Source: Myxococcales bacterium
GTDB taxonomy: Bacteria; Myxococcota_A; UBA9160; UBA4427
Assembly (NCBI GenBank): GCA_022563535.1
Contig: JADFNE010000038.1
Span: 1-40,968, forward strand
Length of the DNA: 40,968 bases
Direction: 5' to 3'
Below the pieces are notes generated by a model, which had not been told where the DNA came from, ran no database searches, and saw nothing but the letters and a program-made list of their open reading frames with translations. Below are positions 1-40,968 of the stretch, piece by piece; the first letter of the stretch is position 1; every line of letters starts with the position of its first letter. The translations under genes were made by a program, and so were the position numbers.

Positions 1-140
1 TGATCAATGTTCGCCATGTGGTTTGTATTATAGTGGTTTTGTGACTCGGCTAGTGGAATTGGGGCGGCTCGGCTACAAGGAGGTGGGAGTTATTTGCGCT
101 CTCTGCCGATGCTCCTGTTTTGCGAAGAATTCCTTCTTAT

Positions 141-380
141 TTAAATATCCACACGTATCCTTTGAGTCACAATCACGCGGCGCGTGAGGGACCTCGTCGG
201 CGGAAGGGTTGAAGAATGAAGCGAGTTTACGCGACACAAATTCAGAACGGGCATCTTTGAGATCGCCGCGGGTTTCGCCAAAGCGTCATCCAAGGCAAGA
301 TTGCTCTTCCAATGGCAGATCCGAACCCCATCGCGAAGCAGGTGTTCGAAGATCGCAGTGACAAAGAGAGTCGTGTCCAT
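141..380 (-). pseudogene. Fragment of a thymidylate-kinase-like polysaccharide biosynthesis gene
   Basis: The first roughly 35 residues, including the stretch VRICHWKSNLALDDALA, resemble the conserved start of thymidylate-kinase-like or nucleotidyltransferase-like proteins of exopolysaccharide clusters, where an HWKSN motif is followed by an ALAG-D-D-L segment. Here the similarity stops right after ALA and the remaining residues look like unrelated sequence, so only the 5' end survives. It is most likely a gene broken by a deletion or rearrangement. The GT-C glycosyltransferase gene lies on the opposite strand 145 bp away, consistent with the eroded edge of a polysaccharide locus. The family call rests on a short motif and is uncertain. 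Confidence 0.4.
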
Positions 381-524
381 GGTGAAGCAAGCAGGCTAGC
401 AAAACCGCCGTAGACACGCGTGCTGAATGCCGCTGACCGTGCCATCCTTCGTGCGTCCACCTTCGCTAGACGACAACCCAAACTCGGCGACCCTACGATC
501 TCACAATTCCTCGAACGACTTTGA

Positions 525-2306
525 ATGAAACGACTTCGGATTGAGCGAAACGTGCAAGAGTCATCCCATCCCACAACATCGGACATAACAACGCTGGACA
601 TGCTGACGAGGCCGAGCTGGTTTGCTCCGCTGTTACTCGCGCTCGCCGCGGGTCTCTCGTACGTGTTTGCCGATCGAAATCTTCCGATCCCGGACGAGGG
701 GGCGCTGCTGACCGCCGCCGTCAAAGTCCTGCATGGCGGCGTGTTCTATCGCGATGTCGACGCCTACGCGTTGCCCGGCGCCACGTATCTGCTCGTCGGC
801 GCCATGTCGATCTTTGGCGAGCATCTCTCTGTCGCCCGGGCGCTGGCCGGATCGATATTCTGCGCGATGACGTTGGGGGTCTACGCCTGCGCACTCACGC
901 TGGTCGACGCGAAGCGGGCGGCGCTTTGCGGACTCTCGCTCCTCAGCCTCAAATTCTTCGCGTATCCGATCTACTCCACCTACTTCTATGCCGATCCGTC
1001 CCTTGCAGCGGCCATCCTCGCCCTCGCGATCTTCCTGCGACACAAGTTTGACGGAGCTTCGGCACGGCTCTTCTGGGTCGGCATTTTCGTGGGACTGTCC
1101 ATCGTGACCAAACAGTCGACCGGAATCTATGTTGCGGCCGTATTCGCGCTGGTGCTCTGGTTTCCCGTGCTTGCCCACGGCCCGAGGCGACAGGGTAGGC
1201 GGGTCGAAGAGGTTTCCGCCTACAGTGCAGGACTGCTGCTCGTCATCGGTTCGATGTCCGGATATTTTGCGAGCCACGGCCTTTTGGCAGAGATGGTTCA
1301 CAGCGCGCTGGTGCGCCCGTTTACGGGCTACCTGGGGACGAGCAACATCCCATTTGCACCTGCCCTCGAATGGTGGAATTTCGGCGCGCTTCGCAGTGAG
1401 GGCACCGTCTACCTGGCGCAGCACTACCAGGAACTCGTCTACACTAACTCGCTGCCCGGTGGCGCCGCGCTGCAGAACCTCTATTGGACAGTGGGCGAGT
1501 TGGCTTCGCGGGTGCTCTACGGCGCGATCCCGATCGTGTTCGGGACGTGTGCGTGGTTGTGGATCCGCGCGTTTCGCGAAGCGCCCAGTAACGCGGACAC
1601 GCCGCAGTCTGTCCTCGCGCGATCGCGGTTTTTCATCGCAGCCGGCGTCACGCTGGGCATCACGGCCTCTGCGTTTCCGCGGGCAGATTTCACTCACATC
1701 ATTACGATCTATCCCGCAGTCGTGTTGATCCTGTTTGCACTCTGCCGCCCTTCCCTGCTCGGCACCGGGTGGAAAGGAGGAGCCGAGGCAACGCCGGGTA
1801 ACCAGATGCGGCGATTGAAAATCGAAGCCGCCTTCGTCGCGCTGCTATTGATGACCACGACGGCACTTGCCGTGCGCTATGACGCAAGACTGACCCATCG
1901 CCTCTCGATGGATCGGGCGGATCTCTGGGTGAGGACCGAGGACGCATGGCTAAAGCCGTTGATCGAGTACATCCAGCGCGAGGTTCCAGAGGGCGAACCC
2001 CTTTTCATCTACGGCCATGAAGCACAGTGGTACTACCTGTCCGATCGCTATACCCCCCGTGCTTTCTCCCAGCTATATCCCGGAATGACCGGCGACGACA
2101 CGGGCGAGAAAATCGCAAGCTTGATCCGCAAGACCCGGCCGCGCGTCATCGTTCGGGGCATCCTGAAATGGAAGGGCGTTCCCCCGGTCGTGGACTACAC
2201 CCGGAAGGTCAAGGATACGATCCCCCTGCTCTACAAGGACGTTCCCCAGATAACCCAGCTACGGCCGCACCCATGGGTATTCGGGGTCTGGCGGCTTCGA
2301 GGTTGA
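525..2306 (+). CDS. GT-C family membrane glycosyltransferase (ArnT/PMT-like)
   Basis: A 593-residue polytopic membrane protein. It has an N-terminal hydrophobic helix (about residues 31-50), then a PDEG motif in the first periplasmic loop, typical of GT-C glycosyltransferases that use polyprenyl-phosphate sugars. Many further hydrophobic segments follow up to about residue 450, and then a soluble C-terminal domain of about 140 residues containing the FIYGHEAQWYYLSDR segment. Such enzymes transfer a sugar from a lipid carrier to a lipid, glycan or protein on the outer face of the inner membrane; donor and acceptor cannot be read here. The start is uncertain: neither ATG 525 nor the in-frame ATG at 600, just before the first helix, has a clear ribosome binding site. 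Neighbouring scars suggest the rest of a surface-glycan locus has been lost. Confidence 0.8.
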   Translation: MKRLRIERNVQESSHPTTSDITTLDMLTRPSWFAPLLLALAAGLSYVFADRNLPIPDEGALLTAAVKVLHGGVFYRDVDAYALPGATYLLVGAMSIFGEHLSVARALAGSIFCAMTLGVYACALTLVDAKRAALCGLSLLSLKFFAYPIYSTYFYADPSLAAAILALAIFLRHKFDGASARLFWVGIFVGLSIVTKQSTGIYVAAVFALVLWFPVLAHGPRRQGRRVEEVSAYSAGLLLVIGSMSGYFASHGLLAEMVHSALVRPFTGYLGTSNIPFAPALEWWNFGALRSEGTVYLAQHYQELVYTNSLPGGAALQNLYWTVGELASRVLYGAIPIVFGTCAWLWIRAFREAPSNADTPQSVLARSRFFIAAGVTLGITASAFPRADFTHIITIYPAVVLILFALCRPSLLGTGWKGGAEATPGNQMRRLKIEAAFVALLLMTTTALAVRYDARLTHRLSMDRADLWVRTEDAWLKPLIEYIQREVPEGEPLFIYGHEAQWYYLSDRYTPRAFSQLYPGMTGDDTGEKIASLIRKTRPRVIVRGILKWKGVPPVVDYTRKVKDTIPLLYKDVPQITQLRPHPWVFGVWRLRG

Positions 2307-2813
2307 ACGCTCGCTCAAGAGCACGCGCAAAACAAATCGAGTGCACAATTTGTCAGGGCACAACCAGGGTACCTATCCATGACCACAATCGGGGCATAGG
2401 GAAATCAAGAGGGATTTCGCATCTCACTGCCAACTAGCGGACTGCCAATCGCTCCGAGTTCATGTGAGTTTTGGCCCGATGCGGGGCACCGGCGCTGGAA
2501 TCGCGTTCCAACGGGGTCTGGGAACGGGCTTCTTGTCGTGCAGCCCGAAGACAGGGGTGGCTCTCTCATTTCAAGTTTTGACATAAGACCCGATATCGGC
2601 CATTTCTTCAAATTCGCGGCTTAATTTTACTATTCCCGACGAACTCATGACACCGAGCAAGGAGCCCACCGGTGGATTCTATATCATCGAAGTCGAATCG
2701 ATGAATGAGGCGGTGGAGTGGGCGAAAAGAGGGCGATTTCGACCCGGGGCGAACGAAGTGAGAGAACTCCGAGACGATTGAGAACGCGCCGTCGAGCGGA
2801 CGGGGAGGGCAGG
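2307..2813. other. Intergenic region without a supported gene
   Basis: About 500 bp between the glycosyltransferase and the lipoprotein gene. It holds copy 1 of the 92-bp direct repeat (2544-2635). I see no credible coding region or clear terminator in the rest. Confidence 0.6.
2544..2635 (+). repeat. 92-bp direct repeat, copy 1
   Basis: This block begins CCCGAAGACAGGGG and ends TTTTACTATTC. It recurs at 3818-3909 in the same orientation and at the same length, with seven base differences by eye (85 of 92 identical). The two copies bracket the DUF2255-like gene and the TTTCCCG site array. It may be an interspersed repeat of the genome, or the boundary of a small mobile unit. Confidence 0.85.
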
Positions 2814-3275
2814 GTGAGATCGAACTCGAAACATTCCGCAGGGCGTTCGAGCGCGCTCACACGGGTGTCGTTGCTGATCGGCTTCTGGATCGCGGGGTGC
2901 GCAACGCCACCTGTCGCCTCGGTCCCCGTGGATTGGAACGCTGTCGACGATTGGTCGGTTCACGTCGTCACCGAAGACGCCGATGGCGATCTGCGGGTCG
3001 CACGCATCTGGATTGTGGTGCTCGATGGCGCGGGAGTCATCCGAACTCAGCAGAGCCGCTGGTGGAAGAACATCCAACGCGGCTCATTCTGTCGCATTCG
3101 CTTCGACGGTCGCGAGTTTCCCGTTGACGTAGAAGTGTTGACCGATCTGGCGGTTCGCCGTCGCGTAGATATCGCCTTTGCCGAGAAATACGGATGGCAA
3201 GAACGAATGGTGATCGCCAGCGACCGAGCCGCGACAGACGACCACTACATGCTCCTCACGGCCAAGGGGAGCTAG
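2814..3275 (+). CDS. DUF2255-like lipoprotein
   Basis: The predicted protein of 153 residues starts at GTG 2814, chosen because a GGGGAGGG stretch lies just upstream and because the upstream in-frame extension is low-complexity Arg-rich sequence. Residues 15-29 form a hydrophobic signal segment ending in a lipobox (Ile-Ala-Gly-Cys, Cys29). The mature part, with VHVVTEDADGDLR, RIWIVVLDGAGVIRT and FAEKYGWQERM, matches the pattern of DUF2255 proteins, small FMN-binding split-barrel relatives that often carry a W-V-V-x-DG strand and an EKYGW motif. Export of this fold as a lipoprotein is unusual, so the lipobox call needs confirmation. It sits alone between two 92-bp direct repeats. Biochemical function is unknown. 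Confidence 0.6.
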   Translation: MRSNSKHSAGRSSALTRVSLLIGFWIAGCATPPVASVPVDWNAVDDWSVHVVTEDADGDLRVARIWIVVLDGAGVIRTQQSRWWKNIQRGSFCRIRFDGREFPVDVEVLTDLAVRRRVDIAFAEKYGWQERMVIASDRAATDDHYMLLTAKGS

Positions 3276-3328
3276 GAGCCTCTCCTCAAGCCGCCGGTGC
3301 AGAGGCTTCCTAATCGTGAGCGTCTAGC

Positions 3329-3518
3329 TTCCCCGGAACGTCACCCCTACCAGCCATCTGTTTTCCCGCAAATTCACATGCCCGCCACCGCTGCTTTCCC
3401 GAAATGTCAGGGTCTGCCTACCCCGTGCTTTCCCGAAATATCACTCTCTATTCTTTATATAGGGTGACATTACGGGAAAACTAGGAGTGAGCCGTGAGGC
3501 ACGTGAGTTTGCGGGAAA
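3329..3518. repeat. Phased array of six TTTCCCGNAANNTCAC sites
   Basis: Six 16-bp sites are visible. Four are forward: 3329-3344 (TTCCCCGGAACGTCAC), 3362-3377, 3395-3410 and 3429-3444. Two are reverse: 3464-3479 and 3503-3518. Forward starts are spaced 33, 33 and 34 bp, about three helical turns, so proteins bound there would line up on one DNA face. Forward sites on the left and reverse sites on the right give the block the look of two facing element ends, as in transposon ends with several transposase-binding sites. No transposase gene is adjacent. Replication-iteron or regulator-operator roles are alternatives. Confidence 0.85.
3429..3479. repeat. Inner dyad of the six-site array
   Basis: TTTCCCGAAATATCAC and GTGACATTACGGGAAA are 16-bp arms that match in 14 positions as an inverted repeat around a 19-bp AT-rich centre (TCTCTATTCTTTATATAGG). 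The AT-rich centre differs from the GC-rich surroundings. Confidence 0.8.
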
Positions 3519-3636
3519 GCGAGGGATGGGGCGGGGCGGACTGAGTGGAGCGAAAAGTGTTGCTTAGCGGAAGTCATGCCTGGTCCAGATAAGCCCGACG
3601 ACCTAGACCCGTCGATACGAGAGCTACACTAAAAGG

Positions 3637-3855
3637 ATGGCGACGGACTTCGACAGTGCTGGCGTGTACTTCTTGAGCGTCGAGGAGTTCGAGGGGTGGC
3701 CGGAGAACGACAACCCCGATAATTCTGCCGGAAAGAAGAGTCGGGCCGCCGAAGGTAGACGTGGCAGCAACACTGCGGGTGAGCAGCGGGAGATGCCCGT
3801 CGATACAGCTTCGATTTCCCGAAGACAGGGATGGTTCTCTCATTTCAAGTTTTGA
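3637..3855 (+). CDS. Doubtful 72-residue ORF ending in the 92-bp repeat
   Basis: An ATG immediately preceded by AAAAGG opens a 72-residue frame beginning MATDFDSAGVYFLSVEEFEG. The acidic N-terminal half looks protein-like, but the last residues (RRQGWFSHFKF) are read from the 92-bp repeat. The frame could be the 5' end of a gene cut by that repeat, or chance. No family recognised. Confidence 0.2.
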   Translation: MATDFDSAGVYFLSVEEFEGWPENDNPDNSAGKKSRAAEGRRGSNTAGEQREMPVDTASISRRQGWFSHFKF

Positions 3856-3909
3856 CATCAGACCCGTTATCGGCCATTTCTTCGAATTTGCGGCTTGATT
3901 TTACTATTC
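3818..3909 (+). repeat. 92-bp direct repeat, copy 2
   Basis: Same orientation and length as the copy at 2544-2635, with seven substitutions and no gaps by eye. The sequence just beyond, to about 4080, has no counterpart after copy 1, so the repeat ends sharply at TTTTACTATTC. Confidence 0.85.
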
Positions 3910-4150
3910 TCTGCGGCCACTGGCGGCGGATGACCTTCAGCCACGCCGAAGACGGGCAGCCCTGGGACGGCGGCGAGGAGAGAGAATGAGTTCGTGTCCT
4001 GCAAGGCGATGCGGAGTAGTGGCTTGATTCTGTGTTTCAATCTTTGGCAGATCTTGCGATTGCCACGGAGCGCGCCATTGTCGATACTCCCGCCGGCTGG
4101 GGTCGATTGATTCCCGGTCAATGCTTGGCTTTATGGCAAGAGGTGTAGGC
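3910..4150. other. Leader upstream of the nfeD-like gene
   Basis: About 240 bp with no supported coding region. It must contain the promoter of the downstream NfeD/band-7 pair, but no confident -35/-10 pair could be picked out. An AGAGGTG ribosome binding site lies at its right end, 5 bp before ATG 4151. Confidence 0.4.
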
Positions 4151-4582
4151 ATGCTTTGGTGGCATTGGATGGTCCTGGGGAGTGTTTTCCTGGGCGCTGA
4201 GATTGTAGTGGATGCCGAGTTCTACCTGGTCTTTCTAGGCGTGTCCGCATTGCTCGTAGGCTTGTTGGGAACGACCTCGGTCGCTCTGCCGATATGGGGT
4301 CAGTGGTTGCTCTTTGCCGGGGTCTCGGTGGCCAATCTGGTCATTTTTCGAGCGAAGGTCTACAAAAAGATTCGAGGGCAGGTTCCTGACCGGGTAGAAG
4401 GAGTCGATGGTGAAATCGCTCTGGTCAGTGAAGAAATTCCTCCCGGCGAAATGGGCAGCGCCAAGCTCCGAGGCGCAGACTGGCAAGCTCGCAATATCGG
4501 AAGCGAGCCCCTCGCAGCCGGCAGCCGAGCCATCGTTCAGCGGACCAACGGCCTCGTCCTCGAACTTCGTGCCGAGCCCTGA
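4151..4582 (+). CDS. nfeD: NfeD-like membrane protein
   Basis: A 143-residue protein of the short NfeD class. Two or three hydrophobic helices fill residues 1-70 (MLWWHWMVLGSVFLGAEI, then the FYLVFLGVSALLVGLLG and WGQWLLFAGVSVANLVIF segments). A small C-terminal beta-rich OB-fold-like domain follows (residues 80-143), with the typical G-x-GE-A-L pattern read as VDGEIALVSEEI and a late AGSRAIVQRTNGLVLEL strand. NfeD proteins work with band-7/stomatin-like proteins in membrane microdomains, and the next gene encodes exactly such a partner. Start 4151 was preferred over the ATG ten codons earlier because AGAGGTG lies 5 bp upstream. Confidence 0.85.
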   Translation: MLWWHWMVLGSVFLGAEIVVDAEFYLVFLGVSALLVGLLGTTSVALPIWGQWLLFAGVSVANLVIFRAKVYKKIRGQVPDRVEGVDGEIALVSEEIPPGEMGSAKLRGADWQARNIGSEPLAAGSRAIVQRTNGLVLELRAEP

Positions 4583-4646
4583 CCCGCTTGGATTCTGAGC
4601 CAGCTTTCTTTAATCGAACAACGGGCACCCAGCCAAGGAGGAACCG

Positions 4647-5603
4647 ATGGAAAATATTGGATTCATAGCGGCAATTGCAGTTGCGTTTTTGGTCATCGTC
4701 ACGTTGGCCAAAACGGCGCTCATCGTACCCCAACAGAGTGCTTATGTGGTCGAGATACTCGGCAAGTACAAAAAAACCCTTCGAGCGGGTTTCCATATTC
4801 TCATTCCGTTTATTGAGCGCGCTGCTTACAAGCACTCCCTGAAGGAGCACGCGATCGATATCGAAGAGCAGGTCTGTATTACAAAAGACAATGTCCAGGT
4901 CGGCGTCGATGGTGTTCTCTACCTGCAAGTTATGGATCCCGAACGTGCGTCCTACGGCATTGGGAATTTCATCTTTGCAATTTCTCAACTCGCCCAGACG
5001 ACCCTGCGCAGCGAGATCGGAAAGATCGACCTGGACCGGACCTTCCTCGAACGCGCCAGCATCAACGCCAATGTCGTGGAGGCGGTCGACCAGGCCTCGG
5101 AAGCCTGGGGAGTCAAGGTGTTGCGCTATGAGATCAAGAACATCAAGCCGCCCGTAGATGTGCTGGCTGCCATGGAAAAGCAGATGCGCGCGGAGCGGGA
5201 GAAGCGCGCGATGGTTCTCACCTCAGAAGGTGTACGGGACTCCAAGATCAACGAAGCAGAGGGCCAAAAACAGGAAGTCATCAAGCGATCCGAAGCGGAC
5301 CAGTTGAAGCAAATCAACGAAGCCAATGGACAGGCAGCGGCCATCCTGGCCATCGCCAATGCAACCGCCGACGGCCTCCGGACGGTCGGCCTTGCGATCA
5401 ACGCGGAGGGAGGCGAGTCCGCGATGAAGTTACGGATCGCGGAGCAGTATGTGAAGAGTTTCGGTGAACTCGCCAAAGAGGCCAACACCCTGGTGATCCC
5501 GGCCAACCTGGCCGATATCGCTTCCATGATTGCGCTGGCGACCAATGTTTCTTCCTCGACGAAAGTCCCGGCAACGGGTCCGAGGTCAATCCCAGGTAAT
5601 TGA
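4647..5603 (+). CDS. SPFH/band-7 (stomatin-like, QmcA-type) membrane protein
   Basis: A 318-residue protein with an N-terminal membrane helix (residues 3-22), then a PHB/band-7 domain: QQSAYVVEILGKYKKTL, the AGFHILIPFIERAAYKHSLKE region and QVCITKDNVQVGVDGVLYLQ. A long charged alpha-helical or coiled-coil stretch at about 175-245, rich in KQMRAEREKRA and EGQKQEVIKRSEA, is typical of flotillin/stomatin oligomers. Length and layout fit the stomatin/QmcA group. It is expected to form rings at the inner membrane, modulating proteases or membrane organisation together with the NfeD protein encoded 64 bp upstream. A strong AAGGAGG site lies 5 bp before the ATG. Confidence 0.92.
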   Translation: MENIGFIAAIAVAFLVIVTLAKTALIVPQQSAYVVEILGKYKKTLRAGFHILIPFIERAAYKHSLKEHAIDIEEQVCITKDNVQVGVDGVLYLQVMDPERASYGIGNFIFAISQLAQTTLRSEIGKIDLDRTFLERASINANVVEAVDQASEAWGVKVLRYEIKNIKPPVDVLAAMEKQMRAEREKRAMVLTSEGVRDSKINEAEGQKQEVIKRSEADQLKQINEANGQAAAILAIANATADGLRTVGLAINAEGGESAMKLRIAEQYVKSFGELAKEANTLVIPANLADIASMIALATNVSSSTKVPATGPRSIPGN

Positions 5604-5882
5604 GCGAGGTGTGATCGGTCGTTTCGAGATCGAGAACAATGAAAGAAAAGTCGCAGCACCCCATGAGTCAACATCAGATCCTGGCGTTGGTGCATGGATA
5701 GAGGCTCGGAAGTGGTGAACGGCACCAGAACGCTTCGGATCTCAGCAGACGCAATCGGCTCCGGGAAACCAGCGCCGCACGAGGGGTCGAAGTCGTCGTT
5801 CCACCTTCGAAGAGTGCGACGCGATCGCGTCAACGAAGATCGCGGTCGAGTACTCGCGATCGTACGATCAGGAGGCACCTCG

Positions 5883-6350
5883 ATGACGACCGAGTCCCCC
5901 GGCACCTCAACCGGTGGCGCCGCGCCTCCGGCGCCTTCGGTAATCAAGGCGTTGGCGCGGGTGCACGTGTTTCTGAATCGCCTGACCGGCGGCCGCCTGT
6001 TCAACAGCATCAGGGGCGACGACGTTTGCTTCGTCACCATGAAGGGCGCGAAGAGTCGCCGCACCTTAACGATCCCCCTGATGTACGTTCCTTACCGGGA
6101 GGGTGTGCTGCTAGTCGCATCGCTGGGCGGCGCCCCGAGGAACCCGGCCTGGTACCACAATCTCGTGAAGCACCCCGAGATCGAGGTGAGATACCGGGGC
6201 CGCCGCATGAAGCTCAGCGCCCGCCTGGCCGAACCCGAGGAGAAGTCCAAGCTCTGGCCGATCTGCGACCAGCACTACGCCCCCTACGCCGACTACCGAA
6301 AGCGCACGGTCAGAGACATCCCCATCTTCGTTTGCGAGCCGCCGCCTTGA
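5883..6350 (+). CDS. F420-type nitroreductase-family oxidoreductase (DDN-like)
   Basis: A 155-residue protein starting at ATG 5883, set by an AGGAGG sequence seven bases upstream. Its body reads like the deazaflavin-dependent nitroreductase family: TMKGAKSRRTLTIPLMYV, then VASLGGAPRNPAWYHNL with the family's GGAPxxPAWYxNL signature, then VRYRGRRMKLSARL and YADYRKRTVRDIPIFV. Members use F420H2 (some bind FMN or heme) to reduce quinones or other substrates at the membrane. The substrate cannot be inferred. Its presence suggests, but does not prove, that the organism makes coenzyme F420. It lies 279 bp after the band-7 gene and is probably separately expressed. Confidence 0.88.
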   Translation: MTTESPGTSTGGAAPPAPSVIKALARVHVFLNRLTGGRLFNSIRGDDVCFVTMKGAKSRRTLTIPLMYVPYREGVLLVASLGGAPRNPAWYHNLVKHPEIEVRYRGRRMKLSARLAEPEEKSKLWPICDQHYAPYADYRKRTVRDIPIFVCEPPP

Positions 6351-6687
6351 GAATCGCCAGCTGCGAGGCCTCGGCCGCCTCCGCCGCACCACTTGCCAGC
6401 GCGCCACCCGCAGCCAATCCCAGCGGCCAGGCCGGCGGCAATCACATGGGCAGAGCATGCCTGCTCTAATTCAAGCGCCTGCGCCTGGCTGCGAGCCCCA
6501 CGAGTCCGATTCCGAGTGACCCAATCGCCAGTAGGCCGTGGCTCCGAGGAGCGTGAGCAGAATTTCCACGGTCGTCGTCTTTGGCAGATCGAGCCTCCGT
6601 AACACGCGAAGGGTGAAGGAGCCGCCGTCTATTTTTCTAGAAGATCAGCCGGGGGCGGGACATTCCCCCTGCGGACCGGAAGATGCG
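6351..6687. other. Gene-free stretch with a possible broken C-terminal tail
   Basis: About 340 bp with no intact gene. On the minus strand, roughly 6466-6640, one frame reads TTTVEILLTLLGATAYW and a neighbouring frame continues GLLAIGSLGIGLVGLAARR followed by a basic tail and a stop at 6466-6468. Joined by one frameshift, this resembles a membrane-anchoring C-terminal tail with an Arg-rich end (PEP-CTERM-like layout, no PEP motif seen). It may be a gene remnant. Confidence 0.3.
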
Positions 6688-7125
6688 CTATCGCCGAGCA
6701 CGCCCCCGGGTTCGGCTTGCCGCTGGGGTCCGGCAAAGGCCTGTGATTTTCTCGGTTTCAAGCGCATTAAGCCAGGCGCGCTGCGTTCGGCAGACCGCTT
6801 GAAAGACGGAGCATTTCTGGCCTGCGTCACAGGTAAGACTGGCCAGCGGGCATCCTTGCAACGGGAGCGGTCCCTCGACCGCCTCGACGACGTCGCGGAG
6901 CGAGGTCTGCTCCGGGTCGCGCGCGAGCGAAGTGCCACCGCCCACCCCTCGGTGGGTCTGAAGGATTCCTGCCGAGGCCATGCGCCGAAACACCTTCGAA
7001 AGCGATGCCTCCGGTACTCCCTCCGCGTTGGCAATCCGGGAAATCTGGAACACCGTGCCGCGCGGGTGGCGGAGCAGAAAGCGCAGACCGCGAAGCGCGT
7101 AGTAGGTTTCCTTTTTTAGCTGCAT
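6688..7125 (-). CDS. Rrf2/IscR-family transcriptional regulator with four cysteines
   Basis: A 145-residue protein with the Rrf2 winged-helix layout: MQLKKETYYALRGLRFL at the start, a recognition region around residues 26-50 (ISRIANAEGVPEASLSKVF), and the wing-like GVGGGTSLARDP. Cysteines at 92, 99, 105 and 112 are spaced close to the three Fe-S-ligating cysteines of IscR, so an iron-sulfur cluster sensing redox state, iron or nitric oxide is likely (inference). The C-terminus is basic and probably disordered. It is the second gene of a minus-strand pair, nine bases after the stop of the DUF151-like gene, and probably controls that pair. Confidence 0.85.
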   Translation of the reverse strand: MQLKKETYYALRGLRFLLRHPRGTVFQISRIANAEGVPEASLSKVFRRMASAGILQTHRGVGGGTSLARDPEQTSLRDVVEAVEGPLPLQGCPLASLTCDAGQKCSVFQAVCRTQRAWLNALETEKITGLCRTPAASRTRGRARR

Positions 7126-7134
7126 ATCCCCGGC

Positions 7135-7587
7135 CTAGTGCAACAGGGGGTCGTTCCCGCGCGAGGCGACCCGCACGCGGTGGAACTCATCGCGAGTACT
7201 GTCCCTGAGGTCATCATCATCAATCAAGCACGGGAGGCCGAGCGCGACGGCAATCAGAACTCCCTCCCCCGGAGTACAGCGTACCGCAGTAACCCCGTCC
7301 GGCCCCTGCAGGTAGACTAGAGCCACCACTACGCCGGGCGCTTCCCTCTCGAATCTGATTTGGCGAGGAACTTCGCCGCGCTCACGAGAGCGGTCTAGGA
7401 AATGGTCGACAAGCGACGGTGGACCCCCTTCGAAGTCCTCAAGCAGTGCGCCGACGGCAGCCTCGACGCGCACCCCGAGGGCTATCCCCTCGTCGAGTGG
7501 ACCTGCCCCAGCAGCGCAGGGTAGGAAGAGCGCCACGATCTGGTGGCAATGAGAGCAGTGTTGCAATCCGACGATCCGCACTTCCAT
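7135..7587 (-). CDS. Divergent DUF151 (bifunctional-nuclease-like) protein with a CxxC motif
   Basis: A 150-residue protein whose C-terminal half follows the DUF151/BFN pattern: VVVALVYLQGPDG, then a beta strand, then CTPGEGVLIAVALGLPCLID in place of the usual RPSDAIALALR-x-x-APIFV. The middle (IALGVRVEAAVGALLEDFEG) resembles the AEAIALALEG helix. The N-terminus carries HCSHCHQ, a CxxC pair not usual in the family, suggesting metal or redox chemistry. BFN proteins have been described as nucleases or as regulators; residue conservation here is weak, so activity is unproven. ATG 7587 was chosen over the upstream GTG because AGAGGAG lies just before it. It shares an operon with the Rrf2 regulator. 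Confidence 0.55.
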   Translation of the reverse strand: MEVRIVGLQHCSHCHQIVALFLPCAAGAGPLDEGIALGVRVEAAVGALLEDFEGGPPSLVDHFLDRSRERGEVPRQIRFEREAPGVVVALVYLQGPDGVTAVRCTPGEGVLIAVALGLPCLIDDDDLRDSTRDEFHRVRVASRGNDPLLH

Positions 7588-8093
7588 TGCGGGCTCCTCT
7601 TTGCTCACAAACCGTCTAAAGTTAGCATTCTATATCTACAATGCTGACGGCGCGTAGAACTTCTCGCTGATCTATCAGGATGAGGGCGAGCCGGAGGAGA
7701 ATTGAACGAGTTCGTCTGTGTTCCGCACGATGGACGTAAGTCTTCACCGACGAGTCGAGACGTTGAGGTCTTACGTCCGCCGCGCGGAGGAGTTCAAAGA
7801 CCACGCCGGAGAGGGGCTGCTGTGAGTCCGAGCCCCGGCCCGGCACTGGCTGTCCGTCCTCAATATCGGTCCGTCCCGGAATCGTTGAGCTATTTCCCCG
7901 CCCGTCCAACCCATGCAGGCTACTCCTGCCATCCGTTCGGCCCGTAAATTGCCCCCGCGGCTCCTCTCAGATCCCCCGTCAGTGAAGGCATCTAGTTGTA
8001 GAGGCCCTCGTTGTCGGGTAATTCGAGAGGGCGCGAGGAGCGGAATCAGGCATCGCCTCCGTGTGAGGCTTCCACGGAGCGATTGAACCGTGC
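7588..8093. other. Intergenic region carrying short-repeat copy 1
   Basis: About 500 bp between the DUF151-like gene and the next minus-strand gene. Apart from the repeat at 7970-8027 and whatever promoter drives the DUF151/Rrf2 pair, no supported gene is visible. Confidence 0.5.
7970..8027 (-). repeat. Short interspersed repeat, copy 1 (longest)
   Basis: Its left 34 bp (7970-8003, plus strand GATCCCCCGTCAGTGAAGGC...) are identical to 10032-10065. Its right part (7989-8027, CATCTAGTTGTAGAGGCCCT...) matches 8738-8768 in 29 of 31 and 9862-9900 in 35 of 39 positions. Read on the minus strand it spells PDNEGLYN-stop, but upstream stops show that it is not the end of a gene here. Confidence 0.8.
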
Positions 8094-8555
8094 CTAGCCC
8101 ATCTCGCGCTCGACGAAATCCGCAAAGCTTCGGGGGATCTGCGACCGAGCGTTGGGCCACCAGCGTTTGACACCAGGCTGTTTGATGACCCACCGGAGTA
8201 TCTCCTTCTGCGCTTCCCACGACTCCGAATCCAAGTTGCCGTCGCGGTGTAGGTCGTACATGCGCGAGAAGCCGAAGAAGAATCGCGTGAGCAGTAGCGA
8301 GAAGCGCAGCCGCTCGGCGCGACTCAGATCACGCGAGTCTGCGAGGCCGAGTTCGTAGAGGCTCGCAGTATCGGAGTCGCCAGTGACTAGGTTGATGAAC
8401 CCCGACATGGACATGTCGCCGAGGATTTCTTGCTGGGCAGAACTTCGAACGGCGCGTGTGTTCTGGCGGATCTGTGTCGCTAGGTACAGCAACGATACGA
8501 TCACGCCGATCGCGCCGACGAATTCGCCGATATTCCCGAGGTCTTGGAGTGTCAC
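8094..8555 (-). CDS. Small membrane-anchored protein of unknown function
   Basis: From GTG 8555 the protein is 153 residues: VTLQDLGNIGEFVGAIGVIV begins a single N-terminal membrane helix, followed by YLATQIRQNTRAVRSSAQQE and a soluble helical domain rich in aromatic residues (LLLTRFFFGFSRMYDL, SWEAQKEILRW). I recognise this layout (G-E-x-x-GA-x-x-V-x-x-LIYLA-x-QIRQNT) as a recurrent uncharacterised family in environmental bacteria, but know no function. The upstream in-frame extension to 8771 crosses repeat copy 2 and is rejected as coding. The gene is bracketed by repeat copies at 7970 and 8738, so it may have arrived as part of a mobile block. Confidence 0.65.
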   Translation of the reverse strand: MTLQDLGNIGEFVGAIGVIVSLLYLATQIRQNTRAVRSSAQQEILGDMSMSGFINLVTGDSDTASLYELGLADSRDLSRAERLRFSLLLTRFFFGFSRMYDLHRDGNLDSESWEAQKEILRWVIKQPGVKRWWPNARSQIPRSFADFVEREMG

Positions 8556-8737
8556 CGTACGCCGCCTAGCTTTTAGGCTGCGAGCCTTCGACCGCGAAGG
8601 CAGCAGTCTTCGCAGCATCGTAGCAGTGTGGGGAACGGCTCGGCAGCACAGAATCCCATTTGGGATTCGGGGTTTCCTGGTTCCATGCGGTGGCGAGGGC
8701 TTCGCTTCCCCCGTTCGTATTACACGGTTGAACGCTT

Positions 8738-8768
8738 CATCTACTTGTAGAGACCCTCGTTGTCGGGT
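8738..8768 (-). repeat. Short interspersed repeat, copy 2
   Basis: CATCTACTTGTAGAGACCCT and the following TCGTTGTCGGGT match copy 1 in 29 of 31 positions. It contains a CTAC-TT-GTAG palindrome, and lies between the small membrane protein and the methyltransferase. Confidence 0.75.
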
Positions 8769-8992
8769 CATGGGACCCAGTTGCTAAACGATCAGAGTAG
8801 TGATGTGGCGTCGATTCCTATTCGGCCATCTAGCCTATTCATACGACAGAGAACGGATGTTGCGGAGGAACCGCGAGTCTCACAACGACCCGCCGGGAGG
8901 CTGCGCCGAGAGTGCCTACCACCAGCAGCCTGTATAGTAGTTGAGCAGGCGAGCGACCATTAGACGGAGTGACCTGCCGAGGAGTTCTTCCA

Positions 8993-9790
8993 TTGCCGTC
9001 AGCCAGGTACCCGCGCGCATCCAAGTACACAGACCTTGATCTGGTCTACTCCCAGTGCAGCGGCCCGGGCGGGCTTGAGCTTGCAGAGTTTCTCGGCGAT
9101 CGCCTTGAACTCTCGCCGGGGATGCGCGTCTTGGACGTGGGCTCGTATCGCGGCTACCAGAGCTGCTTCCTTGCGAGAGAATATGACGTTCAGGTGGTCG
9201 CCATCGATCCATTGGACGACCGTGAGGACGGGCGTCCAATGGCCGAGCACACCCTCGCCAACGCTGCTTCCTGGGGAGTGGGAACATCGGTGCTTCCACT
9301 CAAGCTGCAGCTGAAGCCCAGTCCGTCAGAAGGCCACTCCGTCCCGACTACGCCATTCGCTGAGAATACTTTCGATGCAGTGTATTGCACTACGGCACTT
9401 GAAATGGTTCGGTCGTACTGGGGTGAAGCTGGCTACCAGAGCTGCCTCGCCGAGATTAGGCGAGTCCTTCGACCCGGTGCCGTCTTCGGGTTGGCGGAAC
9501 CCATGCATCATGACAGGCCGATCCCGGAGGATCTCTTGCCCCACGTGTCACAGAAATTCGGGTGGAAGGAGTGCTTTCGAAGCCTCGGACATACCGTCGA
9601 ATCTGTGGACGCAGCGGGGTTCGTGACGCTCGAGTCGGGCCACGCACCCGACGCACAGGCTTGGTGGCAAGCTTACGCTTCCCACGATCCTTTCTGCAAG
9701 CTCAAGCCGGATGGGGATCCCAAAACCCTCGCTGTCGATGCCGGCCGCTGGGTGAGCTTTGGGTACGTTGTCGCTAGAAATCCCGAATGA
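8993..9790 (+). CDS. Class I SAM-dependent methyltransferase
   Basis: From TTG 8993 the protein has 265 residues; that start has GAGGAG eight bases upstream, whereas the GTG at 8969 has none. Motif I is VLDVGSYRG (residues 46-54), followed by an acidic residue after strand 2 (VVAIDPLDD), motif IV-like FDAVYCTTALEMV and a post-motif strand RVLRPGAVFGLAEP, all typical of Methyltransf_11/25 proteins. The region after LAEP, with FGWKECFRSLGHTVESVDAAGF, fits small-molecule methyltransferases. The substrate is not evident and no biosynthetic neighbours help. It sits between repeat copies 2 and 3, suggesting recent acquisition or shuffling. Confidence 0.82.
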   Translation: MPSARYPRASKYTDLDLVYSQCSGPGGLELAEFLGDRLELSPGMRVLDVGSYRGYQSCFLAREYDVQVVAIDPLDDREDGRPMAEHTLANAASWGVGTSVLPLKLQLKPSPSEGHSVPTTPFAENTFDAVYCTTALEMVRSYWGEAGYQSCLAEIRRVLRPGAVFGLAEPMHHDRPIPEDLLPHVSQKFGWKECFRSLGHTVESVDAAGFVTLESGHAPDAQAWWQAYASHDPFCKLKPDGDPKTLAVDAGRWVSFGYVVARNPE

Positions 9791-9861
9791 TCGGCCTACC
9801 GATCGGCGTCGGCGTGGTTGCCCTCGATCCCTGCACCATCCGGATTACCAGCGAGAGCGTG

Positions 9862-9900
9862 CATCTACTCGTAGAGCCCCTCGTTGTCGGGTGATTCGAG
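9862..9900 (-). repeat. Short interspersed repeat, copy 3
   Basis: CATCTACTCGTAGAGCCCCT plus TCGTTGTCGGGTGATTCGAG matches copy 1 (7989-8027) in 35 of 39 positions. It contains a perfect CTAC-TC-GTAG palindrome. It follows the methyltransferase stop by 72 bp. Confidence 0.75.
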
Positions 9901-10031
9901 TGACAGGGTGGCGGCAATATTCCCGCAAGGGAGAGGGATGCCGTTGCGGTTGGAATCAGAGTCTATCCGGCCCGAACTCACATCAGATCCGACCCTAGGG
10001 CAGAGTGGCGGGTCGAAATACTCCCATTCTC

Positions 10032-10065
10032 GATCCCCCGTCAGTGAAGGCATCTAGTTGTAGAG
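10032..10065 (-). repeat. Short interspersed repeat, copy 4, at the end of the sigma-54 activator gene
   Basis: 34 bp identical to 7970-8003. It overlaps the last codons of the sigma-54 activator, supplying its LYN-stop end. Together with copy 1 it forms direct repeats bracketing about 2.0 kb (8004-10031) that contains the small membrane protein and the methyltransferase. Confidence 0.85.
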
Positions 10066-11421
10066 CCCTTCCCGCGTGATACCGAGTTCTTTTGCGGAGC
10101 GGGCCCGCTTGCCGGTGTTGTTTGCCAAAGTGCGCCGGATGACCTGTGCTTCGACCTGGGCCACGATCTCGCGCAGGGTCTTGCCGATATGCTCTTCACT
10201 GTCGATCGGAGTTCTGACGTCGCAAATCGACTCCGACAGAAACTCTGGCGTGATGAGGGATAGGGGACCCGCCAGGGCGATTGCCCGCTGAATCTCGTTT
10301 TCGAGTTCGCGCACATTTCCGGGCCAGGGATAGGTGAGAAAAAGTTCGGCGGCCGCCTGAGAGAGTTCGGCCGGTCGTTGATTCGGCGAGGCTTTACCAC
10401 CGCCGTTGCTGTACAAGCGCAGAAAGTGTTCGGCGATCAGGATGATGTCGCCGTTTCGCTTGCGCAGCGGTGGGATCGAAATTGGAAACACCGCGAGCCG
10501 GTAGTAGAGGTCTTCGCGAAATGCCCCGCGTGAGGCTTCGACCCGAAGGTCTCGATTGCTCGCGGCAATGATGCGGACATCTACCTTCCTGACCTTGCTG
10601 CTCCCGACGGGCCGGATCTCCTTTTCTTGCAGCGCGCGCAGCAGCTTGGCCTGGAGCGGCGCGGAGGTTTCCCCAATTTCGTCGAGGAACAAGGTGCCGT
10701 GTCGAGCCAACTCGAAGAGACCAATTTTGTTCGTGTTGGCTCCGGTAAAGGCGCCGCGAACGTATCCGAACAACTCGCTTTCGAGCAATGCATCGGGGAT
10801 CGCGGCACAGTTCAAGGCGACGAAGTTTTCCCCGGCTCGGGGACTCATCTGATGGATCGCCTTGGCAAAGATTTCCTTGCCGGTGCCTGTCTCTCCGTAG
10901 AGCAAAACCGTTGTGGATCCGCTGGCCGCTCGTTCGGAGAGATCGAACGCCGCGAGAATGGCTTCACTGCGACCGATGATCTTGTGACTCGCTGCGCCGC
11001 GACCCTCGGCTGTGTGTTGCGGGGCGACTCGCAAGCCGGTTCGACCGCGGTCCAGAACGACTTTTGCGATTCGTGCGCACAACTCTCGTCGCCAACGGGC
11101 GCCCTGAAGGCGCGAATCCGAAATCAGGATCTCGCCTCCCCCAAGCGGGATGTGTTGGCGCAATTCCATAGCCGCAGCGGCCGGTGCGAGAACCAGGAGC
11201 GGTGGCATGTCCTTGATTGCGATCAGCTTCGCGATCGCATCGGGCACGGGTTCCATTTCTTCGAGGGCCAGCACCGCGGCTTCAAAACTCGAAACCGGAA
11301 GGTCTGTGGCTGTCTCGACATCACGAGCCCAGACGACGTCGAGGCTTTCGGCTTCCAGCAGTCCGTTCTGGACCAGGCCTTGCTCCGGACCGATCCATAG
11401 GATGGTATGAATGGCTTGCAT
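10054..11421 (-). CDS. Sigma-54-dependent activator, truncated at its HTH and with a degenerate receiver
   Basis: A 455-residue NtrC-family enhancer-binding protein. Residues 1-125 have a receiver-like alternation, but the acidic pair and the phospho-acceptor Asp are missing (ILWIGPEQG; AAVLALEEM), so control is probably not by phosphorylation. The AAA+ domain is complete: Walker A GETGTGKE (176-183), the sigma-54-contacting loop GAFTGA (223-228), Walker B GTLFLDEIG (242-250), and the sensor regions NRDLRVE and WPGNVRELENE. The Fis-type HTH begins normally (AKELGITREGLY) but stops after Asn455, where family members continue for about ten residues through the recognition helix. The stop lies inside repeat copy 4, so DNA binding may be impaired. 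It is the last gene of the pentose-phosphate run, 168 bp after the GH15 gene. Confidence 0.9.
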   Translation of the reverse strand: MQAIHTILWIGPEQGLVQNGLLEAESLDVVWARDVETATDLPVSSFEAAVLALEEMEPVPDAIAKLIAIKDMPPLLVLAPAAAAMELRQHIPLGGGEILISDSRLQGARWRRELCARIAKVVLDRGRTGLRVAPQHTAEGRGAASHKIIGRSEAILAAFDLSERAASGSTTVLLYGETGTGKEIFAKAIHQMSPRAGENFVALNCAAIPDALLESELFGYVRGAFTGANTNKIGLFELARHGTLFLDEIGETSAPLQAKLLRALQEKEIRPVGSSKVRKVDVRIIAASNRDLRVEASRGAFREDLYYRLAVFPISIPPLRKRNGDIILIAEHFLRLYSNGGGKASPNQRPAELSQAAAELFLTYPWPGNVRELENEIQRAIALAGPLSLITPEFLSESICDVRTPIDSEEHIGKTLREIVAQVEAQVIRRTLANNTGKRARSAKELGITREGLYN

Positions 11422-11589
11422 GACTCATCTCCAATATTCCCAGTGTGTTGGCTGTCGTGGAGATGGCAGCAATTGCAACCGGCATGCCGAGTCTGTTCGA
11501 CCGCTGGGGGCGAACTGATGCGCCGCCGCGCTTGGGTCGTATGCGACATCGAGCCAAACGTGACACGGGAATTGATCGAGGGTGTCGTG

Positions 11590-13431
11590 CTAGGCGCGGT
11601 TTCCCAGCGCACGGTCCAGGTTGAAGGCGGCGCTGATGAGTACGAAGTGGGTGAACGCCTGTGGGAAATTGCCGAGTGCCTCGCCGTTGCTTCCGGTTTC
11701 TTCCGCGTAGAGGCCCAGATGGTTGCCGTATCCGATCATCTGTTCGAAGAGGAGACGCGCGTCATCCAGGCGTTCGGGGTCGTCGACGCCGGCTCGGGTC
11801 ATGGCTTCGACCAGCCAAAAGGTGCACAGATTGAAGGTGCCCTCGTTACCGCTGAGGCCGTCCTCGGTCTTCGAGACGTCGTAGCGGCGGACCAGGCTGT
11901 CGGAGACCAGGCCTCCATTCGCGGGCGAATGGTTGATCGCGTCGATGGTGTTGAGCATGCGGGGATCACTCGGAGAGAGGAAAAACACCAGGGGCATCAT
12001 CAAGCTGGAGGCGTCCAGGGCGTCGCTGCCGTAGCTCTGGACGAAGGCCTGGCGTTTGTCGCTCCAGCCCTTCTGCATGATTTGCTCATAGATTTCATCG
12101 CGGACGCGCAACCAGCGTTCTCGATCTGCGGGAAATGAGCGTTTGTCCGCCAGTCTCAGGCCTCGGTCGATCGCTACCCAACACATGAGTTTCGAATAGA
12201 CGAAGTGCTGTTGGCCTCCGCGCACCTCCCAGATGCCTTCGTCGCGTTCCTGCCAGTGATCACAGACCCAGTTGATCAACTTTCTCAAGCTGGACCAGAG
12301 GTCGAAACTGATGGGAGTCCCGTACTTGTTGAAGAGGTAGACCGAATCCATCAGCTCGCCGTAGATGTCGAGCTGCATCTGGTCGAAGGCTCCGTTGCCG
12401 ATGCGCACTGGACGCGATTCCCGGTAGCCCTCGAGATGATCCAGGGTTTCCTCGGGCAAATCGTGGCGCCCGTCAATGCCGTACATGATCTGGAGAGAAC
12501 CATCGGGATTGAGTTCTCGACAACGCGCCTCGAGGAAGTGCATGAACGCCTTGGCCTCTTCGGTGAAGCCGATACGCAAAAACGCGTATACCGTAAACGC
12601 CGCGTCGCGTATCCAGGTATAGCGGTAGTCCCAATTCCGCGACCCGCCCAGGGTTTCGGGCAACGATGTCGTGGGCGCCGCGACGATGGCGCCCGTGGGC
12701 TCGTAGGTGAGCAGTTTGAGCAACAGCGCGGAGCGGTGGACGTGTTCGCGCCAACGTCCTGTATAGGTGCACTGGGAGAGCCACTTGCGCCAGTAATTCA
12801 CGGTGCGCTTGAACAGCATGTCACTCGTTTCGTCGTCGATGCGAGGGCCCGGACCCTGGCCGCACTCGACTTCGCGCAGGGTAAGCACCAGGCTTTCGCC
12901 TTCCTGCAGCTCAAACTCGGCCTGGGCTCCCTTGCCGTCGGTTGAAAGCGGGGTGGGGGAACAGAGTTCCAGACTCAAATCTGCGGATTCAAAAACGGCG
13001 CCGGTCGGGGAAAGGCTCACTGTGTGTTCGTCGCGAGCAAAGTTGAAGGCGGGGGTGCAGTCGAGTCCGAAAGTCATGTTGCCCCGCACGACGTGGACAT
13101 GGCGCACTATCCAGCAAAATCCCGTCTCACCCTCTGCGAGGCCGACTGGCATGTAGTCCGTAATCTGTGCGACGCCGTGGGTCGACAAAAAGCGTGTCAC
13201 CAGAATGTTCGTTTCGGGCCAGTAGAGTTGTTTGAAGGTGATGTCCGGGCCCAGGGGCGCCAATTTGAAGCTGCCGCCCTTTTCTTTGTCGAGCAGCGCG
13301 CAAAAAACCGCTGGCGAATCAAAGCGCGGGAAACAGAGCCAGTCCAGCGAACCGTCGGTGCAAACGAGCGCCGCCGTGTGCATGTTGCCGATGATTCCGT
13401 GTTCTTCGATCGGAGGATACGCCGATGCCAT
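11590..13431 (-). CDS. Glycoside hydrolase family 15 protein (glucoamylase/trehalase-like)
   Basis: A 613-residue GH15 enzyme, the usual length for bacterial cytoplasmic members, with no signal peptide. An N-terminal beta-sandwich domain ([33 protein letters not shown]) precedes the (alpha/alpha)6 barrel. Barrel motifs include [15 protein letters not shown] (262-276), [10 protein letters not shown] with the likely catalytic acid Glu402, and [12 protein letters not shown] with the second catalytic Glu530. Activities in this group include glucoamylase, glucodextranase and trehalase, releasing glucose; which one applies cannot be told. Encoded directly after pgl, it probably feeds glucose from trehalose or glycogen into the pentose phosphate pathway. 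GH15 genes next to zwf/gnd-type clusters are known in several phyla. Confidence 0.9.
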
Positions 13432-13449
13432 TAATCAATTCTCACCGTG

Positions 13450-14223
13450 TCACAGTTGCTTCGTTTCCGAAGTGAGTTGCTCGCCGGCCGCGTGATCGAT
13501 CAAATACAGCAAGCTACCCGGGTTGGGTTGGACTCCCTGAGAGGGATAGCGGGAGAAATTTTCGGGACCTTCGAGAACTGCAGCCAGCGCCTCTGCCTTG
13601 GCTTGGCCCGGAATCATGAACACGACGCGATCGGCTGCATTGATCAGCGGATAGGTGAAGGTCATGCGTGAGCAACCCAACTTCGCAACTTTGTTGCCCA
13701 CGACCCAGCGTTCTCCCTCGTGCAGGGCGTGGGTATCGGGAAACAATGAAGCCGTGTGGCCATCGGCGCCCATGCCCAGCAGAATCAAGTCGAAGCTCGG
13801 GGGCGGATCTCCCGCCAAAATGCCGAAGCCTTCTGCGATCTGGTCTTGATACATGCGCGCCGCTTGATCGAGATCGACCTGCTCGGCACACATGCGGTGG
13901 ATTTGAGAATCGTCGACCCGGAGTTCGTTGAGCAATGTGTCTTTTGCCATTCGGAAGTTCGATTCCGAATGTTCGGGATGCACCGTGCGCTCGTCTCCAA
14001 AGTAGAACTGGATTCGGTCCCAGGAGATCTTCTCTCGATACGGGCTTCGGGTCAGGATGCGGTGCAGGCGACACGGCGTCGAGCCCCCGGAAAGCGCCAC
14101 CCGAAAAACGGACCGGGCGTCGAGCGCCGCAATGTAGCAACGGACGAATTCCTCCGCGGCTGCGGTGCATACGGCCTGGGGGTCCTCGAGACATTGCACT
14201 TCTCGTTTCGGCAGCTCGCTCAA
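13450..14223 (-). CDS. pgl: 6-phosphogluconolactonase
   Basis: A 257-residue protein of the DevB/Pgl family, which hydrolyses 6-phosphogluconolactone to 6-phosphogluconate in the cytosol. Key motifs are LSGGSTP (44-50) for phosphate binding, FGDER (75-79), SNFRMAKDTLL, and the family signature GMGADGHTASLFP (150-162), whose Asp and His lie at the active site. Length is normal for the family. Its ATG overlaps the opcA stop (ATGA, 14220-14223), indicating translational coupling, and GH15 starts 18 bp after its stop. The order zwf-opcA-pgl places the enzyme immediately after the one that makes its substrate. Confidence 0.96.
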   Translation of the reverse strand: MSELPKREVQCLEDPQAVCTAAAEEFVRCYIAALDARSVFRVALSGGSTPCRLHRILTRSPYREKISWDRIQFYFGDERTVHPEHSESNFRMAKDTLLNELRVDDSQIHRMCAEQVDLDQAARMYQDQIAEGFGILAGDPPPSFDLILLGMGADGHTASLFPDTHALHEGERWVVGNKVAKLGCSRMTFTYPLINAADRVVFMIPGQAKAEALAAVLEGPENFSRYPSQGVQPNPGSLLYLIDHAAGEQLTSETKQL

Positions 14224-15392
14224 GTTCCCAGCTCCATCGCCATTGCCCGCGCAATCCCAAGGGCTTTGCGAAATTCGGCCTGTCCGGTGCGATTTGCCAG
14301 CTGCCAGGCCAGCATCAGGATCGGGGGATCGTTGGGCGTGGATATGAAATTCTCGGTTTGTGTTCCGTGGTCGATTCGGATCGCCACTCGCTCGCTGTCC
14401 AGCGCTTCGAATTCTGCTTCGAGTTTTGCTCCCGTCGGTCCGACGCCTCGTGAGGTCACGGTCGCGCGGCGAATCTCTGCCGGTCCCCCGTCGTTGCGAG
14501 AGATCTCGACCTGTACGGGTCCGCTGGCAGACAAGAACTTCATCATGAGGTGCTTGTTCGAACCCACTTTTCCGCCTTGAGGCTTCCAGGACAGGCAGTG
14601 AGCCAACCAGCCGATGAAGAGCCAGACCATGGGCAAGGCGTGGGGGCCGTGTTCGAGTTCAATGCGCTCGATGTGATTCAGGGCTCCCGGCAGCACGTGC
14701 GGTGCCAGCGATTCGCAGAACAGGCGTCGCCAGAACCGCGAGCGCATCCACGCGAGGTCCGTCACCAGACTCCGCTCTCGCGTTCCGAGCACCCAATTTG
14801 ACGTCGCGATCAAACCGGTGCGCGGGTCGCGCCATCCCCGACTGTCATAGATGATGCTGCTCGCCATTTCCTGGAGTTCCAGGAACAGGTCTCCGCCGGT
14901 CGGCGGCGGTTGGATCGAGTTCCACCAGAGCGAGGTCGGCAGATCGCCAATCAACAGGGGGCGAGCGGCGGAGGCGAGCCTGCCCAGCCCGTCGGCAGAT
15001 GCGCTGATGCGCACCTGTTCGCTGCTGATATGACGTCGCTTGCCCAACTGGGTCACGCCGGCGGTAACCTGGGCCACGATTCCTTGCGACTGTTCCGGAT
15101 CTTCCCCCACCAACAAGATGATGCGCGCCGGATGGCGGCGGGCCATCAAGCTGAACTGCGGAGCCAATGCATCGGCTTCAGCGGGGTTGTCGCAGTAGAC
15201 GATCAGGTTCGACATACACGCACGGGTTATGGGCTGATTATCGGCTGATGTGGCGTCGATGTTACACGGCGCTGCGAGCCGCAACCTGACGAACTCCTCC
15301 TCGACATGCTGCAACTCGACTGCGCGGGGCGGGGCCAGCGCTTCGTAGTCGTGAGGAGCAGAGACAGGAGAAGCGCTCACAGGGCTCTCCAC
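14220..15392 (-). CDS. opcA: OpcA, glucose-6-phosphate dehydrogenase assembly protein
   Basis: A 390-residue OpcA protein. The variable N-terminal 30 residues are followed by VRLRLAAPCNIDATSADNQP, MSNLIVYCDNPAEADAL, RHPARIILL, and the PLLIGDLPTSLWWNSIQPPP segment that is diagnostic of OpcA. Later IIYDSRGWRDPRTGL and DLAWMRSRFWRRLFCESLAP agree with the family. OpcA activates and assembles Zwf in cyanobacteria and actinobacteria and in cyanobacteria links it to redox control. The gene overlaps zwf by 16 bp and pgl by 4 bp, so all three are translationally linked. Its presence suggests that Zwf activity here is allosterically or redox controlled. Confidence 0.95.
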   Translation of the reverse strand: MESPVSASPVSAPHDYEALAPPRAVELQHVEEEFVRLRLAAPCNIDATSADNQPITRACMSNLIVYCDNPAEADALAPQFSLMARRHPARIILLVGEDPEQSQGIVAQVTAGVTQLGKRRHISSEQVRISASADGLGRLASAARPLLIGDLPTSLWWNSIQPPPTGGDLFLELQEMASSIIYDSRGWRDPRTGLIATSNWVLGTRERSLVTDLAWMRSRFWRRLFCESLAPHVLPGALNHIERIELEHGPHALPMVWLFIGWLAHCLSWKPQGGKVGSNKHLMMKFLSASGPVQVEISRNDGGPAEIRRATVTSRGVGPTGAKLEAEFEALDSERVAIRIDHGTQTENFISTPNDPPILMLAWQLANRTGQAEFRKALGIARAMAMELGT

Positions 15393-16924
15393 TTGCGGCC
15401 GTCGCCTTCAATCAAGCGATCGGCTTCGATCGGCCCCCAGGTGCCAGCGCGGTATTCGGGCAGCCAGCGCGTACCGCTTCCCTCCCAGGCATCGAGAATG
15501 TTCATCACCCACGACCATGAGGTTTCTACCGTGTCCCGGCGCATGAACAGTGTGGCGTCTCCGGCCATGACGTCGAGCATCAGGCGTTCATAGGCCTCGG
15601 GGGATTGGTCGCCGAAGGTACTGCCGTAGCTGAAGTCCATCTTGACCGGATAGATCTGCACCTTGCTGCCGGGAAGTTTGGTCGCGATGCGCAGCGAAAG
15701 GCCTTCATCGGGTTGAATGCGCAGAACCAGGACGTTGGGTTCGAGCGGGACTTCTGGGTCCACGTTGAACAGAACGTGTGGTACGGCTTTGAACGTCACG
15801 GCAATTTCGCTCGCGCGCTTGGTCATGCACTTGCCCGTGCGCAGATAGAACGGAACCCCGGCCCAGCGCCAATTGTCGATGTAGCACTTGAGTGCGACAA
15901 AGGTTTCGGTGGCGGAATCTGCCGCGACATTCGCTTCGCGACGATAGCCCGGGACCTCGAGTCCGTGCATGAAACCCGCTCCGTATTGAGCGCGGACAAC
16001 GCATTGGTCGACGTTTGCGGGGTCGATTGGGCGCAGGCAGTTGAGCACTTCCTGCTTTTGGTCTCGCACGACTTCGTCGGCCAGGGACCACGGGGGTTCC
16101 ATCGCGGTCAGACACAGCAACTGCAAGATGTGGTTTTGGACCATGTCGCGCAGGGCGCCGGCCTCTTCGTAGTAATTGCCCCGGGTTCCAACTCCGACTT
16201 CTTCGGAAACCGTGATTTGCACGTGATCAATGTACTTCTGGTTCCAAAGGGGTTCGAATATCGCATTGGCAAAGCGCATGACCAAAATGTTCTGCACGGT
16301 CTCTTTGCCGAGGTAGTGATCGATTCGATAGATCTGGCTCTCGTCGCAAACCCTGGACAATGTCGCGTTGATGCTGCGCGCGCTTTCGAGATCGTGACCG
16401 ATCGGCTTTTCTACAATGATGCGAGAGAATTTGCTCGTGTCGGTCGGATCGCTGATCAAGCCGGCCGTCTTCAAATTCTCGAGACTCACCTCAATCAGGC
16501 TCGGTGCAATGGACAAGTAGTAGATGCGGTTGTTGGGAATGCCGAAGTTCGGTTCGAGTTCGGCGAGTCGTTCGACCAGGGCCGCATACGCCTCGGGTTC
16601 GTCAAAGGGCCCCGATACCCAGTGCAGGCGCCTCACGAAGTCCGACCAATAGGGCTCTTGAATAGGCCGTCGAGAAAACTTCTCGATCGATTCCCGCGCC
16701 AGTTCTCGATACTTTTCGTCGTCGAGGGCGGTACGAGCAAATCCGATCACACAAAAATTGGCCGGCAAGACTCCGTCGAGGGCCAGGTTGTACAGGCCCG
16801 CCAGAAGTTTTCGCCGGGACAGGTCCCCGGCACCGCCGAAGATCACGAAGCTACAGGGCTGAGGTTGTAGTTGGGTGCTGAGACCAGCCAGCAGCGGATT
16901 CTCGGTCGTGAGGTCAATCATCAA
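15377..16924 (-). CDS. zwf: Glucose-6-phosphate 1-dehydrogenase
   Basis: A 515-residue G6PDH, which oxidises glucose-6-phosphate to 6-phosphogluconolactone with NADP+ and is the entry step of the pathway. The nucleotide-binding loop GGAGDLSRRK lies at 30-39, EKPIG at 172-176 and the active-site motif RIDHYLGKE at 200-208, with the catalytic His in that motif. Length and motif order are canonical. AGGAG lies about nine bases before the ATG at 16924. It follows gnd by 33 bp and overlaps opcA by 16 bp. No truncation or lost catalytic residue is visible. Confidence 0.97.
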   Translation of the reverse strand: MMIDLTTENPLLAGLSTQLQPQPCSFVIFGGAGDLSRRKLLAGLYNLALDGVLPANFCVIGFARTALDDEKYRELARESIEKFSRRPIQEPYWSDFVRRLHWVSGPFDEPEAYAALVERLAELEPNFGIPNNRIYYLSIAPSLIEVSLENLKTAGLISDPTDTSKFSRIIVEKPIGHDLESARSINATLSRVCDESQIYRIDHYLGKETVQNILVMRFANAIFEPLWNQKYIDHVQITVSEEVGVGTRGNYYEEAGALRDMVQNHILQLLCLTAMEPPWSLADEVVRDQKQEVLNCLRPIDPANVDQCVVRAQYGAGFMHGLEVPGYRREANVAADSATETFVALKCYIDNWRWAGVPFYLRTGKCMTKRASEIAVTFKAVPHVLFNVDPEVPLEPNVLVLRIQPDEGLSLRIATKLPGSKVQIYPVKMDFSYGSTFGDQSPEAYERLMLDVMAGDATLFMRRDTVETSWSWVMNILDAWEGSGTRWLPEYRAGTWGPIEADRLIEGDGRKWRAL

Positions 16925-16957
16925 AGATGCTCCTGTCGCGGACCAGCACGGGGTGAA

Positions 16958-17932
16958 CTAATTGGTTTCGACGTGACCGCCGAACTTGTGTCGCATCGCG
17001 GAGAGGATCTTCTCCGCGAAGGTGTGGGACTGGCGCGAGCGGAAGCGGGTGTAGAGGGCGGCCGTCAAAACGTCGGCGGGTACTGCCTGTTCGACCGCGG
17101 CATTGATGGTCCAGCGTCCCTCGCCGGAGTCCGTCACGTAGCCCGAGTAGTCTTCGAGATCGGGTTGCTCGACCAGGGCCTGGGCCGTGAGATCCAAAAG
17201 CCACGAACCCACCACGCTACCGCGGCGCCATACCTCGGAGATGTCGCCCAGGTCGAGGTCGTAGCGGTAGAGCTCGGGCACCGTGTCGGCGCCGGCGGAG
17301 CGCATGATGTCGAAACCCTCTGCGTAGGCCTGCATCAGTCCGTACTCGATACCGTTGTGAATCATCTTGACGTAGTGACCGGCTCCGGCGGGGCCGCAGT
17401 GCAGATAACCTTCTTCCGCCGTTCCCTTGCCTTCTTCGCGTCCCGGTGTTCGGCCGACATCGCCGCGTCCCGGTGCCAGGCACTTGAAGATCGGGTCGAG
17501 GTGTGAGACCGCATCGGTGTCGCCGCCGATCATCAGGCAGTAACCGCGGTCAAGTCCCCAGACACCACCGCTGGTACCACAGTCGAGATAGCGGATGCCC
17601 TTCGGTGCCAGTTCCGCGGCTCGGCGGGCGTCGTCTTTGAACATCGAGTTGCCGCCGTCGATCATGATGTCGCCCTTGGCGAGCAAACCCGAGAGTTTCT
17701 GAACCACAGATTCCGTGATCTCGCCCGCAGGCACCATGATCCAGACTGCGCGGGGTGCGTCGAGCTTCGAGACGAGTTCTTCGAGGGACGACGCTCCGGT
17801 GGCACCTTCGTTCTCCAGTTCTTCGACGTTCGCCGGCGTCTGGTCGAACACCACGCATTGGTTTCCCGCACGCATGATGCGGCGAACCATGTTGGCACCC
17901 ATCTTCCCCAGGCCGATCATTCCGAGTTGCAT
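16958..17932 (-). CDS. gnd: 6-phosphogluconate dehydrogenase, short (GndA/YqeC-like) form
   Basis: Starting at ATG 17932 (AGGAG just upstream), the protein has 324 residues, matching the short class of decarboxylating 6-phosphogluconate dehydrogenases (about 300-330) rather than the 470-residue form of E. coli. The Rossmann motif [14 protein letters not shown] begins at residue 7. The substrate motif [20 protein letters not shown] and the catalytic stretch [19 protein letters not shown], with its Lys, are intact. It converts 6-phosphogluconate to ribulose-5-phosphate, yielding a reduced nicotinamide cofactor (the short class often prefers NAD+). It lies between rpiA and zwf in the same direction, so successive steps are encoded side by side. 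Confidence 0.95.
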
Positions 17933-18012
17933 TGTTTCTCTCCTGTCTCTCGTCTCGCTCATGTTGTCGTGTTAAAGCCACGGGATGCATTTTGCTGCTC
18001 ACGGGCTCGGGT

Positions 18013-18717
18013 TCATCGTTCTCGTACCTCGACCGCGTCGCCGTCCTGAATGATCACGACGTCGGCCATTTGAATGAAGAGTCCAGTTCCGAGGACTCCC
18101 GGGATGTCGAGGATGGCGTGTTCGAGCTCGGCTGCGTTCTGGATTGGAGCAATTTTGCAGTCGAGGATGTAGCCGCCGTTGTCGCTGATGAATGGAGCGC
18201 CCTCGTCGGTGCTGCGCCGGGCGGGCTCACATCCCAGGCTGCGCAGCGCTTCGCGACAGTGGGCTTCGCCAAACGGGAGGACTTCGACCGGAAGTTTGCC
18301 GCGGCTGCCCAGGACTTCGACGAGTTTTTCGGCACCCACCAGGATGATCAACTTCGAAGAACTCGCAGCGACGATCTTCTCGCGCACATGCGCTCCGCCG
18401 TAGCCTTTGATCACGTCGAGATTGGGCGCCACCTCATCGGCGCCGTCAAAGCACACGTCGATCGACCCGGCTTCTTCGAGGGTCATGAGCGGGATGTCGA
18501 GTTCCTGGGCGAGTTTCGCCGTCGTTTCCGAAGTGGGCACCCCCGAAACGTTCAAGCCGCTCTGCACGCGAGCGCCCAATGCGCGAACAAAAGCGGTCGC
18601 CGCCCGGCCGGTTCCGAGTCCGAGGATTTGTCCGTCACGGACCCATTCGAGGGCCTTTTCCGCTGTCGCGAGCAGGCCGTCTGCATTCCCAGTGTCCGAT
18701 GATTGATTGCCGCTCAT
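18013..18717 (-). CDS. rpiA: Ribose-5-phosphate isomerase A
   Basis: A 234-residue RpiA. It carries GLGTGRAATAFVRALG (33-48), the catalytic-region motif FDGADEVAPNLDVIKGYGGA (90-109) and REKIVAASSSKLIILV (112-127), and ends in the ferredoxin-like C-terminal part (GVLGTGLFIQMADVVII). The enzyme interconverts ribulose-5-phosphate and ribose-5-phosphate. Family length is about 220-235, so the gene is intact. GGGGG lies four bases before the ATG. It sits 108 bp after tkt and 80 bp before the gnd start. Confidence 0.96.
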   Translation of the reverse strand: MSGNQSSDTGNADGLLATAEKALEWVRDGQILGLGTGRAATAFVRALGARVQSGLNVSGVPTSETTAKLAQELDIPLMTLEEAGSIDVCFDGADEVAPNLDVIKGYGGAHVREKIVAASSSKLIILVGAEKLVEVLGSRGKLPVEVLPFGEAHCREALRSLGCEPARRSTDEGAPFISDNGGYILDCKIAPIQNAAELEHAILDIPGVLGTGLFIQMADVVIIQDGDAVEVRER

Positions 18718-18824
18718 GATTCCCCCAGCGCAAACTCCGCGTTAGTCCCAGTCCTGGTTCGATGGTTCAAATACTCGTGCAGTCTGATTTGGGGCGAAGT
18801 CTGCGCCGTAGCGTGTGCGTCCCG

Positions 18825-20897
18825 CTAAGCGCCACCCCCATGTTTTTCGATCTGCTCCTTTGCCGATGCCGCGATGCGATCCACGGTAAAGCCAAACTTG
18901 TGCTGGAGCTCGGCGAGTGGTGCCGAAGCTCCAAAGGAATTCATTCCAATACAGCAACCTTCATTGCCGACATAGCGCTCCCAGCCAAAGGTCGAAGCCA
19001 GCTCGACCGAGACGCGCGCCCTGATGTGCGGGGGCAAAACTTCCGCTCGGTACTCTGGACTCTGCTGCTCGAAGAGTTCCCAGGAAGGCATGCTGACCAC
19101 GCGAACCTTCACGCCCTCGCCACTGAGTTGTTCACTCGCCTCGAGGCAGAGCGAAACTTCAGTGCCGCTCGCAATCAGGATGACTTCGGGTTCTCCTTCG
19201 CTGGGGTCGGATAGAACATAGGCCCCTTTGGCAACTCCCGAAGCGGGGGCCAGATTGGCTCGATCCAGGGTCGGCATGGCTTGGCGACTGAGAATCATGG
19301 CGACGGTCTCGTGGCGCAGCGCCATGGTGACCCGCCAGGCTTCGGCGACCTCGTTGGCGTCCCCCGGCCGGAACACAATCAGGCCCGGAATCGCTCGCAT
19401 CGACGGCAGCTGTTCGATGGGTTGGTGGGTGGGCCCGTCTTCGCCCACGCCGATCGAGTCGTGGGTGAAGATGTAGATCACCGGGAGCTCCATCAGTGCG
19501 CTCAGCCGCATGGCGCCTCGGGCGTAGTCGCTGAAGATCATGAAGGTCGAACCGTAGGGGCGCAGTTTTGCGGCCGACATGCCGTTCAGAATCGAAGCCA
19601 TGGCGTGTTCGCGGACGCCGAAGTGAAAGTTTCGTCCCCCGTATTCATCGGCGCGGAAGTCGCCGGCGCCTTCCGCCTTGATCCGGGTGAGGGTCGAGGG
19701 GGCGAGATCCGCCGAGCCTCCCACCAGCCACGGCACCCGGCCGGCCAATTCATTCAGCACGATTTCGGACGCCTGGCGCCCGGCCATGCCCTTGGCGTCG
19801 GGCTCGAACTTCGGGATCGCCTTTTCCCAGTCGGCCGGGAGCTGGCGGTGTTGCATGCGATACAACTCGTCCGCCAGTTCTGGATACTGTTCCTTGTATC
19901 GCTCGAACTGAGCCATCCAGGCGCCTCGTAGGGCAGAACCCCGATCGCCGATGCCGTCGGCAAAATTTTCGCGCACCGCTTCGGGGACCAGGAACTTTTC
20001 GTCTTCTGGCCAGCCGTAGGCTTGCTTGGTCAGGCGTATTTCTTCGTCGCCCAGCGGGCTGCCGTGGGCCGCGCTGGTGTCTTGCTTGTTGGGTGAGCCG
20101 TAGGCGATATGACTGTCGACAATGATGAGGGTAGGGCGGGAACTCTCGGTCAGAAACGCATTGAACGCGCGATCGAGACGGTCGACATCGTTGGCATCTC
20201 CGATTCGCAGTACGTTCCAGCCATAGGCCATGAAGCGCGTGGCCACGTCTTCCGAGAATGCCAGATCGGTGTGGCCTTCGATCGTGATGTGATTGCTGTC
20301 GTAGATCCAACACAGATTCGACAACTGCAGATGGCCCGCGAGGGAAGCCGCTTCCGATGAGACATCTTCCATCATGCAGCCATCGCCGCAGAGCGAGTAG
20401 GTGTTGTAGTCGAACATGTCGAAACCCGGTCGGTTGAAGCGGGCCGCCATGTGTCGCGAGGCGATGGCCATGCCGACACTGGTCGCTAGCCCCTGGCCCA
20501 GGGGACCGGTGGTGGTTTCGACGCCCGAGGTCCAACGATATTCGGGGTGACCGGCGCACTTGCTTCCCAGTTGGCGGAAGTTTCGGATGTCGTCGAGGGT
20601 GACGGCCTCGGTCCCCAGTTTTTCGTACTTTCCGTTGACCGCTTTGACGCCGGTGAGGTGCAGCATCGAGTAGAGCAGCATCGATGCGTGTCCGGCGGAA
20701 AGGATGAAACGGTCCCGGTTTGGCCAGATTGGATCTTCGGGGTCAAAGGCCAGAAAGTGTTGCCACAGGGTGTAGATTACGGGTGCCAGGGACATCGCCG
20801 TACCCGGGTGCCCCGAGTTCGCGGCCTGTACTGCGTCCATGGACAGCGTTCGAATGGTGTTGATGGAGGTGAGTTCGATCCCAGTAGCTTCGCTCAT
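18825..20897 (-). CDS. tkt: Transketolase
   Basis: A 690-residue thiamine-diphosphate transketolase. The ThDP/metal site is GDGCMMEDVSSEAASLAG from residue 171 with Asn202 (YDSNHITIEG). Conserved histidines include His30 (ANSGHPG) and His70 (LSAGHASMLLY). The pyrimidine-domain motifs GVREHAMASILNGM and EDGPTHQPIEQL are present, as is a C-terminal domain. It moves two-carbon units between ketose and aldose phosphates, linking ribose-5-phosphate and xylulose-5-phosphate to glycolysis. The length is slightly above E. coli TktA (663). AGGGGAT precedes the ATG. It follows tal-pgi by 128 bp. Confidence 0.96.
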   Translation of the reverse strand: MSEATGIELTSINTIRTLSMDAVQAANSGHPGTAMSLAPVIYTLWQHFLAFDPEDPIWPNRDRFILSAGHASMLLYSMLHLTGVKAVNGKYEKLGTEAVTLDDIRNFRQLGSKCAGHPEYRWTSGVETTTGPLGQGLATSVGMAIASRHMAARFNRPGFDMFDYNTYSLCGDGCMMEDVSSEAASLAGHLQLSNLCWIYDSNHITIEGHTDLAFSEDVATRFMAYGWNVLRIGDANDVDRLDRAFNAFLTESSRPTLIIVDSHIAYGSPNKQDTSAAHGSPLGDEEIRLTKQAYGWPEDEKFLVPEAVRENFADGIGDRGSALRGAWMAQFERYKEQYPELADELYRMQHRQLPADWEKAIPKFEPDAKGMAGRQASEIVLNELAGRVPWLVGGSADLAPSTLTRIKAEGAGDFRADEYGGRNFHFGVREHAMASILNGMSAAKLRPYGSTFMIFSDYARGAMRLSALMELPVIYIFTHDSIGVGEDGPTHQPIEQLPSMRAIPGLIVFRPGDANEVAEAWRVTMALRHETVAMILSRQAMPTLDRANLAPASGVAKGAYVLSDPSEGEPEVILIASGTEVSLCLEASEQLSGEGVKVRVVSMPSWELFEQQSPEYRAEVLPPHIRARVSVELASTFGWERYVGNEGCCIGMNSFGASAPLAELQHKFGFTVDRIAASAKEQIEKHGGGA

Positions 20898-21025
20898 GCG
20901 TGCATCCCCTATGACCCGCGTCGAGGCGGGTCATTCCCAATGTTGCAAATTGATGGATCAAAGTCGCGCGGGCGAGCGCGGGTCTTCGACCCAACGATGT
21001 CGGCTAGATTTCGGCTATGGGAGCG

Positions 21026-23881
21026 TCAGCTTTGGAGAGCGCGATGTACTGCTGCGGCGAGATGTTCCAGTCCGGCGCGGACGTCCGCGCCGAGATGAAT
21101 GCGTAGGGCGCGACGTTCGCGCCCCGCCAGGACTTCCAGATCCCCTTGCGCCTGTGCGCTCTTGAGGACCCCAAATGTGTACTTCTGACCGGGGATCGCG
21201 AGATCGTTTGCATCGTCCGCGGTCACCTGGAGAAAGACTCCGCGATTCGGGCCGCCCTTGTGCAGCTGTCCGGTCGAATGCAGAAAACGCGGGCCGTAGC
21301 CGAGGGTCGTGGCCACCTTGTAGTGATCCCGCACTTCGTGTCGCAAGCGCTGGAGCGGCTCGTCGTGGCTGTTGTTCATCTCCACGTAGGCGTTGATGGC
21401 GAAGTAGTCTCCGCGTCCAATGCGGGCCAGATGAGACTTCACGATCGCATCGAGGTCGTCTCCGCTGATTGCCTGGGCGTTTCGTTCGTCGGCATACACC
21501 GAGATGCCGTCCGCCTCGAAGATCGCCGTCTCTGCCGGCAATGAGCCGTCTTTCTCGTAGGCGTCCATGAGCGCTTTGGCTGCAATCTTGGCGGCCTCGA
21601 CGTCGGGCTGATTGAAGGCGTTGATTTTGAGAATCGATCCCGCCACCGCGGTGGCGACCTGCCAGCGGAAGAATTCCTGGCCCAGATCGCGTTTGTCTGC
21701 GAGTTCGAGACGAACCACCGGATGCCCTGCTGCTTCGAGCGCGCTGACGGCGGCGTCCTGGTCGGCGCACGCATCGCTTGCGAGGCGAATGTAAACGAAC
21801 AAACGGTCGTCCCCGTATTGATCGGGAGGCGCCAGCTGTTCGCCGTCCACGGGAACAATGCCGCGGTCCTGCTTGCCGGTGGACTCGGCGATCAGCTGTT
21901 CAATCCACGCGCCCAGGGTTCCAATTGCGGGGGATGCCACCAGGGTGAGTTTGTCCCGGCCCTGTCGCGCCAGGATGCCGAGGATCACACCGAGACGGAT
22001 GCCCGGGTTGTGGGCTGGGGGGACCGAGCGCGAACAGGAGTCGACCATCAGCTGGGTGCGCGCGAGGAAGTCTTCGACGTCAATGCCGAGACACGCGGCC
22101 GGCAACATGCCGAACGCCGAAAGTGCCGAAAAGCGTCCGCCGATCGACGGGATGCCGTACACGATCGATGAGAATTTTTCGCTCTTCGCCTGTTCGTCCA
22201 GCTTCGTGCCGGGGTCGGTGATGGCGACGAAGCGAGTTTCTGCGCCTGAGCCGCCCAGCGCTGCCGAGACTTTGTCCCAGAAGTAGGCTTTGAAGGTGTT
22301 GGGTTCGATGGTGCCACCGCTCTTGGAGGGCACGACGAACAAAGTCTTGGTGAGATCGATTTGCGATTCGACTGCGGCGATCTGGGATGGGACCGTCGAG
22401 TCGAGGACAAGCACTTCGGGATAACCGCTGGCAGGACCAAAGGTTCGGCTCAAGACGTCCGGGCAGAGACTCGATCCGCCCATTCCCATCACCACGACGT
22501 GGGCAATGCTCTCGTCTTTTACACGAGCAGCAATCGTTTGCAGGCTGGTGAGGTTGTCCCGCCAGCTGTCGAGCACAGGCAGCCAACCCAGCCACTCTGC
22601 CTCGTCGTCACCGCTCCACAGCGAGGCGTCGCCGTCCCAGAGCCGGCGAACGTTGCCGTCGGCGCGCCAGTGATCCATTTCGATCGCCACTGCGTCGGCG
22701 CTCTCACCGAGCTTGGCGTCAAACTTGGCCAGACGGTTCCCTAGCGCGGATTCGCGCTTGGATGCCACCGCTGCGAGCAAAGTGTCAAACGCGTCACTGA
22801 AGAGTTGGCAGCCCTTGGGAAGCAGTTCGTCGGTGATCTCCTTGAGGCTGATCCCCACTTCCTCGAGATCGCTCAGAATCTTTCGCGCGTCGGCAATCGA
22901 CGCCTGCTTGTCGGCTCCGAGGGCATCGCTCGCGGTACCTTCGGCGCGAAATGCGTCGAGGGTTGCGGTGGGAACGGTATTGACGGTGAATTTTCCGATC
23001 AGGGCATCGACGTAGAGAGTCTTGGGTAGATCGGGGCTCTTGGTCCCGGTGCTGGCCCATAGAACCCGTTGGGGCATGGCGTTCTTGGCTGCGAGCGCCT
23101 TCCAGCGATCTCCCGCGATGACCTCGTCGAAGTGGGCGTACGCCATCACTGCGTTGGCGATTGCGACCTTGGAGCGAAGACCTTCGAGGGTTGCGCGTTT
23201 GCTTGCGTCTTTTTCGTTCTCGAGCAACTGGCTCAACTGCGCATCCGCCATGGCGTCGATGCGACTTACGAAAAAACTCGCGACACTGGCCACCCGGCTC
23301 ACATCGCCGCCATTGGCCGCGAGGGTTTCGAGGCCCTCGATGTAGGCGTCAGCCACCGCTTTATAGGCATCGACTGCGAAGAGCAGCGTGACGTTGATGT
23401 TGATTCCTTCGCCGATCAGCTGGGCGATCGCGGGAACGCCCGCGCTCGTGGCCGGAACCTTGATCAAGAGATTTTCGCGATCGACCGCTTTCCACAGACG
23501 GCGCGCCTCAGCGAGAGTGCCCTGGGTGTCATCGGCCAGGTATGGAGAAACTTCCAGGCTCACGTAGCCATCGACTCGGTTCGTCGAGTCGTACACTCCG
23601 CGAAGCGCATCGGTTCCCATTTGAATGTCGGCGATGGCGAGGTGTTCGAAGAGCGTGACCGCCTCTCCGATCCCTTGTCCGACCAGTTCTTTGATCGACG
23701 GGTCGTAGTCCGATGAACCGCCGATCGCCTTCTCGAAGATCGCTGGATTCGAAGTGACGCCGAGAATTCCGTCGTCGCTGATCAGGCGCGCCAATTCGCC
23801 GGAAGAGACGAGTTCGCGACTGATGTTGTCGTACCAGATGCTCTGACCAAAATCTTGGACCTTTCGAATCGGATTACTCAT
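21026..23881 (-). CDS. tal-pgi: Bifunctional transaldolase / glucose-6-phosphate isomerase
   Basis: A 951-residue fusion. Residues 1 to about 370 are transaldolase: GVTSNPAIFEKAI (41-53), YVSLEVSPYLADD and the Schiff-base region ENLLIKVPATSAG with Lys141. From about 380 on it is a phosphoglucose isomerase with the SIS fold: VVVMGMGGSSLCPDVLSRTF, SKSGGTIEPNTFKAYFW and SIGGRFSALSAFGMLPAAC. A short extra C-terminal segment follows. It joins a sedoheptulose-7-phosphate/erythrose-4-phosphate exchange to return of fructose-6-phosphate to glucose-6-phosphate, which would allow cyclic oxidation of glucose for NADPH. Such fusions are known in several phyla. It is the first gene of the minus-strand run, with GAGGA about ten bases before the ATG. 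Confidence 0.95.
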   Translation of the reverse strand: MSNPIRKVQDFGQSIWYDNISRELVSSGELARLISDDGILGVTSNPAIFEKAIGGSSDYDPSIKELVGQGIGEAVTLFEHLAIADIQMGTDALRGVYDSTNRVDGYVSLEVSPYLADDTQGTLAEARRLWKAVDRENLLIKVPATSAGVPAIAQLIGEGININVTLLFAVDAYKAVADAYIEGLETLAANGGDVSRVASVASFFVSRIDAMADAQLSQLLENEKDASKRATLEGLRSKVAIANAVMAYAHFDEVIAGDRWKALAAKNAMPQRVLWASTGTKSPDLPKTLYVDALIGKFTVNTVPTATLDAFRAEGTASDALGADKQASIADARKILSDLEEVGISLKEITDELLPKGCQLFSDAFDTLLAAVASKRESALGNRLAKFDAKLGESADAVAIEMDHWRADGNVRRLWDGDASLWSGDDEAEWLGWLPVLDSWRDNLTSLQTIAARVKDESIAHVVVMGMGGSSLCPDVLSRTFGPASGYPEVLVLDSTVPSQIAAVESQIDLTKTLFVVPSKSGGTIEPNTFKAYFWDKVSAALGGSGAETRFVAITDPGTKLDEQAKSEKFSSIVYGIPSIGGRFSALSAFGMLPAACLGIDVEDFLARTQLMVDSCSRSVPPAHNPGIRLGVILGILARQGRDKLTLVASPAIGTLGAWIEQLIAESTGKQDRGIVPVDGEQLAPPDQYGDDRLFVYIRLASDACADQDAAVSALEAAGHPVVRLELADKRDLGQEFFRWQVATAVAGSILKINAFNQPDVEAAKIAAKALMDAYEKDGSLPAETAIFEADGISVYADERNAQAISGDDLDAIVKSHLARIGRGDYFAINAYVEMNNSHDEPLQRLRHEVRDHYKVATTLGYGPRFLHSTGQLHKGGPNRGVFLQVTADDANDLAIPGQKYTFGVLKSAQAQGDLEVLAGRERRALRIHLGADVRAGLEHLAAAVHRALQS

Positions 23882-24074
23882 TTCGCGTACGTCCTCGTTC
23901 CCAGCTCGCAGGGGGTCGGTGTCACATTGATGTTTGTCGCTTCGTTGTCGCGCAATGCTACGGAGTAGGTCAGCTAGGTCGCGCAGGCAATACTCGGTGA
24001 ATTTATCGGTCTGCGTAGTTGAAACCTCACAGAAAAGTGATGGGTTGGACGGAATCTGGCGTCGATGTCGAACT

Positions 24075-27000
24075 TCATTCCCAGAAACTGCTGAAACTTC
24101 CGCAGTCGATCTCAGGGATTTCCCCGGGTGCCTCTACCGGGTTTTCAAGAACCACGGGTTCGCCGTTTCGGAACCGCAGGTCGATCCGCCCATCGAAGTC
24201 GGTGTCTTCGTCTTGCTGGACGACCGTTTGTCCCCGATATATCTGCACGACGTCGGGCCGCCCGTCACCGTTGGTGTCGGCTTCGACCCCGACCAACTCA
24301 CCGTTGCGATAGAGCTCGCGCCGGTCCGTCACGCCCCGGTTTTCGCTGTCGATCAACGCGTGGGAAGCCACCCCGTTTGCGAATGAGAGTTGCACCTCGA
24401 AATCGCCGTCGCCGTCCTTGTCTGTGCATTGACGGGTCACCTGGCCGGAACTGGCATAAAAAACCTTCTGGTCCGGCCTGGCCGTCTTGCCCCTTGCCAT
24501 CTCCTGAATGACGAGCTTCCCCCGCTCATCGAATTCGTAGAGGAGATGCGCACGACCGCGTCCCTCGGTGTCTCGCGCGCGGCGAAACAGTCGCCCGTTC
24601 TTGTAGTAGTTCCACTCGTCGTATTTACAGTCGCCATCGGAGTCTTTCTCTTCGGCCGTGACGTCGCCATCTTTGTTCAGCCAGCGCCGGATGTCGACGC
24701 AGTTTCGGCCGGCACTGCGCATCTCGAGCAGGTTCGCGCTGCCATTCTTGTAAAACACGGTCAATTCGATCTCGCCGTCTCCGTCCGCGTCCGTCTCGCT
24801 GCGAACGACCTGACCGGCTTTGAAGTGACGCGTGGTTTCGAAGCGTCCGTCGAAGTCCGCGTCGTCCTGGCTGCGGGTGATCGTGGTGCCGTCGCTTGCG
24901 AAGTGGGTGCGGAGATCCGCCTTGCCATCGCGGTTGCGGTCCTCGAGTTGCTCGACCTTGCGGCCCTTCTCATAGACGAGCTTTGCGATCCAGGCGCCGG
25001 CGAGATCGCCGTCGTGAATTGTGGTCTCGACGAGTGTGCCGGCTATGTATCGGCTCACCTCTTCGAAGCGTCCGTCGAAATCTCGATCACGCTCCTCGCG
25101 TTGAATCAGACCTGCTCGGTGAATTCGTACCGCGTCGATTTTGTTGTCAAAGTTAGTGTCGAATTTTTCGCGCAGGGGTTTTCCGGCGGCATCGAGTTCC
25201 ACCCATAGGTCGATCGCGCCGTCCCCGTTGCGGTCGCGCTCCTGGCGAACCTGCTGGTCTGCGGAAAAGTAGAGCGTCGAATCGATCTGACCGTCGCCGG
25301 TCGTGTCGATTTCTTGTCGCACCCGAATTCCCGCTTCGAAATAGGTCACGATGTCGAAGCGACTGTCTGCCCGGGTGTCTCGCTCTTCCAGGATCTTGCT
25401 GTCGGCTTCGAAGTGTTGGCGCAAATCGAACAGGCGATCGCCCGTGGTGTCCCGTTCAAATACGCTGACGCGGCCTTCCGGATCGAGTTGGCCTCGGGTT
25501 TCAAACCGCCCATCGTAGTCGTCGTCGCGTTCGTAGCGGATCGCGACTTCGTCCACATGGAAGAAGCGCTCGTCGGTCTTGCCGTCGGCATTTCGATCTC
25601 GATCGACCCGCTGGAGTTTTCCCAGTTCGTCGTTGTAGCGAAACGTGTCGGCGTCACCGTCGCCGTTGCTGTCGCTAAAGACCGTGAGCGGTTGTTTGCT
25701 GTCGGGGTCGAAAACGATCCACAGGTCTACCCATTGGTCGTGATTCTGGTCTTGTTCGCGACGAATGAGGGCGCCCACAAAATCGCCTTCGGATGCATAG
25801 AAACTCCAGCTGTCGATTTCGCCGTCGAAATTTTCGTCGAGTTCGACGCGAATCAGCACCCCGTTCTCGTAGTACTCGGTGCGGTCGGGCTTGCCGCGCC
25901 GGCGAGAATCGATGCTGCGCTCGACGATCAAACCCTCGTCGAATAGGCTGGTGGTTTCGAAAAATCCGTCGGGCTCGCTGTCGAGTTCTTCCCGGCTGAT
26001 CCTCTCTTCGAGGTCGAACTGGTAGCGGACGTCGACGTCGCCATCGCCGTTGCGATCCTCTCCCTGATGCGTTTTGCGGCCTTCGGTAAAGAAAATTGCG
26101 GTGTCGAGTTGGCCGTCGCCGTTCGAATCCACGTGCTGTTCGCTGATGAGTTCATCTCGGAACAAGGTGACGAGGTTGGGGACTCCATCGCCGTCCGGGT
26201 CTTCGACTTCCTTGGTTTTCACACCCCCTTGATAGAATCGGGTGATGTCTGGGTAGCCCGCGTTCTTGGTGTCGATCTCCTCGCGCTCGAGATTGCCAGC
26301 CGGGTCGAGGAACGCGTGGACTTCTGGCCGGCCGTCGAGTTTGGAGTCGAAGATTCGTTCTCGCTGGATTCCCAGCCGGTACTCGATCCGGGTGTCGAAA
26401 CGGCCGTCTCCAGTGGTGTCGGCTCGGCGCAGTGTGATCGACGAATCCGCATAGGTTGTGACGACATCTTTGTTGCCGTCTCCGGTCGTATCTTCTTCGG
26501 CGCGAATGGTTTGGCCGTCGCGGAAGTAGAGCGAGAGGTTGAATTTGCCGTCCCCGTTGTTGTCCTGGTGCTCCAGCAGTTTGCTGCCGTCGAGATCGAA
26601 TTCGGCGTGGAGATCGACTCGCCCGTCGCGATCCCGGTCTTCTTCCACAACGCTCGGCTTCCCGCCCAGGTAAAAGGTCCAACGATCAAAGCGCCCGTCG
26701 AAATCGCGATCCTCTTCCCGCCGGCTTGCCTCGCCGTCAATGAATTCGCTGCGGATGTCTACCTGGCTGTCTGCGTTGGTGTCGTCTCGCTGGCGCACTG
26801 GGAGATCGTCGGCGTAGTCGATCCAGCGATCGACGGCGGCGTCGCCAGTGGTGTCGAGTTCGCGCAGACGAATGTGGCCGTCTGCGTACTGGCTCCACGA
26901 GTCGAGCCGGCCATCGTGATCGCGGTCGCGCTCGGAGCGCACGGGCTTGCCTTGCTCGTAGAAGACGAACTCATCGTGGCTGCAATCGCGGTTGGTGTCG

Positions 27001-27191
27001 CTGCGTCGTTCGCTCAATTCTTCGTTTTCGTCGTAGAGCAAGACGATGGGGATGCACTCAGTCTCGGTCGCTCGGGCGGGTGTGGTGAAACCGAGTCCCA
27101 ATCCAATCATAACTCCAATTACAGCTTCAATTACAACTCTAATAGCAACAGCGGCGATCAAGAGAAAATTGCAGGGCGTTCTGCGCGTCAT
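24075..27191 (-). CDS. Secreted protein of about 39 Asp-rich (calcium-loop-like) repeats
   Basis: 1038 residues. An N-terminal hydrophobic stretch (residues 9-38) ending ARA-TETE reads as a signal peptide or anchor. Almost all the rest is a tandem repeat of about 24 residues with the pattern D-x-N/D-x-DG-x-x-D-x-x-x-x-F/Y-x-x-G-x-x-x-x-x-E. I count 39 units, some degenerate. The D-x-D-x-DG part looks like a calcium-binding EF-hand or thrombospondin-3 loop, and the F/Y-x-x-G half recalls MORN/YD-type beta hairpins, suggesting a long calcium-stabilised solenoid. Cysteines occur at the N-terminal end and in the last quarter. It starts 24 bp after tonB on the same strand and ends DCGSFSSFWE. No named family is recognised; a periplasmic or surface role with the TonB system is inferred. 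Confidence 0.75.
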   Translation of the reverse strand: MTRRTPCNFLLIAAVAIRVVIEAVIGVMIGLGLGFTTPARATETECIPIVLLYDENEELSERRSDTNRDCSHDEFVFYEQGKPVRSERDRDHDGRLDSWSQYADGHIRLRELDTTGDAAVDRWIDYADDLPVRQRDDTNADSQVDIRSEFIDGEASRREEDRDFDGRFDRWTFYLGGKPSVVEEDRDRDGRVDLHAEFDLDGSKLLEHQDNNGDGKFNLSLYFRDGQTIRAEEDTTGDGNKDVVTTYADSSITLRRADTTGDGRFDTRIEYRLGIQRERIFDSKLDGRPEVHAFLDPAGNLEREEIDTKNAGYPDITRFYQGGVKTKEVEDPDGDGVPNLVTLFRDELISEQHVDSNGDGQLDTAIFFTEGRKTHQGEDRNGDGDVDVRYQFDLEERISREELDSEPDGFFETTSLFDEGLIVERSIDSRRRGKPDRTEYYENGVLIRVELDENFDGEIDSWSFYASEGDFVGALIRREQDQNHDQWVDLWIVFDPDSKQPLTVFSDSNGDGDADTFRYNDELGKLQRVDRDRNADGKTDERFFHVDEVAIRYERDDDYDGRFETRGQLDPEGRVSVFERDTTGDRLFDLRQHFEADSKILEERDTRADSRFDIVTYFEAGIRVRQEIDTTGDGQIDSTLYFSADQQVRQERDRNGDGAIDLWVELDAAGKPLREKFDTNFDNKIDAVRIHRAGLIQREERDRDFDGRFEEVSRYIAGTLVETTIHDGDLAGAWIAKLVYEKGRKVEQLEDRNRDGKADLRTHFASDGTTITRSQDDADFDGRFETTRHFKAGQVVRSETDADGDGEIELTVFYKNGSANLLEMRSAGRNCVDIRRWLNKDGDVTAEEKDSDGDCKYDEWNYYKNGRLFRRARDTEGRGRAHLLYEFDERGKLVIQEMARGKTARPDQKVFYASSGQVTRQCTDKDGDGDFEVQLSFANGVASHALIDSENRGVTDRRELYRNGELVGVEADTNGDGRPDVVQIYRGQTVVQQDEDTDFDGRIDLRFRNGEPVVLENPVEAPGEIPEIDCGSFSSFWE

Positions 27192-27215
27192 AGGGCGAGG
27201 AGAGTAAGCAATCTC

Positions 27216-28355
27216 TCAGGGCACTTCAGGATTGCTGAAGGTAAGCCTGAAGATTTTTTCGGTAAGACAGCGATTTTTGTCGTTGAGGGGTGGGAACGGC
27301 GCAGCGTTCCGGTAGGCGATCATGGCACTTTCGGCAAAGGGTCGGCTTGTCGATTCGATCATCTCGAGCTTCGCGATAGATCCCGATTGATCGATCGCGA
27401 TACGAAACTGGACCACGTCGTCGGGGCTGGCGTCCAGCGGGGGCTCCCATCGAGCGTAGGTGCGGCGCGTGATTTCATCCAAATAGCGCTGAACAAAAGC
27501 ACTCTGCAGGCAAGAGATCGTGGCGACGGCGTTGGGATCACCGCCCGCAAATCCCGCGGCAAGGTATTCGGCGGAAATCCCTGTCGCGATCGTGGTCCCG
27601 CCAGTTTCGCTGCCTGCGATGGCCGTCGGCACCGCAGTCGCAGCTCCCTTGTAATGGGTCGCGTTCAGCTCCGACAAAGTATCGAAGGCATGTGGGGCGA
27701 CGAGGTCCGTGGCCGTCCGGATTGCAACCGCGCTGGGACCGCTGATCTCGACCTCGGGTGCGACGAGATCGGCGGCGGCGATTTCCAACGGTTGAATTGC
27801 GCTGATGTCTGCTGCGCTCGGGGTAGCGTGGATTTCGGCCTGGGGCGCCAGCGGAGCGTTCATGACCTCGGTCAGATCCAGTGACTTGGGCGCGACGAGA
27901 TCGAGGCTCGTTGCTTCGATCCTCGGTGCGGGAACCGCCGCGAGGTTGACCGGCTCCATCGCTGGAGGGACGACGCTGGCCATCGGCGCCGAGAGCAGCT
28001 TGGGAATCGGCAGGGGAGAGGGATCATTCGAGCCCGGCAGTTCGATCGGCTCGTTCAAGATAACGACCGGAATCAATTTTTCGGCCGCCTGTTTCGCGAT
28101 GGTTCCCAGCAAGGCGATGCTTGTGATGATCAAGATGTGAAGCAGTGCCGACGCCGCGCTGGAAATCAAAATCCGCCTGCGGTCTTCGGGTTCGGGCATG
28201 CTGAGCCCCGGCAGCGCAGCCGCGCTCGCGGCAACGACCAGGGGGTCGAGCGGTTGACCGGTCTTGAAAATGCTCCCGGGCGCGCCCATGCGAAGTCGGG
28301 GTGCTGTGTGCACTCTCGATCGTTTGCGATTCGATTTCAGGCTGCGACTCATCGC
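27216..28355 (-). CDS. TonB/TolA-like energy-transducing protein
   Basis: Taking ATG 28355, the protein has 379 residues. A basic cytoplasmic tail (MSRSLKSNRKRSR) leads to a membrane helix at about 60-85 (ILISSAASALLHILIITSIA). A long periplasmic linker rich in Ala, Pro and Val follows, with a recurring DLVAP motif. The C-terminal TonB domain covers about 295-379 (RRTYARWEPPLDASPDDVVQ, IDQSGSIAKLEMIESTSRPF, AMIAYRNAAPFPPL). A Cys pair (SCLQSAF, NRCLTEK) may form a disulfide. Divergent exbB-exbD encode its motor. In-frame codons continue upstream to 28505, so the start is not certain. TonB couples the proton-motive force to outer-membrane transport or, in TolA-like proteins, to envelope maintenance. 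Confidence 0.85.
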   Translation of the reverse strand, partial: AMSRSLKSNRKRSRVHTAPRLRMGAPGSIFKTGQPLDPLVVAASAAALPGLSMPEPEDRRRILISSAASALLHILIITSIALLGTIAKQAAEKLIPVVILNEPIELPGSNDPSPLPIPKLLSAPMASVVPPAMEPVNLAAVPAPRIEATSLDLVAPKSLDLTEVMNAPLAPQAEIHATPSAADISAIQPLEIAAADLVAPEVEISGPSAVAIRTATDLVAPHAFDTLSELNATHYKGAATAVPTAIAGSETGGTTIATGISAEYLAAGFAGGDPNAVATISCLQSAFVQRYLDEITRRTYARWEPPLDASPDDVVQFRIAIDQSGSIAKLEMIESTSRPFAESAMIAYRNAAPFPPLNDKNRCLTEKIFRLTFSNPEVP

Positions 28356-28627
28356 TCGCTTGGGTCCCTCACCGGTAGGCTCAGTACGCTGCGGGTCATC
28401 GGGGAAGCAGGGCAGTGCTGCGATCCATTCCCCTGGATCACGAGATAGCGCACTCGAGGCGGCTCCGGGTAGGACGCTGCTCCGCGCCGCTCGGTTCCCG
28501 TCCACACAGACTCGAAACTGGTACCTCGGGTTACCGAGCCCGAGCCTGTGCAGGTCACTTGGGCCTCCGTTAATCTCGGGTGCCGACGACCGCCCTGATC
28601 CCGCGCAGATTCTCGAGAGGGAAGTCC
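28356..28627. promoter_or_regulatory. Divergent promoter region of tonB and exbB
   Basis: About 270 bp between divergent starts must carry both promoters. I could not pick out a convincing -35/-10 pair or a Fur-type operator by eye. A GAGAGGGA ribosome binding site precedes the exbB ATG at 28628. Confidence 0.4.
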
Positions 28628-29287
28628 ATGTTTACAAGCGAGCACTTCATCGATCTCATCATCATGGGATGGCTATCCAACATTCCGCTGGCGATCGGTT
28701 CCATCATCAGCATCTCCGTGTTTTGCGAGCGGCTCGTGAGCTTCAAAGGTCTCGAAGCGTCGTCTCGCCGGATGGCAGCGTCGACGATCGATGCCATCGT
28801 GCGTCGGGACCTCGAAGCTGCAAAGCGCATCTGCGCCGATTCGAAACTTCCGGTGGCAGCGGCGTTTCACGAAGCCCTGGGTTGGAACAACGTCGCGGCC
28901 GAAGATTTGGATCGCGTCCTGGCGACCCGGCGCGCTGAACTCGCCAGTGGACTCAAACGCGGCGTCTGGATGATTGGTACCGTCGGATCACTCGCGCCCT
29001 TCGTCGGATTGTTTGGCACGGTGGTGGGCATCATTCGCGCATTCGGGGTGATGTCGAGAAGCGGCGATACCGGCTTTCAGGTGGTGTCGGCGAACTTGTC
29101 TGAGGCGTTGATCGCAACGGCCGCCGGGCTCGGGGTAGCGATCGTCGCCCTGATCTTCTTCAATTATCTGCAGATCCGGATCGGATCCCTGAACGCGGTC
29201 TACGCCCGGGCGAGCGAACGGCTCGTGCAGGCGCTCATCTATGTAGAAACCAACGCAGAAACCAGCGCCGGCGAAAGCGAGTCCTGA
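28628..29287 (+). CDS. exbB: ExbB/TolQ/MotA-family proton channel protein
   Basis: From ATG 28628 the protein has 219 residues with three membrane segments: residues 8-30 (IIMGWLSNIPLAIGSIISIS), the GTVGSLAPFVGLFGTVVGII region, and SEALIATAAGLGVAIVALIF. The last two contain the family hallmarks GLFGTVVGII and ALIATAAGLGVAIVAL, forming the stator channel with ExbD. Start 28628 was preferred over an in-frame ATG at 28580 because of the GAGAGGGA site and because the earlier sequence is not membrane-like. The exbD ATG follows one base after the stop. It powers the divergently encoded TonB-like protein. Confidence 0.94.
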   Translation: MFTSEHFIDLIIMGWLSNIPLAIGSIISISVFCERLVSFKGLEASSRRMAASTIDAIVRRDLEAAKRICADSKLPVAAAFHEALGWNNVAAEDLDRVLATRRAELASGLKRGVWMIGTVGSLAPFVGLFGTVVGIIRAFGVMSRSGDTGFQVVSANLSEALIATAAGLGVAIVALIFFNYLQIRIGSLNAVYARASERLVQALIYVETNAETSAGESES

Positions 29288-29288
29288 G

Positions 29289-29732
29289 ATGGGCGCCAAA
29301 CCGATTGGCGGAGGAATCGAAGATGTTGGCGACGAGATCGTCGCCGAGATCAACGTGACTCCACTCACCGATATTTTTCTGGTTTTGTTGATCATCTTCA
29401 TGGTCACGAGCAGCGTGATCGTGGAAGAGGGCAAGAACATCGATCTTCCGGACGCCTCGGTGGCGGAGGACACTACACCAAACGGTGTTATTGTTTCGAT
29501 GAGCGCCGAAGGGGAAATTCTGATCAACGATCAGCTGGCGGAACCCGGATCGGTGTTGCGGTTGCTCGAAGTTGCGCTCGAACAGGCGGACGACAAGATC
29601 GTGATTCTGCGGGGCGATGCGAGTGTTGCGTTGGGGCGAGCGGTCAATATTTTGGATCTTGCACAGCAGGCTGGGGCCAAAGGGATTGCGATTTCGACGG
29701 AGCAGCCTACGGGAGCTTTGGAGATTCAATAG
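29289..29732 (+). CDS. exbD: ExbD/TolR-family protein
   Basis: 147 residues with the classical layout: a short cytoplasmic N-terminus, the membrane segment INVTPLTDIFLVLLIIFMV carrying the Asp essential for proton movement, then a periplasmic domain (NGVIVSMSAEGEILINDQLA, DDKIVILRGDASVALGRAVN) that binds peptidoglycan or TonB in relatives. It starts one base after exbB, so the two are translationally coupled. Its 3' end faces the gldG-like gene, with 78 bp between converging stops. Confidence 0.94.
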   Translation: MGAKPIGGGIEDVGDEIVAEINVTPLTDIFLVLLIIFMVTSSVIVEEGKNIDLPDASVAEDTTPNGVIVSMSAEGEILINDQLAEPGSVLRLLEVALEQADDKIVILRGDASVALGRAVNILDLAQQAGAKGIAISTEQPTGALEIQ

Positions 29733-29810
29733 AGGGATTTGGTTTTGACTTTGGTCGGGGGACGCCAGAATCGGCGGAGCGAAGGGGGGCTGCGGTCTAA
29801 ATTTTGTGGG

Positions 29811-31328
29811 TTAGGACTGGCGGTGGTGGAGCCAGGTCAGGCCTCCGGCGATGAGCAGGATTTCTGGGATCAGGAGGCCGACTCCGTAGAAGGCCTTCAA
29901 TGAGTTGGCGATGGGGACGGGGAACTGGATCAGCCCTGCACTTTTGGGGCGCAGGGTGATGCGATCTTGGCGGGCTACGGCCCAGTGCGCTGCGTTCATG
30001 ACCAGGTCGAGGTTGTAGAGGGCGCGCAGGTAGCGGTTTGACGCGAAGTCGCGGTCGCCGAAGGCAACGATTCGGGCCTCGCCACCCGAACGCGGGTAGC
30101 GGCCGGCGACGCCGAGATACTGGTAACCCACGCTGATGCCCGGCGGCATGGTTGGCGGTTCGCGTGAACCGAGTTCGAGTGGACCTTCGTGCAGCCAGGC
30201 GTGAGCGCTGGTGTAGACCACGGCCTGGAGATCATCGCGCGGTTGCGGTTTGTGCAGTGCGAAACTTCGAGCGCGACGAAAGACCGTATTGCGGTTGCGC
30301 TCGAGGCCTTCGGTGACGGGGTGTGTCGCGTAGTTGAACACGATGGGACTCAACCCGCGGATATCGCCATCGACCGGGTCTGAGATTGGATCCACCACCA
30401 GGGCGTCCGGAGATTGCAGACCGAATTCGGCCAACAGTCCCTCGAGCCCGCTCTGGACCCCGGGTTCGATGAAGGCGAGCAGACTGCCGCCGGAGTCGAG
30501 GTAGCCACGCAGCGCCGCGAGCGCATCGCTGCGCATGTTGCGCTGTGGACCGATCGCGACCACCAGATCCGCGTCTTCGGGGATCTCGCTCATGACCGCG
30601 CTGGGCAGGGTGCGGACATCGAAACCCTCGGTCTGAAAGCCCACCGCCAGGCCTGAAAATCCCGACGCAGATCCATCGTCGATGTTGCCTTCTCCGCTAC
30701 CCGTGGTGATGTAGAGAACGATGTCCCCGCGCCGAGCGAGGCTGGCGAAGGCTTCGAACAGCGCACCTTCGGTGGGACGTGACACTCGAATCCAGTCGTC
30801 GCCATGTTCTACGATGACGGTATTCGAGGAACCGATCCCGAAGCGATCCTCCGCTCCGGGTGACTCTTCGATCAAGAGCGTGTGGATCTGGACAGGGCGG
30901 TCCCGGGCAATTTCTCCGAGCAAAAGCCGGGTGCGGCGGATGCGGGGATCGCCCGGGTCGTGAAACAAGGTCAAGGAAACCGGACCCTCGAGCCGCGCAA
31001 GGGCGTCGCGGGTAGCCGGGGCAATCTGGAATTCCCCCTCGAAGGTCAAGTCGAAGCGCAGCTCGGATTGCGCGGCCAGCCGTTCCAGCAAGACGACACT
31101 GCCCGAAAGCACCACGGTATAGAGCAGCACCCGGTAAACGGATTCGAGCCGCACCCCGCGCCTCGTCCGGCGAATCTTGTGAAGTGTTGCGACCGCTGCG
31201 AAGAGCAGTGCAGCCAGGCCGATGACGAGATGCGCCGTCGCAAAGACGCTGAACTCTCCCTGTAGGCGATGACTTGCGAGTCCAAAAGCCGCGGCGATGC
31301 TGCCGAGAAGAAGGGCTTTGCGATTCAT
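29811..31328 (-). CDS. GldG-family auxiliary component of an ABC exporter
   Basis: A 505-residue protein with two or three N-terminal membrane helices (about 5-22, 30-50, 66-85), a large periplasmic domain beginning RFDLTFEGEFQIAPATRDAL, and a final membrane helix (about 480-500). The LTLFHDPGDP, DIVLYITTGSGEGN, DADLVVAIGPQRNMRSDALA and LRGYLDSGGSLLAFIEPG stretches match the GldG/ABC_transp_aux (DUF4350-like) pattern. In Bacteroidetes GldG works with GldF and GldA in gliding; in other phyla the same trio occurs with unknown cargo. Its ATG overlaps the permease stop (ATGA). An unsplit, membrane-anchored GldG with no Walker motif is normal. Confidence 0.85.
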   Translation of the reverse strand: MNRKALLLGSIAAAFGLASHRLQGEFSVFATAHLVIGLAALLFAAVATLHKIRRTRRGVRLESVYRVLLYTVVLSGSVVLLERLAAQSELRFDLTFEGEFQIAPATRDALARLEGPVSLTLFHDPGDPRIRRTRLLLGEIARDRPVQIHTLLIEESPGAEDRFGIGSSNTVIVEHGDDWIRVSRPTEGALFEAFASLARRGDIVLYITTGSGEGNIDDGSASGFSGLAVGFQTEGFDVRTLPSAVMSEIPEDADLVVAIGPQRNMRSDALAALRGYLDSGGSLLAFIEPGVQSGLEGLLAEFGLQSPDALVVDPISDPVDGDIRGLSPIVFNYATHPVTEGLERNRNTVFRRARSFALHKPQPRDDLQAVVYTSAHAWLHEGPLELGSREPPTMPPGISVGYQYLGVAGRYPRSGGEARIVAFGDRDFASNRYLRALYNLDLVMNAAHWAVARQDRITLRPKSAGLIQFPVPIANSLKAFYGVGLLIPEILLIAGGLTWLHHRQS

Positions 31329-32116
31329 ATGCCCACTCGTCGCAGCTCAATGGATAGCCGGGTCAACGCCGCCGAGATCATCACGAGCGCGAAGAAGTAG
31401 ACGAGATCTGAGAGCAGGATCAAGCCCTCGGACATGTGCGCGAAGCGCTCGTGAAGCGCGATGGCGTCGAGCGAGATCGCCACCGATTCACTGACAAAGG
31501 CGTGGGTCCAGCCGAAATCGTAGAGAATGAAGGTGAAGGCCACGGTCGTTGCCGCCGCCACGATCTGGCTCGAGGTGATTGCTGAGCACACGAGCCCAAT
31601 TGCGGCGATCCCAGTGGCGAGGAGCGAGAGTCCGAGAAAAACGCTTGCGAGGTGCTTCCATCCGAGGCCACCCTGCTCGATCGCCGTCGCGGGGTAGACG
31701 AAACTTACGGCCATCATCAAGACCACGAACCCGAGGGTCACGCTGTACTTCGAGAAGATGATCTGGGCGGGGGTCAAGCCGCTCGTCAACAGAAGTTCGT
31801 CGGTGCCGCGTTGTCGCTCTTCGGCAAAGACCCGCATGGTGACCAGCGGGATGGGGATGATGAGCAGTACACCGAGTTGTTCCATTACGGGGTTGAAGAC
31901 CGTATCGATCAAGTTTACGTGGGTTGGAATCGTGTCGGATTCGAAGCCGCCCATGGTATTGCTCGCAAACAGAAAGAGAATCTGGTTGTAGAGGCGCAAG
32001 TGTTCGAAGAAGGTGATCGCCGTGACCAGAGTCACCATGAAGAGCACGCCGTACGCGATCGGCGATCCAAAGAGCACGCTGCATTCTTTGCGCATCAAGG
32101 CCCAGGTTCGAATCAT
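31325..32116 (-). CDS. GldF-like ABC transporter permease (ABC-2 type)
   Basis: A 263-residue inner-membrane protein with about six hydrophobic helices. The N-terminus MIRTWALMRKECSVLFGSPI and the motif MRVFAEERQRGTDELLLTSG, followed by LTPAQIIFSKY, are the hallmark coupling-helix region of ABC-2 permeases of the GldF/NosY/CcmB-like class. It forms the membrane channel of the exporter whose ATPase lies upstream (4-bp overlap, 32113-32116) and whose GldG partner lies downstream (4-bp overlap). The substrate is unknown. Gene spacing shows a tight transcription unit that starts at aroA. Confidence 0.9.
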   Translation of the reverse strand: MIRTWALMRKECSVLFGSPIAYGVLFMVTLVTAITFFEHLRLYNQILFLFASNTMGGFESDTIPTHVNLIDTVFNPVMEQLGVLLIIPIPLVTMRVFAEERQRGTDELLLTSGLTPAQIIFSKYSVTLGFVVLMMAVSFVYPATAIEQGGLGWKHLASVFLGLSLLATGIAAIGLVCSAITSSQIVAAATTVAFTFILYDFGWTHAFVSESVAISLDAIALHERFAHMSEGLILLSDLVYFFALVMISAALTRLSIELRRVGI

Positions 32117-32880
32117 GGTGCTGCCGCCTCGGGTGCTTTGGATGCAAAGACGCCGCGAAACAAGTCGAGACTCTGGCCATCGCCCAGGATCTCCTCGGTT
32201 GGCCCGAGCGCGACGAGCCTTCCCTCGAACAGGATGGCCACGCGTTGGGTCAGCGCCCGGGCTTCCGCCAGGTCATGGGTACACAGAAGTAACGTCTGAT
32301 GGCCGCGAAGATCCGCGAGGCTTTTGTGTACGTACGCGCGCTGTAGTGGGTCGAGGCCGCCGGTCGGTTCGTCGGCGATCACCAGAGTCGGTTGGTGGAT
32401 GAAGGCCTGGGCGAGAGAGACGCGCTGCTGAAAACCCTTTGAGAGGTTGCCGATGCGCCGATCGCGCACGGAAGTGAGGTCGAAGCGTTCGAGCACATGG
32501 GACATCGCGCTCGCCAACGCGTCGCCTGCGAGTCCGCGAATTCCCCCGGCAAAGCGAAGGAAGCGAGTAACCGAGAGTTCGGGGTAGAGCAGCGAGGATT
32601 CGGAAACAAAGCCCAAACGCTCCTGGACAGCGCGAGGTTCGAGTACCGGTGAGTGACCATCGACGGTGATTTCGCCGGCGCTCGGCACCAGAAAACCCGT
32701 GACCATGCGGATGAAAGTCGTCTTGCCGGCACCGTTTGCCCCGAGCAGGCCAAAGCTTTCACCGGGTTCGATCTCTAGTTGGATGTCTGCGAGAGCGACG
32801 TGGTCGCCGAAGCGTCGTTCCAGCCCGCGCGCCACCACTCGTGCGCCTGTTCGGGTACCTGCCGGGGCACCCACCTCCAC
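32113..32880 (-). CDS. ABC transporter ATP-binding protein
   Basis: A 255-residue ATPase of the CcmA/GldA type. Walker A is GANGAGKTT (47-55), the signature is LSKGFQQR (146-153), Walker B is LVIADEPTGGLD (166-177), and the switch His is in LLLCTHDLAEA. The C-terminus has an Ala/Pro tail. The signature differs slightly from LSGGQ, as usual in this class. Translation begins at GTG 32880, directly adjoining the aroA stop codon at 32881-32883, so translation is probably coupled to aroA. It drives export with the permease and GldG-like proteins. Confidence 0.94.
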   Translation of the reverse strand: MEVGAPAGTRTGARVVARGLERRFGDHVALADIQLEIEPGESFGLLGANGAGKTTFIRMVTGFLVPSAGEITVDGHSPVLEPRAVQERLGFVSESSLLYPELSVTRFLRFAGGIRGLAGDALASAMSHVLERFDLTSVRDRRIGNLSKGFQQRVSLAQAFIHQPTLVIADEPTGGLDPLQRAYVHKSLADLRGHQTLLLCTHDLAEARALTQRVAILFEGRLVALGPTEEILGDGQSLDLFRGVFASKAPEAAAP

Positions 32881-34191
32881 CTATAGATCCTCCAGCACGT
32901 CGAAGAAATTGCCCCACGTCTTCGAGACACAGCTCGGGTCTTTGATGCTGATCCCGGGAACTCGCAGCCCCGCCAGGGCAAAGGACATGGCCATGCGATG
33001 GTCGTCATAGGTTTCGATGGTCGCGTTGTGGAGCGGCCCGGGTTGAATGCGCAGCCAATCTTCTCCCGCTTCGGCGCGTGCGCCCATGCGACACAATTCG
33101 GTTTCGAGTGCCGCCAGCCGGTCGGTCTCCTTGATCTTCAGGTTCCAGATGTCTTTGATCAGCGTGGGCCCGTCGGCAAACAGGCACACCACCGCGTAGG
33201 CGAGGGCAGCATCCGGCGAATTGTTCATGTTGACTTCGCCGAGACTCGTTAGTCCATTCTTGGGTCCGATGAGTTCGATTGCGTTTGCTTCGCGGCGCAC
33301 CTGACAGCCCATCCCTTCGAGGAGATTCAGAATGGCGAGATCCGCCTGGATCGAATCTGCCGGAATGCCTTCGATCAGGACGCGCCCCCCGGTGATCGCG
33401 GCGGCGCAAAGGGGATAGACCGCGGACGAGGCGTCTGGTTCGACGTGATACACCCTGGGCTGATAGCGCTGACCCGACTTCACCAGCAGGGTGTTCTCTC
33501 CGAGTTCGCCTTTTGTGGCGCCCCACTTTGCCTCTACCCCAAACGCACCCATCACTTCGAGGGTGAGATCAATATAAGGACGCGAGACGATGGCCCCGAG
33601 AAAGTGAATCTGCACGTCCTGTCGGGCGTAGGGGGCGACCATGAGTACGGCCGAGACGTATTGGCTCGAGGCAGAAGCGTCCATATACACGCTGCCCCCC
33701 GGGAGGCCGCCGCCCAGCACCTTGATTGGCGGGCATTCGTTTTTGCCGAGGATCTCGACCCGGGCGCCGAGGCCTTCGAGCGCGTCGCGCAGATGCGAAA
33801 TAGGCCGCTCGCGCATGCGTTCGTTTCCGTCGATCACGACCGGGCCCGCCCCCAGCGTCATGACCGCCGTGAGAAATCGCGCGGAGGTCCCGGAGTTCAT
33901 GACGTAAAGAGGGTCGCTCGGCGGGGCGAATTCCGGACCGTGGCCAGTGACGAGAAAAGTGCTGCCATCGACATCCACTTGTCCCCCCAAGGCCCGCAGT
34001 GAGTCGCACATGACCTGGGTGTCATCGCTCGAGAGGCAGCCGCCGAGTTCGCTCTGCCCGTCGGCGAGAAAAGCAATCGGGAGCGCCCGGTTGGTGATGC
34101 TCTTGGATCCGGGAACCCGCACCCTCGCGTCGATGGGGCCGCGGGGTCGAATCGCGAGAGGTTCGAGAACGGATCTCATCGCTGCAGCCAA
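32881..34191 (-). CDS. aroA: 3-phosphoshikimate 1-carboxyvinyltransferase (EPSP synthase)
   Basis: A 436-residue enzyme of the shikimate pathway, joining PEP to shikimate-3-phosphate. Substrate motifs are VPGSKSITNRALPIAFLADG (27-46), SSDDTQVM, and GNERMRERPISHLRDAL, with ASASSQYVSAVLMVAP and KIKETDRLAALETELCRMGA further on; the C-terminal DDHRMAMSFALAGL is intact. The PEP-side loop reads NSGTSARF (99-106), with Phe where the E. coli enzyme has Pro101. It is the first gene of a minus-strand unit followed by three ABC-exporter genes, an unusual pairing. Its start region faces serA across 460 bp. Confidence 0.96.
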   Translation of the reverse strand: MAAAMRSVLEPLAIRPRGPIDARVRVPGSKSITNRALPIAFLADGQSELGGCLSSDDTQVMCDSLRALGGQVDVDGSTFLVTGHGPEFAPPSDPLYVMNSGTSARFLTAVMTLGAGPVVIDGNERMRERPISHLRDALEGLGARVEILGKNECPPIKVLGGGLPGGSVYMDASASSQYVSAVLMVAPYARQDVQIHFLGAIVSRPYIDLTLEVMGAFGVEAKWGATKGELGENTLLVKSGQRYQPRVYHVEPDASSAVYPLCAAAITGGRVLIEGIPADSIQADLAILNLLEGMGCQVRREANAIELIGPKNGLTSLGEVNMNNSPDAALAYAVVCLFADGPTLIKDIWNLKIKETDRLAALETELCRMGARAEAGEDWLRIQPGPLHNATIETYDDHRMAMSFALAGLRVPGISIKDPSCVSKTWGNFFDVLEDL

Positions 34192-34654
34192 ACGCCGGAC
34201 CCGAGTGGGCGAATTTGTTGGGCGCAGCGGGGTGAATGGGCTTCGGAATTCATCATTGACTCGATTGGGCTGGTTTGGGCGCGGTTCTTGGGTGGTTTAG
34301 CAACTCCCCCGCCTCTTGGCGTCGGCGCGGGCAAGAGGGCAAGCCGGTTGCGAACTGGGGAGAATCGGGACCGGGACTGAAGCCCGCCTGTGCCGCAACT
34401 GGGATTGGCAATTGACACCCTCCACGGGCTCAGGCAAACTTTGCCACCGCACCAAAAGCATTGCGACGACGAGGGTTTAGCTTAACTCGGCTGGCTAACT
34501 CCGGCACGCGCACGCGCGCCGCTGAAATTGGATCCAACTTGCACGATTGCGCGGACTCGCGTCGAGGGAAAGATAGATAGGGTTAAGAAGTGTCGGCCAC
34601 GCGCCCCGATCGAAGGCCTTTTGCGCGGGCAGTGGACGACTGAGGAGAAACCAG
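34192..34654. other. Divergent aroA/serA intergenic region
   Basis: About 460 bp with no supported gene. It contains the cobalamin-riboswitch-like leader at about 34331-34446 and must hold promoters for aroA (minus) and serA (plus). A 7-bp perfect stem CCTCTTG/CAAGAGG (34312-34318 with 34332-34338) lies at the left side of the structured part. Confidence 0.5.
34331..34446 (+). promoter_or_regulatory. Cobalamin-riboswitch-like leader upstream of serA
   Basis: The order of elements follows the cobalamin riboswitch. There is a GGTT hairpin (CCGGTT 34344-34349 pairing with AACTGG 34353-34358), then AGAATCGGGA, a CGGG/CCCG hairpin enclosing an ACTGAAG loop (34372-34386), the near-invariant CCGCAACTG (34393-34401), and later CAGGCAAACTTTGCC (34431-34445), resembling CAGGAGACCTGCC. 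Spacing is compact and several consensus bases differ. It lies on the sense strand 209 bp before serA, an unusual target. Judged by eye only, it could be coincidence or a decayed element. Confidence 0.45.
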
Positions 34655-36238
34655 TTGGTCAAGGTACTGGTATCGGACGATCTCGCTGCGGAGGGCCTCG
34701 AAGTTTTTCGACAGGCTCACGGGATTGAAGTCATCGAAAAAACGGGGATGTCGCCGGGCGAACTGCTCGAAGTCATCGGCGATATCGAAGGTCTGGCAAT
34801 TCGCAGTGCGACCAAGGTCACCGCGGATGTGATCGCCGCCGCCGACAAGCTTCGGGTCATCGGACGTGCGGGCATCGGGGTAGACAACGTAGATGTCACC
34901 GCCGCGACGAATCGCGGAATTGCCGTGTTGAACACGCCCGAGGGCAACAATATTACGACGGCTGAACACGCAATTGCGTTGCTCGTCGCACTGGCACGTC
35001 ACATTCCTCAGGCCACGGCATCGATGAAGTCCGGCAAGTGGGAAAAGAAGAAGTTTCAGGGCATGGAACTCTTCAATCGAACGCTCGCGGTCGTGGGTCT
35101 CGGTAATATTGGAAGGATCGTCGCGTTGCGCGGCAAGGCGCTCGGGATGAAGGTCATTGCCTACGATCCCTTCACGACCCTCGAGCGGGCGCGGCAACTC
35201 GATATCGAGTTGGTCTCAGACTTTGACGAGATTCTGGCGCGTGCGGACATCATTACCGTGCATGTTCCGAAAACCAAGGACACTACCGGGCTCTTGAACC
35301 GCGAGACATTTGCCAAGGCGCGCAAAGGGCTGCTGGTGATCAACGCGGCCCGAGGTGGGATCGTCGACGAAGAAGCTCTGCTAGAGGCCCTCGAATCCGG
35401 CCAGGTCGGAGGTGCTGGGCTCGACGTGTTCGTCGAAGAGCCCCCCCCCGCGGACCATCCATTGCTCAACCACGAGCGCGTAATTTGCACGCCGCATCTC
35501 GGCGCGTCAACCGAACAGGCGCAGATCAATGTGTCGGTCGCGGTGGCGGAACAGATTTGTGACTACCTGCTCAACGACGTGGTGCGCAATGCGATCAACA
35601 TGCCCTCGATCTCGCCCGAGTTGCTGAGCGAAGTTGGCCCCTTCCTGCGCCTGGCCGAAAAGCTCGGTCGTTTTCAGGGTCAGTTGTGCGTGGGGGCGAT
35701 CGAACAGGTTGAAGTCGAGTACGCGGGTGAGGTGGCGGAATTGAACGTTGCGCCCATTACCATCGCGGTTCTCAAGGGCATCCTCGAGTCGGTTCGAGAG
35801 GGCGTCAACATGGTCAATGCCCGAAATGTGGCCCAGGAGATCGGGCTCAAGGTGATTGAGTCCAAGGTCACGGTGCCCCAGGACTTTGCGAGCCTGGTGA
35901 GCGTGCGGGTTCGCGGTTCCGAAGACCGGCTGATCGCCGGCACGATCTTTCACGGCGGGCAGCCACGCATTGTTCGCATCGACGACTTCATGCTCGAGGC
36001 GATCCCCGAAGGCCCGACGATCTTCATTCAAAACCACGATGAAGCGGGCGTGGTGGGCAACATCGGTACAATTCTGGGCGATGGTGGACTCAATATTTCC
36101 CGTATGCAGCTGGCACTCTTGCCGGACCGCAACCTGGCGGCGATGTTGGTGAACGTGGACGAACTACCGAGCGACGAGATCATGGAGCGGCTGCGCCAAA
36201 GTCCACACATGATCGCGGCACACCTGGTGGAGCTTTAG
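34655..36238 (+). CDS. serA: D-3-phosphoglycerate dehydrogenase (long form)
   Basis: A 527-residue SerA starting at TTG 34655, set by AGGAG eight bases upstream. It has a split substrate domain, the Rossmann motif VGLGNIGR (147-154) and catalytic Arg233 (INAARGGIVDE), Glu262 and His281 (CTPHLGAST). An allosteric-substrate-binding domain follows (about 320-440), then a C-terminal ACT domain (PTIFIQNHDEAGVVGNIGTI). It oxidises 3-phosphoglycerate as the first step of serine synthesis; the ACT domain suggests serine feedback. Length matches the M. tuberculosis type (about 529). It follows the riboswitch-like leader and precedes purA by 65 bp, so both may be co-transcribed. Confidence 0.96.
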   Translation: MVKVLVSDDLAAEGLEVFRQAHGIEVIEKTGMSPGELLEVIGDIEGLAIRSATKVTADVIAAADKLRVIGRAGIGVDNVDVTAATNRGIAVLNTPEGNNITTAEHAIALLVALARHIPQATASMKSGKWEKKKFQGMELFNRTLAVVGLGNIGRIVALRGKALGMKVIAYDPFTTLERARQLDIELVSDFDEILARADIITVHVPKTKDTTGLLNRETFAKARKGLLVINAARGGIVDEEALLEALESGQVGGAGLDVFVEEPPPADHPLLNHERVICTPHLGASTEQAQINVSVAVAEQICDYLLNDVVRNAINMPSISPELLSEVGPFLRLAEKLGRFQGQLCVGAIEQVEVEYAGEVAELNVAPITIAVLKGILESVREGVNMVNARNVAQEIGLKVIESKVTVPQDFASLVSVRVRGSEDRLIAGTIFHGGQPRIVRIDDFMLEAIPEGPTIFIQNHDEAGVVGNIGTILGDGGLNISRMQLALLPDRNLAAMLVNVDELPSDEIMERLRQSPHMIAAHLVEL

Positions 36239-36303
36239 TATCTGGACGACGACTGGGATTTGGTAGTCATGGGAGTCACGAGAACAATGGGAGCAGCAGG
36301 CCA

Positions 36304-37602
36304 ATGGCGACCGTAGTCGCGGTAGGCGCCCAGTGGGGCGACGAGGGTAAAGGGAAAATTGTAGATTGGCTGGCGCCAAGAGCAGACCTGGTCGCACGCT
36401 TTCAAGGCGGTAACAACGCCGGGCATACGCTCGTGGTGGACGGGGAAAAGACCGTCCTGCACATCGTGCCGTCAGGTATTTTGCACCCGGGCAAGATCAA
36501 TTTGATCGGTCCGGGGGTTGTGGTCGATCCCGGCGCGCTGTTGATCGAAATTGCGGCCTTGACCGAGCGCAAGATTCTCAAGGATCCTTCGCGGCTCCGG
36601 GTTTCCGGGCGTGCGCACGTCATCTTGCCGTGGCACCTCGTGCTGGATCAGGCCCGCGAAGGTGCCGCGAGCGAGGACAAGAAGATCGGCACCACCGGCC
36701 GAGGCATTGGTCCGGCCTACGAAGACAAGGCGGCTCGCCGAGGGATCCGCATGGCCGATCTCCTGCACCCCGAAGAACTCGCGGCCAAATTGCGCGGGTT
36801 CGCCGAGTGGAAGAACTTCGAGTTGGTGAACTTCTACAAGGCCGACCCGATCGACGTAGAGGTGTTGATCGAAACGGCAGTCGGGTGGGGGCGCGAACTC
36901 GAGCCCTACATCGATCACACCGGAAGGATCCTCGATCGCACCCTGCGCGAAGGCAAGAGCGTGCTCTTCGAGGGCGCCCAGGGCACCTTCCTCGACATCG
37001 ATCACGGGACGTATCCCTTTGTCACGTCTTCCAATTGCGTGGCCGGCGCCGTGTGCACCGGTTCCGGGATCGGGCCCACAAAGATTGATCGGGTACTCGG
37101 TATCACCAAGGCCTACACCACCCGGGTGGGTGCGGGACCCTTTCCCTCGGAACTCGACAACGCTCTCGGCGAACGCCTGCGGAAAGCGGGCTCGGAGTTC
37201 GGTGCAACGACCGGACGCCCAAGACGCTGTGGCTGGCTCGACGTCGTGATGTTGCGCGAGGCGGTTTGTGTGAACGGCATCACGGATCTGGCGATCAACA
37301 AGCTCGATATTCTGAGTGGCTTCAAAGAAATCCAGATCGCCACCGCGTACCGGATCGACGGCAAGCTCACCCATGATTTCCCCATGACCATGGCCGAGGT
37401 ATCGCGGGCTGAGCCGGTGTACGAGAGCATGCCGGGTTGGGACGAGGACCTGAGGGAGGCCAGGCAGATCGAAGATCTGCCCGATCGTGCGCGTCGCTAC
37501 ATCGAGCGCATCGAGGCCCTGGTGGAAGTCCAGGCGGCGTTCATATCGGTCGGCCCAGGACGCGACGAGACTATCATGTGTACGGATCTCTTCAGGAGTT
37601 GA
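36304..37602 (+). CDS. purA: Adenylosuccinate synthetase
   Basis: A 432-residue PurA, the normal length. GAQWGDEGKGK contains the catalytic Asp13, and GGNNAGHTLVVDG contains His41, both at the same positions as in E. coli. Further motifs are TTGRGIGPAYEDKAARRGIR, FEGAQGTFLDIDHGTYPFVT and SSNCVAGAVCTGSGIGPTKI, and the GTP-binding end is INKLDIL. It joins IMP and aspartate using GTP to give adenylosuccinate on the way to AMP. The ATG is preceded by GGAGCAGCAGG. It is in tandem with serA, a plausible amino-acid/nucleotide supply unit, and has no visible defects. Confidence 0.97.
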   Translation: MATVVAVGAQWGDEGKGKIVDWLAPRADLVARFQGGNNAGHTLVVDGEKTVLHIVPSGILHPGKINLIGPGVVVDPGALLIEIAALTERKILKDPSRLRVSGRAHVILPWHLVLDQAREGAASEDKKIGTTGRGIGPAYEDKAARRGIRMADLLHPEELAAKLRGFAEWKNFELVNFYKADPIDVEVLIETAVGWGRELEPYIDHTGRILDRTLREGKSVLFEGAQGTFLDIDHGTYPFVTSSNCVAGAVCTGSGIGPTKIDRVLGITKAYTTRVGAGPFPSELDNALGERLRKAGSEFGATTGRPRRCGWLDVVMLREAVCVNGITDLAINKLDILSGFKEIQIATAYRIDGKLTHDFPMTMAEVSRAEPVYESMPGWDEDLREARQIEDLPDRARRYIERIEALVEVQAAFISVGPGRDETIMCTDLFRS

Positions 37603-37738
37603 GCCCAGGAGCACTGAGATGAACCTGCGGCACTAAACTAGAGGTTCTATCTGACCGATGGATCAGGGGTCGTTGGCGCGTTGCGGGCATGTGCACAAAG
37701 CGGGCATTGACGGCGAGAATCATGAGGAATGACCGCCG

Positions 37739-38446
37739 TTGGGCAAAGCTTTTCGCATCCTGTCCGCCAATCTCAAGAACGGCGGTGCCGACCCCGAGGC
37801 CTTTGCCAACCTGGTCGCGTCACTTTCAGTGGACGTGCTGGCCCTGCAGGAGGTCTCCTTTGGACAGGCCGAACCCCTGACAGAACTATTTGACCACGGT
37901 GAGATCTACCCCGACGACAATTATGTTGGGCGAGGGCTGCTGAGCCGTTTTCCAGTCTGCGTTGAACGCATTCCAATGAGCTGGGGTTTCGTGCTGACGG
38001 CCCGCCTCGAGTCCCGCGATTGGAACCACCTGAGTGGCCCCGTCGAGATCACGAATCTCCACGTGGCCGCGCCCCACATCCTGGCTCCGCGCCCCGGCCT
38101 CGCTTTGCGCTGGCATCAGGCGCGCGAACTGGACGCCTACCTGGAACGGGCCGATCAAGAGACGCAACCCGGTCCCGCGAGACTCATGGTCGGCGACTTC
38201 AACGCGACGCCCGGCTGGCCCTGGTACCGGCGCATGGCTTCGCGTTTTACCGATGCCGCCGCCGAACTTGCGGCCAAGGCCGGAACCTCGACCGTGCCGA
38301 CCTGGGGTCCGTGGCTCGGTGGACCCAAGCTACTGCGCATTGACCACGGGTTCATACGCGGACTGGAAGTCGAGGCATTCGAGGTTCTGGAGATCGCGGG
38401 TTCCGACCACAGTGCGCTCGTGATCGATCTCACCTACCCGGATTGA
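37739..38446 (+). CDS. Endonuclease/exonuclease/phosphatase-family protein
   Basis: A 235-residue EEP-fold protein. Asn at the end of strand 1 (ILSANLKNGG), the metal-binding Glu38 (LALQEVSF), LHVAAPHIL, the DFN motif VGDFNATPGWPW, IDHGFI and the terminal SDHSALVIDL supply all the catalytic residues of the superfamily (metal-dependent phosphodiesterases acting on DNA, RNA or phospholipid headgroups). The start is TTG 37739 with GAGGAA nine bases upstream; no in-frame ATG precedes it. No signal peptide is seen. The substrate cannot be predicted, and the gene is probably independent of purA, 136 bp upstream. Confidence 0.88.
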   Translation: MGKAFRILSANLKNGGADPEAFANLVASLSVDVLALQEVSFGQAEPLTELFDHGEIYPDDNYVGRGLLSRFPVCVERIPMSWGFVLTARLESRDWNHLSGPVEITNLHVAAPHILAPRPGLALRWHQARELDAYLERADQETQPGPARLMVGDFNATPGWPWYRRMASRFTDAAAELAAKAGTSTVPTWGPWLGGPKLLRIDHGFIRGLEVEAFEVLEIAGSDHSALVIDLTYPD

Positions 38447-38523
38447 GCGCGAGAGCGTCTTTCTACCTACTATCTGCCCATCTGCCCATCTGCCGCTCGC
38501 GACGAATACCGCGGATTTCGGCA

Positions 38524-38631
38524 TCAGAATCGTGCGCAGAGTACCAGTAGTAGAAGCGCGACAAACGTGAGGGCGGGGCAGGGTGCGCCCGCGCTCCCCG
38601 GCCCCGCTTTATGGTTGTTGGTGGGTGACAT
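38524..38631 (-). CDS. Candidate 35-residue small membrane protein
   Basis: An ATG-initiated frame gives a 35-residue peptide: MSPTNNHKAGPGSAGAPC, then a single hydrophobic helix ending LLLLVLCARF before TGA. AAAGAGG lies upstream but rather far (about 11 bases). One-helix small proteins of this shape are common in bacteria and are missed by length cut-offs. No homologue known to me. The plus strand here also has a GC-rich hairpin (38573-38579 with 38601-38607), so the frame may be incidental. Confidence 0.25.
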   Translation of the reverse strand: MSPTNNHKAGPGSAGAPCPALTFVALLLLVLCARF

Positions 38632-39259
38632 CAACTCAACGACCTCTTTGCTGCGTGCTTGTTTTCTTGTTCGCGTTCGTAACGTCAACCTGCGCGCTCG
38701 ACTAGCGACGCCGGTGCTGGCGGATTGATTCCCAATTCACCGGTGCGGTGGTTACGACTGCCGCGCAGGCGCGGAAATTGCCCGGGGTGTGGACCTGCGA
38801 GGCATTGGCTGCAGAGTTGGCAGCTGATTTGGCAGTTTTCATAGACGCTCGATTCAATCCAGACCGTTGTGCATTTCGCATGGTTCTTGCTCTCCCTCTC
38901 CTTGACGTTTCCTTGTCGTTGCTCAGGAATAAAATTGGTGCGGGCGGGAAGTGATCTGAGGGGGTCATCTTCCCACCCGACTTTTTCTTTTCTTTTATTT
39001 TCTTTCTTCCTTCTCTACTTCTCTCTTCACGTCGCTCTTTTACTCGCTGCTGTTCCCCCGAGCTCTCGGAGTTAGGTGGCGTTCGAGGAGCCGCCGGCAG
39101 TTGGTTCCTCGAATGAACCCGTGCAGACTCGATTCACAGTACGCGAAAATAAAGCGAAAACAACCGTGAGGCGAAAATAAAGCGAAAAACTTTCGAAGTC
39201 GCAGGCGACCCTCCTTTAACCCGCGAAATCACTCACCATTCTGGCTCGACACGCCCACA
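38632..39259. other. Gene-poor region with pyrimidine tract and structural repeats
   Basis: No convincing gene. At 38980-39029 the plus strand is almost pure pyrimidine (CTTTTTCTTTTCTTTTATTT and onward). A hairpin with 11-bp arms (TTCGAGGAGCC at 39082-39092 and GGTTCCTCGAA at 39103-39113, one G.T pair) follows, then the duplicated GCGAAAATAAAGCGAAAA at 39143-39188. The hairpin is not followed by a T-run, so it is not a typical terminator. Confidence 0.5.
39143..39188. repeat. Two direct copies of GCGAAAATAAAGCGAAAA
   Basis: An 18-bp sequence at 39143-39160 is repeated exactly at 39171-39188, a 28-bp period, in an A-rich patch about 100 bp upstream of tRNA-Lys. Each copy itself contains two GCGAAAA units 11 bp apart. 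Possibly protein-binding sites; function unknown. Confidence 0.8.
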
Positions 39260-39280
39260 GGGCAGTGGTACCCACTGCCC
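39260..39280 (+). repeat. Perfect hairpin abutting the tRNA-Lys 5' end
   Basis: GGGCAGTGG-TAC-CCACTGCCC gives a perfect 9-bp stem with a 3-base loop ending exactly at the base before the mature tRNA 5' end. It would lie in the precursor leader where RNase P cuts. Confidence 0.8.
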
Positions 39281-39356
39281 GGGCCCATAGCTCAGTTGGC
39301 AGAGCAGTGGACTTTTAATCCATCGGTCGGGGGTTCGAGTCCCCCTGGGCCCACCA
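39281..39356 (+). tRNA. tRNA-Lys (anticodon TTT)
   Basis: A 76-base cloverleaf with an encoded CCA. The acceptor stem pairs GGGCCCA with TGGGCCC. The D arm is GCTCAGTTGGCAGAGC, the anticodon stem GTGGA/TCCAT encloses the loop CTTTTAA with anticodon TTT (Lys), and the T arm is GGGGGTTCGAGTCCCCC. The discriminator base is A. The 3' end lies 13 bp from the stop of an integrase gene pointing toward it, the usual arrangement when an island has inserted in the tRNA 3' end. Confidence 0.98.
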
Positions 39357-39369
39357 TAAAATCAAGTAG

Positions 39370-40626
39370 TTACAGTGTTTTCGGCTCTGATTTGGGGTCC
39401 GTTTGGGGTCGCTTTGGGGTCCATACACGCGGATGCGTCAGGAGGTCAGTAGGGACCTGCCAGTTGAGAAGTTCAGTCGGCGACCGCCAAGCCTGCTCTT
39501 CACGGCGCGAAATCCACTTTGCGTACCGCTTTCGGAACATCGCCCAGGATCCTGGCGCATGCCCCATCCACCGCATGATCTGAGTCGTATCCCAACCGGC
39601 GGTCAGCAGGTGAGACGCGAACGTGTCCCGCAGATCCTTTGGGAGACGGCGGCCCAACCCGGCTGCTTTTGAGAGATCCGCGAAGACCTTCCGCTGGAAG
39701 TAGTCCTCGTGATGTGGCCATGCGGCAATCAATGGCTCAGTGTTGGATCCCAGCGCGAAGAACTCCCGAACGTGGCAACGGATCCGCCAGCTCATCGGCA
39801 CCCATCTCGTCTGACCACTCTTGGGCAACTCGGCAGCGAACCCCATCGGCCGATTTTCCGCAACTGCCAGGACCCGCGAGCGGTCTCGCATGTTCTCCCC
39901 GAGCTGGCAGTCAATTCGGCGAGTCGCGAAAGCTTCACCACGCCGTAGACCAGCGTCCAGCATGAGCAAAATCAACAAGTGCACATACTCGCAGCCCCGC
40001 TTCCGGCTCTCGTCCAATAGGGCTTCGACTTCGTCAAGCGATTCAATCGGGTTCCGTGTGTCTTCCTGGCGGTCGGCTTTGGTACGTGCGGTCCCTCGCA
40101 TCGTTCGCCGCACCGCAGCCGCGGGGTTGTCGATCTTGAAGCCCGACTGCGCCGCATACTGATATACACAACTAATTGCACTGAGGTATCGCTGTCCAGT
40201 TGCAGTTGAACGATTTCCGCCGACGATGAATCTTTCCCACCAACCCATGATTAGTTCAGGGGTGATTGTGTCGATTGGTATGTCGGCGAACTCTTCGTTC
40301 AGCACGGTCAGGCGCGTGCGCTGAGTCTTTACGGTTGTAGGGGCAAGCTTGTGGAGTTTTACCCCGCCCTTCAGGTATCGGTCCGACATCAACCTGAATG
40401 ATGGGATGCCGAGCGCGGCCTTTCCGAGCGTACCCGTGGCCTGGACTTTGTCGAGCTTCTCCTTGATTAGCTTTGCGCGACGGTGATTCTCGGGTGTTGG
40501 CGGCCCGATCAGCGTGGTCGCCTTCTTGCCCTGGTATTGCGAGACGACGACAAGCCAATCGGCTTTCGGGCTGTGCGCCCGATCCTTCCCCTTGACTTCG
40601 ACGTATGTGCGAATGCGTGTGCTCAT
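39370..40626 (-). CDS. Tyrosine-family site-specific integrase
   Basis: Starting at ATG 40626, a 418-residue tyrosine recombinase. The arm/core-binding part (residues 1 to about 190) includes TVKTQRTRLTVLNEEFADIP. The catalytic domain has the first Arg in LLMLDAGLRRGEAFATRR, Lys in LPKSGQTRWVP, the second Arg in PKDLRDTFASHLLTAGWD (Lys where many members have His), His in MRWMGHAPGS and the nucleophilic Tyr in FRKRYAKW. It is followed by a 40-residue C-terminal tail encoded partly by an 11-bp tandem repeat. It points at tRNA-Lys, 13 bp away, so it is the integrase of an element integrated there. Longer in-frame starts (to 40680) would overlap the upstream HTH gene. Confidence 0.93.
   Translation of the reverse strand: MSTRIRTYVEVKGKDRAHSPKADWLVVVSQYQGKKATTLIGPPTPENHRRAKLIKEKLDKVQATGTLGKAALGIPSFRLMSDRYLKGGVKLHKLAPTTVKTQRTRLTVLNEEFADIPIDTITPELIMGWWERFIVGGNRSTATGQRYLSAISCVYQYAAQSGFKIDNPAAAVRRTMRGTARTKADRQEDTRNPIESLDEVEALLDESRKRGCEYVHLLILLMLDAGLRRGEAFATRRIDCQLGENMRDRSRVLAVAENRPMGFAAELPKSGQTRWVPMSWRIRCHVREFFALGSNTEPLIAAWPHHEDYFQRKVFADLSKAAGLGRRLPKDLRDTFASHLLTAGWDTTQIMRWMGHAPGSWAMFRKRYAKWISRREEQAWRSPTELLNWQVPTDLLTHPRVWTPKRPQTDPKSEPKTL
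39391..39422. repeat. Three tandem TTTGGGGTC repeats with 11-bp period
   Basis: TTTGGGGTCC (39391-39400), TTTGGGGTCG (39402-39411) and TTTGGGGTCC (39413-39422) are phased at exactly 11 bp, within the 3' end of the integrase gene and 35 bp from the tRNA. They encode part of the KRPQTDPK-like tail. Candidate arm-type integrase binding sites of the left attachment site. Confidence 0.75.
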
Positions 40627-40636
40627 GGACCGCATA

Positions 40637-40876
40637 CTAGCCGCCGATCCGCTCGAGAATGTCAACAACCTCGGCATCAACGTTGATTTCCTTTTCCGCG
40701 CGGGGATTTCCGAAGGTTTTCTCTACATCGTCGTAGTCTAGAAGCACAATCTGGCCGACTTTCCACCAACGCACAGACCCCTTGGGTTCCATCCGGTCAG
40801 AGATGAAGCGGCGGCTCACACCGAGCAGCGAGAGCAACTCTTCGATGCGATATGGTGGCTTGTCGCGCAGACTCAC
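40637..40876 (-). CDS. Excisionase-like helix-turn-helix protein
   Basis: From GTG 40876, with AAGGGG five bases upstream, the protein has 79 residues. PPYRIEELLSLLGVSRRFIS is a MerR/excisionase-type HTH (HTH_17 pattern: Y-x-x-EE-x-x-x-LLGVSRR-x-x-x), followed by WWKVGQIVLLDYDDVEKTF in place of the usual wing. The C-terminus is acidic (EKEINVDAEVVDILERIGG). It lies 10 bp upstream of the integrase in the same direction, the place for a recombination directionality factor or a small regulator of the element. A longer TTG-initiated form reaching 40921 is less likely. Confidence 0.75.
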   Translation of the reverse strand: MSLRDKPPYRIEELLSLLGVSRRFISDRMEPKGSVRWWKVGQIVLLDYDDVEKTFGNPRAEKEINVDAEVVDILERIGG

Positions 40877-40968
40877 GCTGCCCCTTTGTAACCGAGCAAG
40901 AGCAGATTGTTCTCCGGGCAAGGCACCCCAGTACCTTCTACAGACCTTGAGGAGCGGGGGTTGGGGAT

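Follow-up and report, generated by a model that had tools for sequence, protein, structure and literature searches.

A long beta-hairpin repeat protein linked to a Ton/Tol-type motor in Myxococcota: a possible partner in force transmission across the envelope

Introduction

Ton and Tol motors are regarded as understood from a small set of partners, namely the receptors and TolB-Pal. The locus described here raises the question of what a very long, aspartate-rich repeat protein is doing directly behind the transducer gene of such a motor, and whether the two act together. It lies in DNA from a Myxococcales bacterium, within a stretch of 40,968 nucleotides that was analysed as a whole and is called the window hereafter. 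The interval at issue, 24075-28355, comprises two genes, one for the repeat protein, named RepL here, and the other for the transducer, with a gap of 24 bp (27192-27215) separating the latter from RepL downstream. An earlier note on this DNA had placed RepL just after tonB, with exbB and exbD running divergently, and the coordinates confirm this arrangement.

A predicted exported ribbon of beta-hairpins

The repeat protein is encoded on the reverse strand, and its features are the following:

24075-27191, (-): RepL, Asp-rich beta-hairpin repeat protein of 1038 aa, predicted to be Sec-exported (ORF, AlphaFold, orthologues)
27069-27191, (-): predicted signal peptide, residues 1-41, ending in TPARA (read from the sequence: hydrophobic residues, then an A-x-A site)
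24180-26999, (-): repeat array, 39 D-x-[DN]-x-DG-x-x-D loops connecting beta-hairpins (AlphaFold and sequence)
24081-24104, (-): conserved C-terminal tail CGxFxxFW (alignment of the order)

The mature protein was modelled with AlphaFold from an 18-row alignment, giving a mean pLDDT of 89.1 and a pTM of 0.37. The model contains 80 strands, arranged as 40 short-turn hairpins with 39 long loops between them, and all but one of these loops (38/39) are exactly 9 residues long. The ligand positions 1, 3, 5 and 9 are all occupied by D, N, E or S in 25/39 loops, and at least three of them in 33/39. RepL contains 17 copies of the strict motif D.[DN].[DN]G..[DE], where 1000 residue shuffles gave 0.08 on average and never more than 2, and the autocorrelation of aspartates peaks at a lag of 24 residues (64 versus about 21 expected). 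Motif count, spacing and model together rule out that the repeats are low-complexity sequence arisen by chance. The protein is also very acidic, with 239 D/E versus 139 K/R.

The about 39 units of about 24 residues proposed in the earlier note, each combining a D-x-D-x-DG loop with a beta-hairpin, are thus borne out by the 39 modelled loops and the aspartate spacing, and the modelling, which that note had named as a check that a lack of ordered repeats would fail, returned ordered repeats throughout. Its term solenoid has to be dropped, since the model is a run of hairpins forming a single-layer sheet that resembles OspA and MORN proteins: as modelled, RepL is a single-layer beta-hairpin ribbon and not a classical solenoid. 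As for the calcium-stabilised rod that was also proposed, what speaks for it is the loop motif, by which Ca2+ would probably stiffen the ribbon. Dx[DN]xDG loops bind calcium in many folds, such as the calcium blades of integrins (PMC3123361). A fully extended ribbon would measure an estimated 38 nm or so, taking about 1 nm for the two strands of each hairpin, although the low pTM makes the shape a low-confidence one and leaves the overall form of the molecule open.

Orthologues have similar N-termini without a lipobox. The 19 full-length orthologues of the window's order, with mature lengths of 992-1097 residues, align repeat by repeat; the array is colinear and its conservation is even from end to end, which points to selection on the entire length rather than on one domain. 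In the tail, C989, G990 and W996 are invariant within the order, and C989 and W996 remain so when the sister order is included.

Searches with RepL gave no Pfam family above cut-off and, by sequence, no PDB structure; the Pfam MORN and MORN_2 models did not match up to E 0.1. The nearest named family is the NCBIfam adhesin Lsa25.6 (NF050087), at 90.4 bits and E 1.1e-25, below its 150-bit cut-off. The only matches of a profile search were lanmodulin and one more protein of the EF-hand type, both picked up through the DxDxDG motif they have in common with RepL. Compared by structure, the model comes closest to single-layer sheets: OspA, with a Z of 10.4 and an rmsd of 8.4 for 274 residues, and the MORN proteins RSP1 (Z 9.1) and TbMORN1 (Z 7.0). 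Rhs cages, ranked higher by Foldseek (E 1e-20), are disfavoured, the alignment being only local, with a TM of 0.12 and an rmsd over 50, and no Pfam RHS model matching.

A motor and a transducer of the Ton/Tol families

The genes on the other side of RepL read as follows:

27216-28352, (-): tonB/tolA-type transducer, 378 aa from the ATG at 28352 (Pfam TonB_2, 8.4e-7)
28086-28181, (-): transducer transmembrane (TM) helix with invariant His72 (alignment and model, helix 58-89)
27219-27512, (-): transducer C-terminal domain, residues 281-378 (model, Foldseek)
28353-28579, no strand: divergent tonB/exbB intergenic region, 227 bp (coordinates)
28580-29287, (+): exbB/tolQ-type subunit of the motor pentamer (MotA_ExbB 1.5e-27, tree)
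29289-29732, (+): exbD/tolR-type subunit of the motor axle, with conserved membrane Asp (ExbD 7.1e-25)

The modelled transducer consists of an N-terminal TM helix, a disordered linker and a C-terminal domain of the TolAIII/TonB-CTD fold, the latter with pLDDT values of about 88-96, mostly above 90, and with TolAIII and TonB-CTD structures as its Foldseek matches (TMt 0.61-0.75). A histidine in the TM helix is reported to couple TolA, TonB and vWA transducers to the motor (PMC12204202). Since the best sequence models are TonB_2 and TolA, the name tonB given in the earlier note holds as regards a transducer of that type and is better widened to TonB/TolA-type. ExbB and ExbD obtain their top scores with the TolQ and TolR models, and the membrane Asp of ExbD is kept in an alignment with TolR and ExbD of E. 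coli. The locus thus has what defines a Ton/Tol 5:2 motor, an ExbB/TolQ together with an ExbD/TolR bearing the essential Asp, as well as what defines its transducer, a single N-terminal TM helix followed by a linker and a TolA/TonB C-terminal fold. Both are ordinary Ton/Tol members. The same genome (G000) carries a separate tol-like cluster on contig C39 and three double-ExbB clusters with TonB_C genes (C28, C36 and C45).

Linkage and co-loss within the class

RepL was searched for in 379 genomes of the phylum Myxococcota at E <= 1e-30. Matches came from 76 genomes, all of the window's class, and none from the 288 genomes of the phylum outside it. In three of the 76 (G217, G284 and G144) only short ORFs of the size of RepS, described below, were matched, which leaves RepL in about 73 of the 91 class genomes sampled.

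Throughout the window's order, tonB stands ahead of RepL in every locus with flank on that side (23/23), and exbB-exbD is divergent wherever there is enough DNA (20/20). The genes beyond this core are less constant:

29811-32880: GldG-like auxiliary protein, ABC permease and ATPase adjoining exbD, then aroA (most, not all, genomes of the order)

These aroA and ABC/GldG-like genes, which often flank the core, are missing or displaced at four loci (L064, L066, L054 and L062) that nevertheless retain tonB, RepL, exbB and exbD; near the module in L066 and L064, no gldG or ABC genes were found. The sister order presents another arrangement, tonB-RepL-RepS with exbD-exbB convergent (L083), and in one genome of the sister-order group (G102) exbB is divergent from the RepL locus and belongs to the window's ExbB clade. 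The survey for a conserved four-gene neighbourhood that the earlier note had called for was therefore strongly positive, homologues being found next to tonB, where their consistent absence had been named as evidence against the idea. The linkage of tonB and RepL is not a by-product of general synteny, given the changing flanks and the different gene orders in other phyla.

Elsewhere in the window, a 951-aa ORF (21026-23881) is apparently a fusion, transaldolase-like at its N-terminus and glucose-6-phosphate isomerase-like in the remainder, and shorter versions of about 1.1 kb occur in other genomes. At 39391-39422, the short unit TTTGGGGTCCC is repeated in tandem, with a period of 11 and 2.9 copies.

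RepS is a short paralogue of RepL. It adjoins RepL in the sister order and is unlinked in the window's own, where it is found on another contig of the same genome (L035, that is G000:C24, about 20585-21337). By eye, RepS bears a lipobox and a Gly-zipper in several families (L040, L042, L047, L083 and L108), and in the window's own family it has an ordinary signal peptide. About 78 genomes of the class carry it and no other genome sampled in the phylum does, a distribution matching that of RepL. In one genus of the window's family (g10), all nine genomes sampled were without RepL, the exbB orthologue and RepS. This absence is one evolutionary event and not nine independent ones, and it removes the unlinked RepS along with the module. 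The seeming exception of an exbB without RepL (G358) is a contig that stops inside tonB. The evidence supports that ExbB, ExbD, the transducer, RepL and RepS form a functional unit.

The repeat family in other lineages

Among 345 genomes of Desulfobacterota, the phylum of Desulfosarcina alkanivorans, the repeat family is present in 19. The repeat gene (rep) lies immediately upstream of exbB in 17 of these, with exbD and tonB following in most; of the other two, one is a contig that stops after rep and one has exbD and tonB with no exbB detected. These proteins are shorter, with some 6-22 loops against about 39 in RepL, and they lack the CGxFxxFW tail of the class. A TonB-dependent receptor is found near 13 of the 17 loci, as a raw count; in the neighbourhoods of the Myxococcota loci searched, no such receptor was found. 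Since the number of hairpins varies so greatly between lineages, a fixed length spanning the periplasm could apply at best within the class.

Searching in the opposite direction, from a Desulfobacterota ExbB, retrieved 37 loci. Its close relatives mostly have the repeat gene upstream, with CbiO/CbiQ in its place in three, and several distant relatives have neither. The motor thus does not always need the repeat protein, as some of these relatives have no rep neighbour. Some Desulfobacterota Ton operons sit inside CbiO/CbiQ or CobN-like metal clusters (L289, L292, L293, L294, L091 and L291), with the repeat gene in some of them. D. alkanivorans itself (G379) has two rep-exbB-exbD-tonB operons, at C1:2859490 and C1:5751960, whose repeat proteins are 71% identical. 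No plasmid-borne version was found for Desulfobacterota.

A further arrangement comes from groundwater Deltaproteobacteria (L093, L096 and L100), in which two rep genes are followed by tonB-exbB-exbD; judged by eye, the product of the second rep gene in L093 has a lipobox-like N-terminus. RepL-like matches also appear in gut Bacilli/Clostridia MAGs (L092, L097 and others), and that of L092 fits SD-repeat adhesin models and is of low complexity. Genes with a vWA domain (Pfam VWA) stand beside repeat-linked exbB-exbD in the sister order (L085:10646-11974, minus strand) and in the groundwater lineage (L096:11400-12701, minus strand), and similar-looking ORFs hold the same position in L086, L093 and L100.

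In a tree of 78 ExbB sequences, the window's clade is made up of the RepL-linked genes of the class. The groundwater ExbBs are its sister (99/93), the rep-linked ExbBs of Desulfobacterota form a second clade and those of the sister-order loci L085/L086 a third, with TolQ outside. The repeat family is therefore linked to three well-separated ExbB lineages, a pattern that simple hitch-hiking within a single one would not produce. The tie of RepL to a TonB-type motor, as proposed in the earlier note, is upheld by a neighbourhood kept in at least four lineages with differing gene orders and by co-loss with exbB.

A possible role in force transmission

These observations could fit a reading in which RepL works outside the cytoplasm as the dedicated partner of one particular proton-driven ExbB-ExbD-TonB (TolQ-TolR-TolA-like) motor, likely in the form of a periplasmic, Ca2+-stiffened beta-ribbon that carries or anchors force, and we judge its chances to be about even. 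RepL would be exported by Sec and would fold as a ribbon of some 40 hairpins, held by D-x-D-x-DG-x-x-D loops that are predicted to bind Ca2+. The earlier note had suggested that the rod could span the periplasm or act on the surface. A periplasmic location seems more likely than a surface one, because of the Sec signal peptide and because Pfam and NCBIfam revealed in RepL no domain for secretion across or anchoring in the outer membrane, no barrel and no sorting signal; the protein would most likely remain in the periplasm. Domains of the TolAIII type bind their partners through strand addition, as in TolA-TolB and TonB-TonB box. That of the transducer may engage RepL in a similar manner, probably by beta-augmenting an exposed edge strand or the tail, and RepL would then carry or anchor force from the inner-membrane motor to the outer membrane or the peptidoglycan, with RepS as a second element, probably at the outer membrane. 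The shorter versions in Desulfobacterota would serve Ton systems, often near a TonB-dependent receptor, and the module of the Myxococcota class would stand alone.

The main rival to this force reading casts RepL and RepS as periplasmic or outer-membrane collectors of metal for TonB-dependent uptake driven by the linked motor, with loops that would bind a lanthanide, Ca2+ or some other divalent ion. The Desulfobacterota operons, often near TonB-dependent receptors, solute-binding proteins and CbiO/CbiQ or CobN-like genes, would suit such a role, as would the acidity of RepL and its weak sequence similarity to lanmodulin. That similarity, however, is due to the DxDxDG motif, the loops sit in a regular hairpin context as structural Ca2+ sites do, and the Myxococcota loci searched have no receptor. 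We consider metal gathering unlikely. Next comes a role at the surface, where the ExbBD-TonB motor would power the export, display or retention of RepL as a ribbon or adhesin. Some Myxococcota have TonB-linked secretion, and both the nearest named family, below cut-off, and the single-layer sheet recall surface proteins, the leptospiral adhesin Lsa25.6 and the lipoprotein OspA. We hold this to be improbable, given that RepL has a Sec signal peptide but neither a lipobox nor any recognised outer-membrane exit signal, and that no export channel is conserved within the module.

That RepL is simply co-transcribed with the motor and works alone would agree with the motor relatives that have no repeat protein. 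Against it stand an association maintained in three ExbB lineages and in four arrangements of the genes, and the loss of RepS, which is not linked, together with the module; we regard it as very improbable.

The force reading may be taken a step further, tentatively and with the chances rather against it, to an undescribed trans-envelope force module in which a rotary motor of the TolQR/ExbBD type and a TolA/TonB-type transducer would act on a Ca-stiffened ribbon of about 40 hairpins; a lipoprotein relative would serve as its anchor in the outer membrane, and the ribbon would be a calcium-gated mechanical element of lineage-defined length. A repeat-protein partner that is widely shared and crosses lineages would be an added component of the Ton/Tol machinery. 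It would then become testable by what means force or position is relayed through the periplasm, if calcium modulates this, and for what reason the number of repeats is kept in one class and variable in another phylum.

Comparison with known systems

In the literature searched, we found no description of a module joining RepL to a motor. As regards the protein itself, Lsa25.6 is the named family whose sequence comes nearest to the repeats, with about 200 aa in a protein five times shorter than RepL. OspA and the MORN proteins share with the model of RepL the build of consecutive hairpins forming one long sheet, and to our knowledge the nine-residue DxDxDG loops are found in neither OspA nor MORN repeats. 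The calcium blades of the integrin type (FG-GAP) have the same Dx[DN]xDG loops in a beta context, but there they belong to the blades of a beta-propeller, whereas RepL is an open run of hairpins.

Among envelope machines, Tol-Pal (TolQRA-TolB-Pal-CpoB) has the same type of 5:2 motor, and the C-terminal domain of the transducer is nearest to TolAIII, including that of the TolAIII-TolB peptide complex. The module is nonetheless not Tol-Pal: no match to the TolB or Pal families was obtained in the seven neighbouring genes scanned, the separate tol-like cluster lies on C39, and the partner here is a beta-ribbon. With the Ton system it shares the motor and transducer families, as well as a receptor often close by in Desulfobacterota, and it differs in having no nearby receptor in the Myxococcota class and an extra repeat protein beside the motor.

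A 2025 survey of periplasmic force transducers reported vWA and TPR partners, with vWA proteins proposed as partners of 5:2 motors (PMC12204202); in a term search of that survey, no RepL-like repeat protein came up. These vWA systems likewise have tolQR-like motors with unstudied trans-envelope partners, and a TM helix of the SHLS type with the motor-binding His (PMC12204202). In them, a vWA protein stands in for TolA/TonB, whereas the RepL module keeps the transducer and adds a repeat protein to it.
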